Source of the DNA: Vicingus serpentipes
GTDB taxonomy: Bacteria; Bacteroidota; Bacteroidia; Flavobacteriales_E; Vicingaceae
DNA: 64,000 nucleotides
Direction: 5' to 3'
Assembly: GCF_007993035.1 (NCBI RefSeq)
Contig: NZ_VOOS01000001.1
Span: 124,001-188,000, forward strand
In this document: positions 1-64,000 of the stretch, piece after piece
How the letters are laid out: every line of letters starts with the position of its first letter
How positions within the stretch are numbered: position 1 is the stretch's first letter
Translations under genes and position numbers: made by a program
The notes under the pieces: model-generated
The model's input: only the letters and a program-made list of their open reading frames with translations
What the model was told of the DNA's origin: nothing
The model's database searches: none

Positions 1-17
1 AGAATTGAATTTCTATT

Positions 18-620
18 TTATTTTAATATTGAAGACCTCTCGTAATAAGTATCTCTAATGCTATTATAAGATTTACCTGTGGAAATATAGATTTCTAATT
101 CTTTTTTTAACTGTTCATCCATAAACTCCATTAAAGGTTGCTTAACTTTTGTTAAATTTTTTAAAGCATCTATAATATAACCGTCCCACTCATCACTATA
201 TTTCAATAAATCATCAGGATAAATTGTTTTTCTACAATTAGATTTTCCACAACCGCAATTCATTGGTTTTTCAATATTTAAAGTACCATAATCATCTGTA
301 ATTTGCTCCCCTGCTTCGATATCTCTAATGGCTATCTCAAAACCATACCCTGTACTAATCGAATTAAAATCACAGTAATGGTTCATATACTTCGCATAAT
401 CCCAACTCAAAATTCGATCTCCTTTATTATCTATATATGAATATTTATTTATGTGTTTTAAGTAATGTGGATTTTTTAATAAAGGATGATTTTCTGGATA
501 AATTAATTCCATTTCATCTAATATATAAGTAATACTTCCTTTTGGTATTAATGAAGTTGCAAAAACTCCTAACCCAATTTCTTTACTTACAAGTTTCACT
601 TCTGTATTTGGGTGTATCAT
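18..620 (-). CDS. SET-domain protein (putative lysine methyltransferase)
   Basis: The 200-residue protein has the layout of a compact SET-domain methyltransferase. It has an N-terminal GLGVFAT segment that binds S-adenosylmethionine, a YMNHYCDFN segment matching the NHxC knot motif, GEQITDDYG near residue 105-115, and a Cys-rich post-SET-like CGCGKSNC that probably binds zinc. Such enzymes methylate lysines on proteins; the target here is unknown. No signal peptide is visible, so it should be cytoplasmic. Its ATG overlaps the stop of the upstream mini-membrane protein as ATGA, so the two are translationally coupled and share the ECF-type promoter at 748-776. Family assignment is strong. Substrate and physiological role are not inferable from sequence. 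Confidence 0.85.
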   Translation of the reverse strand: MIHPNTEVKLVSKEIGLGVFATSLIPKGSITYILDEMELIYPENHPLLKNPHYLKHINKYSYIDNKGDRILSWDYAKYMNHYCDFNSISTGYGFEIAIRDIEAGEQITDDYGTLNIEKPMNCGCGKSNCRKTIYPDDLLKYSDEWDGYIIDALKNLTKVKQPLMEFMDEQLKKELEIYISTGKSYNSIRDTYYERSSILK

Positions 621-727
621 CTTTTAGTGAAAATTTTAAATAATAATAGTAAACAGATTAAGATAACGGATAGCAATAAAGCTATACCATATCTACTTTG
701 GAGCTTATTTTTAATTTGATTAATCAT
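617..727 (-). CDS. 36-residue single-pass membrane protein
   Basis: This short reading frame encodes about 12 polar residues, one hydrophobic helix (about residues 13-32) and a basic FTKR end. The frame is open for another 29 codons upstream, but that extension would run through the ECF-type promoter at 748-776, so the ATG at 727 is the better start. It sits about 14 bases after the expected transcription start. The stop overlaps the start of the SET-domain gene (ATGA), indicating coupled translation. No family is recognised. A role in anchoring or regulating the SET protein is only a guess from linkage. Confidence 0.6.
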   Translation of the reverse strand: MINQIKNKLQSRYGIALLLSVILICLLLLFKIFTKR

Positions 728-747
728 TTGTATATTTCTTTTTTCAA

Positions 748-776
748 TTAGACGAAAATGAATAAAAAAGTCACAC
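748..776 (-). promoter_or_regulatory. ECF-type promoter P1 (mini-membrane/SET operon)
   Basis: Read on the minus strand there is GTGAC (774-770) followed by a T-run, a 15-base spacer counted from the end of GTGAC, then CGTCTAA (754-748). The same elements with the same spacing recur at 1375-1348. GTGAC/CGTC resembles the -35 and -10 elements of group 4 (ECF) sigma factors, and an ECF sigma gene lies 700 bases away. Start of transcription would be near 741. Confidence 0.72.
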
Positions 777-794
777 CTATTTTGAATAAAAAAA

Positions 795-820
795 AGTGAT
801 TTAAATAATATCAAATCACT
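795..820 (-). terminator. Rho-independent terminator of PepSY-like gene
   Basis: An inverted repeat AGTGATTT/AAATCACT with a 10-base loop is followed on the minus strand by a run of T. It lies directly after the PepSY-like gene and before promoter P1, separating the two units. Confidence 0.7.
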
Positions 821-846
821 CTTTCTTATCTAATTTTTACCCAGAA

Positions 847-1308
847 CTAATTTTCCTCTTCTAATGATTCTTCATTGTCAAGAAAAACCTGTTTATCAGA
901 TTTTAAAATTGCTCCTTTTTCATCCATCAATAAAGTATATGCTTCATCATCAGAACTTAAAACAATTTCATAATGAATCACATGTTCATTATTCTCTATC
1001 TTAGATTGATTTGACAAATAAGTGTCTTTATACTTTGACAATGCCGCTTTTGAAACAATTGTTGGTATTTCTGATTCTTCTATACTCGTTTTAGTTTCTA
1101 ACCACTTACCTGTTGCATCAAAAATTCCTGTTACTGACATATCATTTTCATAAAATTCAGCCACATAATTTACTCCTTCTTTATTCCATTCTACTTCAGT
1201 AGCCTTAGGAAACTTTAATTTACATGATTCTTTTACTTTTGCTGGAGCATCTTGAGCTACTGCCATTGATTGAACAAATACTAAGGCTAAAATTGTTAAA
1301 GTTTTCAT
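847..1308 (-). CDS. Periplasmic PepSY-like (DUF2874-type) protein
   Basis: The 153-residue protein starts with a signal peptide (hydrophobic segment ending AVAQ, cleavage about residue 19). The remainder matches the small PepSY-like fold common in Bacteroidota. It has a FPKATEVEWNKEG segment, then YVAEFY and GIFDATGKWLET, which form the first strand-rich repeat. A second degenerate copy (VIHYEIVLSSDDEAYTLLMDEKG) follows, and the tail is acidic. These proteins are periplasmic and of unclear function; some resemble peptidase-inhibitor domains. The gene has its own ECF-type promoter (1348-1375) and lies immediately downstream of the ECF sigma gene, so it is a probable member of that regulon. Confidence 0.8.
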   Translation of the reverse strand: MKTLTILALVFVQSMAVAQDAPAKVKESCKLKFPKATEVEWNKEGVNYVAEFYENDMSVTGIFDATGKWLETKTSIEESEIPTIVSKAALSKYKDTYLSNQSKIENNEHVIHYEIVLSSDDEAYTLLMDEKGAILKSDKQVFLDNEESLEEEN

Positions 1309-1347
1309 TTTCTTAAGTTTAGTTTAAGCAATTTAATTATTGCTGTA

Positions 1348-1375
1348 TTTAGACGAAAGAAATTAAAAAAGTCAC
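1348..1375 (-). promoter_or_regulatory. ECF-type promoter P2 (PepSY-like gene)
   Basis: On the minus strand GTGAC (1375-1371) plus a T-run is followed after 15 bases by CGTCTAAA (1355-1348). It matches P1 at 748-776 in both elements and in spacing. The predicted start is near 1341, leaving a leader of about 33 bases before the PepSY-like ATG at 1308. Confidence 0.72.
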
Positions 1376-1435
1376 TCAAAATCAAATGTTTGATTAACAA
1401 TAATTTAACTTGCCAAAGAAGATGTATTATTTAGT

Positions 1436-1993
1436 TTATTTAGAATATAAATCGTTATAAAGTTTTAACACTTTAATTTTTGCTCTTTTTATTCTCATTT
1501 TAGTAGTACTTTCTGTAAGGTTTAATATCGACTGAATTTGTTTTAATTTAAATCCTTCTTGATATTTCATTAAAAGAATCGCCTTATCAATCGCTGGCAA
1601 TAAATTTAAAACTTCATCTAACCTACTTACTTTTAAATCTTCTAATTCAATTAATTCAATATCTTCATCAACTTCCTCTATGTCATATAGCTGATGTGAG
1701 ATTTTTTTTAAACTTCGTAGATAATTAATACACTCATGATATACAATTGAAAACAACCATGTTGAAAAAGTTGATTGTTTTTTAAACTCTTTTAGCTTAT
1801 CAAAAACTTTACATAAAATATCTTGTGTCAACTCCTCAGAAACATCTATACTCTTAGTAATTGCTAAGCATTTTTTGTAAACAATTAATTGATATTTTTT
1901 ATATAAAAAACTAAAAAACTCACTTCTACCTTCTAGAACAATTAAATCTACTAATTGCTCATCTGTGTAGGTATTTTTAGTTTCGCTTTTCAT
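1436..1993 (-). CDS. ECF-family RNA polymerase sigma factor
   Basis: About 185 residues with sigma-70 region 2 (ELTQDILCKVFDKL and TFSTWLFSIVYHECINYLR, about residues 55-95) and region 4 (LPAIDKAILLMKYQEGFKLKQI then a helix-turn-helix with TESTTKMRIKRAK, about residues 130-180). It lacks regions 1.1 and 3, as expected for group 4 factors. A TTG lies one codon upstream; I prefer the ATG at 1993. No adjacent gene looks like a classical zinc anti-sigma factor. The two matching promoters downstream on the same strand suggest it drives the PepSY-like gene and the mini-membrane/SET operon. I saw no matching promoter upstream of its own start, so autoregulation is not supported. Confidence 0.9.
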   Translation of the reverse strand: MKSETKNTYTDEQLVDLIVLEGRSEFFSFLYKKYQLIVYKKCLAITKSIDVSEELTQDILCKVFDKLKEFKKQSTFSTWLFSIVYHECINYLRSLKKISHQLYDIEEVDEDIELIELEDLKVSRLDEVLNLLPAIDKAILLMKYQEGFKLKQIQSILNLTESTTKMRIKRAKIKVLKLYNDLYSK

Positions 1994-2094
1994 CAAACAA
2001 TTTTAATGTTTTATATGTTACCATTTCAGTTTCATAAATAAATTAATTACACAAAAACATATAAACAAAAACACACTAGATTTTAGTTTAGTAT

Positions 2095-2102
2095 TACTTT
2101 TG
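2095..2102 (+). promoter_or_regulatory. Bacteroidota -7 promoter element (TACTTTTG)
   Basis: TACTTTTG fits the TAnnTTTG element of Bacteroidota housekeeping promoters. It ends four bases before the ATG at 2107, so the expected start of transcription coincides with the start codon and the mRNA would be leaderless. Confidence 0.6.
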
Positions 2103-2106
2103 CAAA

Positions 2107-3291
2107 ATGCAACAAAATCAATCATTTAAAATAATTGCTAAGACCAGCTTTGGTTTAGAAGATGTTTTAGTAGAAGAATTATCAAGTATAGGAATTAAAG
2201 ACATTGAGAAAGGAAACCGTGTTGTAACTTTTGAAGGTGATAAAGCTATTCTCTACAAAGCAAATATTTGGCTAAGAACAGCAAACAGACTTTTAGTTCC
2301 TATTCGTCAATTTAATATTAAAAATGATGATGATTTGTATCAAAAAGTTAAAAATATAGCTTGGGAAGATATTTTCGATATCAATCAAACTTTCGCTATT
2401 GATTCAACCGTTTTCTCTCCCCTTTTTAATCATACTAAATATGCAGCTTTTAAAACTAAAGATGCTATTGCAGATAGATTTAGAGACAAATTTGATAAAC
2501 GTCCTGATGTTGATACTGATTTTCCTCATATAAGAATTAATCTACATATAGATGCAGAGAACAATTGTACAATAAGTCTTGATAGCTCTGGTGACCCATT
2601 ATTTAAAAGAGGATATAGAGATAGCCGAAGTATTGCTCCTATAAAAGAAGATTTAGCCGCAGGCCTAATTTTATTAAGCGATTGGGATAAAAAATCAAAC
2701 TTCTTAGACTTATTTTGTGGTTCTGGCACCTTATTAATTGAGGCTGCAATGATTGCTTACAACATTGCTCCTAATCTTATACGTAAGGAATTTGGTTTTT
2801 TTAATTGGAAAAACTTCGATAAAGCACTTTTTGATGAAATAAAGGAAGATGCACTTGATGAGCAAATAGATTTTGATAAAAAAATAATTGGAATAGATAA
2901 CGATGGCCGTGTATTAGGGATGTGTAGAGCCAATTTACAAGCAGCCGATTTATTAGAAAGAGTTGAATTACATAAAAAGGATTTTCAAGATTTTGAAGCT
3001 CCTCAATATAAAGGAGTAATAATATCTAACCCTCCTTATGGCGAACGAATTGGAGAAAACGTAGATGAATTATATAAAGCATTTGGTGATAACTTAAAAT
3101 CTCAATATGATGGGTGGAACGCTTGGTTTATCAGTTCAAATATGGAAGCATTAAAAAAAGTTGGTCTTCGTCCTTCTAGAAAAATCAAATTATTTAACGG
3201 AAGCTTAGAGTGTAGACTAATGAAATATGAAATGTATAGAGGAACAAAAAAGCTACATAAAATAAATCCAGAAGATACTACTTCATCATAA
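2107..3291 (+). CDS. THUMP-domain class I RNA methyltransferase (RlmL-N/YpsC-like)
   Basis: The 394-residue protein has an N-terminal THUMP RNA-binding region (about residues 45-155) and a Rossmann methyltransferase domain. The SAM motif DLFCGSG is at 201-207 and the catalytic NPPY motif at 308-311, typical of N2-guanine methyltransferases. Length matches the single-domain YpsC type, equivalent to the N-terminal half of E. coli RlmL, which makes m2G2445 in 23S rRNA. It therefore probably modifies 23S rRNA, although the exact guanine is inferred. It is transcribed alone, divergently from the ECF sigma gene. Confidence 0.85.
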   Translation: MQQNQSFKIIAKTSFGLEDVLVEELSSIGIKDIEKGNRVVTFEGDKAILYKANIWLRTANRLLVPIRQFNIKNDDDLYQKVKNIAWEDIFDINQTFAIDSTVFSPLFNHTKYAAFKTKDAIADRFRDKFDKRPDVDTDFPHIRINLHIDAENNCTISLDSSGDPLFKRGYRDSRSIAPIKEDLAAGLILLSDWDKKSNFLDLFCGSGTLLIEAAMIAYNIAPNLIRKEFGFFNWKNFDKALFDEIKEDALDEQIDFDKKIIGIDNDGRVLGMCRANLQAADLLERVELHKKDFQDFEAPQYKGVIISNPPYGERIGENVDELYKAFGDNLKSQYDGWNAWFISSNMEALKKVGLRPSRKIKLFNGSLECRLMKYEMYRGTKKLHKINPEDTTSS

Positions 3292-3394
3292 ATTATTGTT
3301 CAAAACCTGTTAGTTTCTCATTGAAATTTAAATCCTATAACTTTAAGATATAACTTAATTTTAGGGTTCGAATAATTTCAACCAAAAGACTATA

Positions 3395-6300
3395 ATGTTT
3401 TTAATTTTTGATACCGAAACAACTGGACTCCCTAAAAATTATAATGCTCCAGTTTCTGATTCTGGCAACTGGCCAAGAATGGTTCAGGTTGCTTGGCAAT
3501 TACATGATGTATCAGGAAAATTAATAACAAATAAAAACTTTATTGTTAAGCCTGAAGGGTATGATATTCCCATTGGAGTATCAAGTATTCACGGTATAAC
3601 TACCGAAAGAGCTTTAAGAGATGGATACGATTTAAAGTTTGTACTAGAAGAATTTCTTGCCGATTTAAAAAACACAACATATAATGTTGGGCATAATATT
3701 GAATTTGACATAAATATTGTTGGAGCTGAATTTTTTAGACTAGGAATTGAAAATGATTTAGCTGACAAAAAAGAAATCGACACGATGAAAAGTGCTGTCG
3801 ATTTTTGTCAAATACCAGGAGGAAGAGGTGGAGGGTTTAAATATCCTAGTTTAACTGATTTACATACTAAACTTTTTGGAGTAGCTTTTGCCGATGCTCA
3901 TGATGCTGCTTTTGATGTTGATGCAACTGGACGTTGTTTTTTTGGATTAATAAAAAACAGGGTTATCCAACCTGTCGAAATTAATGATTTTGACACTGTA
4001 GTTTATGATGCTCCTGTTTTAGAAGAAGCAAATTTTGAGGACTTTAAAAAAGAACAAGAATCAGTTTTAGATAATCTTTCGACAAAGGTATCTGCCGAAC
4101 TTAAAGATGTTCCTTTTACCCATTTACATAATCATTCTGAATTTTCCATTCTACAATCAACTACAAAAGTTGCAGGTTTAGTAAATAAAGCTAAAGACTT
4201 AGGAATGGAAGCCATTGCTCTTACAGATCATGGTAATATGATGGCAACTTTTCATTTTGTTAGAGATGCTATAGCTGCAAACATAAAACCAATTGTAGGA
4301 TGTGAGTTTAACCTTTGCCATGACAGAAAAGATAAATCTTATAAAGATGATGGTTTTCAAACCGTTTTATTAGCTAAAAACAAAAACGGCTACCATAATT
4401 TGGCAAAACTTGCTTCTTATGCTAATATCGAAGGTTTTTATTATGTTCCCCGAATAGATAGAGATGTATTATTAGCATATAAAGGAGATTTAATTGCACT
4501 AACAGGTGGGCTTTGGGGTGAAATACCTAATAAAATTTTATTTGAAGGTAAAAAACAAGCTGAAGAAGCTTTTGTATGGTGGAAAGATAATTTTGGAGAA
4601 GATTTTTATGTCGAAATAAATAGACATGGTGTTCCTGAGCAAGATTCGGTAAACGAAGTATTAATTGAGTTTGCTAGAAAGTATGATGTTAAAATTGTTG
4701 CAGCAAATAATACTTATTACATTAATAAAACTGATGCTGTTTCCCAAGATATTCTTTTATGTATAAAAGATGGAAAACCATTAAGTCAACCTAAAAAATA
4801 CATTGGAGCAAAAGGCAGAGAATTTAGATATGGCTTCCCAAATGATGAGTTTTATGTAAAGTCGAGCGACGAAATGAAACAATTGTTTGCTGATTTACCA
4901 GAAGCGATAATAAATACTCAAGAAATTGTAGATAAAATTGAAACTTACGTTTTAGCAAGAGACGTGTTACTTCCAAAATTTGATATCCCAGATGAGTTTA
5001 AAGATCCAAGAGATGAGGAAGACAGCAGCTTAAAAATTGGAGAAAACAATTATTTAAGACACATAACATACGAAGGCGCTAAAAAAAGGTATGGTGAACT
5101 TACTGAGGAGATAATTGAACGATTAGATTTCGAATTAGGAGTAATAAAAAACACTGGTTATCCAGGATACTTCCTTATTGTTGAAGATTTTATTCGAGAA
5201 GCACGTAAAATGAGTGTTTCTGTGGGACCTGGCCGTGGGTCTGCTGCTGGTTCTGTTGTTGCATATTGTACATGGATTACTAATATTGATCCAATAAAAT
5301 ACGATCTACTTTTTGAGCGTTTTTTAAATCCAGATCGTGTATCGATGCCTGATATTGATATTGATTTTGATGATGAAGGTCGTAGTAAAGTTATGGATTA
5401 TGTTATCCAAAAATATGGATCAAACCAAGTTGCACAAATAATTACCTATGGTACTATGGCTGCAAAGTCATCTATAAGAGATACAGCTAGAGTTCTTGAA
5501 TTACCATTATCAGAAGCAGACCGAATAGCTAAACTGATTCCTGATATAAAACTTAAAAAATTATTTGGATTAGATGATGAAGCTTTAGCTGAAAAGCTTG
5601 GAAGACATGAAGATATAGACAGAGCAAACCAACTAAAAGAAATTGCCCAAGGAAATAATTTAGAAGCAAGGACTGTAAATCAGGCTAGAAATGTAGAGGG
5701 TTCAGTTCGTAACACAGGTATTCATGCTTGCGGCGTAATAATTACCCCAGATGATATCACTAACTATGTTCCTGTAGCATTAGCAAAAGATTCAGAAATG
5801 ACCTGTACTCAGTTTGACAACTCTGTTGCTGAAGATGCAGGTTTATTAAAAATGGATTTTTTAGGATTAAAAACTCTAACTCTTATTAAAGATGCTTGTC
5901 AAATTGTTAAAGATAGACATGGAATTGAATTAGATCCTGAAACTTTTGACATAGAAGACGAAAAAACTTATGAGTTATTTCAACGTGGAGATACTGTCGG
6001 TATATTTCAATATGAATCTCCTGGGATGCAAAAACACATGCGTTCATTAAAACCAACTGTTTTTGCTGATTTAATTGCAATGAATGCTTTGTACCGTCCT
6101 GGTCCGATGGAATATATACCTTCTTTTATTAAGAGAAAACACGGAGAAGAAGAAGTTGTATATGATCTTCCTGATATGGAAGATTACCTAAAAGAAACTT
6201 ATGGTATTACAGTTTACCAAGAGCAAGTGATGCTTTTATCCCAAAAACTAGCTGATTTCACTAAAGGTGAAGCTGACGTATTGCGTAAAGCTATGGGTAA

Positions 6301-7672
6301 AAAGCAAATAGCTGTTCTGGATAAAATGAAACCTAAATTTATTGAACAAGCTGCAGAAAAAGGACATGATCCTAAAAAATTAGAAAAAATCTGGAAAGAC
6401 TGGGAAGCTTTTGCTGCCTATGCATTTAATAAATCTCACTCTACATGTTATGCTTGGATTGCATACCAAACTGCTTTTTTAAAAGCCCACTACCCTGCTG
6501 AATATATGGCATCTGTTTTAAGTAACAACATGAACGACATTAAGTCAGTTACTTTTTTCATGGATGAATGTAAACGTGCTGGAATAACAGTTTTAGGTCC
6601 TGACGTAAATGAATCTGTTCATAAATTTACAGTAAATAAAAAAGGTGAAATTAGATTTGGGCTAGGTGCAATGAAAGGTGTTGGAGGAAAAGCTGTAGAG
6701 TGTATTATTCAAGAACGCCAAGAAAATGGGCCTTTTACTTCAATTTTTGATTTAGTAAAACGAATCGATTTGCGGTCAGTTAACAAAAAAACAATAGAAA
6801 GTTTAGCTTTAGGTGGAGGTTTTGATTCTTTTGAAGGAACACATCGAGCACAATACTTTGCTGAGCAAGATAGTGGTGGAATTTTTCTTGAAAAGATAAT
6901 TAAATACGGAAATAAATATCAAGAGAATAAAAACTCTACTCAAGTATCTATGTTTGATATGCTTGAAGGAGAGGAAAGTGCCCAAATTGAAGAACCCCCA
7001 ATTCCTAACTGTCCAGAATGGGGAACTTTAGAAAAACTAAATAGAGAAAAAGAAGTCGTAGGAATATTTATCTCTGGTCACCCTTTGGATGATTTTGCTT
7101 TAGAAATAAAATCATTTGCAAAGGGTAATTTATCTCACTTACAAGATGTTCAGAAGTATAAAGGAGCTCAGCTATCTTTAGTTGGCATTTGTACCGCTGC
7201 TCAAGAGCGAATGACAAAAAAAAACACTCCTTTTGGAATATTACAAGTAGAAGATTATAGTAATTCTCATGAATTTTTCATTTTTGGTGAAGAATACATA
7301 AAGTTCAGACCATATTTTGTTGCTGGTCAATTTTTATTTATACAAGGAAGTATTCAACCTCGTAAATGGAGTAAAGACCCTAATGATGTTGAATTTAGAA
7401 TTAATAGTATTGAACTTTTATCAGAACTAAGAGAAAAAAAAGCTAAAGGAATTACATTGACCATTGACAGTAATGATGTGACAAATAAACTAATAACTGA
7501 AATAACTGAAATAATAGAAAGTCATTCTGGAAAATACACATTAGGATTTAATGTTACTGATGAAAACGAAGGAACAATTGGCCTTCAGGTTAGAACAAAA
7601 AAAGTTGAACTATCAAACGAGTTTATTAGTAATTTAGAAAAAATAAAAGAAGTGAATTATAAAATTGTGTAA
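3395..7672 (+). CDS. dnaE: DNA polymerase III alpha subunit with fused DnaQ-like exonuclease
   Basis: At 1425 residues this is longer than the usual DnaE of about 1160. Residues 1-185 form a DEDDh exonuclease: D6/E8 in DTETTG, D105 in the ExoII motif, H169 and D174 in ExoIII. A PHP domain follows from about 240 (H243-L-H245-N-H247, then ALTDHGN and GCEF). The C-family polymerase palm contains GPGRGSAAGS and catalytic D653/D655 in PDIDIDFDD. Near 1183 a QVSMF motif fits a beta-clamp-binding site, followed by an OB-fold. In the PHP domain the usual late Asp/His positions read NNTYY, so that metal site may be degraded, leaving proofreading to the fused domain. This is the replicative polymerase, apparently expressed alone. 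Confidence 0.95.
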   Translation: MFLIFDTETTGLPKNYNAPVSDSGNWPRMVQVAWQLHDVSGKLITNKNFIVKPEGYDIPIGVSSIHGITTERALRDGYDLKFVLEEFLADLKNTTYNVGHNIEFDINIVGAEFFRLGIENDLADKKEIDTMKSAVDFCQIPGGRGGGFKYPSLTDLHTKLFGVAFADAHDAAFDVDATGRCFFGLIKNRVIQPVEINDFDTVVYDAPVLEEANFEDFKKEQESVLDNLSTKVSAELKDVPFTHLHNHSEFSILQSTTKVAGLVNKAKDLGMEAIALTDHGNMMATFHFVRDAIAANIKPIVGCEFNLCHDRKDKSYKDDGFQTVLLAKNKNGYHNLAKLASYANIEGFYYVPRIDRDVLLAYKGDLIALTGGLWGEIPNKILFEGKKQAEEAFVWWKDNFGEDFYVEINRHGVPEQDSVNEVLIEFARKYDVKIVAANNTYYINKTDAVSQDILLCIKDGKPLSQPKKYIGAKGREFRYGFPNDEFYVKSSDEMKQLFADLPEAIINTQEIVDKIETYVLARDVLLPKFDIPDEFKDPRDEEDSSLKIGENNYLRHITYEGAKKRYGELTEEIIERLDFELGVIKNTGYPGYFLIVEDFIREARKMSVSVGPGRGSAAGSVVAYCTWITNIDPIKYDLLFERFLNPDRVSMPDIDIDFDDEGRSKVMDYVIQKYGSNQVAQIITYGTMAAKSSIRDTARVLELPLSEADRIAKLIPDIKLKKLFGLDDEALAEKLGRHEDIDRANQLKEIAQGNNLEARTVNQARNVEGSVRNTGIHACGVIITPDDITNYVPVALAKDSEMTCTQFDNSVAEDAGLLKMDFLGLKTLTLIKDACQIVKDRHGIELDPETFDIEDEKTYELFQRGDTVGIFQYESPGMQKHMRSLKPTVFADLIAMNALYRPGPMEYIPSFIKRKHGEEEVVYDLPDMEDYLKETYGITVYQEQVMLLSQKLADFTKGEADVLRKAMGKKQIAVLDKMKPKFIEQAAEKGHDPKKLEKIWKDWEAFAAYAFNKSHSTCYAWIAYQTAFLKAHYPAEYMASVLSNNMNDIKSVTFFMDECKRAGITVLGPDVNESVHKFTVNKKGEIRFGLGAMKGVGGKAVECIIQERQENGPFTSIFDLVKRIDLRSVNKKTIESLALGGGFDSFEGTHRAQYFAEQDSGGIFLEKIIKYGNKYQENKNSTQVSMFDMLEGEESAQIEEPPIPNCPEWGTLEKLNREKEVVGIFISGHPLDDFALEIKSFAKGNLSHLQDVQKYKGAQLSLVGICTAAQERMTKKNTPFGILQVEDYSNSHEFFIFGEEYIKFRPYFVAGQFLFIQGSIQPRKWSKDPNDVEFRINSIELLSELREKKAKGITLTIDSNDVTNKLITEITEIIESHSGKYTLGFNVTDENEGTIGLQVRTKKVELSNEFISNLEKIKEVNYKIV

Positions 7673-7752
7673 GGTATGACAGTTTGTCTCGTTTATTACA
7701 ATGGATTAATTTTTGAATAATAAAGATTATATAACAATTAAAATTAAAGAAA

Positions 7753-8070
7753 ATGGCTTTAGAATTAACAGACGCAAATTTCGAAGAAAATGTATTAAAC
7801 TCTGACAAACCAGTATTGGTTGACTTTTGGGCAACTTGGTGCGGACCATGTAGAATGGTTGGACCATTAGTAGAAGAAATCGCTAATGAATTTGAAGGTA
7901 AAGCAGTAGTTGGTAAAGTTGATGTTGACAACAACCCTGAAACAGCTCAAAAATATGGGATTAGAAATATTCCTACTATATTATTTATGAAAGGTGGAGA
8001 AATTGTTGACAAACAAGTTGGTGCTGTTTCAAAAGATGTATTAGCTTCTAAATTAGAAGCAATGATGTAA
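7753..8070 (+). CDS. trxA: Thioredoxin
   Basis: The 105-residue cytoplasmic protein has the canonical redox motif W29-C30-G31-P32-C33, the buried Asp in VDFWA, and the cis-proline segment RNIPTI. It lacks a signal peptide. It donates electrons to ribonucleotide reductase, peroxiredoxins and other disulfide-forming enzymes. It is monocistronic: a perfect palindromic terminator follows the stop. Confidence 0.97.
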   Translation: MALELTDANFEENVLNSDKPVLVDFWATWCGPCRMVGPLVEEIANEFEGKAVVGKVDVDNNPETAQKYGIRNIPTILFMKGGEIVDKQVGAVSKDVLASKLEAMM

Positions 8071-8086
8071 TCAAAGATTACTAAAA

Positions 8087-8120
8087 ATAAAAAGGGAGGT
8101 ATTAATACCTCCCTTTTTAT
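8087..8120. terminator. Bidirectional terminator (34-base perfect palindrome)
   Basis: A self-complementary 34-base sequence has a GGGAGGTAT/ATACCTCCC core flanked by A-run and T-run. It lies between the convergent trxA and the 126-residue gene, so it can stop transcription from either side. Confidence 0.9.
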
Positions 8121-8141
8121 TTACAAAATATTCTATTCTTT

Positions 8142-8522
8142 TTAATATGCTTTTAGCATATCTCTATATTCACATAAATCTTGTTGATTTGTAGGATTAG
8201 TTCTATCCAACATCAAAGACAATAAATAATCTAAACTCATTCTTTTATTTTCAAAATCTTCCATATCCATAACTTCAGCTTCAACTTCTTCATCTCCTTC
8301 TAAAATTGCTTCATCAGCTGGAATTGGAATGTTAAATGTCCCTGTATTTTCTATATGCTCATAAGTTAATCGAATTACTTTTGTTAACGTTGGATCTTCT
8401 TCTGTTAAAGCATAAGGTCTTAATTCTTTCAAATCCTTAACTAATTGTTCTTTAACAATTCCTGATTTAGCTATATCTTTTTGTAACTTAACAATAAGTT
8501 TATTTGCTTCTATGGTTTTCAT
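8142..8522 (-). CDS. Conserved-looking hypothetical protein, 126 residues
   Basis: I do not recognise a named family. The protein is soluble and mostly helical. A Lys-rich helical start (EANKLIVKLQKDI) is followed by a central acidic stretch (about residues 72-90, many Glu/Asp) and a C-terminal helix (YLLSLMLDRTNPTNQQDLCEYRD). There is no signal peptide or membrane helix. It is transcribed alone, convergent to trxA with a shared terminator. An A-rich site precedes the ATG and codon use matches its neighbours, so it is a real gene. Confidence 0.75.
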   Translation of the reverse strand: MKTIEANKLIVKLQKDIAKSGIVKEQLVKDLKELRPYALTEEDPTLTKVIRLTYEHIENTGTFNIPIPADEAILEGDEEVEAEVMDMEDFENKRMSLDYLLSLMLDRTNPTNQQDLCEYRDMLKAY

Positions 8523-8649
8523 TTTTGATTATTTTTAAGAAAACATAAAATTACAATAAAAGGCGTTAATTATAGCGTATTTTACATAATCTTTTATTAA
8601 TCTAAATTAAACATCTTAACTTTACTCTTCATTGTTGTATATTTATTTC

Positions 8650-9603
8650 ATGGAAAAACAAAACTCAAGTATTTGCGATATTTTAAACATTAAGTATCCT
8701 ATTATCATGGCTCCTATGTTTCTAGTATCTAACATAGAAATGCTTGTTGCAGCCTCAAAATCTGGTATCACTGGAGCTATTCCAGCACTTAACTTTAGAA
8801 CTATTGAAGAATTTGAAATAGCACTTAAAGAATTAAAAGAAAAGTGTGAAGGCCCTTTTGGAATAAATTTGATTGTAAATAAGTCTAATTTTTTATACAA
8901 AGAACAATTAACAGCCTGTTGTAAACATAAAGTTGATTATATTATTACATCATTAGGATCTCCAGAAGAAACGATAAATCAAGCTCATAAAGCTGGTGTT
9001 AAAGTTTTTTGTGATGTAACTGATTTAGCTTATGCAAAAAAAGTTGAAGCCTTAGGCGCAGATGCTTTAATAGCTGTAAATAAAGAAGCTGGAGGACATG
9101 CTGGAAACTTATCATACAAAGAGCTAATTCCTTTGCTAATAGAAAATTGTAACATTCCTGTAATTTCAGCTGGTGGTGTTGGAAATCATGAACAAATGAA
9201 ACAAATTTTAGACCTTGGTGCTGCTGGGCTTTCTATTGGTAGTTTGTTTATTGCCTCATCAGAAAGTGGTGTTTCTCAAGATTATAAAGAAGCATGTGTA
9301 AATTATGGAGCAAAAGACATTGTGTTCACAACTAAATTATCGGGTTCGAGATGTACGGTTATTAAAACTCCTTACGTTGAAAAAATTGGTACAGACCAAA
9401 ACTTTTTAGAAAAAATATTAAACAAGAATAAACAATTAAAAAAATGGTTTAAAGCTTTTACCTTCTACAAAGGGATGAAAAATCTACAGAATGCTGCATT
9501 TGGAGCCACTTACAAAACTGTTTGGTGTGCTGGTCCTACGATAGAATATGTAAAAGAAATAAAACCAATAAATGACATTGTAAAATCTTTGGTAAATGGA
9601 TAA
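8650..9603 (+). CDS. Nitronate monooxygenase / 2-nitropropane dioxygenase family flavoprotein
   Basis: A TIM-barrel FMN protein of about 317 residues. Features are the N-terminal PIIMAPMF strand, GPFGINLIV, the phosphate-binding segment NKEAGGHAGN, and VISAGGVGNHEQ followed by GAAGLSIGSLF. This set is shared by nitronate monooxygenases and FabK-type enoyl-ACP reductases. The first Met codon is at 8650; the frame is open a little upstream from a TTG but the ATG fits better. The next gene overlaps by 8 bases and encodes a hotdog-fold protein, which leans towards acyl-CoA/fatty-acid metabolism over nitronate detoxification. The substrate is unresolved. Confidence 0.82.
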   Translation: MEKQNSSICDILNIKYPIIMAPMFLVSNIEMLVAASKSGITGAIPALNFRTIEEFEIALKELKEKCEGPFGINLIVNKSNFLYKEQLTACCKHKVDYIITSLGSPEETINQAHKAGVKVFCDVTDLAYAKKVEALGADALIAVNKEAGGHAGNLSYKELIPLLIENCNIPVISAGGVGNHEQMKQILDLGAAGLSIGSLFIASSESGVSQDYKEACVNYGAKDIVFTTKLSGSRCTVIKTPYVEKIGTDQNFLEKILNKNKQLKKWFKAFTFYKGMKNLQNAAFGATYKTVWCAGPTIEYVKEIKPINDIVKSLVNG

Positions 9604-10066
9604 TACTGCTTTAATTAAAAAAATTAAGTGGCAACTCTACCTTTTAGGTAAGTTTAAAATACCAATGATTGGTTATACAGGATTAAAACTTGTAGAGATT
9701 ACTGAAACTACTACTAAAGTTAAAATAAGACTAAAAAGAAGAACTAAAAACCATTTAAATTCGATGTATTTTGGGTCTTTAGCAATTGGTGCTGATGTTG
9801 CTGGTGGTTTACACGCCTTCTATTTTGCTAACAAATATGGTAAAACGGTTTCGTTTGCTTTTAAAGGAATGGAATGTGAGTTTCTTAAACGAGCTGAATC
9901 TGATTGTATTTTTGTTTCTGAAGACGGAAAAAAAGTTGAAGATGCAATTAAAAAATCAATAGAAACAGAAGAACGAATTAATGAAACGACAAATGTAAAT
10001 GTATTAAATATCGAAAATGAAGTTGTTGCTAAGTTTAAGTTAATTGTTTCTGTAAAGTGTAAATAA
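9596..10066 (+). CDS. Hotdog-fold DUF4442/PaaI-like protein
   Basis: The 156-residue protein resembles DUF4442 proteins of the hotdog thioesterase superfamily. It has a long N-terminal helix region, the NHLNSMYFGSLAIGADVAGG segment corresponding to the central hotdog helix, and FAFKGMECEFLKRAESD in the following sheet. Whether it hydrolyses acyl-CoA is unknown. It overlaps the flavoprotein gene by 8 bases, so the pair forms one operon, ending at the terminator at 10083-10115. Confidence 0.75.
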   Translation: MDNTALIKKIKWQLYLLGKFKIPMIGYTGLKLVEITETTTKVKIRLKRRTKNHLNSMYFGSLAIGADVAGGLHAFYFANKYGKTVSFAFKGMECEFLKRAESDCIFVSEDGKKVEDAIKKSIETEERINETTNVNVLNIENEVVAKFKLIVSVKCK

Positions 10067-10082
10067 AATTTAACCCCCAAAT

Positions 10083-10115
10083 AAAAAGCCCGAACTTAAA
10101 TAGTTCGGGCTTTTT
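10083..10115. terminator. Bidirectional terminator
   Basis: A 14-base stem AAAAAGCCCGAACT/AGTTCGGGCTTTTT with a 5-base loop lies between convergent genes and has a T-run on either strand. Confidence 0.9.
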
Positions 10116-10136
10116 AAACATATATGATTCTAATGC

Positions 10137-12230
10137 TTATTCAAAAGTATCGTCACTAACTTTAGTATTAAATTCTACTGAAAGAACTTCCATATCTAAA
10201 GCTTGTGGGCCGAAACTTTGTGCTATTTTATGAGCAAACTTAATTCCATTTACTTCTTTATAATCACTAAATAAAGAAGTTATAACCATAGTACCTCCCA
10301 TTTCTTCACTTTCTTTAACTTGCATAGCTTTAACAGGCATTCCTGATTCAACATCATACCATTCTGTTTCTTTATTCCCTGTTGGTGACACTTTTTCAAT
10401 CTTATAAGCATCCTTACCTTCTATAGGTTCTATCCCTAAAAGATTATAAGTATGTTTAGAATCTTTTACATCATCAAACATAACAGAACTTAATTTCATT
10501 TCTTCCAACTCATCACCTTCTAAAGTTTTGTTTCCTTGCATGCCACTAACCTTAGCTTCAGTCCCATTAAAAGTTTGTTTCTGAACAACCATAGTTCCCA
10601 TTGCCATAACCATAGCAAATTTGTTTGGTGCTTTTTGGTAACGAGTAACGCTAATTGATTGCCCTTGTATTGAAGCATTCATTTTAACAGTTAAATCTTT
10701 TATTTTACTTAACTTTTTATCTAATGCTTTTCCTTTAGGCATTCCATATTTTGCTAAAATTGCTTTATCTAAAACTGTTTGAGCTGTTACACCTTCGCCT
10801 GCTGGCTTAAGAGCCTCAACATAATCATTACCATAAGTATCATAAAAATCAACTTTTTCTCCAGCACTATATTTAGCAGTGTTTTCGGCTACAGCTTTAT
10901 CTCCAACAATTAAAATATGAGCATTATCTGGTTTAATGTATTTTTCAGCCATTGCTTTTACATCTTCAACGGTAACTGCAGCAACATTTTTTAAATAATT
11001 TGCATAATAATCTTTAGGTAAATTATACTTAACAGTATTAATTGCAAAACGAGCTATAGTTTGTGGATCTTGTAAAGTATAAGCAAAAGTACCTGTCATG
11101 TAATTTTTAACTCCCTCTAACTCTTCTTCAGTTACATTTTCAGTTACCATTCTTTTTAACTCATTATTAAATTCGAAAATTGCACTATCTGTAACCTCAT
11201 TTCTAACCTTAGCTGAAGCGTTAAAACTACCAACTAATTCATCTGGAGATAACGAAGAATAAGCGCCATAAGTATATCCATGACCTTCACGTAAATTCAT
11301 AAACAAACGAGCAGTAGAACCTCCACCTAAAATAGAGTTCATTACTTTTGCTTTAATAACGTCTGGGTTATTTTGTTTTAAATTTACTGGATAAGTAATA
11401 TTAATAACCGATTGAGTTGATCCTTCTTTATGTACAAAAGCAACTTTAGTTTCTTTTGGAGCTAAAGGAGTTTTATACTTATTTGTAGGAACCTCTCCTT
11501 TTTCCCATTTAGAAAAATATTTTTCAATTAATGGTTTCGCTTCAGCTAATGTAATATCACCAACAACAGCCATATAAGCTACATTTGGTTTAAAGTAAGT
11601 TTTATAATAATCTTTACATTTATCAAGAGTAATAGCTTCTACAGTTTCTTCTGTAGTGATTTCACCATATGGATGGTTCTTTCCATATAATAAAACTGAA
11701 CGAACATTACTTGCTATTTCATCAGGATTATCTTTTGAAGACTGTAAGCCAGACAATGTTTGCTTTTTTATTTTATCTAATTCTTCATCTTTAAAATCAG
11801 CATTCATTACTACATCAGACATAATATCTAATAATTTTTCTTGATGCTTTTTTAAAGAACCAGCATAAACACTTCTTGATGAAGTATAAAAGTCAGCACC
11901 AATAAAATCGATTTGTTCATTAAACTCATCCTTTGTTCTATTTGTAGTTCCTCTACTTAATAATTCTCCTGTTACTGAAGTATAACCAACCATATCTCCT
12001 TCCATTACTGGATCGACATCTAAGGATAAAGAAAAAGCAACTTTAGGTAATTTGTGATTTTCAACCACAAAAACTTTCATTCCATTTTCTAATGTAAATG
12101 ACTGCATTTCTCCTAATTTAATTTCAGGAGCTGCTCCAGGTGCAGGTCGTTTACTACGATCTAATTTTTGAGCAGATACAACACTTGTAAAAATAAGTGC
12201 TGCACTTAATATTGATAATATCTTTTTCAT
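10137..12230 (-). CDS. Inactive M16-family subunit fused to LolA-like C-terminal domain
   Basis: The 697-residue protein has a signal peptide (cleavage after VVSA, about residue 20). Residues about 30-470 are two M16 (insulinase/MPP) halves. The segment where the active subunit has HxxEH reads YTSVTGELLS here, so the zinc site is missing. It retains the GGGSTARLFMNLREGHGYTY region typical of the C-terminal half. From about 490 to the end the sequence resembles an outer-membrane lipoprotein-sorting (LolA-like) beta domain. It lies 27 bases downstream of the active M16 gene, so the two probably make a periplasmic heterodimer with one catalytic and one substrate-clamping chain. Confidence 0.88.
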   Translation of the reverse strand: MKKILSILSAALIFTSVVSAQKLDRSKRPAPGAAPEIKLGEMQSFTLENGMKVFVVENHKLPKVAFSLSLDVDPVMEGDMVGYTSVTGELLSRGTTNRTKDEFNEQIDFIGADFYTSSRSVYAGSLKKHQEKLLDIMSDVVMNADFKDEELDKIKKQTLSGLQSSKDNPDEIASNVRSVLLYGKNHPYGEITTEETVEAITLDKCKDYYKTYFKPNVAYMAVVGDITLAEAKPLIEKYFSKWEKGEVPTNKYKTPLAPKETKVAFVHKEGSTQSVINITYPVNLKQNNPDVIKAKVMNSILGGGSTARLFMNLREGHGYTYGAYSSLSPDELVGSFNASAKVRNEVTDSAIFEFNNELKRMVTENVTEEELEGVKNYMTGTFAYTLQDPQTIARFAINTVKYNLPKDYYANYLKNVAAVTVEDVKAMAEKYIKPDNAHILIVGDKAVAENTAKYSAGEKVDFYDTYGNDYVEALKPAGEGVTAQTVLDKAILAKYGMPKGKALDKKLSKIKDLTVKMNASIQGQSISVTRYQKAPNKFAMVMAMGTMVVQKQTFNGTEAKVSGMQGNKTLEGDELEEMKLSSVMFDDVKDSKHTYNLLGIEPIEGKDAYKIEKVSPTGNKETEWYDVESGMPVKAMQVKESEEMGGTMVITSLFSDYKEVNGIKFAHKIAQSFGPQALDMEVLSVEFNTKVSDDTFE

Positions 12231-12257
12231 CTGTATAATTTTTTATCTTATATTCAA

Positions 12258-13595
12258 TTATTTCTCTTCTGTAGCTGATTTATCTTCTGATTTTGGCAAA
12301 TAATGTAACACTACTCTATTGTCTTTTCTAAAATACTCGTTTGCAACTCTTTTTATATCCTCTTTAGTTACTTTCAAGTATCTATCAATTTCAGTATTAA
12401 TTAAGTTTGCATCACCATAATAAACAGAGTAATTTGCTAAGCTTTCTGCAATTCCCTCAATTTTTGAATTTTGAGAAATCATATCATTTTCAATTTGATT
12501 TTTTAATTTCTGAAATTCATCATCACTTATAAGTTCTGTTTGAACTTTTTCAACTTCAGCATCAATTGCAGCTTCTAAATCATCAATAGAAACCCCCATA
12601 TTAGTAATCCCAAACATTAAAGCCATTCCTGGATCTTCAGTTGGAAATGGAAAAGCACCCACAAATAAAGCTTTTTGTTGTTCATCCATTACACTTTTTT
12701 GTAAACGAGAGCTTTTACCTTGAGATAAAATTTGAGCTAACATACTAACTGCATAAGAATCTGGTGTTCCTTGAGCAGGTGTGTGATATCCCATCATTAC
12801 TGCAGGTAATTGAACATTATCATAAATAACATCTCTTACTTCTTCTTTCTTTATAGGCTCAACAACAGTTGGTCTATTCATTTCTTTTGTCCCTTTTGGT
12901 ATAGAACCAAAATATGTTTCAATCCATTTTTTTAATTGTGGTTTGTTAAAGTCTCCAGCAATAGATAATGTTGCATTATTTGGTACATAGTAAGTTTTAT
13001 AAAAATCTCTAAACTCCTCAATTTTAGCTTGATTTAAATGCTCTAAAGAACCAATTGGAACCCATTGGTATGGATGTTCAACAAATGCTCTTTTAAACAT
13101 TTGAGGTAAAAAAGTGCCATAAGGTTGATTGTCATAACGCTGACGATATTCTTCTTTTACAACTTCTCGTTGAGTCTCTACACCTGTTTCATCAATTTTA
13201 GCATGTAACAATCTTTCAGACTCTAACCATAAACCTAACTCTAATTGATTTGAAGGTAAAATCTCGAAATAAAATGTTCTATCAAATGATGTATTAGCAT
13301 TTAAAATACCTCCATTACTTTGAACTAATTTCATGTACTCACCTCTTTCTATATTTTCTGAACCTTCAAATAATAAATGTTCAAAAAAGTGAGCAAATCC
13401 AGTTCTTTCTGGGTTTTCATTTTTAGACCCTACATGGTACAATACAGTTACTGCAACAATAGGAGTTGAATGGTCTTCATGTAAAATTACATTCATACCA
13501 TTTTTGAGTTTGTATTGTTCAAACTCAATCTTATTTTGTGCTTGAACACTCAATATGCCTGCACACAAAGCAACTGACATTAAAATTTTTCTCAT
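12258..13595 (-). CDS. Periplasmic M16 zinc metallopeptidase (active subunit)
   Basis: The 445-residue protein has a signal peptide ending SVQAQ (about residue 20). It carries the inverted zinc motif H69-F-F-E72-H73, with a downstream Glu in VVKEEYR as the likely third ligand. It belongs to the two-domain M16B type related to mitochondrial processing peptidase and PqqL-like enzymes. The substrate is unknown but should be an extracytoplasmic peptide. It is the first gene of a two-gene minus-strand operon with its inactive partner. Confidence 0.93.
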   Translation of the reverse strand: MRKILMSVALCAGILSVQAQNKIEFEQYKLKNGMNVILHEDHSTPIVAVTVLYHVGSKNENPERTGFAHFFEHLLFEGSENIERGEYMKLVQSNGGILNANTSFDRTFYFEILPSNQLELGLWLESERLLHAKIDETGVETQREVVKEEYRQRYDNQPYGTFLPQMFKRAFVEHPYQWVPIGSLEHLNQAKIEEFRDFYKTYYVPNNATLSIAGDFNKPQLKKWIETYFGSIPKGTKEMNRPTVVEPIKKEEVRDVIYDNVQLPAVMMGYHTPAQGTPDSYAVSMLAQILSQGKSSRLQKSVMDEQQKALFVGAFPFPTEDPGMALMFGITNMGVSIDDLEAAIDAEVEKVQTELISDDEFQKLKNQIENDMISQNSKIEGIAESLANYSVYYGDANLINTEIDRYLKVTKEDIKRVANEYFRKDNRVVLHYLPKSEDKSATEEK

Positions 13596-13767
13596 ATTCT
13601 TATCTTTTATTTCTCTAAATAATTATAACACTACGAAAATAGTTAATAATAAAACACTCTACAAAACAATATACACCAATGGTAAAATATTTATGTAAAA
13701 GGAAATTTGACTGCTAGACAAACAATAATAGCATTAAGAAATGGTTAATAGCCTAAACTATTTTAGC

Positions 13768-13775
13768 TATTTTTG
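13768..13775 (+). promoter_or_regulatory. -7 promoter element (TATTTTTG) of TonB receptor gene
   Basis: TATTTTTG fits TAnnTTTG and lies 29 bases before the receptor ATG at 13805. Confidence 0.5.
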
Positions 13776-13804
13776 AATCCCTGTTAAAAAACAGCGCTTA
13801 ATTA

Positions 13805-16345
13805 ATGAACAGTAAACTATTTATATCTATCATACTTCTCTTATTAGCGAGTTCAATTCTTAATGCGCAAGAAACTGCAACTATAAAAGGTAAGTTAATT
13901 GATAATAAAGACAACCCAATAGAAGGAGCTAGTGTCGCTATAGTTGGAAGTATTAAGGGTGATGTTTCTGATAAAAACGGAAATTTTTCTATTAAAATAC
14001 CGGCTAATAAAGAAGTAGTTGTTGGCATTACTTTCATTGGATTCACTCCTATTCGAGAAAAGTTTAAATTATCTTCTAATGAAGTATTTATTTTTAACCC
14101 AAAACTTAAAAATAGCACCACAAACATTACTGAGTTTGAATTAAAAGAAGAACAAAACAGAACTGAAACGATGGTGAAAATTAAACCCAATTTAGCTTCT
14201 GATTTTATGAGTTCATCCGGGAGTTTTGAGGCGATTTTAAAAACATTACCCGGTGTTTCTTCCAACAATGAACTAAGTTCCCAATATTCTGTAAGAGGCG
14301 GTAATTATGATGAAAATTTAATTTATGTAAACGATATTGAAATATTTAGACCTTTTTTGATTAGAAGTGGCCAACAAGAAGGATTAAGTTTTATTAATTC
14401 AGAAATGGTTAGCGATATAGAATTTTCTGCTGGAGGTTTTGCTGCTAAGTATGGCGATAAAATGGCTTCAGTATTAGATATTACCTATAAAGAACCTGAA
14501 GAATTTGAAGGAAGTGTTACGGTAAGTCTTCAAGGAGCTAACATAAACTTTGGTGGAGCTAGTAAAAATCATCGTTTTACTTATTTAACAGGAGCTCGAT
14601 ACAAAACTAACCAATACGTTTTACAAAGCTTAGACACCGATGGAGAGTATCAACCTTCATTTTATGATATTCAAACTTATTTAACTTATGATATTTCTGA
14701 AAAATGGGAAATTGGTTTTTTAGGAAATGTTGCTCGAAATAAATACAAATTTATTCCTGACACAAGAGAAACTGAGTTTGGAACCATTAACGAAGCTCTA
14801 CAATTAACTGTATATTTTGACGGACAAGAAGTTGACCAATTTCAAACTTATTTTGGAGCTATATCCAATACTTTTAAGCCAAAAGAAAATGTTGAACTAA
14901 AATTAATTAGCTCTGTTTTTAGAGATTTAGAAGATGAAAGATTTGACATAGAAGGTGGCTATAGAATTGATGAATTAGAACGTGACTTAAGTAAAGATAA
15001 TTTTGGAGATGTAAAATTTAATAGAGGAGTTGGCACCTACTTAGACCATGCAAGAAACCAACTTGACGCCACTGTTTTTAACATTGAACATAAAGGGAAA
15101 ATTTACAAATCAAACCATACCACATTTTGGGGTGTAAAATATCAACACGAAGATATTATTGACAAACTAAATGAATGGGGAATAATTGATTCTACTGGGT
15201 ATCTTACACCTAAACCATTAGATTCTGTTGGTTATGTAAATCCAGCTGCTCAAACACCTCAACTTTTAGAACTTAATGAGGTGTTAAAATCAAAAGTTTC
15301 ACTTCAAAGTAATAGATACAGTGGTTATTTACAAAGAAGTTATAATTGGGAAAGCGATACAACTAAATATGCTTTTAACATAGGTATTAGAGGTAATTAT
15401 TGGGATTTAAATAAAGAATTTATTTTTAGCCCTAGAGGATCTTTTTCTATTCAACCAAATTGGAAACATGACTACTTATTTAGGTTATCTGGAGGTGTAT
15501 ATTATCAACCTCCTTTTTACAGGGAAATGAGAGACTTTGATGGTAAAATTAATAGAGATATTAAATCTCAAGTTTCTTACCAAGCTGTTTTAGGGGCTGA
15601 CCATAATTTTAAAGCTTGGGGACGACCATTTAAATTTGTTGCCGAATTGTATTACAAACACATGGAAAATGTTATTCCATATGAAATAGATAATGTTCGA
15701 ATTCGCTACTATGCAAAAAACAACGCAAAAGCATACTCTACTGGTGCCGATTTTAAAATTAATGGAGAATTTGTTAAAGGGGTAGAATCATGGTTTAGTA
15801 TGTCTGTTATGAAAACTGCCGAAGATTTGAAAGACGACTTTTACTATGACTACTACAATAATGAAGGTGAAAAAATTATTCCTGGTTATACGGTTAACAA
15901 TTCAGCAGTTGATAGTATTAGAATTGAACCAGGATATATTCCAAGACCAACAGATCAAAGAGTAAACTTCTCTTTATACTTTCAAGATTATATTCCCAAA
16001 TTACCAAGTTTTAAAATGCACATAGCATTATATTATGGAATGGGATTACCTTTTGGCCCTCCAAACACTCAAGAAAGATATAAAGCAACATTTAGAATGC
16101 CAGATTACAGAAGAGTAGATTTAGGATTTTCTTACCATCTAAAAAGTGATAAAAAAGAATTTAAAGGTAACAACCCAATCAAACATTTAAAAAATGTATG
16201 GATAAGTGCAGAAGTTTTCAATTTACTACAAATCAGTAATGTTATATCTTATTTGTGGTTAGAAGACGTAAGTGGAAGAAGCTATGCTGTTCCAAATTAC
16301 CTGACTTCACGTCAATTAAACGTGAAACTTCATGTTGATTTTTAA
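13805..16345 (+). CDS. TonB-dependent outer-membrane receptor
   Basis: The 846-residue protein has a signal peptide ending ILNAQ (about residue 22). A carboxypeptidase-D-regulatory-like beta-sandwich follows (about 25-110: IKGKLIDNKDNPIEGASV, then SDKNGNFSIKIP). The plug is at about 130-230 (VSSNNELSSQYSVRGGNYDENLIYVNDIEI) and a 22-strand-type barrel ends in an aromatic residue (VKLHVDF). There is no SusD partner nearby, so it is not a SusC-type polysaccharide importer. The ligand cannot be told from sequence. It appears monocistronic, with a weak terminator overlapping the next promoter. Confidence 0.93.
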   Translation: MNSKLFISIILLLLASSILNAQETATIKGKLIDNKDNPIEGASVAIVGSIKGDVSDKNGNFSIKIPANKEVVVGITFIGFTPIREKFKLSSNEVFIFNPKLKNSTTNITEFELKEEQNRTETMVKIKPNLASDFMSSSGSFEAILKTLPGVSSNNELSSQYSVRGGNYDENLIYVNDIEIFRPFLIRSGQQEGLSFINSEMVSDIEFSAGGFAAKYGDKMASVLDITYKEPEEFEGSVTVSLQGANINFGGASKNHRFTYLTGARYKTNQYVLQSLDTDGEYQPSFYDIQTYLTYDISEKWEIGFLGNVARNKYKFIPDTRETEFGTINEALQLTVYFDGQEVDQFQTYFGAISNTFKPKENVELKLISSVFRDLEDERFDIEGGYRIDELERDLSKDNFGDVKFNRGVGTYLDHARNQLDATVFNIEHKGKIYKSNHTTFWGVKYQHEDIIDKLNEWGIIDSTGYLTPKPLDSVGYVNPAAQTPQLLELNEVLKSKVSLQSNRYSGYLQRSYNWESDTTKYAFNIGIRGNYWDLNKEFIFSPRGSFSIQPNWKHDYLFRLSGGVYYQPPFYREMRDFDGKINRDIKSQVSYQAVLGADHNFKAWGRPFKFVAELYYKHMENVIPYEIDNVRIRYYAKNNAKAYSTGADFKINGEFVKGVESWFSMSVMKTAEDLKDDFYYDYYNNEGEKIIPGYTVNNSAVDSIRIEPGYIPRPTDQRVNFSLYFQDYIPKLPSFKMHIALYYGMGLPFGPPNTQERYKATFRMPDYRRVDLGFSYHLKSDKKEFKGNNPIKHLKNVWISAEVFNLLQISNVISYLWLEDVSGRSYAVPNYLTSRQLNVKLHVDF

Positions 16346-16364
16346 TCAAATCAAAATTAAGTTT

Positions 16365-16404
16365 AATAGCATATTAATTTTTACTACCTAAAATGCTATT
16401 TTTG
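16365..16404 (+). promoter_or_regulatory. Overlapping terminator hairpin and promoter
   Basis: AATAGCAT (16365-16372) pairs with ATGCTATT (16393-16400) and is followed by TTTTG, a weak terminator for the TonB receptor gene. The same bases 16397-16404 read TATTTTTG, a TAnnTTTG element for the oxygenase gene at 16426. Confidence 0.5.
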
Positions 16405-16425
16405 TTTTAAACTAAATCAATTTTA

Positions 16426-17385
16426 ATGAGCACACCAAAAGGAATTCCATCAGTAGATTTATCTGATTTTTTATCAGGAGATGCAACAAGAAAAAACAAG
16501 TTTATTCAAGAACTGGGAAAAGCCTACGAAGAAATTGGTTTTGTTGCAGTTAAAAATCATGGTGTTTCAGATAGCTTAATAAATCAATTCTATGATAGAA
16601 TTCAACAGTTCTTTGCTTTACCTGAGGATGTAAAGAAGAAATACGAAATTGAAGGTGGTGGTGGTCAACGTGGTTATACTTCATTTGGAAAAGAACATGC
16701 TAAAGGTATGACTGCAGGAGACTTAAAAGAGTTTTGGCATTTTGGTCAATTTGTTGAAGATAATGACCCAATAGGAGAAGAATATCCTGAAAATGTTAAT
16801 GTTACTGAAATTCCTGACTTTCTATCTATTGGTAAAGAAGCTTATCAAACATTTGAAAATACAGGACGACATATGCTTAGTGCAATTGCGCTGTATTTAG
16901 GATTAGCTGAAAATTATTTTGATGAGCACATTCATAATGGAAATAGTATTTCTCGACCTATTCACTACCCTCCTATTACAGGGGAAATTGAAGAAGGAGC
17001 AGTAAGAGCAGGAGCTCATGAAGACATCAATTTAATTACTTTATTAGTTGGAGCTTCAGCAGATGGTTTAGAAGTATTAAACAAACAAAATGAATGGAAA
17101 GCAGTAACCTCAATAGAAGATCATATCGTTGTAAATGTTGGTGATATGCTTCAACGTTTAACAAATAATAAATTAAGATCTACAACACATCGTGTAGTTA
17201 ACCCTCCAAAAGAAAAATTAGGTACTAGCCGCTATTCCGTTCCATTTTTCTTACATCCGCGTTCAGAAATGAAATTAAATTGCCTTCCATCTTGTATCGA
17301 TGAAAACAATCCAAAAGCATTTGATGATATTACTGCAGGTGAATACTTAATGCAAAGACTTAGAGAAATAGGGTTGATAAAATAA
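16426..17385 (+). CDS. Isopenicillin N synthase-like 2-oxoglutarate/Fe(II) oxygenase
   Basis: The 319-residue cytoplasmic enzyme has the family's N-terminal domain (IPSVDLSDF, GFVAVKNHGV) and a jelly-roll core. The iron triad is H198-x-D200 and H255, and R269-x-S271 is the 2-oxoglutarate-binding pair. Members hydroxylate, desaturate or cyclise small molecules. Nothing nearby looks like a peptide synthetase, so beta-lactam synthesis is not implied. The following YhcH-like gene starts 8 bases downstream and is probably cotranscribed. Confidence 0.9.
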   Translation: MSTPKGIPSVDLSDFLSGDATRKNKFIQELGKAYEEIGFVAVKNHGVSDSLINQFYDRIQQFFALPEDVKKKYEIEGGGGQRGYTSFGKEHAKGMTAGDLKEFWHFGQFVEDNDPIGEEYPENVNVTEIPDFLSIGKEAYQTFENTGRHMLSAIALYLGLAENYFDEHIHNGNSISRPIHYPPITGEIEEGAVRAGAHEDINLITLLVGASADGLEVLNKQNEWKAVTSIEDHIVVNVGDMLQRLTNNKLRSTTHRVVNPPKEKLGTSRYSVPFFLHPRSEMKLNCLPSCIDENNPKAFDDITAGEYLMQRLREIGLIK

Positions 17386-17392
17386 AACAATA

Positions 17393-17839
17393 ATGATACT
17401 TGATAAAATTGATAATTATAAACTCTATGTTAATCTTAATCAAAGAATAGCAAGAGCTTTTACATATATTTTAGAAACTGATTTCTCTCAATTATCACTA
17501 GGCAAACATCTTATAGAAGGTGAAGATATTTTTGTTCTTTTACAAGAATATGACACTAAAGAAATAGAAAACTGCAAATTGGAAAGTCATAAAAAATATA
17601 TTGATATACAATTTATGATAAGTGGTGATGAATTAATGGGAATTACCACTTTAAATAATCAAGAAACAACTGAATTTAATGAAGATAATGATTATTATTT
17701 TTATAACTCAGATTATACAATTATAAGAGTAAATGAAGGAATGTTTACTATCTTTTTTCCAGATGATATTCACATGCCTTGCATAAAAGTTGAAAACATA
17801 GAATTTGTAAAAAAAGTTGTAGTTAAAGTAAAAATTTAA
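17393..17839 (+). CDS. YhcH/YjgK/YiaL family cupin-like protein
   Basis: The 148-residue protein matches the DUF386 family: ESHKKYIDIQFMISGDE in the middle, MFTIFFPDDIHMPCI with the putative metal-binding His near residue 128, and a closing VKKVVVKVKI. E. coli relatives sit in sugar-acid and sialic-acid operons and have a cupin-like barrel that may bind sugars and metal. Here the only partner is the upstream 2OG oxygenase 8 bases away, so the biological role is open. Confidence 0.87.
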   Translation: MILDKIDNYKLYVNLNQRIARAFTYILETDFSQLSLGKHLIEGEDIFVLLQEYDTKEIENCKLESHKKYIDIQFMISGDELMGITTLNNQETTEFNEDNDYYFYNSDYTIIRVNEGMFTIFFPDDIHMPCIKVENIEFVKKVVVKVKI

Positions 17840-17893
17840 TTTATCGTTCTTAAAATAGTTTCTTTAATTAACTAAATAGCTTTCATTGTAACT

Positions 17894-20428
17894 TTATTCT
17901 TTTATGATTTTTCCACTAAACTTATTTTGTTTACCAACTACTGCGACAAAATAAATTCCCGAATTGACATTTAAATCATTTAAAGAAAACTTATTGTTTC
18001 CCGAATTTATAATTGTTTTTTGCTGTGATATTAACCTACCAGTACTACTATATAAATAAATAATAACTTCTTCATTTGAGGAACTACTTATTATCATATC
18101 TAATTTATTATCTGTTAAATGTAGATTACTTACATCGAAAGAATTTTTAAAACAATTAGATGCAATTATTCTATGATAATGTTCTTTGCCATCAAAATCA
18201 ACTTGTTTTAACCTATAGTAAGAAGTATTTTCATTAATTAATTTATCAGTAAAAGTGTAGGTGTTTGTAATGTTTGAATTACCTTTTCCACTTATTCGCC
18301 CTATTTCATAGAACTCAAAATTTTCATCACTTTTTTCTAAAGCAAAATAATCATTATTGGTCTCTGTTTCTGTTACCCAGTTTAGTATTGTGTTATTTCC
18401 ATCACATAAAGAAGTAAAACTAACTAGATTAACAGGTAAAACAGGCGAACAATCCAAGGTTGCTCCATTTGTTAAATTCCAATGCAATTCAAAACCAACT
18501 GAATTTACATCCCAGTTATCTAACATCAATACATAAATTTCTCCTGCTTGAGCATTTATTGGTTTTAAAAAACCATCTCCATCTGCACCACAACACCCTG
18601 CGTACTCGCCATTTTGCTCTATTGTATCGGTTTCAGCAGCAAGCAATCCTGTATTTCCATTGCCATACAATTGAGACGATGAACATCTTAATGTAGGGTC
18701 ATTATTAAAAGCTGGACATTCTAATGAAGCATAAGGACCCCATACTGCCCAATCGTAATCGGTAGGAGAATCAGGAATAATTTCAAAAGCAATAGTACCT
18801 GATGTTGCTGGAGAGAAAGCATACCAGGTAGATTGATTTTCTCCATCAGCAATACAATAATTCCATGGATCTGGAAGTTCATGATACCCTGAACTATTTA
18901 CCCCTCCAAATAAATTTTCGTCTCCACAAACTACTATTGCTCCTTGACAATCTTCTGGATTAGTAGTTGGAACTATAGCGGAAGGTGTTCCAGAACAAGT
19001 TACTGTTCCTTCCCAACCCGATCTGACTGTTGCACCATCAGAATAAAATCGAAATGACAAGCATCCTGAAGAATTTGAGGATGTTGCTTTTACGTTTCCT
19101 GATAATGCTCCGTTTCCATCATAAACTCCCAATAAAGGAGCGTGAGCGTCATAACCATCAAAAACATAAAAATAATCAAAACTCCCCTCCGTATTAAAAC
19201 TTGTAAAATTTACATTAACATATTGACCTGGTGTTGAAGGACAAATGGTTATTAACCCATTTTGATCATTTCCATAATTATTTGTATTACCCGGATCTCT
19301 ATAAGTATAGCTACCTCCACATTGAATAGTAGTTGAACTAGTACCAGATGATGGATGTATAATGTCAGGACAAGAAAATGTAATTGAAGATGTAGTTGAA
19401 TAAGAGGTACATCCATTGGTTACCGCTGCTCTAAAAAGAGCTGTTGTATTTGTTGAATACACAAATGGATCTGTTGTTGCTCCGGCAATATTTGTCCAAG
19501 TAGTTCCACCATCGGTAGATTGTTGCCATTGAATAGTTCCAGCACCCTCTCCAGCTAATGATAGTGAAGTGCTAACTGTTCCACAAGAGGTTGTAACAGA
19601 TGAAGACGAAGTACCTGCTACTGTAGCACATGGAGAAAAACAAGTTACATTTGCAGACCAACCTGCTGCAGTAGTACTGTTATCCGATAAGAATACAAAA
19701 GTAAGAGAACCATCTGGAGCAGTTGATGTTATAGTCCCGGGACTTCCTCCTCCTCTCCAAGAACCCACAGGACAAGTTGTTGGATTGGATCCAACCCCTA
19801 ATCCTGATGAAATTAATGTAGCCGCAGTGCTATTTCCATCATAAATCATCATCCCATCATAATTATTCTCAGTTGAAAACGCAGTAAAAGCAACTCTAAC
19901 TTTCTCGCCAGGATTTGATGGGAAAAATTTCCAAATCATAGTTTGATTATTTCCATAGTCACTTCCGCCATTTAAATCTGTAAAAGTTGTACTACAAGAT
20001 ATAGTAATAACAGATCTCCCAATTGTAGATCTTCTACTATTTGAAGCTGTTCCACAAGCGGCATTAGTATTATAATGAACGTAATGATTACCTGCAACAG
20101 CTGCAGTCCATTCTAATGGAGCAAGACCATTTGCAACAACAGCCCCTCCAGAACTTCCTGAACGAACTGTAATATAAGCCCTTGCTCCACCGGTATTATT
20201 ATAAGAAGATATATATGTTGCACCTGCGACAACTCCTGTTATTGTACTGTACTCACTCTGCCATTGATCTGTTACTATTGATGTTACGACGCTAGCACCA
20301 GGAGCAGAGACACTTCCATAGGAAGAACCATTATTACACTGAGCTTTTAATTCATTCATACAAATAGAAATTAAAAGAAACCCTAAAGCGGAAGTGATAA
20401 TTTTAAATTGAGTATAAAATCTATTCAT
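17894..20428 (-). CDS. T9SS-exported CUB-domain protein
   Basis: The 844-residue protein starts with a signal peptide (cleavage about residue 30, ELKAQ). It contains two CUB-like domains with paired cysteines, TFxDxNG/GxxYGNNQ starts and NYDGMMIYDG or FDYFYVFDG cores (about 145-265 and 370-480). Ser/Thr/Gly-rich linkers separate them, and an Ig-like WQQSTDGGTTW segment lies between. A second Cys-rich region spans about 490-665. The C-terminus (about 770-844) is a type A T9SS sorting domain ending SGIYFVAVVGKQ...GKIIKE. It is therefore secreted through the outer membrane and anchored or released at the surface. Ligand or enzymatic role is unknown. It is monocistronic. Confidence 0.88.
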   Translation of the reverse strand: MNRFYTQFKIITSALGFLLISICMNELKAQCNNGSSYGSVSAPGASVVTSIVTDQWQSEYSTITGVVAGATYISSYNNTGGARAYITVRSGSSGGAVVANGLAPLEWTAAVAGNHYVHYNTNAACGTASNSRRSTIGRSVITISCSTTFTDLNGGSDYGNNQTMIWKFFPSNPGEKVRVAFTAFSTENNYDGMMIYDGNSTAATLISSGLGVGSNPTTCPVGSWRGGGSPGTITSTAPDGSLTFVFLSDNSTTAAGWSANVTCFSPCATVAGTSSSSVTTSCGTVSTSLSLAGEGAGTIQWQQSTDGGTTWTNIAGATTDPFVYSTNTTALFRAAVTNGCTSYSTTSSITFSCPDIIHPSSGTSSTTIQCGGSYTYRDPGNTNNYGNDQNGLITICPSTPGQYVNVNFTSFNTEGSFDYFYVFDGYDAHAPLLGVYDGNGALSGNVKATSSNSSGCLSFRFYSDGATVRSGWEGTVTCSGTPSAIVPTTNPEDCQGAIVVCGDENLFGGVNSSGYHELPDPWNYCIADGENQSTWYAFSPATSGTIAFEIIPDSPTDYDWAVWGPYASLECPAFNNDPTLRCSSSQLYGNGNTGLLAAETDTIEQNGEYAGCCGADGDGFLKPINAQAGEIYVLMLDNWDVNSVGFELHWNLTNGATLDCSPVLPVNLVSFTSLCDGNNTILNWVTETETNNDYFALEKSDENFEFYEIGRISGKGNSNITNTYTFTDKLINENTSYYRLKQVDFDGKEHYHRIIASNCFKNSFDVSNLHLTDNKLDMIISSSSNEEVIIYLYSSTGRLISQQKTIINSGNNKFSLNDLNVNSGIYFVAVVGKQNKFSGKIIKE

Positions 20429-20524
20429 CGATTAAAAACATTAATTAATAGGCTGTATTAGCAAATTAAACGTTTTCAAATCAAAAAGGATGCTTGATGT
20501 TATTTTTTGACGATAATTACATAT

Positions 20525-20947
20525 TTATGTTATTTTTTCAAAAATTATTTTCTTTCCAAATCCTAGAGTATTATCTGTCATTTTAATAAAATTCAATTCA
20601 ACCCCCCAAACTAGAGATGGCTTAGCTTTTGCAAATGGAAATTTATTGTAATAAACATCATAAAAGCGCTTTTGTCGTTCTCCTTCAGGATTAATAAAAT
20701 TACCTGTAAACTGTAATCCTTTTATTTTTGCTACAGAAGTTACTTCAGTATTTATAGTGCCTGCAACAATGTTATTCTTAAGAGCTTCACTTATATGACG
20801 AGTACTGTCATCCGATAAGAATATTAATATATTTTTTTCTTCATCAAATACATAAAAACAATTTGCACAATATGGCACATTATTAACTGATGTTGCTATT
20901 GTCATTACTTTATTTTCTAAGATATATTCACTTATTTTTTTATCCAT
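20525..20947 (-). CDS. YhbP-like (UPF0306) flavin-fold protein
   Basis: The 140-residue protein resembles the UPF0306/YhbP branch of the pyridoxamine-phosphate-oxidase-like split barrel. Matching segments are MTIATSVNNVPYCANCFYVFD, TRHISEALKN, AGTINTEVTSVAKIKGLQF and the near-invariant KMTDNTLGFGKK at the C-terminus. A bound flavin is plausible but not demonstrated for the family. It is divergently transcribed from tryptophanase across a 278-base spacer that contains nothing I can name except AT-rich promoter sequence. Confidence 0.85.
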   Translation of the reverse strand: MDKKISEYILENKVMTIATSVNNVPYCANCFYVFDEEKNILIFLSDDSTRHISEALKNNIVAGTINTEVTSVAKIKGLQFTGNFINPEGERQKRFYDVYYNKFPFAKAKPSLVWGVELNFIKMTDNTLGFGKKIIFEKIT

Positions 20948-21225
20948 GATTTAACGTATTACACCTTCAAAATTGAACTTAATATTTTCATTAAAAAAAT
21001 ATAATGAACTGATTTTAATCATAAATTAAGCAGGGTAATTTTCTCATTTTTGAGGAGTGATTCAAGAACATAAATATTACACCCAATCTAGGATTAAAGC
21101 ACTAAACTACCTCCGTAATATTAAGCGTAGAGATAATTTTTGATGTAACTGAACAGTTGAAATTTCAATTATTCAACAAATACATTTTTCAAATTAACAT
21201 TATATCAAATTTTTCAATTAAAAAA

Positions 21226-22602
21226 ATGAAACACAAAACGATAATCGAACCGTTTAAAATTAAATCGGTTGAACCAATATATGTTACAACAGAACAACAA
21301 CGAAAAGAATATTTAAAAGCAGCAAAAAACAATCCTTTCTTATTAAAATCAGATCAGGTAATTATCGATTTTTTAACTGATAGTGGTACTTCTGCTATGA
21401 GTGCAGAACAATGGGCAGGAATTATGCGGGGAGATGAATCTTATGCAGGTTCTAAATCTTGGGAACGAATGGAGAATGCTGTAAAGCATTTAACAGGTAT
21501 GGAATTTATTTTACCTACTCATCAAGGAAGAGCTGCTGAGCGTATTATTTATGGTCATTTAGGTGGTTCTGGAAAAACTTTTATCAGTAACACTCATTTT
21601 GATACCACAAGAGCAAATATAGAATTTTCTGGTGCTGAAGCATTAGATATTGCGATTTCTGAATCAAACGATCCATCATTAATCCATCCTTTTAAAGGAA
21701 ATATTGATATTGGTAGATTAGAAAATCTAATAAATGAAAAAGGAGCAGAAAACATAGGCGCTGTTATTCTTACTGTAACAAATAATAGTGGAGGTGGCCA
21801 ACCAGTTAGCATGAAAAACACTAGAGAAGTCAGTACTATTTGTAAAAAAAATAATATTTTACTTTTACTTGATTGCTGTAGAGTTGCAGAGAATGCATAT
21901 TTTATTAAGCACCGCGAAGAAGGTTTTGAAGATAAAACATATGAAGAAATTGCTCAAGAAATGTTTGCCTTAACAGATGGCGCTGCAATGAGCTCTAAAA
22001 AAGATGCCTTGGTAAATATGGGTGGGTTTTTAGCACTTAGAAATAAAGAACTTGCAGAAGCTTGCACTATGCTTTTAATTATCACTGAAGGTTTTGCTAC
22101 TTATGGAGGCTTATCTGGAAGAGATATGGAAGCTTTAGCAATTGGTTTAAAAGAAGTTTTTGATCCCAGTTATTTAGAATACAGGATAAAAAGCACAGCT
22201 TATTTAGGTGAGCACCTACATAAAATGGGTGTTCCGGTTATGATGCCTATTGGGGGTCACGCTGTTTATATTGATGCAAAAAAATTGTATTCTCACATAC
22301 CAGTAAATCAATACCCAGGACAGGCATTAGCTTGTGAATTATACAAAATGGCTGGTATTAGAACTGTAGAAATTGGCTCTGTAATGTTTGGCAAATACGA
22401 CGAAAATGGAAAATTAATTCCAGCACCAATGGAATTAGTTCGTTTGGCTATTCCTCGTAGAGTTTATACGCAAAGTCATATTGAATATGTAATTGAAACT
22501 TTTGACGAAATTTTAAAAACAAAAGACCAGATAAAAGGATATAAAATAACTAAAGAACCTAAGTTTTTAAGACATTTTACAGCTCACTTTGAAGAAATAT
22601 AA
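21226..22602 (+). CDS. tnaA: Tryptophanase (L-tryptophan indole-lyase)
   Basis: A PLP beta-eliminating lyase of 458 residues from the ATG at 21226. An in-frame TTG at 21157 would add 23 residues without homology, so I reject it. The K258-K259 pair lies in MSSKKDALVNMGG, where the second Lys should form the Schiff base. Tyrosine phenol-lyase and tryptophanase are close relatives. The position of the phenol-binding Arg of TPL (SMERG) here reads TVEIG with Ile383, as in E. coli TnaA (AVEIGS), so tryptophanase is favoured. It would convert Trp to indole, pyruvate and ammonia. No TnaC-like leader peptide with Trp is visible upstream. A strong terminator follows. Confidence 0.88.
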   Translation: MKHKTIIEPFKIKSVEPIYVTTEQQRKEYLKAAKNNPFLLKSDQVIIDFLTDSGTSAMSAEQWAGIMRGDESYAGSKSWERMENAVKHLTGMEFILPTHQGRAAERIIYGHLGGSGKTFISNTHFDTTRANIEFSGAEALDIAISESNDPSLIHPFKGNIDIGRLENLINEKGAENIGAVILTVTNNSGGGQPVSMKNTREVSTICKKNNILLLLDCCRVAENAYFIKHREEGFEDKTYEEIAQEMFALTDGAAMSSKKDALVNMGGFLALRNKELAEACTMLLIITEGFATYGGLSGRDMEALAIGLKEVFDPSYLEYRIKSTAYLGEHLHKMGVPVMMPIGGHAVYIDAKKLYSHIPVNQYPGQALACELYKMAGIRTVEIGSVMFGKYDENGKLIPAPMELVRLAIPRRVYTQSHIEYVIETFDEILKTKDQIKGYKITKEPKFLRHFTAHFEEI

Positions 22603-22617
22603 AAGGCTAAAGAAATT

Positions 22618-22658
22618 AAAAAGATAAAGGAGTTCTAATAGAACTCCTTTATCTTTTT
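22618..22658 (+). terminator. Terminator of tnaA
   Basis: A perfect 18-base stem (AAAAAGATAAAGGAGTTC and its complement) with loop TAATA ends in a T-run directly downstream of tnaA. Confidence 0.92.
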
Positions 22659-22721
22659 ATATCACAAATTAAAACATCATAATTTCTACATTGTTAATTC
22701 ATCAATCCTAATTATTTCCAT

Positions 22722-22729
22722 TAACTTTG
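22722..22729 (+). promoter_or_regulatory. -7 promoter element (TAACTTTG) of thrS operon
   Basis: TAACTTTG fits TAnnTTTG and lies 22 bases before the thrS ATG, giving a short leader with no room for a T-box or hairpin operator. Confidence 0.55.
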
Positions 22730-22751
22730 CAATTCTAAAATTTTAAGTAAA

Positions 22752-24692
22752 ATGATAAAAATAACATTACCTGACGGCGCTGTAAAAGAACTTCCTAAAG
22801 GAAGCTCAGCAATGGATGTGGCAATTAGCATAAGCGAAGGCTTTGCAAGAAACGTAATTTCGGCAAAAGTAAATGACAAAACCGTAGAAGTTACCACACC
22901 TATTACCTCAGATGCTAATGTTACTCTTTATACATTCGATAACGAAGAAGGTAAAAAAGCTTTTTGGCACTCTTCAGCTCACATTTTAGCACAAGCTTTA
23001 GAAAAATTATATCCTGGAATTAAATTAACTATTGGACCTGCAATCGAAAATGGTTTTTACTATGATGTTGATTGTGGTAAACATACTATTCATGAATCTG
23101 ATTTTAAAAAAATTGAAGACAAGTTTTTAGAATTAGCTCGTGAAAAAGCTGATTTTAGTTTACGTGAAGTTTCTAAAGCAGATGCTCTAGAAAAATATAA
23201 ATCAGAAGGTAATGAGTATAAAGTTGAGTTAATTGAAAACTTAAACGATGGCGAAATTACTTTTTGTGACCATTCAGATTTTACTGATTTATGTAGGGGT
23301 GGACACATTCCAAACACAGGAATTGTAAAAGCTGTAAAAATAATGAATGTTGCAGGAGCTTACTGGAGAGCAGACCAAAACAATGCTCAGCTGGTTCGTG
23401 TTTATGGAATATCATTCCCTAAACAAAAAATGCTAACTGAATATCTAGAATTATTAGAGCAAGCCAAACAACGCGATCACAGAAAATTAGGTAAAGAATT
23501 AGAATTGTTTGCTTTTTCTGATAATGTAGGACAAGGGTTACCTTTATGGTTACCTAAAGGAGCTATGCTTCGTGAGCGTTTAGAAAGCTTTTTGAAAAAA
23601 GCACAACTAAAAGCAGGATACTTACCTGTTGTAACACCTCATATTGGTCATAAAAACCTTTACATCACTTCTGGTCATTACGAGAAATATGGTGCAGATT
23701 CGTTTCAACCAATTTTAACTCCACACGAAGGTGAAGAGTTTTTATTAAAACCAATGAACTGTCCTCACCATTGTGAAATTTACAAAACATCTCCTCGTTC
23801 TTATAAAGATTTACCTATTCGTTTTGCTGAATTTGGTACTGTATACCGCTACGAACAAAGTGGAGAGTTACACGGTTTAACTCGTGTTAGAAGTTTTACT
23901 CAAGATGATGCGCACTTATTTTGTCGTCCAGATCAAGTTGAAGAAGAATTCATGAAAGTAATAGATTTGGTGCTTTATGTTTTTGGAGCTTTAGGTTTTG
24001 AAGATTTTACTGCTCAAATTTCTTTACGTGACCCTGACAATAAAGAAAAATACATTGGCTCTGATGAAAATTGGGAAAAAGCAGAACAAGCAATTATAAA
24101 TACAGCCAAAGCTAAAGGTTTAAAAACTGTTGTAGAAACTGGTGAAGCAGCTTTCTATGGTCCTAAATTAGACTTTATGGTTAAAGATGCTTTAGGAAGA
24201 AGTTGGCAATTAGGTACAATTCAAGTAGATTACAACTTACCTGAGCGTTTTGAACTAGAATACAAAGGCAGTGATAATGAGATGCATAGACCTGTTATGA
24301 TTCATCGTGCACCATTTGGATCTATGGAGCGTTTTGTAGCTGTTTTAATTGAACATTGTGGCGGAAATTTCCCTCTTTGGTTAACTCCAGAACAAGTAGC
24401 AATTTTGCCAGTAAGTGAAAAGTACAATGAAAATGCCCAAAATATTTTAAAATTGCTAAATAATTACGATATTCGCGGCTTCGTAGACGAAAGAAACGAA
24501 AAAGTTGGCAGAAAGATTAGAGATGCAGAAGTTGGTAAAGTACCGTTTATGTTGATTATCGGAGAGAAAGAAGCCGAAACCAATGTTGTTTCGGTAAGAA
24601 AACATGGCGAGGGAGATATAGGAGAATTTAGTATTGAAGAGTTTGCCAATATTATAAACGACGAAGTAAAAAAAGATTTAAATAATAACTAA
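22752..24692 (+). CDS. thrS: Threonyl-tRNA synthetase
   Basis: A 646-residue class II synthetase of full length. It has an N-terminal TGS domain (residues 1-62), the HxxxH editing domain with [11 protein letters not shown] and the C-x-x-x-H signature in [11 protein letters not shown], and the catalytic core with MNCPHHC zinc ligand and VYRYEQSGE motif 2. Motif 3 lies around [18 protein letters not shown], and a C-terminal anticodon-binding domain completes the protein. It charges tRNA-Thr and edits mis-attached serine. It heads the classical thrS-infC-rpmI-rplT operon. Confidence 0.98.
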
Positions 24693-24700
24693 TTAATTAT

Positions 24701-24717
24701 AGGAGGATTTAGTCATA
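24701..24717 (+). promoter_or_regulatory. Shine-Dalgarno and ATA start of infC
   Basis: AGGAGG (24701-24706) lies 8 bases before ATA (24715-24717). An in-frame TAG at 24700-24702 blocks any earlier start, and no ATG, GTG or TTG is present between it and the conserved IF3 N-terminus. A strong Shine-Dalgarno is unusual among genes here, most of which have A-rich upstream sequence. Confidence 0.8.
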
Positions 24718-25272
24718 GCTAAGAGATTTCAAAATAGAGGAAAATTCGTAAAGAAAGAAGATTTACACAAAATCAACGACCGTATTACAGCAAGAGAAGT
24801 AAGAGTAATTGCTGACGATGTTGAACCTGCAGTTTATTCACTTGCAGATGCTTTAGCACTTGCAGAAAGCAAAGAACTCGATTTAGTTGAAATTTCTCCT
24901 AATGCTGTACCTCCCGTATGTAAGATTATTGATTATAAGAAATTCTTATACGATCAAAAAAAGAAACAAAAAGAAATTAAAGCAAAAGCTCAAAAAATGG
25001 TGGTTAAAGAAATTCGTTTCGGACCAAACACTGATGAGCATGATTTTGATTTTAAGGTGAAGCATGCTGAGAACTTTATTAAAGAAGGTTCTAAAGTGAA
25101 AGCTTTCGTATTTTTTAAAGGACGTACAATTGTTTTTAAAGAAAGAGGAGAAATTCTTTTATTAAAAATGGCTCAAGCCTTAGAAGATATAGCAACAGTT
25201 GAATCTTTACCAAAATTAGAGGGCAAAAAAATGATTATGTTTTTAGCTCCTAAAAAAGTAAACAAAAAGTAA
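24715..25272 (+). CDS. infC: Translation initiation factor IF-3
   Basis: Read from the ATA at 24715 the protein is 185 residues, the normal IF3 length. It starts with [10 protein letters not shown] after the initiator and has the IF3 N-domain ([30 protein letters not shown]), the helical linker rich in Lys, and the C-domain ([24 protein letters not shown]). The first in-frame ATG (24997) would delete the whole N-domain, so it cannot be the true start. IF3 discriminates against non-standard start codons, and E. coli infC uses AUU for autorepression. The ATA here suggests the same feedback logic. Confidence 0.93.
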
Positions 25273-25294
25273 TTAACAATTAAATAATAATAGT

Positions 25295-25489
25295 ATGCCT
25301 AAAATGAAAACTGGTTCTAGCGCTAAGAAAAGATTCCGATTAACTGGAACCGGAAAAATTAAAAGAAAACATGCTTTTAAAAGTCACATCTTAACTAAGA
25401 AAACGACTAAACAAAAGCGTAATTTGACTAAAATGGGTCTTGTAGATTCTACAGACGAAAAAAGCATCAAATTACAATTAGGAATCTAA
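25295..25489 (+). CDS. rpmI: Ribosomal protein bL35
   Basis: The 64-residue basic protein starts [20 protein letters not shown], the standard bL35 opening, and continues [13 protein letters not shown]. It is part of the 50S subunit. It follows infC by 22 bases in the conserved operon order. Confidence 0.97.
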
Positions 25490-25603
25490 TTCCTTTTTAT
25501 TGTTTTCAATAAATCGGTTATCGTAAATTAAAAAAAGTATTAAACCAGGTAATTAGTATAAAGACTCAATAAGAGCACTAACTATCAAAAAACGTTAAAA
25601 ATT

Positions 25604-25951
25604 ATGCCTAGATCGGTAAACGCAGTAGCGGCAAGAGCAAGAAGAAAAAAAGTAATGAAGCAAGCCAAAGGTTTCTTTGGCAGAAGAAAAAATGTTTGGA
25701 CAGTAGCAAAAAATGCTGTTGAAAAAGCAGGTGTATATGCATACATTGGTAGAAAGCAAAAGAAAAGAAACTTCAGAGCTTTATGGATTCAAAGAATTAA
25801 TGCAGGTGCAAGATTGCACGGTATGTCTTATTCTAAATTTATGGGTGAATTAGCAAAAAAAGATATTCAATTGAATAGAAAAGTTTTAGCTGATTTAGCA
25901 ATGAACCACCCAGAAGCTTTTAAAGCTGTAGTTGATTCAATCAAAAAATAA
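25604..25951 (+). CDS. rplT: Ribosomal protein bL20
   Basis: The 115-residue protein has typical bL20 segments: [27 protein letters not shown], and [16 protein letters not shown]-like [15 protein letters not shown]. It binds 23S rRNA early in 50S assembly and, in other bacteria, represses its own operon. The 114-base spacer after rpmI is longer than the other gaps of the operon and could hold a control site, though I see no convincing pseudoknot. A terminator follows. Confidence 0.97.
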
Positions 25952-25971
25952 ATCAACACCATAATATATTT

Positions 25972-25999
25972 AAAGGGAGCTTTTTGCTCCCTTTTTTTT
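25972..25999 (+). terminator. Terminator of thrS-rplT operon
   Basis: Stem AAAGGGAGC/GCTCCCTTT with loop TTTTT, followed by a long T-run. Confidence 0.93.
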
Positions 26000-26025
26000 T
26001 GTTTTAAACTTTTAGGTTAAAACGT

Positions 26026-26033
26026 TACATTTG
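26026..26033 (+). promoter_or_regulatory. -7 promoter element (TACATTTG) of cdaA
   Basis: TACATTTG fits TAnnTTTG and ends four bases before the ATG at 26038. Transcription should start at the start codon, giving a leaderless mRNA. The preceding operon is closed by a strong terminator, so this promoter is needed. Confidence 0.65.
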
Positions 26034-26037
26034 ATAA

Positions 26038-26823
26038 ATGCTAAACAATCTACTTTTCATAACCATACGTTGGCTCGATATAGTTGATATATTGCTTGTA
26101 TCAATAATCATGTATCAGCTTTATAAACTGGTAAAAGGTACTGTTGCCATAAAAATATTCTTAGGAATCTTAGCTATTTACCTATTTTGGAAAATTGCCG
26201 CAGCATTAAAAATGGAACTACTTAGCGAAATTTTAGGTCAATTTATAGGTGTTGGTGTTATTGCCTTAATAGTCGTTTTTCAACAAGAAATTAGAAGGTT
26301 TTTACTATTGATTGGAAATAATAGAATATTTTCATCTAAAAATGGAAAACTATTTAAACTTCTACAAGTAAACAAAGACGAAAAACCGAAGTTAAACACC
26401 ACTCAATTAATAAACGCATCCAGAAATTTAGCAAGATCGAAAACAGGAGCATTAATTATTCTTGATTTGCACTCTGAACTAAAACTTTATACCGTTTCGG
26501 GAGAAAAAATAAATGCAAAAATTTCATCTTCTTTATTAGAAAACATATTTTTTAAAAATAGCCCTTTACATGATGGTGGGGTTATTATTCAAAATAATGA
26601 GATTAAAGCTGCTAGGTGTATTTTACCTGTTTCAGAAAATCAATCTTTTCCAAATCATTTTGGGTTAAGACATCGTTCGGCTGCTGGTATTACTGAAGTT
26701 TCACAAGCAATTGCTATAATAATTTCCGAGGAAACTGGAAAAATATCATTCAGTAAGCAAGGAGAAATAAAACACAATATTTCTATTGACGATTTAGAAA
26801 AAAATATTTTAGCTGAACTGTGA
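26038..26823 (+). CDS. cdaA: Diadenylate cyclase (CdaA type)
   Basis: The 261-residue protein has about three N-terminal membrane helices (residues 10-85) followed by a DisA_N/DAC catalytic domain. The metal/ATP motif D179-G-G (LHDGGVIIQ) and R211-H-R (GLRHRSAAGI) are both intact. It should make cyclic di-AMP from ATP at the inner membrane. The two helicase-like domains of DisA are absent, which fixes the CdaA type. The next gene starts at a GTG overlapping the stop by 4 bases, so it is translationally coupled to a transporter. Confidence 0.95.
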   Translation: MLNNLLFITIRWLDIVDILLVSIIMYQLYKLVKGTVAIKIFLGILAIYLFWKIAAALKMELLSEILGQFIGVGVIALIVVFQQEIRRFLLLIGNNRIFSSKNGKLFKLLQVNKDEKPKLNTTQLINASRNLARSKTGALIILDLHSELKLYTVSGEKINAKISSSLLENIFFKNSPLHDGGVIIQNNEIKAARCILPVSENQSFPNHFGLRHRSAAGITEVSQAIAIIISEETGKISFSKQGEIKHNISIDDLEKNILAEL

Positions 26824-28310
26824 TTCTTTCACTTCATAAAAAGAAAGGCTTACTTGGAATTCTTACCATAATACTTGCTGTTATTGTTTATCATCTAATT
26901 CCTGAGGAATTTGGACAAGCTCAAATAATGGCCTCGATTGTTGTCGTAATGGCAATGTGTTGGGTATTCGAAATTTTACCTATTCCAGTTACTTCTTTAT
27001 TACCTCTTGTTCTGTTTCCTGTATTTGAAATAATGAACGCTAAAGCTACTGCTTCGTTTTATGGTAAAGACATGATTTTCTTGTTTTTAGGTGGTTTGAT
27101 TTTAGCAAAGGCTTTACAAGTAAGTAATTTACACCAACGAATTGCATTACATATTTTAAATATAATTGGTTCTCAACCATCTCGTTTGGTTTTAGGTTTT
27201 ATGATTACAACAGCTTTTCTAAGTATGTGGATTTCAAACACCTCCTCTGTAATGGTAATGATGCCTATTGCAATTTCTATCATTGAACAAATAAAATCGA
27301 ATGAGCAACAACATAAGATGGTTAGCAAATTAGCTGTTAGTATGATGCTGGGTATTGCTTATTCTGCTGATATTGGAGGAATGGCAACCTTAATTGGAAC
27401 TCCTCCTAATATGGTTTTTATGGAAATGTATCACGAAATGTTTCCTAACTTATCTGTAGTAAGCTTTTCACAATGGTTAATGCTAGGAATCCCTCTTTCT
27501 TTAATGTTTCTTGGAACTGGATGGCTTTTACTAACTAAGGTGATTTTTAGAATTCCTAAAGTAAATTTGTTTGAGAGCAAAAACATTGTAAAAAATCAAT
27601 TAAAGAATTTAGGTAAGATAACCCAAGATGAATTATTAGCAGGAATAGTTTTCGGTACAGCTATTTTATTATGGGTAACTGGTTCTGACATAAGGTTTTC
27701 AGATAATTTCAATATAAAAGGTTGGCGATCTTTATATAGTCTTGAAATGGTTACAGATGCCAGCGTTGCAATTGGAACTGCGGTCTTATTATTTATAATA
27801 CCATCAAAAAAACGTAAAAATGAAATGCTTTTAAAATGGGAACACCTAAAAGATTTACCTTGGGGTATTTTGTTCTTGTTTGGTGGTGGATTTGCATTAG
27901 CTGGAGGATTTGAAGCTTCGGGATTATCAAAATTAATTGGAAACTTATTTACTAACGTAGATGTTAACTCTCCTATTTTTTTAGTTGTAATTGTTTGTTT
28001 TCTTTTAACATTTTTAACTGAAATAACTTCAAATACTGCAACTACAAACTTAGTATTACCAATATTGGCAAAAGCTAGTATTGTTTTAGGGATAGACCCT
28101 CGTATTTTAATGATACCTGCTACCCTATCAGCCAGTTGTGCTTTTATGATGCCTGTAGCTTCTCCTACTCAAGCCATAATATTTGGTTCAGGTTATGTAA
28201 AAATTAAACAAATGGTCAGAGCTGGAATTCTGTTTAATCTCCTCGGAATTATTGTGGTTACTTTAACTTTTTACTTATTAGCCAACTTTGTTTTTGGAAT
28301 TAGCATTTAA
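26820..28310 (+). CDS. SLC13/DASS-family sodium:anion symporter
   Basis: The 496-residue polytopic membrane protein has about 12 helices and the divalent-anion:Na+ symporter signature features. These are a repeated Ser-Asn-Thr-type substrate loop (MWISNTSSVMVMMP near residue 140 and TEITSNTATTNLVLP near 405) and the paired proline motifs LIGTPPN and PVASPTQAI. Substrates in the family include C4-dicarboxylates, citrate, sulfate and phosphate; the sequence does not decide. It starts at GTG overlapping the cdaA stop (GTGA). The coupling hints that this anion carrier is tied to c-di-AMP-controlled osmotic balance, which is inference. Confidence 0.9.
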   Translation: MILSLHKKKGLLGILTIILAVIVYHLIPEEFGQAQIMASIVVVMAMCWVFEILPIPVTSLLPLVLFPVFEIMNAKATASFYGKDMIFLFLGGLILAKALQVSNLHQRIALHILNIIGSQPSRLVLGFMITTAFLSMWISNTSSVMVMMPIAISIIEQIKSNEQQHKMVSKLAVSMMLGIAYSADIGGMATLIGTPPNMVFMEMYHEMFPNLSVVSFSQWLMLGIPLSLMFLGTGWLLLTKVIFRIPKVNLFESKNIVKNQLKNLGKITQDELLAGIVFGTAILLWVTGSDIRFSDNFNIKGWRSLYSLEMVTDASVAIGTAVLLFIIPSKKRKNEMLLKWEHLKDLPWGILFLFGGGFALAGGFEASGLSKLIGNLFTNVDVNSPIFLVVIVCFLLTFLTEITSNTATTNLVLPILAKASIVLGIDPRILMIPATLSASCAFMMPVASPTQAIIFGSGYVKIKQMVRAGILFNLLGIIVVTLTFYLLANFVFGISI

Positions 28311-28371
28311 TTCTTAATCATATTGTTTATAAGTTTTGAAATCTTAAATAGCGTAAATAATAGCTAATAAT

Positions 28372-28379
28372 TAAGTTTG
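28372..28379 (+). promoter_or_regulatory. -7 promoter element (TAAGTTTG) of DUF3127 gene
   Basis: TAAGTTTG fits TAnnTTTG, 26 bases before the ATG at 28406. The leader ends in an A-rich stretch typical of Bacteroidota ribosome binding. Confidence 0.5.
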
Positions 28380-28405
28380 TTCTATTCAATAAAAAAATAG
28401 AAAAA

Positions 28406-28774
28406 ATGAGTTTAGTAGTTAAAGGAAGAATTAGCAAAGTTTTAGAAATGGAAACCGGTACAAGTAAAGCTGGTAAAGAATGGAAAAAACAAAGTTTTGT
28501 AATTGATACTGGGGATCAATACAACCCAGAGGTTTGTTTTAGTTTATTTGGTGAAGATAAAATTAACATGCTTAGAAACTTTGGTGAAGGACAAGAAGTT
28601 GAAGTTGCATTCAATGTATCGTCTAGAGAGTATAATGGAAAATACTACCATAATTTAGATTGCTGGAAAATTAACGGAAGTGCTCAGTTTGCTGCTGGAA
28701 CTGGAGCTGCTCCTGCTCCTATGGCTGCAGATGCTCCTATGGCTGCTGGCGAAGAAGATGATTTACCTTTCTAA
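28406..28774 (+). CDS. DUF3127 OB-fold protein with SSB-like acidic tail
   Basis: The 122-residue protein has a small beta-barrel resembling an OB-fold (VVKGRISKVLEMETGTSKAGKEWKKQ-type first hairpin, then CFSLFGEDKI and YHNLDCWKI). An Ala/Pro/Met-rich linker follows, and the protein ends in EEDDLPF. This domain is known as DUF3127 in Bacteroidota. The tail is strikingly like the DDDIPF tip by which single-stranded DNA-binding proteins recruit partner enzymes. A nucleic-acid-binding role is therefore likely but not established. It is monocistronic with its own promoter and terminator, next to a DEAD-box helicase and a RecB-like helicase. Confidence 0.85.
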   Translation: MSLVVKGRISKVLEMETGTSKAGKEWKKQSFVIDTGDQYNPEVCFSLFGEDKINMLRNFGEGQEVEVAFNVSSREYNGKYYHNLDCWKINGSAQFAAGTGAAPAPMAADAPMAAGEEDDLPF

Positions 28775-28800
28775 TCAATTATTCTAAACATAGATATTAC

Positions 28801-28827
28801 AAAAAGTGCATTCGTGCACTTTTTTTA
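28801..28827 (+). terminator. Terminator of DUF3127 gene
   Basis: Stem AAAAAGTGCA/TGCACTTTTT closed by a TTCG tetraloop, followed by more T. It ends 11 bases before the next ATG. Confidence 0.9.
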
Positions 28828-28837
28828 TTCGCATTAA

Positions 28838-29983
28838 ATGATCAATTCATCATCCTTTTCTTCGTTAGGTCTTCCTCAAAAATTAGTTGTAAGGTTAACT
28901 GAACTAAATTATAGTCAGCCATACCCTATACAAGCAAAGGCTATACCTCCAATTATAGAGAAAAGAGACGTTTTAGGGATTGCTAAAACAGGTTCTGGTA
29001 AAACAGCAAGTTACATTTTGCCAATACTTGCAAACTTGCAGCATGCAACCCCCACTAAAAACAGACATGTAAATGTTTTAGTTTTAGTACCAACGAGAGA
29101 GTTAGCTGGGCAAGTAAATGATGTGGTTAGATTGTTTAGTTCAGTTTTAACAACTAGAGTTAAATCATTACCCGTTTTTGGCGGAGTTTCTATTAATCCT
29201 CAAATGATAGCTTTACAAGGTGTTAATATTCTTATTGCAACACCAGGGAGATTAATTGAATTGGTTGAGTCTAAAGCTGTTCATTTATCTAATGTAGAGA
29301 CTTTAGTTTTGGATGAAGCTGATAAAATGCTAAACCTCGGGTTTAAAGACGAAATGAATAAGATTTTTTCTTTACTACCTAAAAAGCGACAGAATCTTTT
29401 ATTTTCGGCTACGCTTAGCGAAGATTTAAATGATGTTAAACAAGTTTTACTTGATAATCCTGTTGTTATTAAAATAAAGGATGAGAGTGAAGAAATTGAG
29501 CAAATTAATCAAGTTGTCTATTTTGTAAATGAAGAAAAAAAAGGTCCTTTACTTCGTCATTTAATAAAAGTAAATAATTTGTCTCAAATCTTGATTTTTG
29601 CAGCTTCAACATACAAAGCAGATAATATAGCTAATAAGCTCCGAAAAAATGACATAAATGCTGCCGCCATTCACAGTAAAAAAAGTCAGACGACAAGAAC
29701 AGAAACATTACGAAAATTTAAAGAAGGAAAAATTAATGTTTTAGTTGCAACTGACTTATTAGCTAGAGGAATTGATATTGAATTTTTACCTTGTGTAATT
29801 AATTATGACTTACCTCGTTCACCAAAAGATTATATCCATAGAATTGGTAGAACAGGAAGAGCTGACTCTTCTGGTGATGCGATTACTTTTGTTAATTCGG
29901 ATGAAGAGCATCATTTTAAAGTAATTCAAAAAAAGAGTGCTCAATACATAGAAGTTTTGGAGTTAGAAGGATTTACAGATTAA
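28838..29983 (+). CDS. DEAD-box ATP-dependent RNA helicase (RhlE-like)
   Basis: A 381-residue minimal helicase: Q-motif around PYPIQAKAIP, Walker A AKTGSGKT, PTRELAG, TPGRL, DEAD (VLDEADKML), SAT, and the second RecA domain with ATDLLARGIDI and HRIGRTGR. It stops soon after the core, without the basic C-terminal extension of many RhlE proteins. It unwinds short RNA duplexes in ribosome assembly or mRNA decay. Its stop overlaps the stop of the convergent helicase-nuclease gene. Confidence 0.94.
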   Translation: MINSSSFSSLGLPQKLVVRLTELNYSQPYPIQAKAIPPIIEKRDVLGIAKTGSGKTASYILPILANLQHATPTKNRHVNVLVLVPTRELAGQVNDVVRLFSSVLTTRVKSLPVFGGVSINPQMIALQGVNILIATPGRLIELVESKAVHLSNVETLVLDEADKMLNLGFKDEMNKIFSLLPKKRQNLLFSATLSEDLNDVKQVLLDNPVVIKIKDESEEIEQINQVVYFVNEEKKGPLLRHLIKVNNLSQILIFAASTYKADNIANKLRKNDINAAAIHSKKSQTTRTETLRKFKEGKINVLVATDLLARGIDIEFLPCVINYDLPRSPKDYIHRIGRTGRADSSGDAITFVNSDEEHHFKVIQKKSAQYIEVLELEGFTD

Positions 29984-32900
29984 AGACTAACCAACTCTCT
30001 ATCTTTAATATAAAGCAAGTAACTCTTTACATTTGTATATCCCATTTCAAGTAATATCGTTTGATAGTTAGATAATTGCTTTAGATGAGAAGTTTCTTGA
30101 TTCCCTGTCTTATAATCAATAATAAACGTTTCATTATTTTTTTGAACTACCCTATCTGGTTGATATGTTTTACCTGAAGGCAACAAAATAGACGTTTCAT
30201 TAATCACCTTGTCTATATCAGTAAAAAAAGGCTTTATGGCTGATAAACTTAAAATCTCATTAATTTCTTTATTAATATCTTCAGCTTCTTTAGAATTGAT
30301 AATTCCTGCTAATTGGTATTTCTTTATCACACTTTCTAAATCTCCAATAGTTTCAATATCAGCAAGTATTTTGTGTACTAACCTACCATATTCGGTTGCT
30401 GATTCTAGATATTCAGTTTCCCATACTTCTGGCGCTTGAAAACTAATTTCAATTTTATCTCTCCAATTATTATAAACAACACTTGTAAACTCTTCATTCT
30501 TATTTTCACCGTTTACTTCATCCTTTTCATTAGGAGAAAAAATACCAAACTGATAAGTTGAATCGCTTACTTTTTGGGATGGATTTAACTCACAGTAATC
30601 GAAAAATAGCTTACTAATATTTATTGAATTGCTTTGGGATGGTTTTTTAGGTGCTTCATACATTTTACTCAAAATATACAACCTATCTTTTGGCCTTGTT
30701 AGGGCTACATATAAAATATTAACTAAATCTAACTTCGATTTTTCAACTTCATCATTAAGAATTGACTCGTACTTAGTTCCTTTAAGACTATTATTTAAAG
30801 GTAAAATAGCTGTTTTAAAACGCTCTATATTTGTATCGTTAATCCAGCTAAAATTTTCAGTGTTCTTACTAACTGAATCTGCATACGGATAAATAACAAC
30901 TGGGAATTCTAATCCTTTAGATTTATGAATACTCATAATCTTAACGGCATTTATACCATCAGGAATTACAATAGAAAATTTACTGCTTTTATTTTTCCAC
31001 CACTCTAAAAAGTTTACTACCGAGTTGTCGAATCTTGAAGCATATTCTTGAATTTTATCAAGAAAAAATTGAATGTAAATATTAACTTCTTGATCTAAAT
31101 TAAAATGACGAATTAAATATTCGGTTAATTCATATAACGAATAGTTTGCTATATTTTTATAATCTAACATTAATTCTTTACTTAACAGATATAACTCTAA
31201 AGTACTTGTATTCTTATGGTTATAAATATCAATTAGTTTATCAGTTGTAAACTGATTGTTAATTAGATAATTAATAACAGGTAGCTGAAAACTTACTTCT
31301 TTTGGGTTTGATAAGAAATTAAAAATATTGATTAAGAATTTTACTTCCGCTGAGTTATTTAGCAACAAACTTTCTGAAGAAACTACAGGAATTCCTTTCT
31401 CTAATAAAATTGTAGCAATTGCAGAACCTTCTTTATTTCCTCTTGTTAGAATGGCAATATCATCCAACTTATAACCTTCCGTTTCTGAAGTATTATGTGC
31501 TATAATTTCTAATATCCTATTATAAGTAATTTCATCAAATTCATCTTTACCCTCTGCTTCTAATAAATCAATTTCAACTCCTCCTCCGATATTTGCAGGA
31601 ATATAATTTTGTGATAAATTATTATAGATTTCTTTATAAGTACCAGAGAGATTATTTGCAATAAAACTGAAAAACTGATTATTAAAATCTACAACCTCAG
31701 CTTTAGACCTGAAGTTTGATTCTAAATTTTCTTTCTTGTAGTTTCTAACAAAAGCAGCTTCTCGTTCTTTTATAAGCTCATTATTATTGTTGTTATGGAG
31801 GTATGGCAATTTTATTATTTGGTCTACTTCACCACCTCTAAATCGATATATTGCTTGTTTCGCATCCCCTACAATCATACTAAACTTTCCATCTGCCAAA
31901 GAATTATCAATTAAAGGGATTAGATTGTGCCATTGAATTATTGAAGTATCCTGAAACTCATCAATTAAATAATGTTTGTATTTCTCTCCCAATCGCTCAT
32001 AGATAAATGGAATAGGCTCACTTGCTACTATTTTAGCAATTTTCTTATTAAAATCAGAGATACTTAAAACACTATTTTCTTTCTTGTATTCTTGAATTGT
32101 TTTTTCAATTTCGTTGAGTACAGCTAAGTTGTATATATTTCTAATCAATAATTTGTTTACAAAATACTCTTCCCCCTTATTATCTATTAAAGCTTTAGAT
32201 GTATTATACCATGTAATAAATTCTTGTTGATTTGAATCAATTAATTCTTGCTGATCTTGAGGGACAGTTTTTGCGTACCAATTTTGTTCACCATTAATTA
32301 TTTTTAAAAATGTAGCTGTTGGGGTGAAATCTTTAAGATTCAATAGCTTTTTCCAATAATCAGTATAAAAACTTCTAGAAAAACTTTTTTCGTTTATTCC
32401 TTTATTGTGAACTTCTGCAATAGCATTAGTGGCTAATAAAGATAATTCTTTTTCGAAGGATTTTATAGATCCTGATAGCTCTTTTTTAATTTCTTCAAAA
32501 TCATCAATCGTTAAATTTCTTAATTGTTGTAAATGAATTTCTCCATCTTCTTTAATTAAATTCTTTGCAAAATTCTTAAGGTCTTTTTCTATATGCCAAC
32601 TCGCTTCATCTTCAGCTTTCTTGCCAGCATATTCAATGAGTAATTTTGTTATCTTTTCATTAGACCCTATCTCAGAAATTAATAAATCTATAGACTTATC
32701 TAAAACTTCATTTTCGTTTAACTCTATATCAAAATTTAAAGGTAAATGTAAATCATGAGCAAACGTTCTGATTATTTTATGGGTAAATTTATCTATCGTT
32801 CCGATTGCAAAATTGCCGTAATTATGCAAAATAGATTTTAATACTTTTTTGCTGCGATCAACAATTTGCTCTTGTGTAGCACCCAATCCACCTTTATCAA

Positions 32901-33150
32901 CTGGGAGCAATAAAGCTTCCATTAAATGCTTTGGTGTACCTTCCAATGCTTTTTGACCAGACAATGATTGAAGGGCAGAGATTACTCTTTCTTTCATTTC
33001 TGATGCTGCTTTGTTCGTGAATGTTACCGCTAAAATATTTTTATATTGGTTATCAGAGTCGTTTTCTAACGCAATTTTAAGGTACTCTTTTACAAGAGTA
33101 AACGTTTTACCCGAGCCTGCAGAAGCATTATATACAGCAAAATTATTCAT
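29980..33150 (-). CDS. UvrD/RecB-family helicase with PD-(D/E)XK nuclease (AddA-like)
   Basis: A 1056-residue SF1A helicase. Walker A is near the N-terminus (NASAGSGKTFTLVKEY), motif Ia is VTFTNKAASEMKER, motif II is LIDEFQDTS, motif III GDAKQAIYRFRGG, and the late motifs are SIHKSKGLEFPVV and YVALTRPKDRLYI. The last 120 residues carry a RecB-type nuclease (YQPDRVV then FIIDYKTG, with the Gln-containing helix after it). This is the AddA/RecB plan for double-strand-break resection. No AddB/RecC-like partner gene lies in this window. It overlaps the downstream 3-prime end of the DEAD gene by 4 bases and the upstream miaA by 8. Confidence 0.93.
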   Translation of the reverse strand: MNNFAVYNASAGSGKTFTLVKEYLKIALENDSDNQYKNILAVTFTNKAASEMKERVISALQSLSGQKALEGTPKHLMEALLLPVDKGGLGATQEQIVDRSKKVLKSILHNYGNFAIGTIDKFTHKIIRTFAHDLHLPLNFDIELNENEVLDKSIDLLISEIGSNEKITKLLIEYAGKKAEDEASWHIEKDLKNFAKNLIKEDGEIHLQQLRNLTIDDFEEIKKELSGSIKSFEKELSLLATNAIAEVHNKGINEKSFSRSFYTDYWKKLLNLKDFTPTATFLKIINGEQNWYAKTVPQDQQELIDSNQQEFITWYNTSKALIDNKGEEYFVNKLLIRNIYNLAVLNEIEKTIQEYKKENSVLSISDFNKKIAKIVASEPIPFIYERLGEKYKHYLIDEFQDTSIIQWHNLIPLIDNSLADGKFSMIVGDAKQAIYRFRGGEVDQIIKLPYLHNNNNNELIKEREAAFVRNYKKENLESNFRSKAEVVDFNNQFFSFIANNLSGTYKEIYNNLSQNYIPANIGGGVEIDLLEAEGKDEFDEITYNRILEIIAHNTSETEGYKLDDIAILTRGNKEGSAIATILLEKGIPVVSSESLLLNNSAEVKFLINIFNFLSNPKEVSFQLPVINYLINNQFTTDKLIDIYNHKNTSTLELYLLSKELMLDYKNIANYSLYELTEYLIRHFNLDQEVNIYIQFFLDKIQEYASRFDNSVVNFLEWWKNKSSKFSIVIPDGINAVKIMSIHKSKGLEFPVVIYPYADSVSKNTENFSWINDTNIERFKTAILPLNNSLKGTKYESILNDEVEKSKLDLVNILYVALTRPKDRLYILSKMYEAPKKPSQSNSINISKLFFDYCELNPSQKVSDSTYQFGIFSPNEKDEVNGENKNEEFTSVVYNNWRDKIEISFQAPEVWETEYLESATEYGRLVHKILADIETIGDLESVIKKYQLAGIINSKEAEDINKEINEILSLSAIKPFFTDIDKVINETSILLPSGKTYQPDRVVQKNNETFIIDYKTGNQETSHLKQLSNYQTILLEMGYTNVKSYLLYIKDRELVSL

Positions 33151-34060
33151 CTATTTTTTTCAATATAAAAGCAAGTTTATCATCTAACGATAAAGCCCCA
33201 TCAATCCAATTAATGTTAAACCCATTTCGTTCCATTTTTCGAAACCAAGTCATTTGACGTTTTGCAAATTGATGTATAGCAACATTTAATTTTTCAAACA
33301 TTTCATTATAGGTTATTTCTCCCAATAAATGCTCTGTAATAATTTTATACTCTAGTCCATAAAATTTTAATTTATCGGCCGAAACGCCATTTTCTATTAA
33401 TTGTTTTACTTCCTCCAACATCCCTTCCTCTTTAAATCTTTTTTTCAATCGATTTGTGATTCTTTCTCTTCGTTCCTCTCTTTCAAACTTTATCCCAAAA
33501 ATGATGTGATTAATTTTAGGAAAATCACGAATCAAAGCTTCATTTTCTGATTGAAACTTAGCAATTTCAATTGCTCTAATTATTCGCTTTTTATAAATGG
33601 TATCTGTAGTATTGTGAACTTCTTTTTCTTGTTTTAAAATAGCAATCAATTCATCAATTGATTTTAACTCCAACTCAGCTCTCAACTCCTTATTTTCTGG
33701 TATTTCTAAAAACCGATACCCTTTAAGAACAGATTCCAAATACATTCCTGTTCCTCCACATAAAATCGCTTGTTTTCCTCTATTTAAAACATTTTCATAA
33801 ACAGGCAAGAAATCTTTCTGAAACTCAAACACATTATATTCCGCTCCTGCATCTACAATGTCTATTAAATGATAAGGTATTTGTTTTCCTTCTACCAAAA
33901 AGTCAGCTAAATCTTTCCCCGTTCCTATATCCATTCCTTTGTAAACTTGTCGTGAATCAGCACTTATAACCTCCCCATCCATTTTAGCTGCCAAATTCGC
34001 TGCCAAATTCGTTTTTCCTGTTGCGGTTGGACCAAGTATTACAATTAAGTTTTTTTGCAT
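33143..34060 (-). CDS. miaA: tRNA dimethylallyltransferase
   Basis: A 305-residue enzyme of full length with P-loop GPTATGKTNLA, the ISADSRQVYKGMDIGTGK region that binds the target adenine, DIVDAGAEYNVFEF, and QFAKRQMTWFRK near the C-terminus. It adds dimethylallyl to A37 of tRNAs reading UNN codons. It overlaps the helicase-nuclease gene by 8 bases, forming an operon with miaA first. Confidence 0.97.
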   Translation of the reverse strand: MQKNLIVILGPTATGKTNLAANLAAKMDGEVISADSRQVYKGMDIGTGKDLADFLVEGKQIPYHLIDIVDAGAEYNVFEFQKDFLPVYENVLNRGKQAILCGGTGMYLESVLKGYRFLEIPENKELRAELELKSIDELIAILKQEKEVHNTTDTIYKKRIIRAIEIAKFQSENEALIRDFPKINHIIFGIKFEREERRERITNRLKKRFKEEGMLEEVKQLIENGVSADKLKFYGLEYKIITEHLLGEITYNEMFEKLNVAIHQFAKRQMTWFRKMERNGFNINWIDGALSLDDKLAFILKKIDE

Positions 34061-34097
34061 TAATGAGTTTTCTCAGGTTTTTATATCTGTTTTATAT

Positions 34098-34105
34098 TAC
34101 TTTTG
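34098..34105 (+). promoter_or_regulatory. -7 promoter element (TACTTTTG) of copper cassette
   Basis: TACTTTTG fits TAnnTTTG and ends four bases before a GTG start at 34110, again predicting a leaderless transcript. It is divergent from miaA in a 49-base gap. Confidence 0.58.
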
Positions 34106-34109
34106 TAGT

Positions 34110-34496
34110 GTGAGAATTGCATCTCAAATATCATCAATAATTGTTGCTCTATTGTTTATTTACACAATAAACTTTAAGTCTATTATCACAATTAACTACT
34201 TAATTAACATTTCCGAAATTACTGAACTGTTTTGTGTAAACAAAGAAAAACCTCAATTGCAATGTAATGGAAAATGTCATTTAGCTAAACAATTTATTGA
34301 AACTGAAAAAGATGAAAATCAATCTCCATTTTCTAACACCCAATTAGCTTATAATTTTGATGTAATTTCTATTTTATTAAATCCATTTTACAATACAACT
34401 TTACCTGAAAAAGAAATCAAAAGTTCATTTCATATCAATTCTACAAAAACTTTAGAACATTTTTATAGTGTTCCGTCACCTCCTCCAAAGGCTTAA
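34110..34496 (+). CDS. Small membrane-anchored protein with CNGKC motif
   Basis: The 128-residue protein starts at GTG and has one N-terminal hydrophobic helix (about residues 8-33). A Cys at about 43 (ELFCVNKEKP) is followed by CNGKCHLAKQF, then a polar region and a C-terminal FYSVPSPPPKA. I recall this CNGKC(H/Y)LxKQ pattern from small proteins of Bacteroidota but cannot name a family or function. Three clustered cysteines plus a His outside the cytoplasm suggest metal or disulfide chemistry. It heads the gene row leading to the barrel, MbnP-like and MbnH-like genes, so a role in copper handling is an inference from context. Confidence 0.7.
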   Translation: MRIASQISSIIVALLFIYTINFKSIITINYLINISEITELFCVNKEKPQLQCNGKCHLAKQFIETEKDENQSPFSNTQLAYNFDVISILLNPFYNTTLPEKEIKSSFHINSTKTLEHFYSVPSPPPKA

Positions 34497-34542
34497 TATT
34501 TTTTCATAAAAAAAATATTATTAATCCACTTAAATAAGAGTG

Positions 34543-35595
34543 ATGAACAGAAAAATAACTTTTCTGTTGCTATTGCTTTTTGTTGGTCAAATTAGCTGGG
34601 CTTGTGATTTATGTAGTTTCTATATAGGTATTCAACCCAACGATTTTAAAAGTTCATTTGGTATAAGATATAGATATCGATTGTTTGAAGATAAATACAC
34701 ATTTAACTCTTCAACAAATACCATAAGCAATAAGTCAAGCCAACGATTAGCAAACAATAATTTAGCTTCAATAAATCATATTGATGAGAGTTATTTGGGA
34801 ACAGAAAAAAAAGATATATTTTATAAAGAACAATACAACAGTTACGATTTTTTACTAAATATAGCCTTAGGAAAAAGATTTAATCTATTAATTAGCAATT
34901 CTTTTTCTGATAATTATGTTTATAAAAACGACAGTTTAATTGACAACATTTCAGGTGTTGGCGATATGCAGTTATTATTAAACTATAGGCTTTTTTATTC
35001 TAAAGTAAGTAACGATAGCTTAGCTAAAAATAGATTTTTACATCGATTAACTATTGGTGCTGGAATTGAATTACCTACAGGTAGTTACAATAAAAACTCT
35101 ACTAAAAGCTATGAAACTACTATAACTGGCAATACTATTTTAGGTCAACCTTTAATGGTTCTCGACCCACATTTACAGCCAGGTACAGGAAGTTTAAATT
35201 ATTTGTTTTTTTTAGAATATTTGGTTCAGTTTAATCAACTTGGATGGAATAGTAATATAAGCTACAAACTAACCACTAAAAATAAAAATGGTTTTCAGTT
35301 TGCTAACCGTTCTAACTTTAACACTTCATTATTTTATATGGCTAAAATAAAACCCGATTTTATTTTAATGCCAAATGCAGGACTTAGCTATGAATATAGC
35401 GAAAGAGACACTCAGAATGAAATTGAAGAAGTTGATTCTGGTGGTGAAGCTTTATTTGCTACTCCTGGCTTTAAATTATTGGTCAAAAATATTGCCTTTG
35501 ATTTTAATTATTACCATCCTATTCACGATTATTTATACGGGAACCAGCCTTCCAATAAGGCTCGAATTATTGGACAATTAACATACAATTTTTAA
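34543..35595 (+). CDS. Outer-membrane beta-barrel with N-terminal CDLC motif
   Basis: About 350 residues. A signal peptide ends ISWA, so the mature protein starts at or just before C-D-L-C-S-F-Y. Many alternating amphipathic strands follow, and the last residues are QLTYNF with a terminal Phe, the usual barrel signature. The frame opens one codon earlier at a GTG, but the ATG at 34543 is more natural. The CxxC at the mature N-terminus may bind a metal on the periplasmic side. It lies between the CNGKC protein and MbnP-like gene and could be the cassette's transport pore. No named family is certain. Confidence 0.75.
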   Translation: MNRKITFLLLLLFVGQISWACDLCSFYIGIQPNDFKSSFGIRYRYRLFEDKYTFNSSTNTISNKSSQRLANNNLASINHIDESYLGTEKKDIFYKEQYNSYDFLLNIALGKRFNLLISNSFSDNYVYKNDSLIDNISGVGDMQLLLNYRLFYSKVSNDSLAKNRFLHRLTIGAGIELPTGSYNKNSTKSYETTITGNTILGQPLMVLDPHLQPGTGSLNYLFFLEYLVQFNQLGWNSNISYKLTTKNKNGFQFANRSNFNTSLFYMAKIKPDFILMPNAGLSYEYSERDTQNEIEEVDSGGEALFATPGFKLLVKNIAFDFNYYHPIHDYLYGNQPSNKARIIGQLTYNF

Positions 35596-35619
35596 TTAAC
35601 TTTATAAAAACATAAAACA

Positions 35620-36420
35620 ATGAAAACTCAAAATTTATTACTTACTGCACTTTTAATTAGTGCTTTTGCATTTTTACCATCTTGTTCAAAAGATGACGAT
35701 AATCCTACTCCAGTTGTTACTGTCCCAACTTCACCTGCGGCAACATCTGCTAACTTAACATTTGATTTTACACATAATTTTGATGGAGCAAATGTTTCTT
35801 CGGCTAACTTTAATCAATTTGATTTTATCACTCTTAATGATGATACTTTAAATTTAACAAAGCTTCGTTATTTAATTTCTGACATTAGACTTTTCAAATC
35901 TAATGGAGATAGTGTTTTAATTGATGGTTACCAACTAGTTGATGTAACCAATAACACAGGGCTAACGTACTCTCCAACTGACGACATCCCAACTGGGTCT
36001 TATACTGGCATATCGTTTACTTTTGGTTTTGATAGCTTAGATAACACTGGGAACTATGCCGATTTAAATTCTACAAGCTGGAATTGGCCTGCAATGATTG
36101 GTGGTGGTTACCACTTTATGCAAATGGAAGGTAAATACAAAGATATGGGTAGTGAAATTGGATATGCTTACCACATGGGTACAGCTAGTCCAAGTTCTGG
36201 AGTATTTGAACAGAATTATTTTAGAGCTGATTTAGGAGCAATAAACATTACTGGAGATGCAACTATAGAAATTAAAATGAATATTGCTGAATGGTACAAA
36301 AACCCTTACACATGGGACTTAAATGCTATGCACAGCATGTTGATGCCTAATTATACTGCTCAAAAAAGCATGTACCAAAATGGCCATTCTGTATTTAGCT
36401 TAGGAACTGTAGTTCAATAA
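35620..36420 (+). CDS. MbnP-like copper-binding lipoprotein
   Basis: The 266-residue protein has a lipoprotein signal (FLPSC, Cys22), and SKDDD after the Cys resembles the surface-export signal of Bacteroidota lipoproteins. The body (about 45-266) matches the MbnP family: an FDFTHNFDG start, LRYLISDIRLF, and the hallmark W154-N-W156-PAMIGGGYHFMQMEGKY block, with His-containing AYHMG downstream. MbnP proteins bind copper. In characterised pairs a Trp is oxidised to kynurenine by the partner di-heme enzyme MbnH, which is encoded next here. Which Trp is used in this protein is not known. No methanobactin precursor or biosynthesis gene is visible in the window. Confidence 0.85.
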   Translation: MKTQNLLLTALLISAFAFLPSCSKDDDNPTPVVTVPTSPAATSANLTFDFTHNFDGANVSSANFNQFDFITLNDDTLNLTKLRYLISDIRLFKSNGDSVLIDGYQLVDVTNNTGLTYSPTDDIPTGSYTGISFTFGFDSLDNTGNYADLNSTSWNWPAMIGGGYHFMQMEGKYKDMGSEIGYAYHMGTASPSSGVFEQNYFRADLGAINITGDATIEIKMNIAEWYKNPYTWDLNAMHSMLMPNYTAQKSMYQNGHSVFSLGTVVQ

Positions 36421-36428
36421 TATTTTTA

Positions 36429-36457
36429 AAGCAGCGTTAATTTAATTAACGCTGCTT
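36429..36457 (+). promoter_or_regulatory. Intercistronic hairpin between mbnP-like and mbnH-like genes
   Basis: A perfect 13-base stem AAGCAGCGTTAAT/ATTAACGCTGCTT has loop TTA but only a broken T-run after it. It could be a leaky terminator or an mRNA-stabilising element setting the MbnP:MbnH ratio. TAACTTTA just after it (36457-36464) is one base off a TAnnTTTG promoter. Confidence 0.6.
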
Positions 36458-36469
36458 AACTTTACTTCT

Positions 36470-37690
36470 ATGAAAAAGTTTATTTCATATTTTTTAATAC
36501 TAGGATTTATTACCCTTAATTATTCTTGTGCTAAAAAGGAAGGTTGTACAGATCCTGCATCACTTAATTATGATGCAGAAGCAGAAGTTAATGATGGAAG
36601 TTGCATTTATCCAAAAGAAGGCTGTACAGACCCTACATCATTAAATTATGATCCTAACGCACAAATTGATAATGGTACTTGTATTTATTCTAATTCATCA
36701 GGCGCACCTACACCTTACGAACTAGAAATTCCTGTTTTATTTGCTCAAAATATTTTGCCACCAGTAATCCCTTCAGATAATCCGATGACATACCAAGGTG
36801 TTGCTTTAGGTAGAAAGTTATTTTTTGATCGAATTTTATCTGGAGATGGAACACAATCTTGTGCAAGTTGTCATAATCCACAACTTGCTTTTGCTGAAAA
36901 CTCAGCTTTTAGCATAGGAATAGATGGTATTCAAGGAACACTAAGTGCTATGCCATTATTTAATATGGCTTGGAATTGGGATAATAAATTCTTTTGGGAT
37001 GGAAGAGCAGCTGGGATTGAAGAACAAGCCTTAGGCCCTGTTGTAAATCCAATAGAAATGCACAATACATGGCAAAATGCAATTAACTCACTTCAAAACC
37101 ATCCTGATTATCCTCAATTATTTAATAGTGCTTTTGAAACTTCTGTAATCGACTCTTCTCTTGTAGTAAAAGCTATCGCTCAGTTCGAAAGAACTTTAAT
37201 TTCAAGCAATTCAAAATTTGATAAATTTTTAAGGGGTGAAGTTTCTCTTTCTCCTGCAGAAGCAAACGGGTTTAATATTTTTATGGATGAAAGTAGAGGA
37301 GATTGTTTTCACTGTCATGGAAATGCTAACAATCCGTTATGGACAGATAATGCTTTTCATAATAATGGTTTAGATGCAACATTTACTGATAATGGATTGG
37401 GTGATGTAACAGGAAACCCTAATGATAATGGTAAATTTAAAAGTCCATCGTTACGAAATTTAGCCTATACAGCTCCTTATATGCACGATGGAAGGTTTGC
37501 GACATTAGAAGAGGTAATTAACCATTACAGTGAAGGTTTAGTTAACTCCCCTACTATTGACCCTTTAATGAAAACTGTAAGTGCTGGAGGTGTTAATTTA
37601 TCTCCAAGTGATAAAGCAGATTTAAAAGCATTTTTGTTGTCTTTATCTGATGATGATTTTATAAACAATCCCGATTTTCAAGCACCATAA
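36470..37690 (+). CDS. MbnH-like di-heme peroxidase-family lipoprotein
   Basis: The 406-residue protein has a lipoprotein signal (LNYSC, Cys20) and two tandem Cys modules (residues 25-47 and 51-73). A di-heme cytochrome c peroxidase/MauG-type domain runs from about 80 to the end. The two heme-binding motifs are C131-A-S-C134-H135 and C279-F-H-C282-H283. FFWDGRA, LGPVVNPIEM and APYMHDGRFATLEEVINHY are typical of the family. Directly following an MbnP-like gene, it most likely corresponds to MbnH, which oxidises Trp in MbnP. An ordinary peroxidase is less likely given the pairing. The stop abuts the next gene's ATG. Confidence 0.88.
   Translation: MKKFISYFLILGFITLNYSCAKKEGCTDPASLNYDAEAEVNDGSCIYPKEGCTDPTSLNYDPNAQIDNGTCIYSNSSGAPTPYELEIPVLFAQNILPPVIPSDNPMTYQGVALGRKLFFDRILSGDGTQSCASCHNPQLAFAENSAFSIGIDGIQGTLSAMPLFNMAWNWDNKFFWDGRAAGIEEQALGPVVNPIEMHNTWQNAINSLQNHPDYPQLFNSAFETSVIDSSLVVKAIAQFERTLISSNSKFDKFLRGEVSLSPAEANGFNIFMDESRGDCFHCHGNANNPLWTDNAFHNNGLDATFTDNGLGDVTGNPNDNGKFKSPSLRNLAYTAPYMHDGRFATLEEVINHYSEGLVNSPTIDPLMKTVSAGGVNLSPSDKADLKAFLLSLSDDDFINNPDFQAP
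36542..36688 (+). repeat. Tandem 23-residue Cys module in MbnH-like protein
   Basis: Two copies of a GCTDPxSLNYDxxA...NGxCIY module (36542-36610 and 36620-36688) are separated by Pro-Lys-Glu. Each has two cysteines. Such modules are common in secreted Bacteroidota proteins and here act as a spacer between lipid anchor and heme domain. Confidence 0.85.
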
Positions 37691-37930
37691 ATGGAACGAA
37701 AAATTAAATTAATATGGGAATTTTATGGCCCAGATGCTGAACAAACAGCTAAACACCACCAAATACATTTAGAAGAATTTGCTAAAAAAGAAAATTTAAC
37801 GCTAGATATAGCCGGTGTTGAATATGTTACCGAAATGAAATGGTTAGCATATTTAATTTGTATGGAATCGGAAATGATTAAAGTTAGGGATGCTTTAAAA
37901 CCTCTTAGAGGTGAATTGTTTGAGGAATAA
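37691..37930 (+). CDS. 79-residue hypothetical protein downstream of MbnH-like gene
   Basis: Its ATG follows the stop of the di-heme protein with no gap, so it is cotranscribed and probably coupled. It is soluble and predicted cytoplasmic, without signal peptide. It has IKLIWEFYGPDAEQT, a His cluster KHHQIHLEEF at about 21-30, and an acidic C-terminus. I do not recognise a family. The His cluster could bind metal, but that is a guess. Its position makes it a candidate accessory factor of the copper cassette. Confidence 0.7.
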   Translation: MERKIKLIWEFYGPDAEQTAKHHQIHLEEFAKKENLTLDIAGVEYVTEMKWLAYLICMESEMIKVRDALKPLRGELFEE

Positions 37931-38013
37931 ATTCTCCAAGAATCATTAAAACTATCACCTAATTATTAAACACAACGTACATTTTACTGCTTTTAATAAG
38001 AACCCAATTTTAT

Positions 38014-38949
38014 TTATACAGGATTAACTATTTCAGCTTTTTTAACTTTTGGAATTAATTCCAAAACTGCATCATGAATTATTTTTTGAAGTTCGCTAGC
38101 CAATCTTTTTTTAACAAAGAATTTATGAGTTAACATACCTACAGAACGAGATGGAATTGGCATTTTGAATGCTACTATATTTTTCTTATCCTTATCAAAT
38201 ATTTCTAAAGAAGCTAAGTAAGGTATAATAGTCATTCCTTGATTGGCTTTAGTGAATCGCAATAAACTATCCATAGAGGCTGACTCAAATTCAAAATTTA
38301 TTTCAACATTTGGAGATTGGTCTGATAACTCACATATTTGATGAACTTGAGTTCTTAGACAATGACCTTCTTGCAATAACAAAAGCCTAGAATAATCTAG
38401 CTCATTAATTGATATTTTTGAAACCGATTTTTTATCTCGACAATCATAAACTAAAAAAGGCTCTACAAACAACTCCTTTTCAATTAGTTCACTATCTAAA
38501 ATAGGTAAAGCAAGTATTCCTATATCTAAAGACCTATTTTTAAGTGATTCTATAATTTGGGATGTTGGAATTTCTTTAACAATAATCTTAATCTTTTGAA
38601 ACTTTGTCGCAAAATCGGATAAAAATAAAGGCAAAAGATATGGAGCGATAGTAGGTATAATTCCAATCTTTAACTCTCCAATCATTTCTCCTTTCAATTC
38701 TTGAATTACATTTTCTAACTGACTTATTTCATTATTAATAACCCTTAATTTTTGTATAATTTCTAAACCTTCAGTCGTAATTGAAACTGGCTTTGTTTTT
38801 CTATTAAATATTTTCATTCCTATTTCACCTTCAAATCTAGCTATCATAGTACTTAAAGTTGATTGTGTTATAAAACATCTTTCTGCTGCCTCCTCAAAAT
38901 TCTTTGAATCGGCAACTGCTAACACATACTGAAATTGCTGAATATTCAT
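38014..38949 (-). CDS. oxyR: LysR-family peroxide regulator OxyR
   Basis: The 311-residue regulator has an N-terminal winged helix (EEAAERCFITQSTLSTMIARFE) and a periplasmic-binding-like effector domain. The redox pair C197 and C206 lies in EGHCLRTQVHQIC, with the same nine-residue spacing and flanking GHCLR as E. coli C199/C208. That identifies OxyR rather than a generic LysR. It senses H2O2 by forming a disulfide. It is divergent from katG across 106 bases that contain a candidate operator, the classical arrangement for a regulator and its target. Confidence 0.93.
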   Translation of the reverse strand: MNIQQFQYVLAVADSKNFEEAAERCFITQSTLSTMIARFEGEIGMKIFNRKTKPVSITTEGLEIIQKLRVINNEISQLENVIQELKGEMIGELKIGIIPTIAPYLLPLFLSDFATKFQKIKIIVKEIPTSQIIESLKNRSLDIGILALPILDSELIEKELFVEPFLVYDCRDKKSVSKISINELDYSRLLLLQEGHCLRTQVHQICELSDQSPNVEINFEFESASMDSLLRFTKANQGMTIIPYLASLEIFDKDKKNIVAFKMPIPSRSVGMLTHKFFVKKRLASELQKIIHDAVLELIPKVKKAEIVNPV

Positions 38950-38962
38950 AATTAAAACATAT

Positions 38963-39029
38963 TATTGATAATATCAATATTAGTATCACAAATATCGTTT
39001 TTATAAACAATAATATCTAATTAAATTTG
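38963..39029 (+). promoter_or_regulatory. oxyR-katG intergenic control region
   Basis: A 17-base palindrome TATTGATA-A-TATCAATA (38963-38979) lies 14 bases before oxyR. A further TATC half-site follows at about 38984. TAAATTTG at 39022-39029 is the likely katG -7 element, 26 bases before the katG ATG. The palindrome is a plausible OxyR operator; binding is inferred. Confidence 0.55.
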
Positions 39030-39040
39030 TATTGTAATAA

Positions 39041-41341
<2,301 letters not shown>

Positions 41342-41363
41342 GAAAATATAAACGATAATGAAT

Positions 41364-41400
41364 AAATAGCGGATTGGGTAATACTTAATTCGCTATTTTT
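41364..41400 (+). terminator. Terminator of katG
   Basis: Stem AAATAGCGGATT/AATTCGCTATTT (one G-T pair) with an 11-base loop, then TTTT. It lies between the convergent katG and recG. Confidence 0.8.
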
Positions 41401-41457
41401 ATTTAATAAAATGTACCTCTTTAAATATTTTTAGATATATCTATGTTTTTTAAGACA

Positions 41458-43566
41458 CTAAGAAATCCTACTCCAATTCACCTTATTTCTTTTCATGTTA
41501 TCCAATCCAGTAACCAATCGGTGATTGTTTTCTGATTGCAATTTAGGGTCTTTTTTAAGCACCTCTATTGCTTCATTTCTTGCCATTTGCAATACCTGTC
41601 CATCTTTAGCTAAATCCGCAATATTTAAATTTAACAAGCCACTTTGTTGTGTACCTTGTATATCTCCCGGACCTCTTAGCTTTAAATCTACTTCGGCTAT
41701 TTCAAAACCATCATTGGTTCTTACCATAGTTTCCATTCGCAATTTACTATCGCTAGAAAGCTTATTACCTGTCATTAAAATACAATAAGATTGTTCTGCC
41801 CCTCTACCCACTCTACCTCTTAACTGGTGTAGTTGAGACAAACCAAAACGCTCAGCACTTTCAATAATCATAACACTTGCATTAGGCACATTTACTCCAA
41901 CTTCTATTACAGTTGTGGCAACCATTATTTGAGTTTCTCCTTTTACAAATCGTTGCATTTCATATTCTTTATCTGCAGGTTTCATTTTACCATGTACAAT
42001 ACTTATGTTATAGTTTGGAGAAGGAAACCGTCTTGAAATACTCTCAAAACCATCCATCAAATCCTTATAATCCATTTTCTCGGATTCGTTTATTAAAGGA
42101 TAAACCACATAAATCTGCCTTCCTTTTTTTATTTCCTCTTCCATAAACCCAAAAACTCGCATTCGAGCTGAGTCAAACCGATGAGTAGTTGTTATTGGTT
42201 TTCTTCCTGGTGGTAGTTCATCTATTACAGAAATATCTAAATCACCATAAAAAGTCATAGCTAAAGTCCTTGGGATAGGTGTTGCTGTCATTACTAATAC
42301 ATGTGGTGGAATAGCCCTTCCCTTTCTCCATAATTTTGACCTTTGTTGCACTCCAAAACGATGCTGTTCATCAATAACAACATAACCTAAATTATCAAAC
42401 TTTACTTTATCTTCTAGCAGAGCATGAGTTCCTACTAAAATTTTTAATGTGCCGTTTTCTAAATCTTCATGAATTTGTCTTCTTTTAGCCGTTTTTACAG
42501 AGCCAGTCAACAATTCAATAGTAACATTCATTCCTTCCAACATTTCCATTAGCCCTTCATAATGCTGACTTGCCAATATCTCTGTTGGAGCCATTAAACA
42601 AGTTTGAAAACCATTATCAATAGCAATCAACATTGTTAATAAAGCAACAACTGTTTTCCCACTTCCTACATCGCCTTGTAACAATCTATTCATATGTTCT
42701 CCAGCACCAACATCTCTTCGTATTTCTTTTATTACTCTTTTTTGAGCATCAGTTAATTCGAATGCTAAGTTGTTTTTGTAAAATGTATTAAAGTTGTCTC
42801 CAACATTACCAAAAACATGACCTTTTATTTTTTCTGCCTTTATTACCTTTTGCTGCAATAAATTCAATTGTAAATAAAACAGTTCTTCAAATTTTAATCG
42901 AAATAGTGCCTTTTGCAACAATACTTCATTTTCAGGAGTATGAGCATTTATTATTGCTGCCTCTTTAGATATTAAATTTAATTTCTCAATTAATTCAAAT
43001 GGTAGAGTTTCAATTATCTTCCCTCTTAGTTGAGAAGTTAAATTCTTTTGAATTTTAAATATTCCTTTAGCATTTAAACCTTTAGCTGATAATTTCTCCG
43101 TGGTATGATAAACTGATTCTAGGGTTATTTTATTAGCTAACAAAGAATCACTTACCAAATCCAACTCAGGGTGAGTAATGTTATATGTATTCTTAAATAA
43201 AGTTGGTTTACCGTAAACAATATATTCTACATTTGGTTTTATTGATGAAGACAACCACTTAATTCCTTTAAACCATACCAAATCTATCTCGCCAGTTTCA
43301 TCATGGAATTTAGCTACCATTCGCTTAGCTCTTTTATCTCCAATAGTTTGTATTTGAGTAATCTTTCCCTTTAATTGAATAAATGCGGCATCAGAGTTAA
43401 TCTCGCTTATTTTGTAAATTTTAGATTTATCTATGTATCGAAAAGGATAATAATCGAGTAATTGAGCAAAGGTAAATATGCCCAACTCTTTTTTTAGTAG
43501 CTCAGCCTTTGCTGGTCCTACTCCTTTTAAATATTCTATAGATGTATCTAAAAATTGGTTTGACAT
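41458..43566 (-). CDS. recG: ATP-dependent DNA helicase RecG
   Basis: The 702-residue protein has an N-terminal wedge/OB domain (about 30-150, GPAKAELLKKELGI), an SF2 helicase core with Walker A GDVGSGKT, DEQHRFG as motif II, TATPIPRT, and the RecG-specific C-terminus (QLRGRVGRG, TNDGFEIAEVDLKLRGPGDIQGTQQSG). It regresses stalled replication forks and processes branched DNA. It is separated from the upstream aceF gene by a terminator only 15 bases from its ATG. Confidence 0.97.
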   Translation of the reverse strand: MSNQFLDTSIEYLKGVGPAKAELLKKELGIFTFAQLLDYYPFRYIDKSKIYKISEINSDAAFIQLKGKITQIQTIGDKRAKRMVAKFHDETGEIDLVWFKGIKWLSSSIKPNVEYIVYGKPTLFKNTYNITHPELDLVSDSLLANKITLESVYHTTEKLSAKGLNAKGIFKIQKNLTSQLRGKIIETLPFELIEKLNLISKEAAIINAHTPENEVLLQKALFRLKFEELFYLQLNLLQQKVIKAEKIKGHVFGNVGDNFNTFYKNNLAFELTDAQKRVIKEIRRDVGAGEHMNRLLQGDVGSGKTVVALLTMLIAIDNGFQTCLMAPTEILASQHYEGLMEMLEGMNVTIELLTGSVKTAKRRQIHEDLENGTLKILVGTHALLEDKVKFDNLGYVVIDEQHRFGVQQRSKLWRKGRAIPPHVLVMTATPIPRTLAMTFYGDLDISVIDELPPGRKPITTTHRFDSARMRVFGFMEEEIKKGRQIYVVYPLINESEKMDYKDLMDGFESISRRFPSPNYNISIVHGKMKPADKEYEMQRFVKGETQIMVATTVIEVGVNVPNASVMIIESAERFGLSQLHQLRGRVGRGAEQSYCILMTGNKLSSDSKLRMETMVRTNDGFEIAEVDLKLRGPGDIQGTQQSGLLNLNIADLAKDGQVLQMARNEAIEVLKKDPKLQSENNHRLVTGLDNMKRNKVNWSRIS

Positions 43567-43580
43567 GGAGCTAATTTAAC

Positions 43581-43610
43581 AAAAAAGCCCTCACCAAAAG
43601 GTAAGGGCTT
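43581..43610 (-). terminator. Terminator after pyruvate dehydrogenase genes
   Basis: On the minus strand the stem AAGCCCTTACC pairs with GGTGAGGGCTT (one mismatch) around a TTTT loop and is followed by a T-run. It isolates aceF from recG. Confidence 0.85.
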
Positions 43611-43633
43611 AGCACATTATTAATACTGTAATG

Positions 43634-45241
43634 TTAAATATTTGCTGAACCCAACAATAAAACTGGATTTTCCATCAATTGTTTAAATGTATTTAAGAAT
43701 GCTGCACCCAAAGCACCATCAACTACTCTATGGTCGCAGCTTAAAGTAACTTTCATTATATTACCTGGTACAACTTGTCCATTTTTTACAACCGGTACTT
43801 GACTAATACCGCCCACTGCCATAATACAAGCATCTGGTGGGTTAATAATCGCTGTAAATTCTTCAATACCAAACATTCCTAAATTAGAAATAGTAAACGT
43901 ACTTCCTTCCCAATCTTGTGGCTGCAATTGTTTATTTTTTGCTCTAGTAGCATACTCCCTCACTTCTCCCGAAATTTGAGATAATGTTTTACCATCAGCA
44001 AAACGAACTACAGGAACTAATAAACCTTCATCCACAGCAACTGCAACTCCAATATTTACATGTTCATTGTATCTAATTTTATCAGTTAGCCAAGATGAAT
44101 TTACTTTTGGATGTTGTTTTAAAGAAGCCGCAGCTGCTTTAATTACCATATCGTTAAACGATACTTTCACATCCATTATATCTTTAATCGATTTACGAGC
44201 TTCAATCGCATTATCCATATCGATAGATATAGTTAAATAGAAATGTGGAGCTGTAAATTTACTTTCTCCTAATCTGCGAGCAATTGTTTTACGCATTTGA
44301 GAAACTGGTACTTCTGTATATTTTTCAACTCCAACAAAGTTAGCTTGAACTGAACCACCACCACCTTGATGATTTTCAACATCTCTTTTTACAATTCTAC
44401 CATTATCTCCTGTTCCTTGAATTGAGTTTAAATTCAATCCTTTTTCTTCAGCTAACTTTTTTGCTAAAGGAGATATTTTTAATCTTCCATTTGAGTTATT
44501 AGTAGTAGATGTTGAAACAACTACCTGACTTGGTGAAGGTTTAACTTCAGCTACAGGAGCTTTTGCTCTTGAGCTTTCAAGTTGTTTATCCGAACTAGTA
44601 TCGGCATCATTATTTTGATTGTGCGCTTTTATTAGCGTTTCTATATCAGCTCCTTTTTCACCAATTATCGCTAAAATAGACTCTACAGGTGCGCTTCCTC
44701 CCTCTTCAATACCAATATGCAATAAAATTCCATCTTCAAACGATTCGAATTCCATTGTTGCTTTATCAGTTTCTATTTCAGCTAACAATTCTCCTGCAGC
44801 AACTTTATCACCAACTTTTTTATGCCATTTAGCTACAACACCATCGGTCATTGTATCACTTAATTTAGGCATTTTAACAATGTTAGCTTTAATTCCAGAT
44901 ATATCAATAGTCTCTGAAGTAACAGTTTCAGTTTTAACTTCTTCTTTAACCTCTTCTTTTGGTATAGAATTTCCACCTTCTAATAAAGCTGAGAAATCTT
45001 CTCCTTTTTTACCAAAAATAGCCAATACTGAATCAACAGGAGCTGTCCCTCCTTCTTCTACACCAATATACAATAAAGTTCCATCAACAAAAGATTCAAA
45101 CTCCATAGTAGCTTTATCTGTTTCAATTTCGGCTAATAAATCACCTTCATTAACAGTATCACCAATTTTTTTATGCCATTTAGCTACAACACCATCGGTC
45201 ATTGTATCACTTAATTTGGGCATTCTAACTATTTCAGCCAT
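43634..45241 (-). CDS. aceF: Pyruvate dehydrogenase E2 (dihydrolipoamide acetyltransferase)
   Basis: A 535-residue E2 with two lipoyl domains (about 1-80 and 120-200), each with the lipoylated Lys in EIETDKATMEF. An E3-binding domain (ISPLAKKLAEEKGLNL...GTGDNGRIVKRDV, about 255-290) and a C-terminal acyltransferase domain follow. The latter contains SCDHRVVDGALGA with catalytic His and Asp. It transfers the acetyl group to CoA as the core of the PDH complex. It lies 37 bases downstream of the E1-alpha gene. The two lipoyl domains are nearly identical at DNA level over their 5-prime part. Confidence 0.96.
   Translation of the reverse strand: MAEIVRMPKLSDTMTDGVVAKWHKKIGDTVNEGDLLAEIETDKATMEFESFVDGTLLYIGVEEGGTAPVDSVLAIFGKKGEDFSALLEGGNSIPKEEVKEEVKTETVTSETIDISGIKANIVKMPKLSDTMTDGVVAKWHKKVGDKVAAGELLAEIETDKATMEFESFEDGILLHIGIEEGGSAPVESILAIIGEKGADIETLIKAHNQNNDADTSSDKQLESSRAKAPVAEVKPSPSQVVVSTSTTNNSNGRLKISPLAKKLAEEKGLNLNSIQGTGDNGRIVKRDVENHQGGGGSVQANFVGVEKYTEVPVSQMRKTIARRLGESKFTAPHFYLTISIDMDNAIEARKSIKDIMDVKVSFNDMVIKAAAASLKQHPKVNSSWLTDKIRYNEHVNIGVAVAVDEGLLVPVVRFADGKTLSQISGEVREYATRAKNKQLQPQDWEGSTFTISNLGMFGIEEFTAIINPPDACIMAVGGISQVPVVKNGQVVPGNIMKVTLSCDHRVVDGALGAAFLNTFKQLMENPVLLLGSANI
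44816..45217 (-). repeat. 51-base exact direct repeat in the two lipoyl-domain segments
   Basis: Bases 44816-44866 and 45167-45217 are identical and encode the same part of each lipoyl domain (KLSDTMTDGVVAKWHKK). Identity at third codon positions suggests recent duplication or gene conversion. Confidence 0.9.
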
Positions 45242-45278
45242 GTTCTAAAAATTCTTTTTCGACTAGGGTCAGTAAATA

Positions 45279-46277
45279 TTAATCTTTTATAAAAGGGTAA
45301 TTTGGTTCAGCATATATATCTTCATACATAGCTTCTGGTTCTGGCAATGGAGAATCTTCTGCAAATTTAATTGCATCCTCTATTTGCTTTTTAATTTTAG
45401 CTCCTATTGCATCTATTTGCTTGTCAGTAGCATATTTGTTTTTCTTTATTGTTGCTAAAACTTTTTCAATCGGATCTTCACTTTGATATTTAGCTTCTTC
45501 CTCTTTTGTTCTATATTTTCGAGGGTCAGACATTGAGTGACCTTTAAAACGGTAAGTAATCATTTCTAACAAATATGGTCCTTTACCCTCTCTACAATGT
45601 TTTGCAGCTTTTGCAATAGCATTATGAACATCTTCAACATTCATGGCATCTACAGGTTCTCCTGGCATATCATAGCTTAAACCTAATTTATATAAATCAG
45701 TTACATTAGATGTTCTTTCTACTGAAGTACCCATCGCATACTGATTATTCTCTATAATGTATATCACAGGAATTTTCCATGTCATAGCCATGTTAAAAGC
45801 TTCGTGTAAAGCACCCTGACGAACAGCTCCATCTCCCATAGAACACATAGTCACAAAGTTGTTTCCTTTGTATTTATCAGCAAAAGCTAACCCCGTTCCT
45901 AAAGGAATTTGACCACCAACAATTCCGTGTCCACCAAAAACATTCTTGCTTACATCAAACATGTGCATTGATCCACCTTTACCTTTTGATAAACCAGTAG
46001 TTTTACCGTATAATTCAGCCATCATGTATTTAGGATCAGTTCCTCTACCTAATGGATGAGCATGACAACGATAAGCTGTTATCATTTTATCATCAATAGT
46101 TGTAGCTGATACTGCGCCAGCAACTACTGCTTCTTGACCTATATATAAATGTAAAAAACCACCAAACTTACGTTGTATGTATAGTTGACTTAGTTTTTCC
46201 TCAAACTTTCTCATTAAAAGCATAGACTCATACCATGATAAGTATTGCTCTTTTGAAAACTTATTATTTTTTGCCAT
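45279..46277 (-). CDS. pdhA: Pyruvate dehydrogenase E1 component, alpha subunit
   Basis: A 332-residue thiamine-diphosphate enzyme subunit of the alpha2beta2 type. The TPP motif spans GDGAVRQGALHEAFN to IIENNQYAMGT, and the phosphorylation-loop-like YRFKGHSMSDPRKYRTKEE is present. It decarboxylates pyruvate together with the beta subunit, which is not encoded in this window. It forms an operon with aceF and has its own promoter at 46297-46304. Confidence 0.95.
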   Translation of the reverse strand: MAKNNKFSKEQYLSWYESMLLMRKFEEKLSQLYIQRKFGGFLHLYIGQEAVVAGAVSATTIDDKMITAYRCHAHPLGRGTDPKYMMAELYGKTTGLSKGKGGSMHMFDVSKNVFGGHGIVGGQIPLGTGLAFADKYKGNNFVTMCSMGDGAVRQGALHEAFNMAMTWKIPVIYIIENNQYAMGTSVERTSNVTDLYKLGLSYDMPGEPVDAMNVEDVHNAIAKAAKHCREGKGPYLLEMITYRFKGHSMSDPRKYRTKEEEAKYQSEDPIEKVLATIKKNKYATDKQIDAIGAKIKKQIEDAIKFAEDSPLPEPEAMYEDIYAEPNYPFIKD

Positions 46278-46296
46278 GTTGAATTTATTAATCGTA

Positions 46297-46304
46297 CAAA
46301 TTTA
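46297..46304 (-). promoter_or_regulatory. -7 promoter element (TAAATTTG) of pdhA-aceF
   Basis: On the minus strand TAAATTTG fits TAnnTTTG and lies 19 bases before the pdhA ATG, within the 55-base gap after cdd. Confidence 0.5.
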
Positions 46305-46332
46305 TGATAAATGACCTATTTATTGAAGAAGT

Positions 46333-46818
46333 TTATTCTTTTTTAAGAATATCTTCTGCTTCAAAAGCAAAAGGAAGTAAATCTTTAATGCTTTTAAATA
46401 CCCATATTTTTGAATTTCCTGACTTTAAAATCACTTCAATTGGTTCTTTTTGATTCAATTCATATTCCATTAATGCCTGCCTACAAGAACCACAAGGTGA
46501 AAAAGGAAATTCATTTCCTTGTTCAGTAACAATAACAACTTTTTCTATTTTTTTATTTGGATAAGTTGACTTTGCTGAAAAAACTGCAACTCTTTCAGCA
46601 CATAAGCCAGATGGATAAGCCGAATTTTCTTGATTTGTACCTAAAACATTAATATTCCCTTCTAATAATATTAAGGAGCTTACTTTAAATTGAGAATATG
46701 GAGAATAAGAATTAGCTAAGTTTGTATCAGCAATTTTTATTAATTCAGCATCTTGATCTCCAAGAGCACTTAAATTATTATACTCTTTAAAATTTATTTC
46801 TATTTTTTTATTTACCAT
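46333..46818 (-). CDS. cdd: Cytidine deaminase
   Basis: A 161-residue zinc enzyme: the catalytic CAERVAVF (Cys ligand and Glu proton shuttle) and PCGSCRQAL (two Cys ligands), with SPYSQFKVSS forming the substrate pocket. It converts cytidine and deoxycytidine to uridine forms in nucleoside salvage. It is the homotetrameric short type. Confidence 0.95.
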   Translation of the reverse strand: MVNKKIEINFKEYNNLSALGDQDAELIKIADTNLANSYSPYSQFKVSSLILLEGNINVLGTNQENSAYPSGLCAERVAVFSAKSTYPNKKIEKVVIVTEQGNEFPFSPCGSCRQALMEYELNQKEPIEVILKSGNSKIWVFKSIKDLLPFAFEAEDILKKE

Positions 46819-47025
46819 AATAAAGAAGGTTCTATGAATTATTGTCGTCTAAAACTATACAAAAAAACGAAAGATAATTATAAGTTCTTTTTTATTTTGA
46901 TTAGCTATTCAATTTTAAAGGACTTTAGTACATTTATCAATTCGTTTTAAAGCTAAATTAATATTAGCTTTAATGTCTACAATTACATTAAATGTAACTG
47001 AAACAATTTTTAAATTAAAGTGATT

Positions 47026-47793
47026 ATGAAATTAAATTTAATACTTGGGAGCTGTTTATTACTTGCTTTATTCTCCTGTTCAAAAGAAGAAGGTGAAGGG
47101 GGGAGATCTTCTATTTCTGGAACACTTGAAGGAATTATAGTTGACAATGCAAGAACTGAAGTAAATGAAGTTATTTGTGTAACTCAAGATGATATAAAAA
47201 CAGGAGATTACTGGTTTTTAAATTCTCCTGATTCTTACGATGATTATTGTATTTGGTATAACAATATTAATGCTCCTGTTTCGGCTCCTTTGATCTCTTC
47301 AAGAACTGCTGTAAAAGTTGACTATAGCTCACTTGCTGGTGATAATAATATTACAATTGCAACAAAAACTGAAGCTGCTTTAAATGCTATTACTGGTTTA
47401 CCATTTAGTATTGTCAGAAATAATGATAAGCTAACAATTACAAATAAATTTACTGGAGATGTTAGTGATTCGGACAACGGAACCTCTAAAATGATTGTAG
47501 ATGTTATCACTCAAGGAAGAGATCAAATAATTTTACAAAGTGGAGTAATTGCAAATGAAGATGTTTTTATTATTTATGGAGATGATGATGACATTCAAGA
47601 TGATGATGTAAAATCAAACTTTGATGGCACTTTTAAGTTTAAAAACTTAAGAAAGGGCTCTTACAGAATTTTTGCTTACAGTGAAGATCCTTCACTTCCT
47701 AACCCTCTTGTTCCAGTTACTAAATCTATCGATATTGGAAAAAATGAAGATGCTAATATTGGTTCAATTTCAATAGAATTAAAAGATAATTAA
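47026..47793 (+). CDS. Surface-type lipoprotein heading VTC/DUF4956 operon
   Basis: About 255 residues with a lipoprotein signal (LALFSC, Cys18), and SKEEG after the Cys resembles the Bacteroidota surface-export signal. Residues about 60-150 resemble a repeat I remember from phage-tail and extracellular proteins: YWFLNSPDSYDDYCIWYNN, then TKTEAALNAI and KLTITNKFTG. An Asp-rich loop (GDDDDIQDDD) that may bind calcium follows. The C-terminal about 60 residues (FDGTFKFKNLRKGSYRIFAYSED) resemble a carboxypeptidase-regulatory-like beta-sandwich. I prefer the ATG at 47026 to the GTG two codons earlier. Function is unknown. It precedes the VTC gene by 15 bases. Confidence 0.75.
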   Translation: MKLNLILGSCLLLALFSCSKEEGEGGRSSISGTLEGIIVDNARTEVNEVICVTQDDIKTGDYWFLNSPDSYDDYCIWYNNINAPVSAPLISSRTAVKVDYSSLAGDNNITIATKTEAALNAITGLPFSIVRNNDKLTITNKFTGDVSDSDNGTSKMIVDVITQGRDQIILQSGVIANEDVFIIYGDDDDIQDDDVKSNFDGTFKFKNLRKGSYRIFAYSEDPSLPNPLVPVTKSIDIGKNEDANIGSISIELKDN

Positions 47794-47808
47794 TTCTACC
47801 AGCTAATT

Positions 47809-48567
47809 ATGAGTGAATTGGATAATGTATTAAAACTGTTTGACCCTATTTCTTTAAAAGAAATGGATAGAGTTAAATTACTCAATAGAGTTGACACAAA
47901 ATATGTATTCGATATTTCTACTTTAATAAAAGTATTACCTGAAATTAGCACCTATTATTTTATTTTAGAAATAGATGGTAAACGAACTAACAGCTACCAA
48001 ACTTTATACTTCGATACGGCAAATTTTGATTCTTATATTCAACATCAAAATGGAAAATTAAATAGAACCAAAATAAGGTTTAGAAAATATATTGAGTCTG
48101 ATTTAAATTTCTTAGAAATAAAATTTAAAAATAATAAAGAACGAACTATTAAAAACCGTATAAAAGCTGCCGACATTGAAACAGTTCTATCGACTGAATC
48201 AAGTAATTTTATTAATGAAAACTCAAAACTAAATCCAAATGAATTGAGTGCTTCATTATGGAATAGTTTCACTCGTATAACACTAACTCATAAAACAATA
48301 AACGAAAGACTTACTATAGATTTAAATCTTGGATTTAAAAACAATAAAACACAAGAGGAAACAAGTATTCCTCACATTGTAATTGCCGAATTAAAACAAG
48401 GAAAAGCAAATGTAGGTTCTGACTTTGTGAAAATCATAAAAAAACAACATGTTAGACCAATGGGAATGAGTAAGTATTGTATTGGTACCGCATTACTTAA
48501 CAAACAATTAAAATCAAATAATTTTAAAGAACGAATATTAAAAATTAATAAATTAAAACATGCTTAA
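47809..48567 (+). CDS. VTC-domain polyphosphate polymerase-like protein
   Basis: The 252-residue cytoplasmic protein matches the VTC domain, the tunnel-shaped catalytic domain of yeast Vtc4. Key segments are LLNRVDTKYVF at the start, YQTLYFDT, the basic strand TKIRFRKY, FLEIKFK with the metal-binding Glu, and the closing MSKYCIGTAL. The basic residues lining the tunnel are present, so polyphosphate synthesis from nucleotide triphosphate is possible. SPX and membrane domains of the yeast enzyme are absent; the membrane part is probably supplied by the next gene, which overlaps by 8 bases. Confidence 0.88.
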   Translation: MSELDNVLKLFDPISLKEMDRVKLLNRVDTKYVFDISTLIKVLPEISTYYFILEIDGKRTNSYQTLYFDTANFDSYIQHQNGKLNRTKIRFRKYIESDLNFLEIKFKNNKERTIKNRIKAADIETVLSTESSNFINENSKLNPNELSASLWNSFTRITLTHKTINERLTIDLNLGFKNNKTQEETSIPHIVIAELKQGKANVGSDFVKIIKKQHVRPMGMSKYCIGTALLNKQLKSNNFKERILKINKLKHA

Positions 48568-49240
48568 CGACTTACTTTTAAAAATTCCAATTTTAGGTTC
48601 AAAACTATGGGATGTAAATGATTTTGGAGAACTAATTATTCGATTTGTTTTCGACTTTATAGTAGCTTTTATTTTGATAAGAGTTATCTATTATCCTACA
48701 CATAGAAGAAAAGATTATTTATTTACCTTCTTTTTGTTCAATATTTTAATTTTCTTCATATGTATATTACTTAGTAGTGTTAAATTAAAACTTGGTTTTG
48801 CTTTTGGTTTATTTGCTATTTTTGGTATCCTCAGATATAGAACCGAGCAGCTTCCAATTAAGGAAATGACCTATTTATTTATGATTATTGCAATTGCAAT
48901 AATTAATTCTTTAACAGACAATAAAATAACACTATCGGAAGTACTTTTTACCAACTTTACAATTGTTTTTGCGACTTACTTACTCGAAAAAGTTTTTCTA
49001 CTTAAGCATGAATCTCGAAAAATCATTAACTATGAAAAGATTGAGAACATAAAACCTGAAAACCACCCTATTCTTATTGATGATTTAAAAGAAAGAACTG
49101 GATTAAAAATTCATAGAGTTCAAATTGGAAAAGTTGATTTTTTAAGAGATACAGCTCAACTTAGAGTATTTTATTTTGAAGATGATTCAGATTCCAATTA
49201 TGACGAGTCTACTCCAACTGTAAGTAATTTTAATGAATAG
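48560..49240 (+). CDS. DUF4956 membrane protein
   Basis: The 226-residue protein has about four to five transmembrane helices (between residues 25 and 145) and the family hallmark FGLFAIFGILRYRTEQLPIKEM between helices. A C-terminal cytoplasmic domain of about 75 residues follows. DUF4956 proteins are frequently encoded next to VTC-domain proteins, as here, and may form the membrane channel or anchor for polyphosphate. It overlaps both neighbours by 8 bases, which indicates tight stoichiometric translation. Confidence 0.88.
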   Translation: MLNDLLLKIPILGSKLWDVNDFGELIIRFVFDFIVAFILIRVIYYPTHRRKDYLFTFFLFNILIFFICILLSSVKLKLGFAFGLFAIFGILRYRTEQLPIKEMTYLFMIIAIAIINSLTDNKITLSEVLFTNFTIVFATYLLEKVFLLKHESRKIINYEKIENIKPENHPILIDDLKERTGLKIHRVQIGKVDFLRDTAQLRVFYFEDDSDSNYDESTPTVSNFNE

Positions 49241-49871
49241 AATTCTATTCATATTATTTTTCATCTCGCCATGCCTCGTTTTTTCCCAAGTTTTAAGCGA
49301 TGCTAAGTTATGGACAGGAATTTCTGTCTCAAAAAAAATAAACGATTTTAATTTTTCTATAAGTGAAGAATATCGTCGTTCAGAGAACTTATCTCAAACA
49401 GATAAAATATTTACTGAATTTGATATTAGTTATAAGGTAATCAAAAATTTAACTGCTGGTATTACTTATCGTTTTAACCAAGATCGAAACTTCGAACAAG
49501 GTGGTTTTGACTTTAACCATCGATTTAATTTTGATTTGGGTTATGATTATGATTTTAATGATTTTGAATTTTCTCTTAGAACAAGATATCAAGTTAGTAA
49601 AGAAATTTACTCTTCAGATAAGCTTAATCGAAATAAGTTAGCCATTAAATATAAACTTAACAAACAAATTCACCCTTACATCTCTTATGAATTATTCTAT
49701 CAGTTTAATGATATAAGAGCTTTTAATAGAGATAGAATTGAGATGGGAACAAAATATAAAATTAACAAAAACAACAGCTTAAAATTGGGCTATATCTTTG
49801 AAGACAAGTTTAACCGTAAAAACTTAGAGCACAATCATATTTACTTTATTAATTACAGTATAGAAATTTAA
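49233..49871 (+). CDS. DUF2490-type outer-membrane beta-barrel
   Basis: The 212-residue protein has a signal peptide ending LVFSQ. Its repetitive amphipathic strands have aromatic girdles (SISEEYRRSENL, GITYRFNQDRNF, LGYIFEDKF). These match the small DUF2490 barrel family. Unlike most barrels it ends in YSIEI rather than Phe. As the last gene of the VTC operon it could carry the product or a signal across the outer membrane; this is inferred from gene order only. Confidence 0.8.
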   Translation: MNRILFILFFISPCLVFSQVLSDAKLWTGISVSKKINDFNFSISEEYRRSENLSQTDKIFTEFDISYKVIKNLTAGITYRFNQDRNFEQGGFDFNHRFNFDLGYDYDFNDFEFSLRTRYQVSKEIYSSDKLNRNKLAIKYKLNKQIHPYISYELFYQFNDIRAFNRDRIEMGTKYKINKNNSLKLGYIFEDKFNRKNLEHNHIYFINYSIEI

Positions 49872-49891
49872 ATTAAGCTTGATATAATTTT

Positions 49892-49899
49892 TATATTTG
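49892..49899 (+). promoter_or_regulatory. -7 promoter element (TATATTTG) of PASTA gene
   Basis: TATATTTG fits TAnnTTTG, 30 bases before the ATG at 49930. No terminator is visible after the DUF2490 gene. Confidence 0.5.
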
Positions 49900-49929
49900 C
49901 TTCTCGTTAATATTCTGCAAACTATACTA

Positions 49930-50751
49930 ATGTTAAAATTTATATTCAGTAAAACTTTTTTAATTAACCTATTAATTATATTAACAGTAATTACAATTGC
50001 TATTTGGGGTATTTTCAAATACTTAGACAGTTATACTTTAAATAGTCAAACAATTAGTGTACCTTCATTAGAAGGACTCACCATTACTGAAGTTGAAGAA
50101 ATTTTAACTGAAAAAAAATTAAGATATCAAATTCTAGATTCTATATATGTAGAGAATAATGAACGAGGTATTGTGCTTGAGCAACAACCAGCTACCGATG
50201 ATTTGGTTAAAGAAAATAGAACCATCTACATCACAATGTCTAAAATTATTCCTCCTAAAATGAGTATGCCAGATATTGTAGACATGAGTTTGAGAGTTGC
50301 TGCGGCAAAAATAGAGAGCTATGGCCTAAAAGTAGGTAAGCTAAGTTATTTCCCTTCAGAGTGTGTTAATTGTGTACTTGAAGTAAAAATTAAAAATGTA
50401 GTGATTAAATCTGGTCAAGAAATTGAAAAGGGGGCTGTTGTTGATTTAGTTTTAGGGAGTGGAACAAGCTCAGAAAAAGTATTTGCTCCATATTTGATTG
50501 GACTTTCAAAAGAAGATGCATCTCAAAAAATACAAGCTTCTTTTTTAAACATTGGTGCTGAAATTTACACTGATTGTTCTACAAAAGAAGATTCAATTTC
50601 AGCAAAAGTTTACAAACAATCTCCACAAAGAAGTGAAAATATTACAGTAAATATGGGTAGCCCTATTGATTTATGGTTTACTTGTGATACGTCAAAAATC
50701 AAAATTTCTGTAGTTGACTCTTTAAACGTAAATTTACTGAATGAAGAATAA
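49930..50751 (+). CDS. Membrane-anchored PASTA-domain protein
   Basis: About 273 residues: one N-terminal transmembrane helix (about residues 9-29) followed by three PASTA repeats (about 40-115, 115-185 and 185-260). The repeats are marked by VPSLEGLTITEVEEIL, MPDIVDMSLRVAAAKI and APYLIGLSKEDASQKI. PASTA domains bind peptidoglycan fragments and usually sit on Ser/Thr kinases or PBPs, but no kinase domain is present. An in-frame TTG at 49897 is rejected because the promoter overlaps it. It overlaps the next gene by 11 bases. Confidence 0.88.
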   Translation: MLKFIFSKTFLINLLIILTVITIAIWGIFKYLDSYTLNSQTISVPSLEGLTITEVEEILTEKKLRYQILDSIYVENNERGIVLEQQPATDDLVKENRTIYITMSKIIPPKMSMPDIVDMSLRVAAAKIESYGLKVGKLSYFPSECVNCVLEVKIKNVVIKSGQEIEKGAVVDLVLGSGTSSEKVFAPYLIGLSKEDASQKIQASFLNIGAEIYTDCSTKEDSISAKVYKQSPQRSENITVNMGSPIDLWFTCDTSKIKISVVDSLNVNLLNEE

Positions 50752-52606
50752 TATTTTATACATAATTATATTCATACTTACACCATTTTTTGTTTTTTCA
50801 CAAAAAGACACCCTATTAGAATTAGGTGTAAATAAAAAAATTATAAACGAAAGGTTTAAGGAAGCTAATAATGAAGTTTCTTTATTAAGAAAAAAAAATA
50901 ATTCATCATCATACAAAAAAGCAAGTTCATTGCCTTTTTTTGATGACTTCTCTCAACAAGAATATTATCCTGACGCTTCTAAATGGATGGACAATGCTGT
51001 TTATATTAATTCAAACTATGCTGTTAATCCAATTTCATATGGAGTTGCTACTTTTGATGGTTTAGACTCAACAGGATACCCATATAACTTTATTAATTCT
51101 ACTGCTCAAGGTGTTGCAGATTATCTCACTTCAAAACCAATTGATTTAACAACTCCTACAGACAGTGTCTATTTAAGTTTTTTCTACCAACCGCAGGGTA
51201 TAGGAAATAAACCTGAAACATCTGATAGTTTAAAAGTTGAATTTTTTCGTTTATCAGATAGCACATGGGTAAGAAAATGGGCTGCCGGTGGTTCTGCTCT
51301 TCAACCATTTAAGCAAGTAATGATTGCAGTTGACACTTCGTTTCATAAAGCAAATTTTCAATTTAGATTTAAAAATTATGCTACACTTTCTGGAAATGTT
51401 GATCATTGGAATGTTGACTATGTGTATTTAAATGACAATAGAAATTATTTAGATACAACTATAAATGATGTTGCTTTAACTGGAAATTTCTACAACTTTT
51501 TAAATGAATACACTCGAATGCCTTGGCAACATTATATTATTGATACAATTGGATTTATGGCTTCAGCTATAGATGTAGCATATAGAAATAATACCAGTTC
51601 ACCATTTGGTGTTTTTTATAGATATAATGTAATATCTGATAATGGAAGTGGTTCATTAATTGAGGATTATCCTCCTCCTGGTTCCAATAAAAATGTTTTT
51701 CCTTATTCTACTTTAATTGAACCGCAAGCAGTATATGATCTAGGAACAAATGATTTTAGCTTCCCATTTGATGCAGCAGCTACATCAAAAGTATTTCAAG
51801 TTAAAAATTACTTTAATTTAGGTGGTCTACCCGACGACCATCAAGAAAATGATACAGTTGTAAGTTATCAAGTATTTGGAAATGATTATGCCTATGATGA
51901 TGGAAGCGCCGAAGTTGGTTATGGAGTTCAAGGAATAGGATCAAAATTAGCTCATCAATTTAGCATTAAAAAAAGCGACACATTAACTTCTTTGAAAATG
52001 TATTTTAGCCCTATAACCAACAATATGAGTGCTAAAACCTTTAAACTGACCATTTGGAGTAATCTATCTCCAGAAACAGTTATTTACCAACAAAATGCTT
52101 ACTACTCACCTATTTATTCTAATACTAATGAATTTTTAGAATATCTTTTAGATGCTCCTCTATACCTTCCTGCTGGAACTTATTATGTTGGCTATGAGAA
52201 AATATCTGAAGATTTTTTAAATTTAGGTTGGGATTTAAATACAAACAATAGCAATAAAGTATTTTTTAATGCTGTTGGTATATGGCAAAATGCAACTGTA
52301 AATGGTTCTTTAATGGTACGACCTGTATTTGGAGCTTATCCAGATCCAGTAATTAGTATTAAAGAACATAATAACTACTTAAATGATATAAACATCTACC
52401 CTAATCCTACTTCTAGTAATTTATATTTCAAAGCAAACACTCCTTATACTATAGACATAACAGATATGTATGGTAAGTTAATTGAGAGTTATACTGAATC
52501 TACTAATAAAATTATAGATGTATCTTTCTTAAAGAATGGTATATATCTATTTAAGTTTAGTAATAACAAATCTTCTATTACCAAGAAGATAATCATTTCA
52601 AAATAA
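50741..52606 (+). CDS. T9SS type A cargo protein
   Basis: The 621-residue protein has a signal peptide ending FFVFSQ. A lectin- or jelly-roll-like region follows (FDDFSQQEYYPDASKW...VYLSFFYQPQG). A second beta-rich region contains AYDDGSAEVGYGVQ and TFKLTIWSN. The C-terminal sorting domain spans about 550-621 (INIYPNPTSSNLYF ... LKNGIYLFKFSNN ... KKIIISK). It is exported across the outer membrane by T9SS. Its enzymatic or binding role is unknown. It overlaps the PASTA gene by 11 bases and precedes rluD by 8. Confidence 0.88.
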   Translation: MKNNILYIIIFILTPFFVFSQKDTLLELGVNKKIINERFKEANNEVSLLRKKNNSSSYKKASSLPFFDDFSQQEYYPDASKWMDNAVYINSNYAVNPISYGVATFDGLDSTGYPYNFINSTAQGVADYLTSKPIDLTTPTDSVYLSFFYQPQGIGNKPETSDSLKVEFFRLSDSTWVRKWAAGGSALQPFKQVMIAVDTSFHKANFQFRFKNYATLSGNVDHWNVDYVYLNDNRNYLDTTINDVALTGNFYNFLNEYTRMPWQHYIIDTIGFMASAIDVAYRNNTSSPFGVFYRYNVISDNGSGSLIEDYPPPGSNKNVFPYSTLIEPQAVYDLGTNDFSFPFDAAATSKVFQVKNYFNLGGLPDDHQENDTVVSYQVFGNDYAYDDGSAEVGYGVQGIGSKLAHQFSIKKSDTLTSLKMYFSPITNNMSAKTFKLTIWSNLSPETVIYQQNAYYSPIYSNTNEFLEYLLDAPLYLPAGTYYVGYEKISEDFLNLGWDLNTNNSNKVFFNAVGIWQNATVNGSLMVRPVFGAYPDPVISIKEHNNYLNDINIYPNPTSSNLYFKANTPYTIDITDMYGKLIESYTESTNKIIDVSFLKNGIYLFKFSNNKSSITKKIIISK

Positions 52607-52614
52607 AAATATAA

Positions 52615-53652
52615 GTGCAAGAGCATATAGAAGACGATCATTTAGAAGAAGAGCAAGAACTCTTTGAACACTATAACTTTATAGCTGATAAAGGACAAGA
52701 ATTTGTTAGAATTGACAAGTTTTTAATGGATAGGATACCTAATACATCAAGAAGTAAAATCCAAACTGCAGCATCCTCTGGCACCATTTTAGTAAATACT
52801 AAAGTTGTTAAGTCTAATTATAAAGTAAAACCTTTTGATGAAATTTCTATTGTTTTACCTTATCCACCTAGAGTTTTAGAACTAATACCTGAAAATATTC
52901 CTATCAACATTGTATATGAAGATAAAGACGTTTTAGTACTTAATAAACAAGCCGACATGGTGGTTCATCCTGGTTATGGAAACTATACAGGAACACTTGT
53001 AAATGCTTTAATTTATCATTTTGATAATTTACCTGATAATACTTTAAACAATAGGCCTGGGTTAGTTCATCGCTTAGATAAAAATACAACTGGTATAATG
53101 GTAATTGCTAAGACAGAACATGCAATGAACCACTTATCAAATCAATTTTTTGAACGAACTACAGAAAGGAGATATAATGCAATTGTTTGGGGAGATTTTG
53201 AAGATGATGAAGGAACTGTAATTGGAAATGTTGGTAGAAGTTTAAAAAACAGAAAAGTAATGAATGTGTTTCCAGATGGAGATTTTGGAAAACATGCAGT
53301 AACTCATTACAAAGTTCTAAAAAGATTCGGTTATGTAACTTTAATTGAATGTAAATTAGAAACAGGAAGAACGCACCAAATACGAGTTCACATGAAACAT
53401 ATCGGGCATACGCTATTTAATGATTATGAGTATGGTGGTGATAGCATATTAAAAGGAACCTCATTTGCTAAATACAAACAGTTTATCAATAATTGTTTTG
53501 AAATATTGCCTAGACAAGCCTTACATGCTAAATCATTAGGATTTACACACCCAACAAGTGGAGAATGGATGCAATTTGACTCTGAATTACCTGACGATAT
53601 GAAAATGGTGTTAAGTAAATGGGAGACTTACGTTGCAAATAGAGAAGAATAA
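52615..53652 (+). CDS. rluD: RluD-family 23S rRNA pseudouridine synthase
   Basis: A 345-residue protein starting at GTG, with an N-terminal acidic stretch, an S4 RNA-binding domain (RIDKFLMDRIPNTSRSKIQ, about 30-85) and the RluA-family catalytic domain. The latter contains the HRLDKNTTGIMV motif with catalytic Asp, and GRTHQIRVHM. It should isomerise uridines of 23S rRNA helix 69. It is the third gene of the PASTA-T9SS cargo unit, and its stop touches the stop of the convergent SPOR gene with no gap. Confidence 0.92.
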   Translation: MQEHIEDDHLEEEQELFEHYNFIADKGQEFVRIDKFLMDRIPNTSRSKIQTAASSGTILVNTKVVKSNYKVKPFDEISIVLPYPPRVLELIPENIPINIVYEDKDVLVLNKQADMVVHPGYGNYTGTLVNALIYHFDNLPDNTLNNRPGLVHRLDKNTTGIMVIAKTEHAMNHLSNQFFERTTERRYNAIVWGDFEDDEGTVIGNVGRSLKNRKVMNVFPDGDFGKHAVTHYKVLKRFGYVTLIECKLETGRTHQIRVHMKHIGHTLFNDYEYGGDSILKGTSFAKYKQFINNCFEILPRQALHAKSLGFTHPTSGEWMQFDSELPDDMKMVLSKWETYVANREE

Positions 53653-55722
53653 TTACTCTCCTTCTAATATTTCTATTGCTTTATTTACAGGTATTAACTT
53701 TTCTTCATGAAGTGCAATAACAAAAGCTCCACCTATTCCTTTTTCAATAATTTCTTTCTTGAAATTTTCAGCTTCATCTAATGTTTTGAAATTACCTACA
53801 GTATAACGAGTTAAATCATTTTCACCCATTTTTTGATCTACATCACCTATTTCAATAAACTTAGAAAGCACCTCTGTTGGTAATTGATTTTTATATATAC
53901 CAACTTGTATTTTAAAACTTATTGCAGCTTTATCATATTTAGCAGAAGCCTTATTTATAATATTTTCTTTATGAGTAGTTTTTACACCAGCTTCTGTTAA
54001 TGGAATTCTTTTTCCTCCTTTGTATGCTACTATAAATGCATCATTAACACCATAATCAATTGCTAAATCTAATTTTTGAGATGCGGCTTCTTCAATAGTT
54101 TTATAAGATCCTGAATATAAGTATTTATACAAACCATCATCAGCTTTAATCTCCATGATATTAGTCAACTTATTAAAACTATTAATTGGCTGTTTCTTAG
54201 AAAAAGCTCCCAATTGAATTCTAAATAAAAGTTCATTTGGATTATCTGAATTAAGAGATTGATTTTCTACTGCCATATTATTAGCCTCATCTCCAACTGA
54301 AATCAGCTTACCATCTTTTTCTTCTGTTACCACTATAGCAGCATCAAATCCTTGTTTAGTTAATTCCATTTTTCTTTTTAATGCTTCTGGCAAGTTATCA
54401 TAATTACCTACAGCGATTACAGTCAAGCTATCTCCAAAGGTTTTTATTTCAACATCAGGAATACTTAAGAATTTATCAACTAAATCTGCATCAATAGCTT
54501 CAGTAAATGAACCTACCTGAACTCTATAAACTTTATTCTTTGGCGCCTTTTCTGCTGCAATCAATTTATTTTCAATGTCAGCAAAAACACCAGTAGAATC
54601 TAAATATCTTTGATAAATTTCATCAATCATTTCATCTGTCATTTCAACTCCGTTAGGAGAAACTGGCATTCCTTCTCTAGATTCTAATTCATCATCTTTA
54701 TAATTAGGAACAAAATCAGTATCTCTATCTAAAGGACATCCTTTATCATCAACTTCAACTCCTTCAGGAGTCCAAGGGCATTCATCAATAAAATCAATAA
54801 CTCCATCACCGTCTTCATCCTCATTGTCATAAGTTAGATAATCAATATCTTCATCAAAAGTGTTAATCACATCTTCTTTTTTATGCTTTAAGAAATTATA
54901 ACTTATAGAAAAAGAACTCATTAAAAACTTATCATTCCCTTTATTTCCTGGTTGAGAACCAATTCGCTCACCTCCACTATTAGATGTAACATTATCAACT
55001 AAATCTGAAAAAGTATAGTGCATTGTTGCTCCTATTGAAAAATCAATGTTTTTTGTTAAATGCATTTGAGCACCAATACCAACAGGAATCGAAAATGTTC
55101 TTTCTTGATATTTACCCTTTCCATCAGAATTCATTTCCCTTAAGTCAGTTTCATAAACATAATCTCGATGAATAATTACCGCATCACTAGCATTAACATC
55201 AGATTCTGGAAGGTTTCTAATTGATCCATCTGACCAATAATTATACTTATTACCATAAGAATCATACAAATCAGTTTTAGAAAGAAATTCAACTGACTCT
55301 ATTCCTAATGAAATAAATGGGTTAATAACTCTTTTTTCAGGTAGGATATGATGAAAATTATACATCAATGCAAATCCACCAACTGTAATTTGAGACTTGA
55401 AATTTAAATTTCGATCTATAGATCTTTCATTAGCACTTAAAGAGCCAAAAAGGACATAGAATTTTGTTGTAAGAAAAGGATTTATTTGCTGTTTAACATG
55501 AAGATCGTATCCAATATTACTTATTAAAGCGTTTCCTCTTTGGGCATCTAAAATATCACCATAAAATTTAAACATGCCAACACCTAATCCTATTGTTGGC
55601 CCATAAAATTGTTGCTTAGGTAATTCTTTTTTTTCTGGAATGCTATCTTCCCTTACTTCATATCCAAAAGATGATAAAGAGAAAAAAGATAATAGTAATA
55701 ATACCAGTAATTTATTAATCAT
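53653..55722 (-). CDS. Outer-membrane barrel with TSP3 repeats and three SPOR-like repeats
   Basis: The 689-residue protein has a signal peptide ending SSFG. An outer-membrane-barrel-like N-terminal domain (about 35-280; GLGVGMFKFYGDI) follows. Thrombospondin type 3 calcium repeats come next (DEDGDGVIDFIDECPWTPEGVEVDDKGCP, split by a second DTDFVPNYKDDELES). Three SPOR-like repeats then start YRVQVGSF (about 395), FRIQLGAF (about 500) and FKIQVGIY (about 610). SPOR domains bind glycan strands lacking stem peptides. The protein could thus link outer membrane to peptidoglycan. It is the last gene of a three-gene minus-strand operon. Confidence 0.85.
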   Translation of the reverse strand: MINKLLVLLLLSFFSLSSFGYEVREDSIPEKKELPKQQFYGPTIGLGVGMFKFYGDILDAQRGNALISNIGYDLHVKQQINPFLTTKFYVLFGSLSANERSIDRNLNFKSQITVGGFALMYNFHHILPEKRVINPFISLGIESVEFLSKTDLYDSYGNKYNYWSDGSIRNLPESDVNASDAVIIHRDYVYETDLREMNSDGKGKYQERTFSIPVGIGAQMHLTKNIDFSIGATMHYTFSDLVDNVTSNSGGERIGSQPGNKGNDKFLMSSFSISYNFLKHKKEDVINTFDEDIDYLTYDNEDEDGDGVIDFIDECPWTPEGVEVDDKGCPLDRDTDFVPNYKDDELESREGMPVSPNGVEMTDEMIDEIYQRYLDSTGVFADIENKLIAAEKAPKNKVYRVQVGSFTEAIDADLVDKFLSIPDVEIKTFGDSLTVIAVGNYDNLPEALKRKMELTKQGFDAAIVVTEEKDGKLISVGDEANNMAVENQSLNSDNPNELLFRIQLGAFSKKQPINSFNKLTNIMEIKADDGLYKYLYSGSYKTIEEAASQKLDLAIDYGVNDAFIVAYKGGKRIPLTEAGVKTTHKENIINKASAKYDKAAISFKIQVGIYKNQLPTEVLSKFIEIGDVDQKMGENDLTRYTVGNFKTLDEAENFKKEIIEKGIGGAFVIALHEEKLIPVNKAIEILEGE

Positions 55723-55779
55723 AAATATAAATACTCAAACTTAGTACGTAAATAAATAATAAAAGATGCAGTTAATTTT

Positions 55780-57228
55780 TTATTTATACCATTTTTGATT
55801 AGAAATCATCAAGGCTTCTTGAACTGTAATTCTTGTTCCTTGGTTATATGCTGTAACAAAAGCTGTTTTCACATTAGATCTTACAAGATTTCTTTTATCT
55901 CTAGCTGATTTATAATCTGTATAACTACCAACTAGATATTTAATCCATCCTTGGTGAGATTCTGTAGCAACTTTATCGGTCAAGCTGAATTTATTTGCGA
56001 AATAATTAGAAGATACCTTTTGGTGTCCAGCTCCTACTTGAATTTTATAGCTAACTCCAGTCTCAGGATTAGGAGTTGAAGTAATTTTATTTACAGTTGG
56101 GTTTTCTTCTACTTTAGGAGTTTCTTTTACATTAGTAACTTCTTCCACTTGTTCAACTAATTGTGATTCTTCTTTAACTTCAGCAGACTCCTCTAATGCT
56201 TTCGCAGTAGGATTTTCTTCTATAACATCAGCTATTGGTTCCTCTACTAATTTAGTAAATGAAAAATCTGTTGAGTTTATAATATATTTTTGAGTAACAT
56301 CTTTATCTAAATATGAAAATGAACCATTAATTGTATATTCATTAGATAATACATCTTCTGCTATTAATTTATAAGAAATATCAAATTCCTTTTCTGAAGG
56401 AGCTGCCATCCATAAAATTTTAGCTTCATTATTCTTAAATGAAAAAACACCACCTTTTGAATCAATTACTTCAGCAGTAAATCCAGCAGGAATTGTTTCA
56501 ACAATTTTAGCAAAGCCTTCTAATTTTGATTGAGATATTTTAACAGTTACATTATAAGTGTTATTATTATCATCTTTATCTATATTTCTAAAACAATTGA
56601 TTTCAACTGAATTATTTTCAGCAACAGTTTCTTCAATAGCAGCTGTTTCAGCTACATCTTCAGTTACAACTTCGTCAACTACTTTTTCAACTGGTTCTTT
56701 ATTTAACTCAGCATTTGATTCTTCAACGACCTCTGAAATTGTCTCTTCTATAACTTCAGCAATTGGTTCTTCTTCTACATTTTTTTCTTCTGCAACTAAA
56801 TCTACTTTAGAAATTGTAATCGATGAAGATGGTATTTCTATATTTTTTCTTTCATTTTCATCAATAAAAGAGAATTTACCTGCAATAGAAAAATCTCCTT
56901 CAATACTTTCTATTGTTTTTAACTTATAAGAAACTTTAAATTCATTTTCAGAAGGTAAAGCCATCCATATAAATTTAACAATATTATCTTTAAATGAAAA
57001 AGTTGCACCTTTTGCTTCTATTATTTCTGCAATAAAACCTTCTGGTAAAGTTTGTTGAACTTTTGCAAACCCTCCAACTCCTTCTTTTTTAATAACAACC
57101 TCAACTACTACTTCTTCTCCTGCTTTAAAACTAGATGGAACATTTTGCGAAACTGAAACATCGCCAAATATTAATTGATAGAAAGAGAATCCAATTAAAT
57201 GGATAAAAAGAATTAAATATTTTATCAT
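55780..57228 (-). CDS. Envelope protein with duplicated beta-domain and C-terminal SPOR-like repeat
   Basis: The 482-residue protein has an N-terminal hydrophobic signal segment (about 1-22). Two copies of a roughly 120-residue beta domain follow (about 28-145 and 215-330), aligned by GFAKVQQTLPEGFIAEII / GFAKIVETIPAGFTAEVI and FIWMALPSENEF / ILWMAAPSEKEF. Two Glu/Val-rich low-complexity linkers come next, and then one SPOR-like repeat (YKIQVGAGHQKVSSNYF). The linkers probably span the periplasm. It lies 15 bases after the upstream barrel gene. I do not recognise the duplicated domain by name; it is reminiscent of DUF11/cohesin-like sandwiches. Confidence 0.78.
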   Translation of the reverse strand: MIKYLILFIHLIGFSFYQLIFGDVSVSQNVPSSFKAGEEVVVEVVIKKEGVGGFAKVQQTLPEGFIAEIIEAKGATFSFKDNIVKFIWMALPSENEFKVSYKLKTIESIEGDFSIAGKFSFIDENERKNIEIPSSSITISKVDLVAEEKNVEEEPIAEVIEETISEVVEESNAELNKEPVEKVVDEVVTEDVAETAAIEETVAENNSVEINCFRNIDKDDNNNTYNVTVKISQSKLEGFAKIVETIPAGFTAEVIDSKGGVFSFKNNEAKILWMAAPSEKEFDISYKLIAEDVLSNEYTINGSFSYLDKDVTQKYIINSTDFSFTKLVEEPIADVIEENPTAKALEESAEVKEESQLVEQVEEVTNVKETPKVEENPTVNKITSTPNPETGVSYKIQVGAGHQKVSSNYFANKFSLTDKVATESHQGWIKYLVGSYTDYKSARDKRNLVRSNVKTAFVTAYNQGTRITVQEALMISNQKWYK

Positions 57229-57243
57229 TTTTCTATTATATTA

Positions 57244-58548
57244 CTATTGCTCGAAATAAAAATCTATTAGTTCATGTAAATCTTTTGCAGTCAAATTAAC
57301 TTCACCTTCAAAAAACATATCAATCGCATTAGTTACTTCTTTAGCAGAAATGAAATTATCATTATCAGTATCTAATTGCTTATATTTTTCTGGTATTGCA
57401 CTTCCTGATATTGCATTCTCAGCAGCGAATTCTCTTTGTATCGCATCTAAGTCATCTTTAGATAAATCATCAGCCTTAAACACTCTTCTTTCTACCTCTA
57501 CAGAATCTCTCATATTCTCTCTAGCAGCAATCATTTCATCAGTCAAAGTAATTCCGTCAGAATTTACAGCAACTCCCTCAGGTGTATTTAACTCATTATC
57601 TTTATAGTCTGGTACGCCATCTTTATCTCCATCCAAAGGACAACCTTTTGAGTTAACTTTAACTCCTTTTGGTGTGTTTTGGCATAAATCATCATCATCC
57701 TTAACTCCATCACCATCAGAATCAATTTTATCTAAAGAAGAAAAGTCGAAATCTTTATATCTATCATCTTTTTTGGGTTGAGCTTTAGAAAAATTATATT
57801 GTAAGCCAAAGGATGTGTAAAACAAATTATCATTACCTCCACTTTTAATATTATCAACGTAATCGGTAAATGTTAAAATATAAGCAACACCAAGCCTTGC
57901 GTCAACATTTGGAGACAATTTAAATTTCAGTCCAAATCGTAATGGAAGAGTAAAGCTAGTTTTTGAATAGTTCGTTGTACTATCTTTCAACTCTGATTCA
58001 TAATTATAATCTCTCAACACGACAGTAGAATTAGTATCAGCACCAGGCGTCACTTCAGACATATCACGAAGAGTACCATCACTCCAATGATAATATTTAC
58101 CGTTACTGTTTTCTAAATCACCTTTTGGATTAAATGATAAAAAACCAAATCCCACAGAAAAATAAGGTGCAAACAAAGATGATTCATTTATTACTTTTCC
58201 GTTATCAAAATCTAATAATAAATTTGCATCAACATTAAATATACTTGTTTCAAAGTTTGCAAACAATTGCTCATCGAGTTGACTTTTAGATACTTTCCCA
58301 AAAGTTCCATTAACACTAACACCGAAAATTGACCCAATCTTTTTTTCTAAATAAAAACCATAAGCCGGTTTCCAATAAGTAAAAACAGTAGATCCTTTAG
58401 ACCCTTTAACATCTCCTAAGTATGACATTGCACCTCCATGCAATCCAATTGAAGGAAGCTTTTCTAATGACGATGTTTTCTGTGCAATAGACACAACAGA
58501 AAACAAAAGGGAAGCAATAAGTGGTAAAAGAGTAATTTTCTTATTCAT
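57244..58548 (-). CDS. Outer-membrane barrel with TSP3 repeats and EF-hand
   Basis: The 434-residue protein has a signal peptide ending SIAQ. Its barrel-like N-terminal half (about 30-260) is similar in layout to the 689-residue protein downstream: both share a KYHWSDGTLRD-type or YWSDGSIRN loop and a YNYESEL/YVYETDL segment. TSP3 repeats (DSDGDGVKDDDDLCQNTPKGVKV) and a C-terminal EF-hand-like DTDNDNFISAKEV follow. The two barrel proteins are probable paralogues. Calcium should rigidify the linker. It is the first gene of the SPOR operon. Confidence 0.82.
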   Translation of the reverse strand: MNKKITLLPLIASLLFSVVSIAQKTSSLEKLPSIGLHGGAMSYLGDVKGSKGSTVFTYWKPAYGFYLEKKIGSIFGVSVNGTFGKVSKSQLDEQLFANFETSIFNVDANLLLDFDNGKVINESSLFAPYFSVGFGFLSFNPKGDLENSNGKYYHWSDGTLRDMSEVTPGADTNSTVVLRDYNYESELKDSTTNYSKTSFTLPLRFGLKFKLSPNVDARLGVAYILTFTDYVDNIKSGGNDNLFYTSFGLQYNFSKAQPKKDDRYKDFDFSSLDKIDSDGDGVKDDDDLCQNTPKGVKVNSKGCPLDGDKDGVPDYKDNELNTPEGVAVNSDGITLTDEMIAARENMRDSVEVERRVFKADDLSKDDLDAIQREFAAENAISGSAIPEKYKQLDTDNDNFISAKEVTNAIDMFFEGEVNLTAKDLHELIDFYFEQ

Positions 58549-58724
58549 ACGCTATATTTTATACTTAAATATTGCAATAAAAATATAATAAAAATTTGTA
58601 TTAACGAATTTTTAATGCAAGATATTAACAACTGTTAATAATTAATAGCTAAACAAATCTATAACAAATTAAAAGCGTTAAGAGATTAACACAAAAGACT
58701 TTTAAACTCTAAATTGTTAACAAA

Positions 58725-59414
58725 CTAGAAATTTGGACTTAATGAAGAGTTTTTATAAAAATCATCTATCACTTTTACTGCTTCATCTGCAGTATCAACA
58801 ACAGAAAATAGATCAATATCTTTAGGACTAATATTATTTTCTTGTTCGAGAACAGTTTCTTTAATCCAATCAACCAATCCAGACCAAAACTTTGTACCAA
58901 CTAAAACAATCGGAAATTGAGCAACCTTCTGAGTTTGAATTAGAGTTATTGCTTCAAACAATTCATCAAAAGTTCCAAAACCACCTGGAAGGACTACAAA
59001 ACCTTGAGCATATTTTACAAACATTACTTTTCTAACAAAGAAATAATCGAAGTTAATTATCTTATCTCTATCAATATATCTATTATTAAACTGTTCAAAA
59101 GGTAATTCTATATTTAATCCTACAGACTTACCACCTGCTTCAAATGCTCCTTTATTTCCTGCTTCCATTATGCCTGGCCCACCACCAGTTATGATACCAT
59201 AACCTTTTTCGGCTAATTTAAATGCAATTTCTTGACCTAAAATATAATATGGATTATCAAACTTTGTTCTTGCTGAACCAAAAATAGATACACAAGGACC
59301 AATCTTTGACATTGTTTCAAAGCCTTCAACTAACTCAGCCATTATTTTAAAAATTGCCCAAGAATCATTCGCTTTTATTTCATTCCAATCTTTATTTTTG
59401 AATTTCCCAGTCAT
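58725..59414 (-). CDS. LOG-family Rossmann protein
   Basis: A 229-residue protein of the TIGR00730/LOG type with the catalytic-family motif PGGFGTFDE and the upstream GGGPGIMEAGNKGA. LOG proteins release free bases from nucleoside monophosphates (cytokinin riboside 5-prime-monophosphate phosphoribohydrolase in plants and some bacteria), but the physiological substrate in bacteria is often uncertain. Its ATG overlaps the region of the uvrA stop by 4 bases, so it is translationally coupled behind uvrA. Confidence 0.9.
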   Translation of the reverse strand: MTGKFKNKDWNEIKANDSWAIFKIMAELVEGFETMSKIGPCVSIFGSARTKFDNPYYILGQEIAFKLAEKGYGIITGGGPGIMEAGNKGAFEAGGKSVGLNIELPFEQFNNRYIDRDKIINFDYFFVRKVMFVKYAQGFVVLPGGFGTFDELFEAITLIQTQKVAQFPIVLVGTKFWSGLVDWIKETVLEQENNISPKDIDLFSVVDTADEAVKVIDDFYKNSSLSPNF

Positions 59415-62239
59415 AACATTTCTTTTTTTAAATATTCAGCTGTAATGCTTTTTTTGTTTTTTAATAATTCAAAAGGAGTTCCTTCTGCCACAATTTCTCC
59501 TCCTGCCTGACCTCCTTCAGGTCCAATATCAATAATATAATCTGCGACTTTTATAATGTCTAAATTATGTTCAATAATTAAAACTGAGTTACCAGAATCA
59601 ACCAATTTATTTATCACATCTAGTAAGATACGAATATCTTCGAAATGAAGCCCAGTTGAAGGTTCATCCAGAATATAAAACGTATTCCCTGTTTGTTTTT
59701 TAGCTAATTCTGTTGCTAATTTTATACGTTGTGCTTCCCCCCCAGATAAAGTTGTTGAAGGCTGACCAAGATGAACATATCCTAAGCCAACATCTTTTAA
59801 AGTTTTAACTTTTAGAAGTATTGATGGTATATTCTCAAAAAAATCAACTGATTGCTCAATAGTCATATTTAAAACATCACTAATTGATTTCCCTTTAAAC
59901 CTAACTTCTAATGTTTCTCTATTGTACCTTTTACCTCCACACTCTGAACATTCAACGTAAACATCAGGTAAAAAGTTCATCTCAATAGTTTTTAATCCTG
60001 CTCCTTGACATGTTTCACACCTACCTCCTTTGACATTAAACGAAAATCTACCTGGTTTATAACCTCTAATTTTTGCTTCTGGCAAGCCACTAAACAAAGT
60101 TCTAATATCTGTAAACAACCCAGTGTAAGTAGCTGGATTAGAACGAGGCGTTCTGCCAATTGGAGATTGATCTATATCTATAATCTTATCGATATTTTCT
60201 AATCCTTCTATTTTTTTATATGGTAATGGTTTTTTAACAGCTTTATAGATATATTGATTTAAGATTGGATATAATGTTTCATTAATTAGAGTAGATTTTC
60301 CACTTCCAGAAACTCCAGTAACACAAACTAATTTACCTAAAGGTATAGTTAAATCAACATTTTTTAAATTGTTACCTGTTGCCCCATACAACTTTAATGT
60401 TTTTCCATTTCCTTTTCGCAACTTATCAGGAATACTAATTGATACTTTTCCATTTAAATATTTAGCTGTTTCAGTCTCTTCTTTTAAAAAATCTGCAGGC
60501 TTTCCAAAAGAAACAATCTCGCCACCATGAATACCAGCTTTAGGTCCAATATCTATAATGTAATCAGATTCCAACATAATATCTTTATCATGTTCAACAA
60601 CCATAATTGAATTACCAATATCTCTTAAATCTTTAAGCGATTGTATTAATTTTTGGTTATCACGCTGATGAAGGCCTATACTTGGCTCATCTAAAATGTA
60701 GAGTACATTTGTTAATTGTGAACCTATCTGAGTTGCAAGCCTTATTCGTTGAGCCTCACCACCAGAAAGAGTTTTAGCACTTCTATTTAAAGAGAGATAG
60801 GTTAAGCCAACATCTAGTAAAAATTTTAAACGAGCATTAATTTCCTTTAACACCTCTTTTGCTATAACTTTTTGATTATTATTTAACTTATCAAACAAAG
60901 TACTTGTCCAGATATAAAGAGAAGAAATATCCATAAATGAAACATCAGCAATATTTTTTTCATCAATTTTAAAAAATAAAGCGTCTTGTTTTAATCTTGA
61001 ACCATTACAAGTTGTACAATTAATTTTATTCATAAAACTTGCTGCCCAACGTTCTACTGTTTTAGATTTATTATCTTGAAATTGACGTTCAACTAAATTT
61101 ATAATCCCCTCAAATTCAACATTATAACCAGAGGTTACACCTGCAACATTTTGTGAAATTGTTATTGATTCTGAAGATCCATTTAATAAAAAATCAATAG
61201 CTTCTTCTGAAATATTTTTTAATGGAGTATTCAGGTCAAAGCCAAACTTTATTCCAATTGCTTCAATCTGTTTAAATGTCCAATTATTTTTATATTCTCC
61301 CAAAGGAACTATTCCTCCTTTTTTAATAGTCGAATTATTATTTGGTATAATTTTATTGATATCTATTTCTGAAATCTCACCTAAACCATTACACTTTTTA
61401 CAAGCACCATAAGGAGAATTAAAAGAAAATAAATTAGGTGCTGGTTCATCATATGATATCCCTGTAGCTGGACACATTAAATTCTTACTTAACAATGAAT
61501 AGCTTAATGATTCAACATCAAAAACCATAACTGTATTGTTCCCAATTTTTAATGCTGTTTCTACAGAGTTTGTAATTCTTTTTTCATCGTCATTTTTAAC
61601 CTTTACTTGATCAACAACAACTTCTATATCATGTGTTTTATATCTATCTAATTGCATACCTGGCGACAAGCTAACAATTACACCATCTATTCTTGCTTTT
61701 AAAAAACCTTGTTTTATTATTTGGCTAAACAACTCCCGGTAATGGCCTTTCCTTCCTTTTACTAATGGCGCGAGTATTAATAGTTTCTTATTAGCATATT
61801 TTTCAAAAATTAATTCTATGATTTGAGGTGTATTGTACTTCACCATCAACTCTCCTGTATTATAAGAATAAGCCAACCCTGCTCTTGCGTATAATAATCT
61901 AAAAAAATCATATACTTCAGTAATTGTTCCTACTGTAGATCGAGGATTTTTACTTATTGTTTTCTGCTCAATTGAAATTACTGGACTTAATCCTTTTATC
62001 TTATCAACATCAGGTCTTTCCATATTCCCTAAAAACTGACGAGCATATGCCGAAAAAGTTTCTAAATATCTTCTCTGTCCTTCTGCGTAAATAGTATCAA
62101 AAGCTAGAGATGATTTACCACTACCACTTAAACCAGTTATAACAACTAATTTGTTTCTAGGTATTTTTAATGAAATATTTTTTAGATTATGAACCCTCGC
62201 GCCTTCTACTTCTATAAATTCTTCTTCAGATATTGTCAT
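59411..62239 (-). CDS. uvrA: Excinuclease ABC subunit A
   Basis: A 942-residue nucleotide-excision-repair damage sensor with two ABC modules: Walker A GLSGSGKSSLA and GVSGSGKSTLI, signatures LSGGEAQRIRLA and LSGGEAQRIKLA. The C-terminal zinc finger is complete (CETCQGAG...CSECGGK). In the first zinc finger the second Cys of the usual CPxCG is Thr (CPATG), leaving three cysteines with the later CKKC. It works with UvrB and UvrC, which are not in this window. Confidence 0.97.
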   Translation of the reverse strand: MTISEEEFIEVEGARVHNLKNISLKIPRNKLVVITGLSGSGKSSLAFDTIYAEGQRRYLETFSAYARQFLGNMERPDVDKIKGLSPVISIEQKTISKNPRSTVGTITEVYDFFRLLYARAGLAYSYNTGELMVKYNTPQIIELIFEKYANKKLLILAPLVKGRKGHYRELFSQIIKQGFLKARIDGVIVSLSPGMQLDRYKTHDIEVVVDQVKVKNDDEKRITNSVETALKIGNNTVMVFDVESLSYSLLSKNLMCPATGISYDEPAPNLFSFNSPYGACKKCNGLGEISEIDINKIIPNNNSTIKKGGIVPLGEYKNNWTFKQIEAIGIKFGFDLNTPLKNISEEAIDFLLNGSSESITISQNVAGVTSGYNVEFEGIINLVERQFQDNKSKTVERWAASFMNKINCTTCNGSRLKQDALFFKIDEKNIADVSFMDISSLYIWTSTLFDKLNNNQKVIAKEVLKEINARLKFLLDVGLTYLSLNRSAKTLSGGEAQRIRLATQIGSQLTNVLYILDEPSIGLHQRDNQKLIQSLKDLRDIGNSIMVVEHDKDIMLESDYIIDIGPKAGIHGGEIVSFGKPADFLKEETETAKYLNGKVSISIPDKLRKGNGKTLKLYGATGNNLKNVDLTIPLGKLVCVTGVSGSGKSTLINETLYPILNQYIYKAVKKPLPYKKIEGLENIDKIIDIDQSPIGRTPRSNPATYTGLFTDIRTLFSGLPEAKIRGYKPGRFSFNVKGGRCETCQGAGLKTIEMNFLPDVYVECSECGGKRYNRETLEVRFKGKSISDVLNMTIEQSVDFFENIPSILLKVKTLKDVGLGYVHLGQPSTTLSGGEAQRIKLATELAKKQTGNTFYILDEPSTGLHFEDIRILLDVINKLVDSGNSVLIIEHNLDIIKVADYIIDIGPEGGQAGGEIVAEGTPFELLKNKKSITAEYLKKEML

Positions 62240-62250
62240 TTAAAACATAA

Positions 62251-63315
62251 TTACTCTGATTTATCAATATTTTTATTAGCAATATAAAATAAAGTGAAAA
62301 ATAAAATTAAGAAATAAGCTACAAAAACAATAGTATAGAAATGACTCCATACTTTTATTGTTGATACAACATAAATTACTATAACTGATGAGACAATAGA
62401 AATTAAAGTTATAATAACAGCCACTTGTTTTTCAGTAAATCCTAAATATGATAAATGATGCGTTGTATGATCTTTTCCTCCGACAAAAGGTGAATTTCCT
62501 TTTCTGGCCCTTTTAATCACAACCGTTGTGGTGTCAATTATTGGAATAATGAAAGATAATATTGGAATTAAAAATTGTCGGGATATCGAAAATTCAGCAG
62601 TTGTAATTGGATTCCATAAATAATTTATACTCAAAGCAGCTAATAATACTCCTAAATATTGGCTACCTGTATCTCCCATATACATTTTAGATGGGTTCCA
62701 ATTAAAATATAAAAAACCAAACAAAGAACCTAGCAAGCCTATTACAACTGTCATTGAAATGGTATCAAATTCATTATTATTCAACATTATAATAAATATT
62801 GTAAACGCAATAATTAGTGATACAATTGTAGTTATACCATCCATATTGTCGAGCATATTAATAGAATTCATTAATCCTACAACCCATAAAATAGTTAAAG
62901 AATAATTGACAATATCACTCTCAAAAACTTGAATATAAGTACCTGAATAAACTAATAGTACTCCACATAAAATTTGAGTAAATAACTTAAGCATAGGCTT
63001 AGTATTATAAGCATCATCCGCTAACCCCATTAAAAAACCTAAAGAAGTAACTCCAATTATACCCGTAAACTGAAAATCAATAGCTTTCCCAGAATATGAA
63101 AATATAAAAGGATGAAGTGTAATAGATAAAAGAAATACTATATAAAAGGTAAGTCCTCCTAATGCAGGTTTCACCTGGCTACTCCAACGGATATGAGTTT
63201 CTGATTCATTTCTTATTCCTAATGTTTTAACAAACCTTAAGAGAATATGATTTATTAAAAATGAGAACAATATTGCTCCAACAAAAAATAATATATGCTT
63301 TATAGGAAAAGGCAT
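62251..63315 (-). CDS. WecA/MraY-family undecaprenyl-phosphate sugar-phosphate transferase
   Basis: About 354 residues from the ATG at 63315. The frame is open further upstream but would overlap rfbC by 80 bases without homology, so I reject that start. It has about 10-11 transmembrane helices and the family's cytoplasmic motifs: GGLTFY, GLADDAYNT (Mg-binding Asp pair), NMLDNMDGIT and the late GGKDHTTHHL. It transfers a HexNAc-1-phosphate from UDP-sugar to undecaprenyl phosphate, starting surface-polysaccharide or O-antigen synthesis. It is directly downstream of rfbC. Confidence 0.9.
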   Translation of the reverse strand: MPFPIKHILFFVGAILFSFLINHILLRFVKTLGIRNESETHIRWSSQVKPALGGLTFYIVFLLSITLHPFIFSYSGKAIDFQFTGIIGVTSLGFLMGLADDAYNTKPMLKLFTQILCGVLLVYSGTYIQVFESDIVNYSLTILWVVGLMNSINMLDNMDGITTIVSLIIAFTIFIIMLNNNEFDTISMTVVIGLLGSLFGFLYFNWNPSKMYMGDTGSQYLGVLLAALSINYLWNPITTAEFSISRQFLIPILSFIIPIIDTTTVVIKRARKGNSPFVGGKDHTTHHLSYLGFTEKQVAVIITLISIVSSVIVIYVVSTIKVWSHFYTIVFVAYFLILFFTLFYIANKNIDKSE

Positions 63316-63325
63316 GAAATATAGA

Positions 63326-63868
63326 TTAAAATGGAGATTTAAAAGTTGAAAAGACTGGAGCTTCTTTATCTTTTTCAGACAATAAAGGAGTAATATTTCC
63401 CCAATCAATATTTAAATCCACATCATTCCACAACAAACTTCCTTCAGATTCTTTATTAAAAAAATTAGTGCATTTGTAGCTAAATATTGTGTTATCTTCT
63501 AATGTTAAAAATCCATGAGCAAAGCCTTCTGGTATATAAAACATCAATTTATTGTATTCTGAAATCTCTAATGCAATACTTTTACCATAAGTAGGTGAGT
63601 TTTTTCTAATATCTACAGCAACATCTAGCACTCTTCCTTTTATAACTCTTATTAACTTTCCTTGTGCAAAAGGAGGTTTTTGAAAATGCAATCCTCTCAA
63701 CACTCCTTTTTGGGATAAAGATTGATTGTCTTGAACAAAATTCAAGTCTAATTTATTTTCTTTGAAAACATTTTGATTAAACGATTCAAAAAAATGCCCT
63801 CTTTCATCTTCGAAAACTTTAGGCGTAATCAAATAAACTCCTTTTAATTCTAATTCTTTGATTTCCAT
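63326..63868 (-). CDS. rfbC: dTDP-4-dehydrorhamnose 3,5-epimerase
   Basis: A 180-residue cupin with the catalytic His in RGLHFQ, the KGRVLDVAVDIR strand, IPEGFAHGF and the active-site Tyr region in FSYKCTNFF. It makes dTDP-4-keto-L-rhamnose from the 4-keto-6-deoxyglucose precursor. The other dTDP-rhamnose genes are not in this window. It follows the tyrosine-kinase-type gene by a few bases and belongs to the polysaccharide locus continuing beyond the edge. Confidence 0.95.
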   Translation of the reverse strand: MEIKELELKGVYLITPKVFEDERGHFFESFNQNVFKENKLDLNFVQDNQSLSQKGVLRGLHFQKPPFAQGKLIRVIKGRVLDVAVDIRKNSPTYGKSIALEISEYNKLMFYIPEGFAHGFLTLEDNTIFSYKCTNFFNKESEGSLLWNDVDLNIDWGNITPLLSEKDKEAPVFSTFKSPF

Positions 63869-63871
63869 TAA

Positions 63872-64000
63872 TTACTTTTTTTTCGATTTAAACAACTTAT
63901 TACTCCATTTATGTTTTTTTGCTTCTGCAACTTCTTCTGCATAATAACCACTTCCTGCCCCATATCCATATGCATAACCATGACCATATCCATAGCCATA
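63872..64000 (-). CDS. Partial: Tyr-rich C-terminus, probably of a BY-kinase/Wzc-type tyrosine autokinase
   Basis: Only the last 42 codons and stop are inside the window; the gene continues past 64000. They encode alternating Tyr-Gly (YGYGYGHGYAYGYGAGSGYY), then AEEVAEAKKHKWSNK and a basic end. Tyr-clusters of this type end the cytoplasmic kinase domain of bacterial exopolysaccharide tyrosine autokinases (Wzc, EpsB-like), where they are the autophosphorylation sites controlling polymer length. The neighbouring rfbC and WecA-type genes support this. The kinase domain itself cannot be seen. Confidence 0.72.
   Translation of the reverse strand, partial: YGYGYGHGYAYGYGAGSGYYAEEVAEAKKHKWSNKLFKSKKK

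Follow-up and report, generated by a model that had tools for sequence, protein, structure and literature searches.

The locus raises the question of whether a four-gene operon of Vicingus serpentipes, built around a VTC-type polyphosphate polymerase domain and encoding candidate partners for the membrane and the cell surface, makes polyphosphate and passes it to the cell envelope. The operon lies within a 64,000-nucleotide stretch of DNA, the whole of which is referred to below as the window. Open reading frame calls, with Pfam matches for three of the genes and a lipobox for the fourth, bear out the families and gene order proposed in an earlier note, together with the 15-base spacing between the lipoprotein and VTC genes and the overlaps of 8 bases each between VTC and DUF4956 and between DUF4956 and DUF2490 (Table 1). 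The Pfam scores of these last three proteins all exceed the curated cut-offs, and an alternative GTG start is located six bases 5' of the lipoprotein ATG. A promoter scan yielded hits no more numerous than those in shuffled sequence. Beyond the operon, positions 49897-53652 contain genes for a PASTA-like protein, a 621-aa secreted protein and a pseudouridine-synthase-like protein, in an order shared with a relative locus (L116).

Table 1. Genes of the VTC operon in the window.
Feature	Position	Strand	Description
Lipoprotein gene	47026-47793	+	255 aa, lipobox LFSC with Cys20; first gene of the operon; ATG start
VTC-domain protein gene	47809-48567	+	252 aa; PF09359 (1.9e-26); triphosphate-tunnel fold, putative cytosolic polyphosphate polymerase
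DUF4956 gene	48560-49240	+	226 aa; PF16316 (1.8e-58); putative inner-membrane partner of VTC
DUF2490 outer-membrane beta-barrel gene	49233-49871	+	212 aa; PF10677 (2.6e-23); conserved arginines

A VTC homologue was identified in 135 of the 295 genomes of the class, corresponding to 71 of 156 genera. The loci surveyed comprised about 80 around VTC homologues and about 80 named contigs found via DUF4956, two sets that may overlap, and same-strand genes were counted at the 117 Bacteroidota loci with at least 4.5 kb of sequence upstream and at least 2 kb downstream. VTC was present at 112 of these loci, the lipoprotein at 63, DUF2490 at 73, a repeat protein of about 190 aa at 46 and a CotH gene at 43; for the class set alone (63 loci), the corresponding counts were 62, 43, 45, 32 and 32. 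VTC and DUF4956 adjoin on one strand, their ends mostly overlapping, in 76 of 81 loci (window included), and they constitute a near-obligate pair, which stands alone among the tracked families at 27 of the 117 loci. The order LIPO-(YD)-VTC-DUF4956-DUF2490 recurs in dozens of genera and, given this recurrence and the adjacency of VTC and DUF4956, the gene arrangement is far beyond what chance could account for. The earlier note had allowed for the lipoprotein and barrel not being conserved with the VTC-DUF4956 pair; the frequencies given above identify both as common partners of it. The four-gene device proposed in that note is sound as to its parts, all of which are real and linked, but it is no one-off: the window holds a reduced form of an operon that is common in Bacteroidota and in which genes for a CotH kinase and the repeat protein are often found as well, neither of them being present at the window locus. 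The operon as a whole is widespread and conserved, with a confident VTC-type core.

Several other proteins are encoded at the relative loci. The gene for the secreted repeat protein (L035:4426-4992, for example) lies between the lipoprotein and VTC genes at many of the loci that have it, and the one such protein tested gave no Pfam match. The lipoprotein gene is often preceded by that for a type IX secreted protein of about 545 aa, with no family assigned (L038:6782-8428, L073:2939-4579 and similar). At one locus (L044:6270-7100), a 277-aa CYTH (tunnel-fold) protein with a signal-like N-terminus, a second tunnel enzyme and one that is probably exported, is encoded directly upstream in the VTC operon; it was considered as a recurrent part of the operon and rejected, as none was seen at the other loci.

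The VTC protein matches PF09359 with a score of 93.5 bits, against a cut-off of 23, and its AF2 model, for which 58 sequences from the window and the loci were used, reaches a mean pLDDT of 95.8. The best solved match to this model is Vtc4 with AppNHp (3g3r; VIA Z 18.0, 212 residues aligned, 3.0 A), and Vtc4 structures are also the top Foldseek matches (2e-13). Yeast Vtc2 is almost level with Vtc4 (Z 17.6), the remaining tunnel enzymes scoring from Z 15.5 downward; as Vtc2 shares the fold and matches nearly as well, the fold alone is no proof of catalysis. The profile alignment to Vtc4, in which positions of the latter were derived by a count along the chain that starts from the residue range of the structure match, pairs R27 with R196, K31 with K200, R90 with R264, R92 with R266, K105 with K281, K115 with K294 and R156 with R361. 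All seven residues are invariant in the 58-sequence Bacteroidota alignment, and six relatives belonging to Deinococcota, Alphaproteobacteria and Streptomyces keep them too, except for K31 in Streptomyces; in a seventh relative, from Nonomuraea, the N-terminal positions are absent from the reading frame used for the comparison. For the C-terminal half of the protein, sequence alignment to Vtc4 gave unrelated matches only, but E194 and K222 are invariant, lie at the positions expected for Vtc4 E426 and K458, and are probably their counterparts. Mutation of R264, R266 and E426 has been used to impair yeast VTC (PMC9911596). The comparison with yeast Vtc4 suggested in the earlier note thus finds the mapped tunnel Lys/Arg residues kept, with no loss as far as the proteins can be aligned. 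Taken with the Vtc4-like fold, this conservation makes it likely that the VTC protein is catalytic, and polyphosphate synthesis is its likely activity. A literature search found no published enzyme activity for these bacterial VTC proteins, and no published biochemical function for bacterial VTC or DUF4956 proteins.

Triphosphatases or cyclases are common among tunnel-fold relatives, and the VTC protein might instead hydrolyse or transfer phosphate on a small substrate (a nucleotide or tripolyphosphate), with DUF4956 acting as an ACT-like membrane sensor, such that a phosphate or energy signal would reach the envelope with no polymer export. In the Foldseek comparison, however, the VTC polymerases are the nearest solved relatives and rank far ahead of the remaining tunnel enzymes. 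The AF2 model of DUF4956 (mean pLDDT 85.8) contains helices at residues 19-48, 52-73, 78-94, 100-117 and 125-145, followed by a C-terminal beta-alpha-beta-beta domain (151-206) with weak ACT-like matches, and the Streptococcus intermedius homologue has been described as an MgtC-like membrane part with an ACT domain (PMC12345266), both of which would suit a sensor. The MgtC relationship suggested in that study gained no support here: PF02308 did not appear among the Pfam matches listed for 54 members, and profile comparison gave a probability of 1.8%. No sequence match to solved structures was obtained for DUF4956, nor any Foldseek match under 0.001; the best VIA Z value was 5.6, mainly over the small C-terminal domain, and this absence of a match proves nothing. 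A signalling role would also leave the frequent barrel and lipoprotein unexplained, and we regard it as unlikely, while still deserving serious attention. Within DUF4956, R28 (97%) and R41 (91%) are conserved in Bacteroidota and lie in the first membrane helix, and R94 is present in all the relatives compared from other phyla. The basic residues of the first helix resemble the basic TM1 residues that line the yeast VTC channel (PMC9911596), a resemblance that is suggestive only.

The genome content bears on the fate of the product. The window genome (99.89% complete) had no match to Ppk1, Ppk2 or Ppx/GppA, and VTC is its sole recognised polyphosphate synthase, if VTC makes polyphosphate. As there is no recognised Ppx/GppA exopolyphosphatase inside the cell to reclaim the polymer, its use outside the cytosol would be favoured, and the pure phosphate storage entertained in the earlier note is a poorer fit. 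An ordinary intracellular store, with VTC in place of Ppk1 and the barrel and lipoprotein as hitchhikers, would agree with the lack of a Ppk1 match here and in 35 of the 135 VTC genomes, but the other 100 do have Ppk1, and the store could not be recovered by Ppx/GppA in the window genome. Moreover, cytosolic granules need no fixed membrane partner, and the lipoprotein and barrel hold their position across dozens of genera. Such a store is, in our estimation, very unlikely.

Cys20 of the lipoprotein is 98% conserved in the family alignment, which also contains a GxGG motif and a conserved C-terminal motif; no Pfam family scored above its cut-off, the C-terminal third being weakly prealbumin-like (SpaA 0.0011, below cut-off). 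The family has a median length of 138 aa (126 aa in the near relative L116), against 255 aa in the window, the window protein holding an insert of about 120 aa between the GxGG and C-terminal motifs. As a family, DUF2490 is general in the class, occurring in 227 of 291 genomes, and its conserved arginines (R48, R97, R116, R118, R133 and R168) were set aside as operon-specific evidence because most are family-wide. Only R80, present in 88% of the operon subfamily versus 0% of other DUF2490s, and Q120, which replaces a Glu invariant in those others, are specific, in a contrast that may be exaggerated by the use of the best Pfam scorers as the comparison set. These two substitutions render the operon barrel more cationic, and the spacing of R116, R118 and Q120 would suit one strand face, presumably on the lumenal side.

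The best single reading of these data, which we hold tentatively and at a little short of an even chance, is that polyphosphate is synthesised in the cytosol and exported into the envelope by a process coupled to DUF4956. The VTC protein would make polyphosphate from nucleotide triphosphate in the cytosol, like the tunnel domain of yeast Vtc4, and DUF4956 would anchor it at the membrane and move the growing anionic chain across, taking the part of the transmembrane helices of yeast VTC; the coupled synthesis and translocation of yeast provide a precedent (PMC9911596). Polyphosphate as the product, DUF4956 as the translocator and export itself are what we infer from this combination. At the outer membrane of the Gram-negative Bacteroidota, the chain could then be managed by the lipoprotein together with the cationic DUF2490 barrel, although this route and the role of the lipoprotein are speculative. 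The product would serve the envelope or cell surface, with secreted kinases of the CotH type as its most frequent associated users. Several observations weigh against polymer export: DUF2490 is general and its arginines mostly family-wide, some loci hold only VTC and DUF4956 among the tracked families, and in S. intermedius deletion of the VTC homologue had no reported effect on aggregation, whereas deletions of DUF4956 and CotH changed it (PMC12345266).

The most useful new result, overlooked in the earlier note, is the association of VTC with CotH. CotH was present in 130 of the 135 genomes with VTC and in 40 of the 160 without it. Within families, the Mantel-Haenszel odds ratio was 15 (chi-square 39; 27 families holding both kinds, 286 genomes placed), and relatedness accounts for only part of the co-occurrence. 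Ppk1 had no comparable association with VTC (odds ratio 0.53), and the link to CotH is therefore not caused by genome completeness. The count of CotH loci was the same with a single-subfamily profile and with a broader one. The operon CotH proteins match the structure of Bacillus cereus-type CotH (5jd9; 3.8e-42), with conserved Asp residues aligned, and often terminate in a type IX secretion tail; when CotH is absent from its usual slot before the lipoprotein, another type IX-tailed secreted protein may occupy it. Of the four CotH genes in the window genome, two have type IX signals, and none adjoins the VTC-DUF4956 pair or lies near the operon; both VTC and CotH are missing from another genome of the genus. 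Exported polyphosphate could be the phosphate donor for extracytoplasmic CotH kinases, where ATP is scarce, which would explain why VTC genomes nearly always have CotH and CotH also occurs alone. We consider this specific proposal a long shot, but the co-occurrence makes it directly testable and, if it were true, surface and type IX secreted proteins would be phosphorylated without exported ATP.

The VTC-DUF4956 pairing extends to Deinococcota, Alphaproteobacteria and Actinomycetota, and was seen in every intact plasmid case. On Deinococcus plasmids, the pair follows CotH once and once lies beside phosphate genes (HAD acid phosphatase and phn-type transporter). Plasmids of Aminobacter, Shinella and Nitratireductor carry it with a phytase-like gene, that of Nitratireductor also with an inorganic phosphate transporter, and the alphaproteobacterial pairs have no annotated CotH alongside; Streptomyces and Nonomuraea plasmids carry the pair too. 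On a Pseudoalteromonas plasmid (L242:5956-6267), the VTC gene is reduced to its 3' part, which lies ahead of an intact DUF4956 gene and a gene for a porin.

Genes for CotH, a polyphosphate polymerase and DUF4956 adjoin the Pel loci of Gram-positive bacteria (PMC7112168), and in S. intermedius deleting either the DUF4956 homologue or that of CotH alters Pel level and aggregation, with no change in either reported for the VTC homologue (PMC12345266). These findings would fit a trio accessory to the production of a surface polymer or adhesin, tuning or modifying secreted material through phosphorylation by CotH, with polyphosphate incidental, as would the frequent type IX secreted protein, CotH or other, in the Bacteroidota slot before the lipoprotein. 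No glycan synthesis genes, however, stood out among the recurrent Bacteroidota neighbours, and the alphaproteobacterial pairs lie beside phosphate genes rather than an annotated CotH. We judge such an accessory role improbable. The three-gene arrangement is reportedly not found outside the Pel locus (PMC12345266); it is present in Deinococcus and many Bacteroidota, with no Pel genes seen in the stretches examined. The system is not wholly undescribed, as the earlier note had supposed, since the CotH-VTC-DUF4956 trio is already published for Gram-positive Pel loci (PMC7112168, PMC12345266).

Returning to synthesis coupled to export, three known systems may be compared with the window operon. 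The Pel accessory genes of streptococci, clostridia and bifidobacteria (SIR_1594-1592 in S. intermedius) include the same VTC and DUF4956 gene types and a secreted CotH-domain protein, but they sit beside Pel genes, which are not recurrent near the Bacteroidota operon, and their Gram-positive hosts have no outer membrane and hence no DUF2490 or outer-membrane lipoprotein; in the window genome, moreover, the CotH genes lie away from the operon. The NELoc-2 locus of Clostridium perfringens (CP4_0460-0465) encodes VTC, "tubulin/FtsZ", VTC, "tubulin/FtsZ" and CotH (PMC2879425), and resembles the operon in combining VTC with a membrane protein of 222-226 aa and CotH; its "tubulin/FtsZ" genes (CP4_0461 and CP4_0464) probably encode putative DUF4956 proteins, to judge from size, localisation and position. 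It differs in being Gram-positive, in having two copies and in being split by a resolvase gene. The yeast VTC complex (Vtc1/Vtc3/Vtc4) shares with the window system the tunnel fold, the tunnel Lys/Arg residues of Vtc4 where alignable and a dedicated membrane partner, R28 and R41 of DUF4956 recalling K24/R31 of Vtc1. Unlike the yeast polymerase subunit, the window protein consists of the VTC domain alone, with neither an SPX sensor nor fused membrane helices, and the bacterial membrane part is a separate protein, without support for a relationship to the yeast helices, that is predicted to lie in the inner membrane and has outer-membrane partners. The window system may work like VTC, yet it is no VTC complex. 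If the pair does make and export polyphosphate, it would be the minimal equivalent, in bacteria, of the VTC machine of yeast; it would also give bacteria a second route to polyphosphate alongside Ppk, and would be a candidate source of energy or phosphate for kinases outside the cell.
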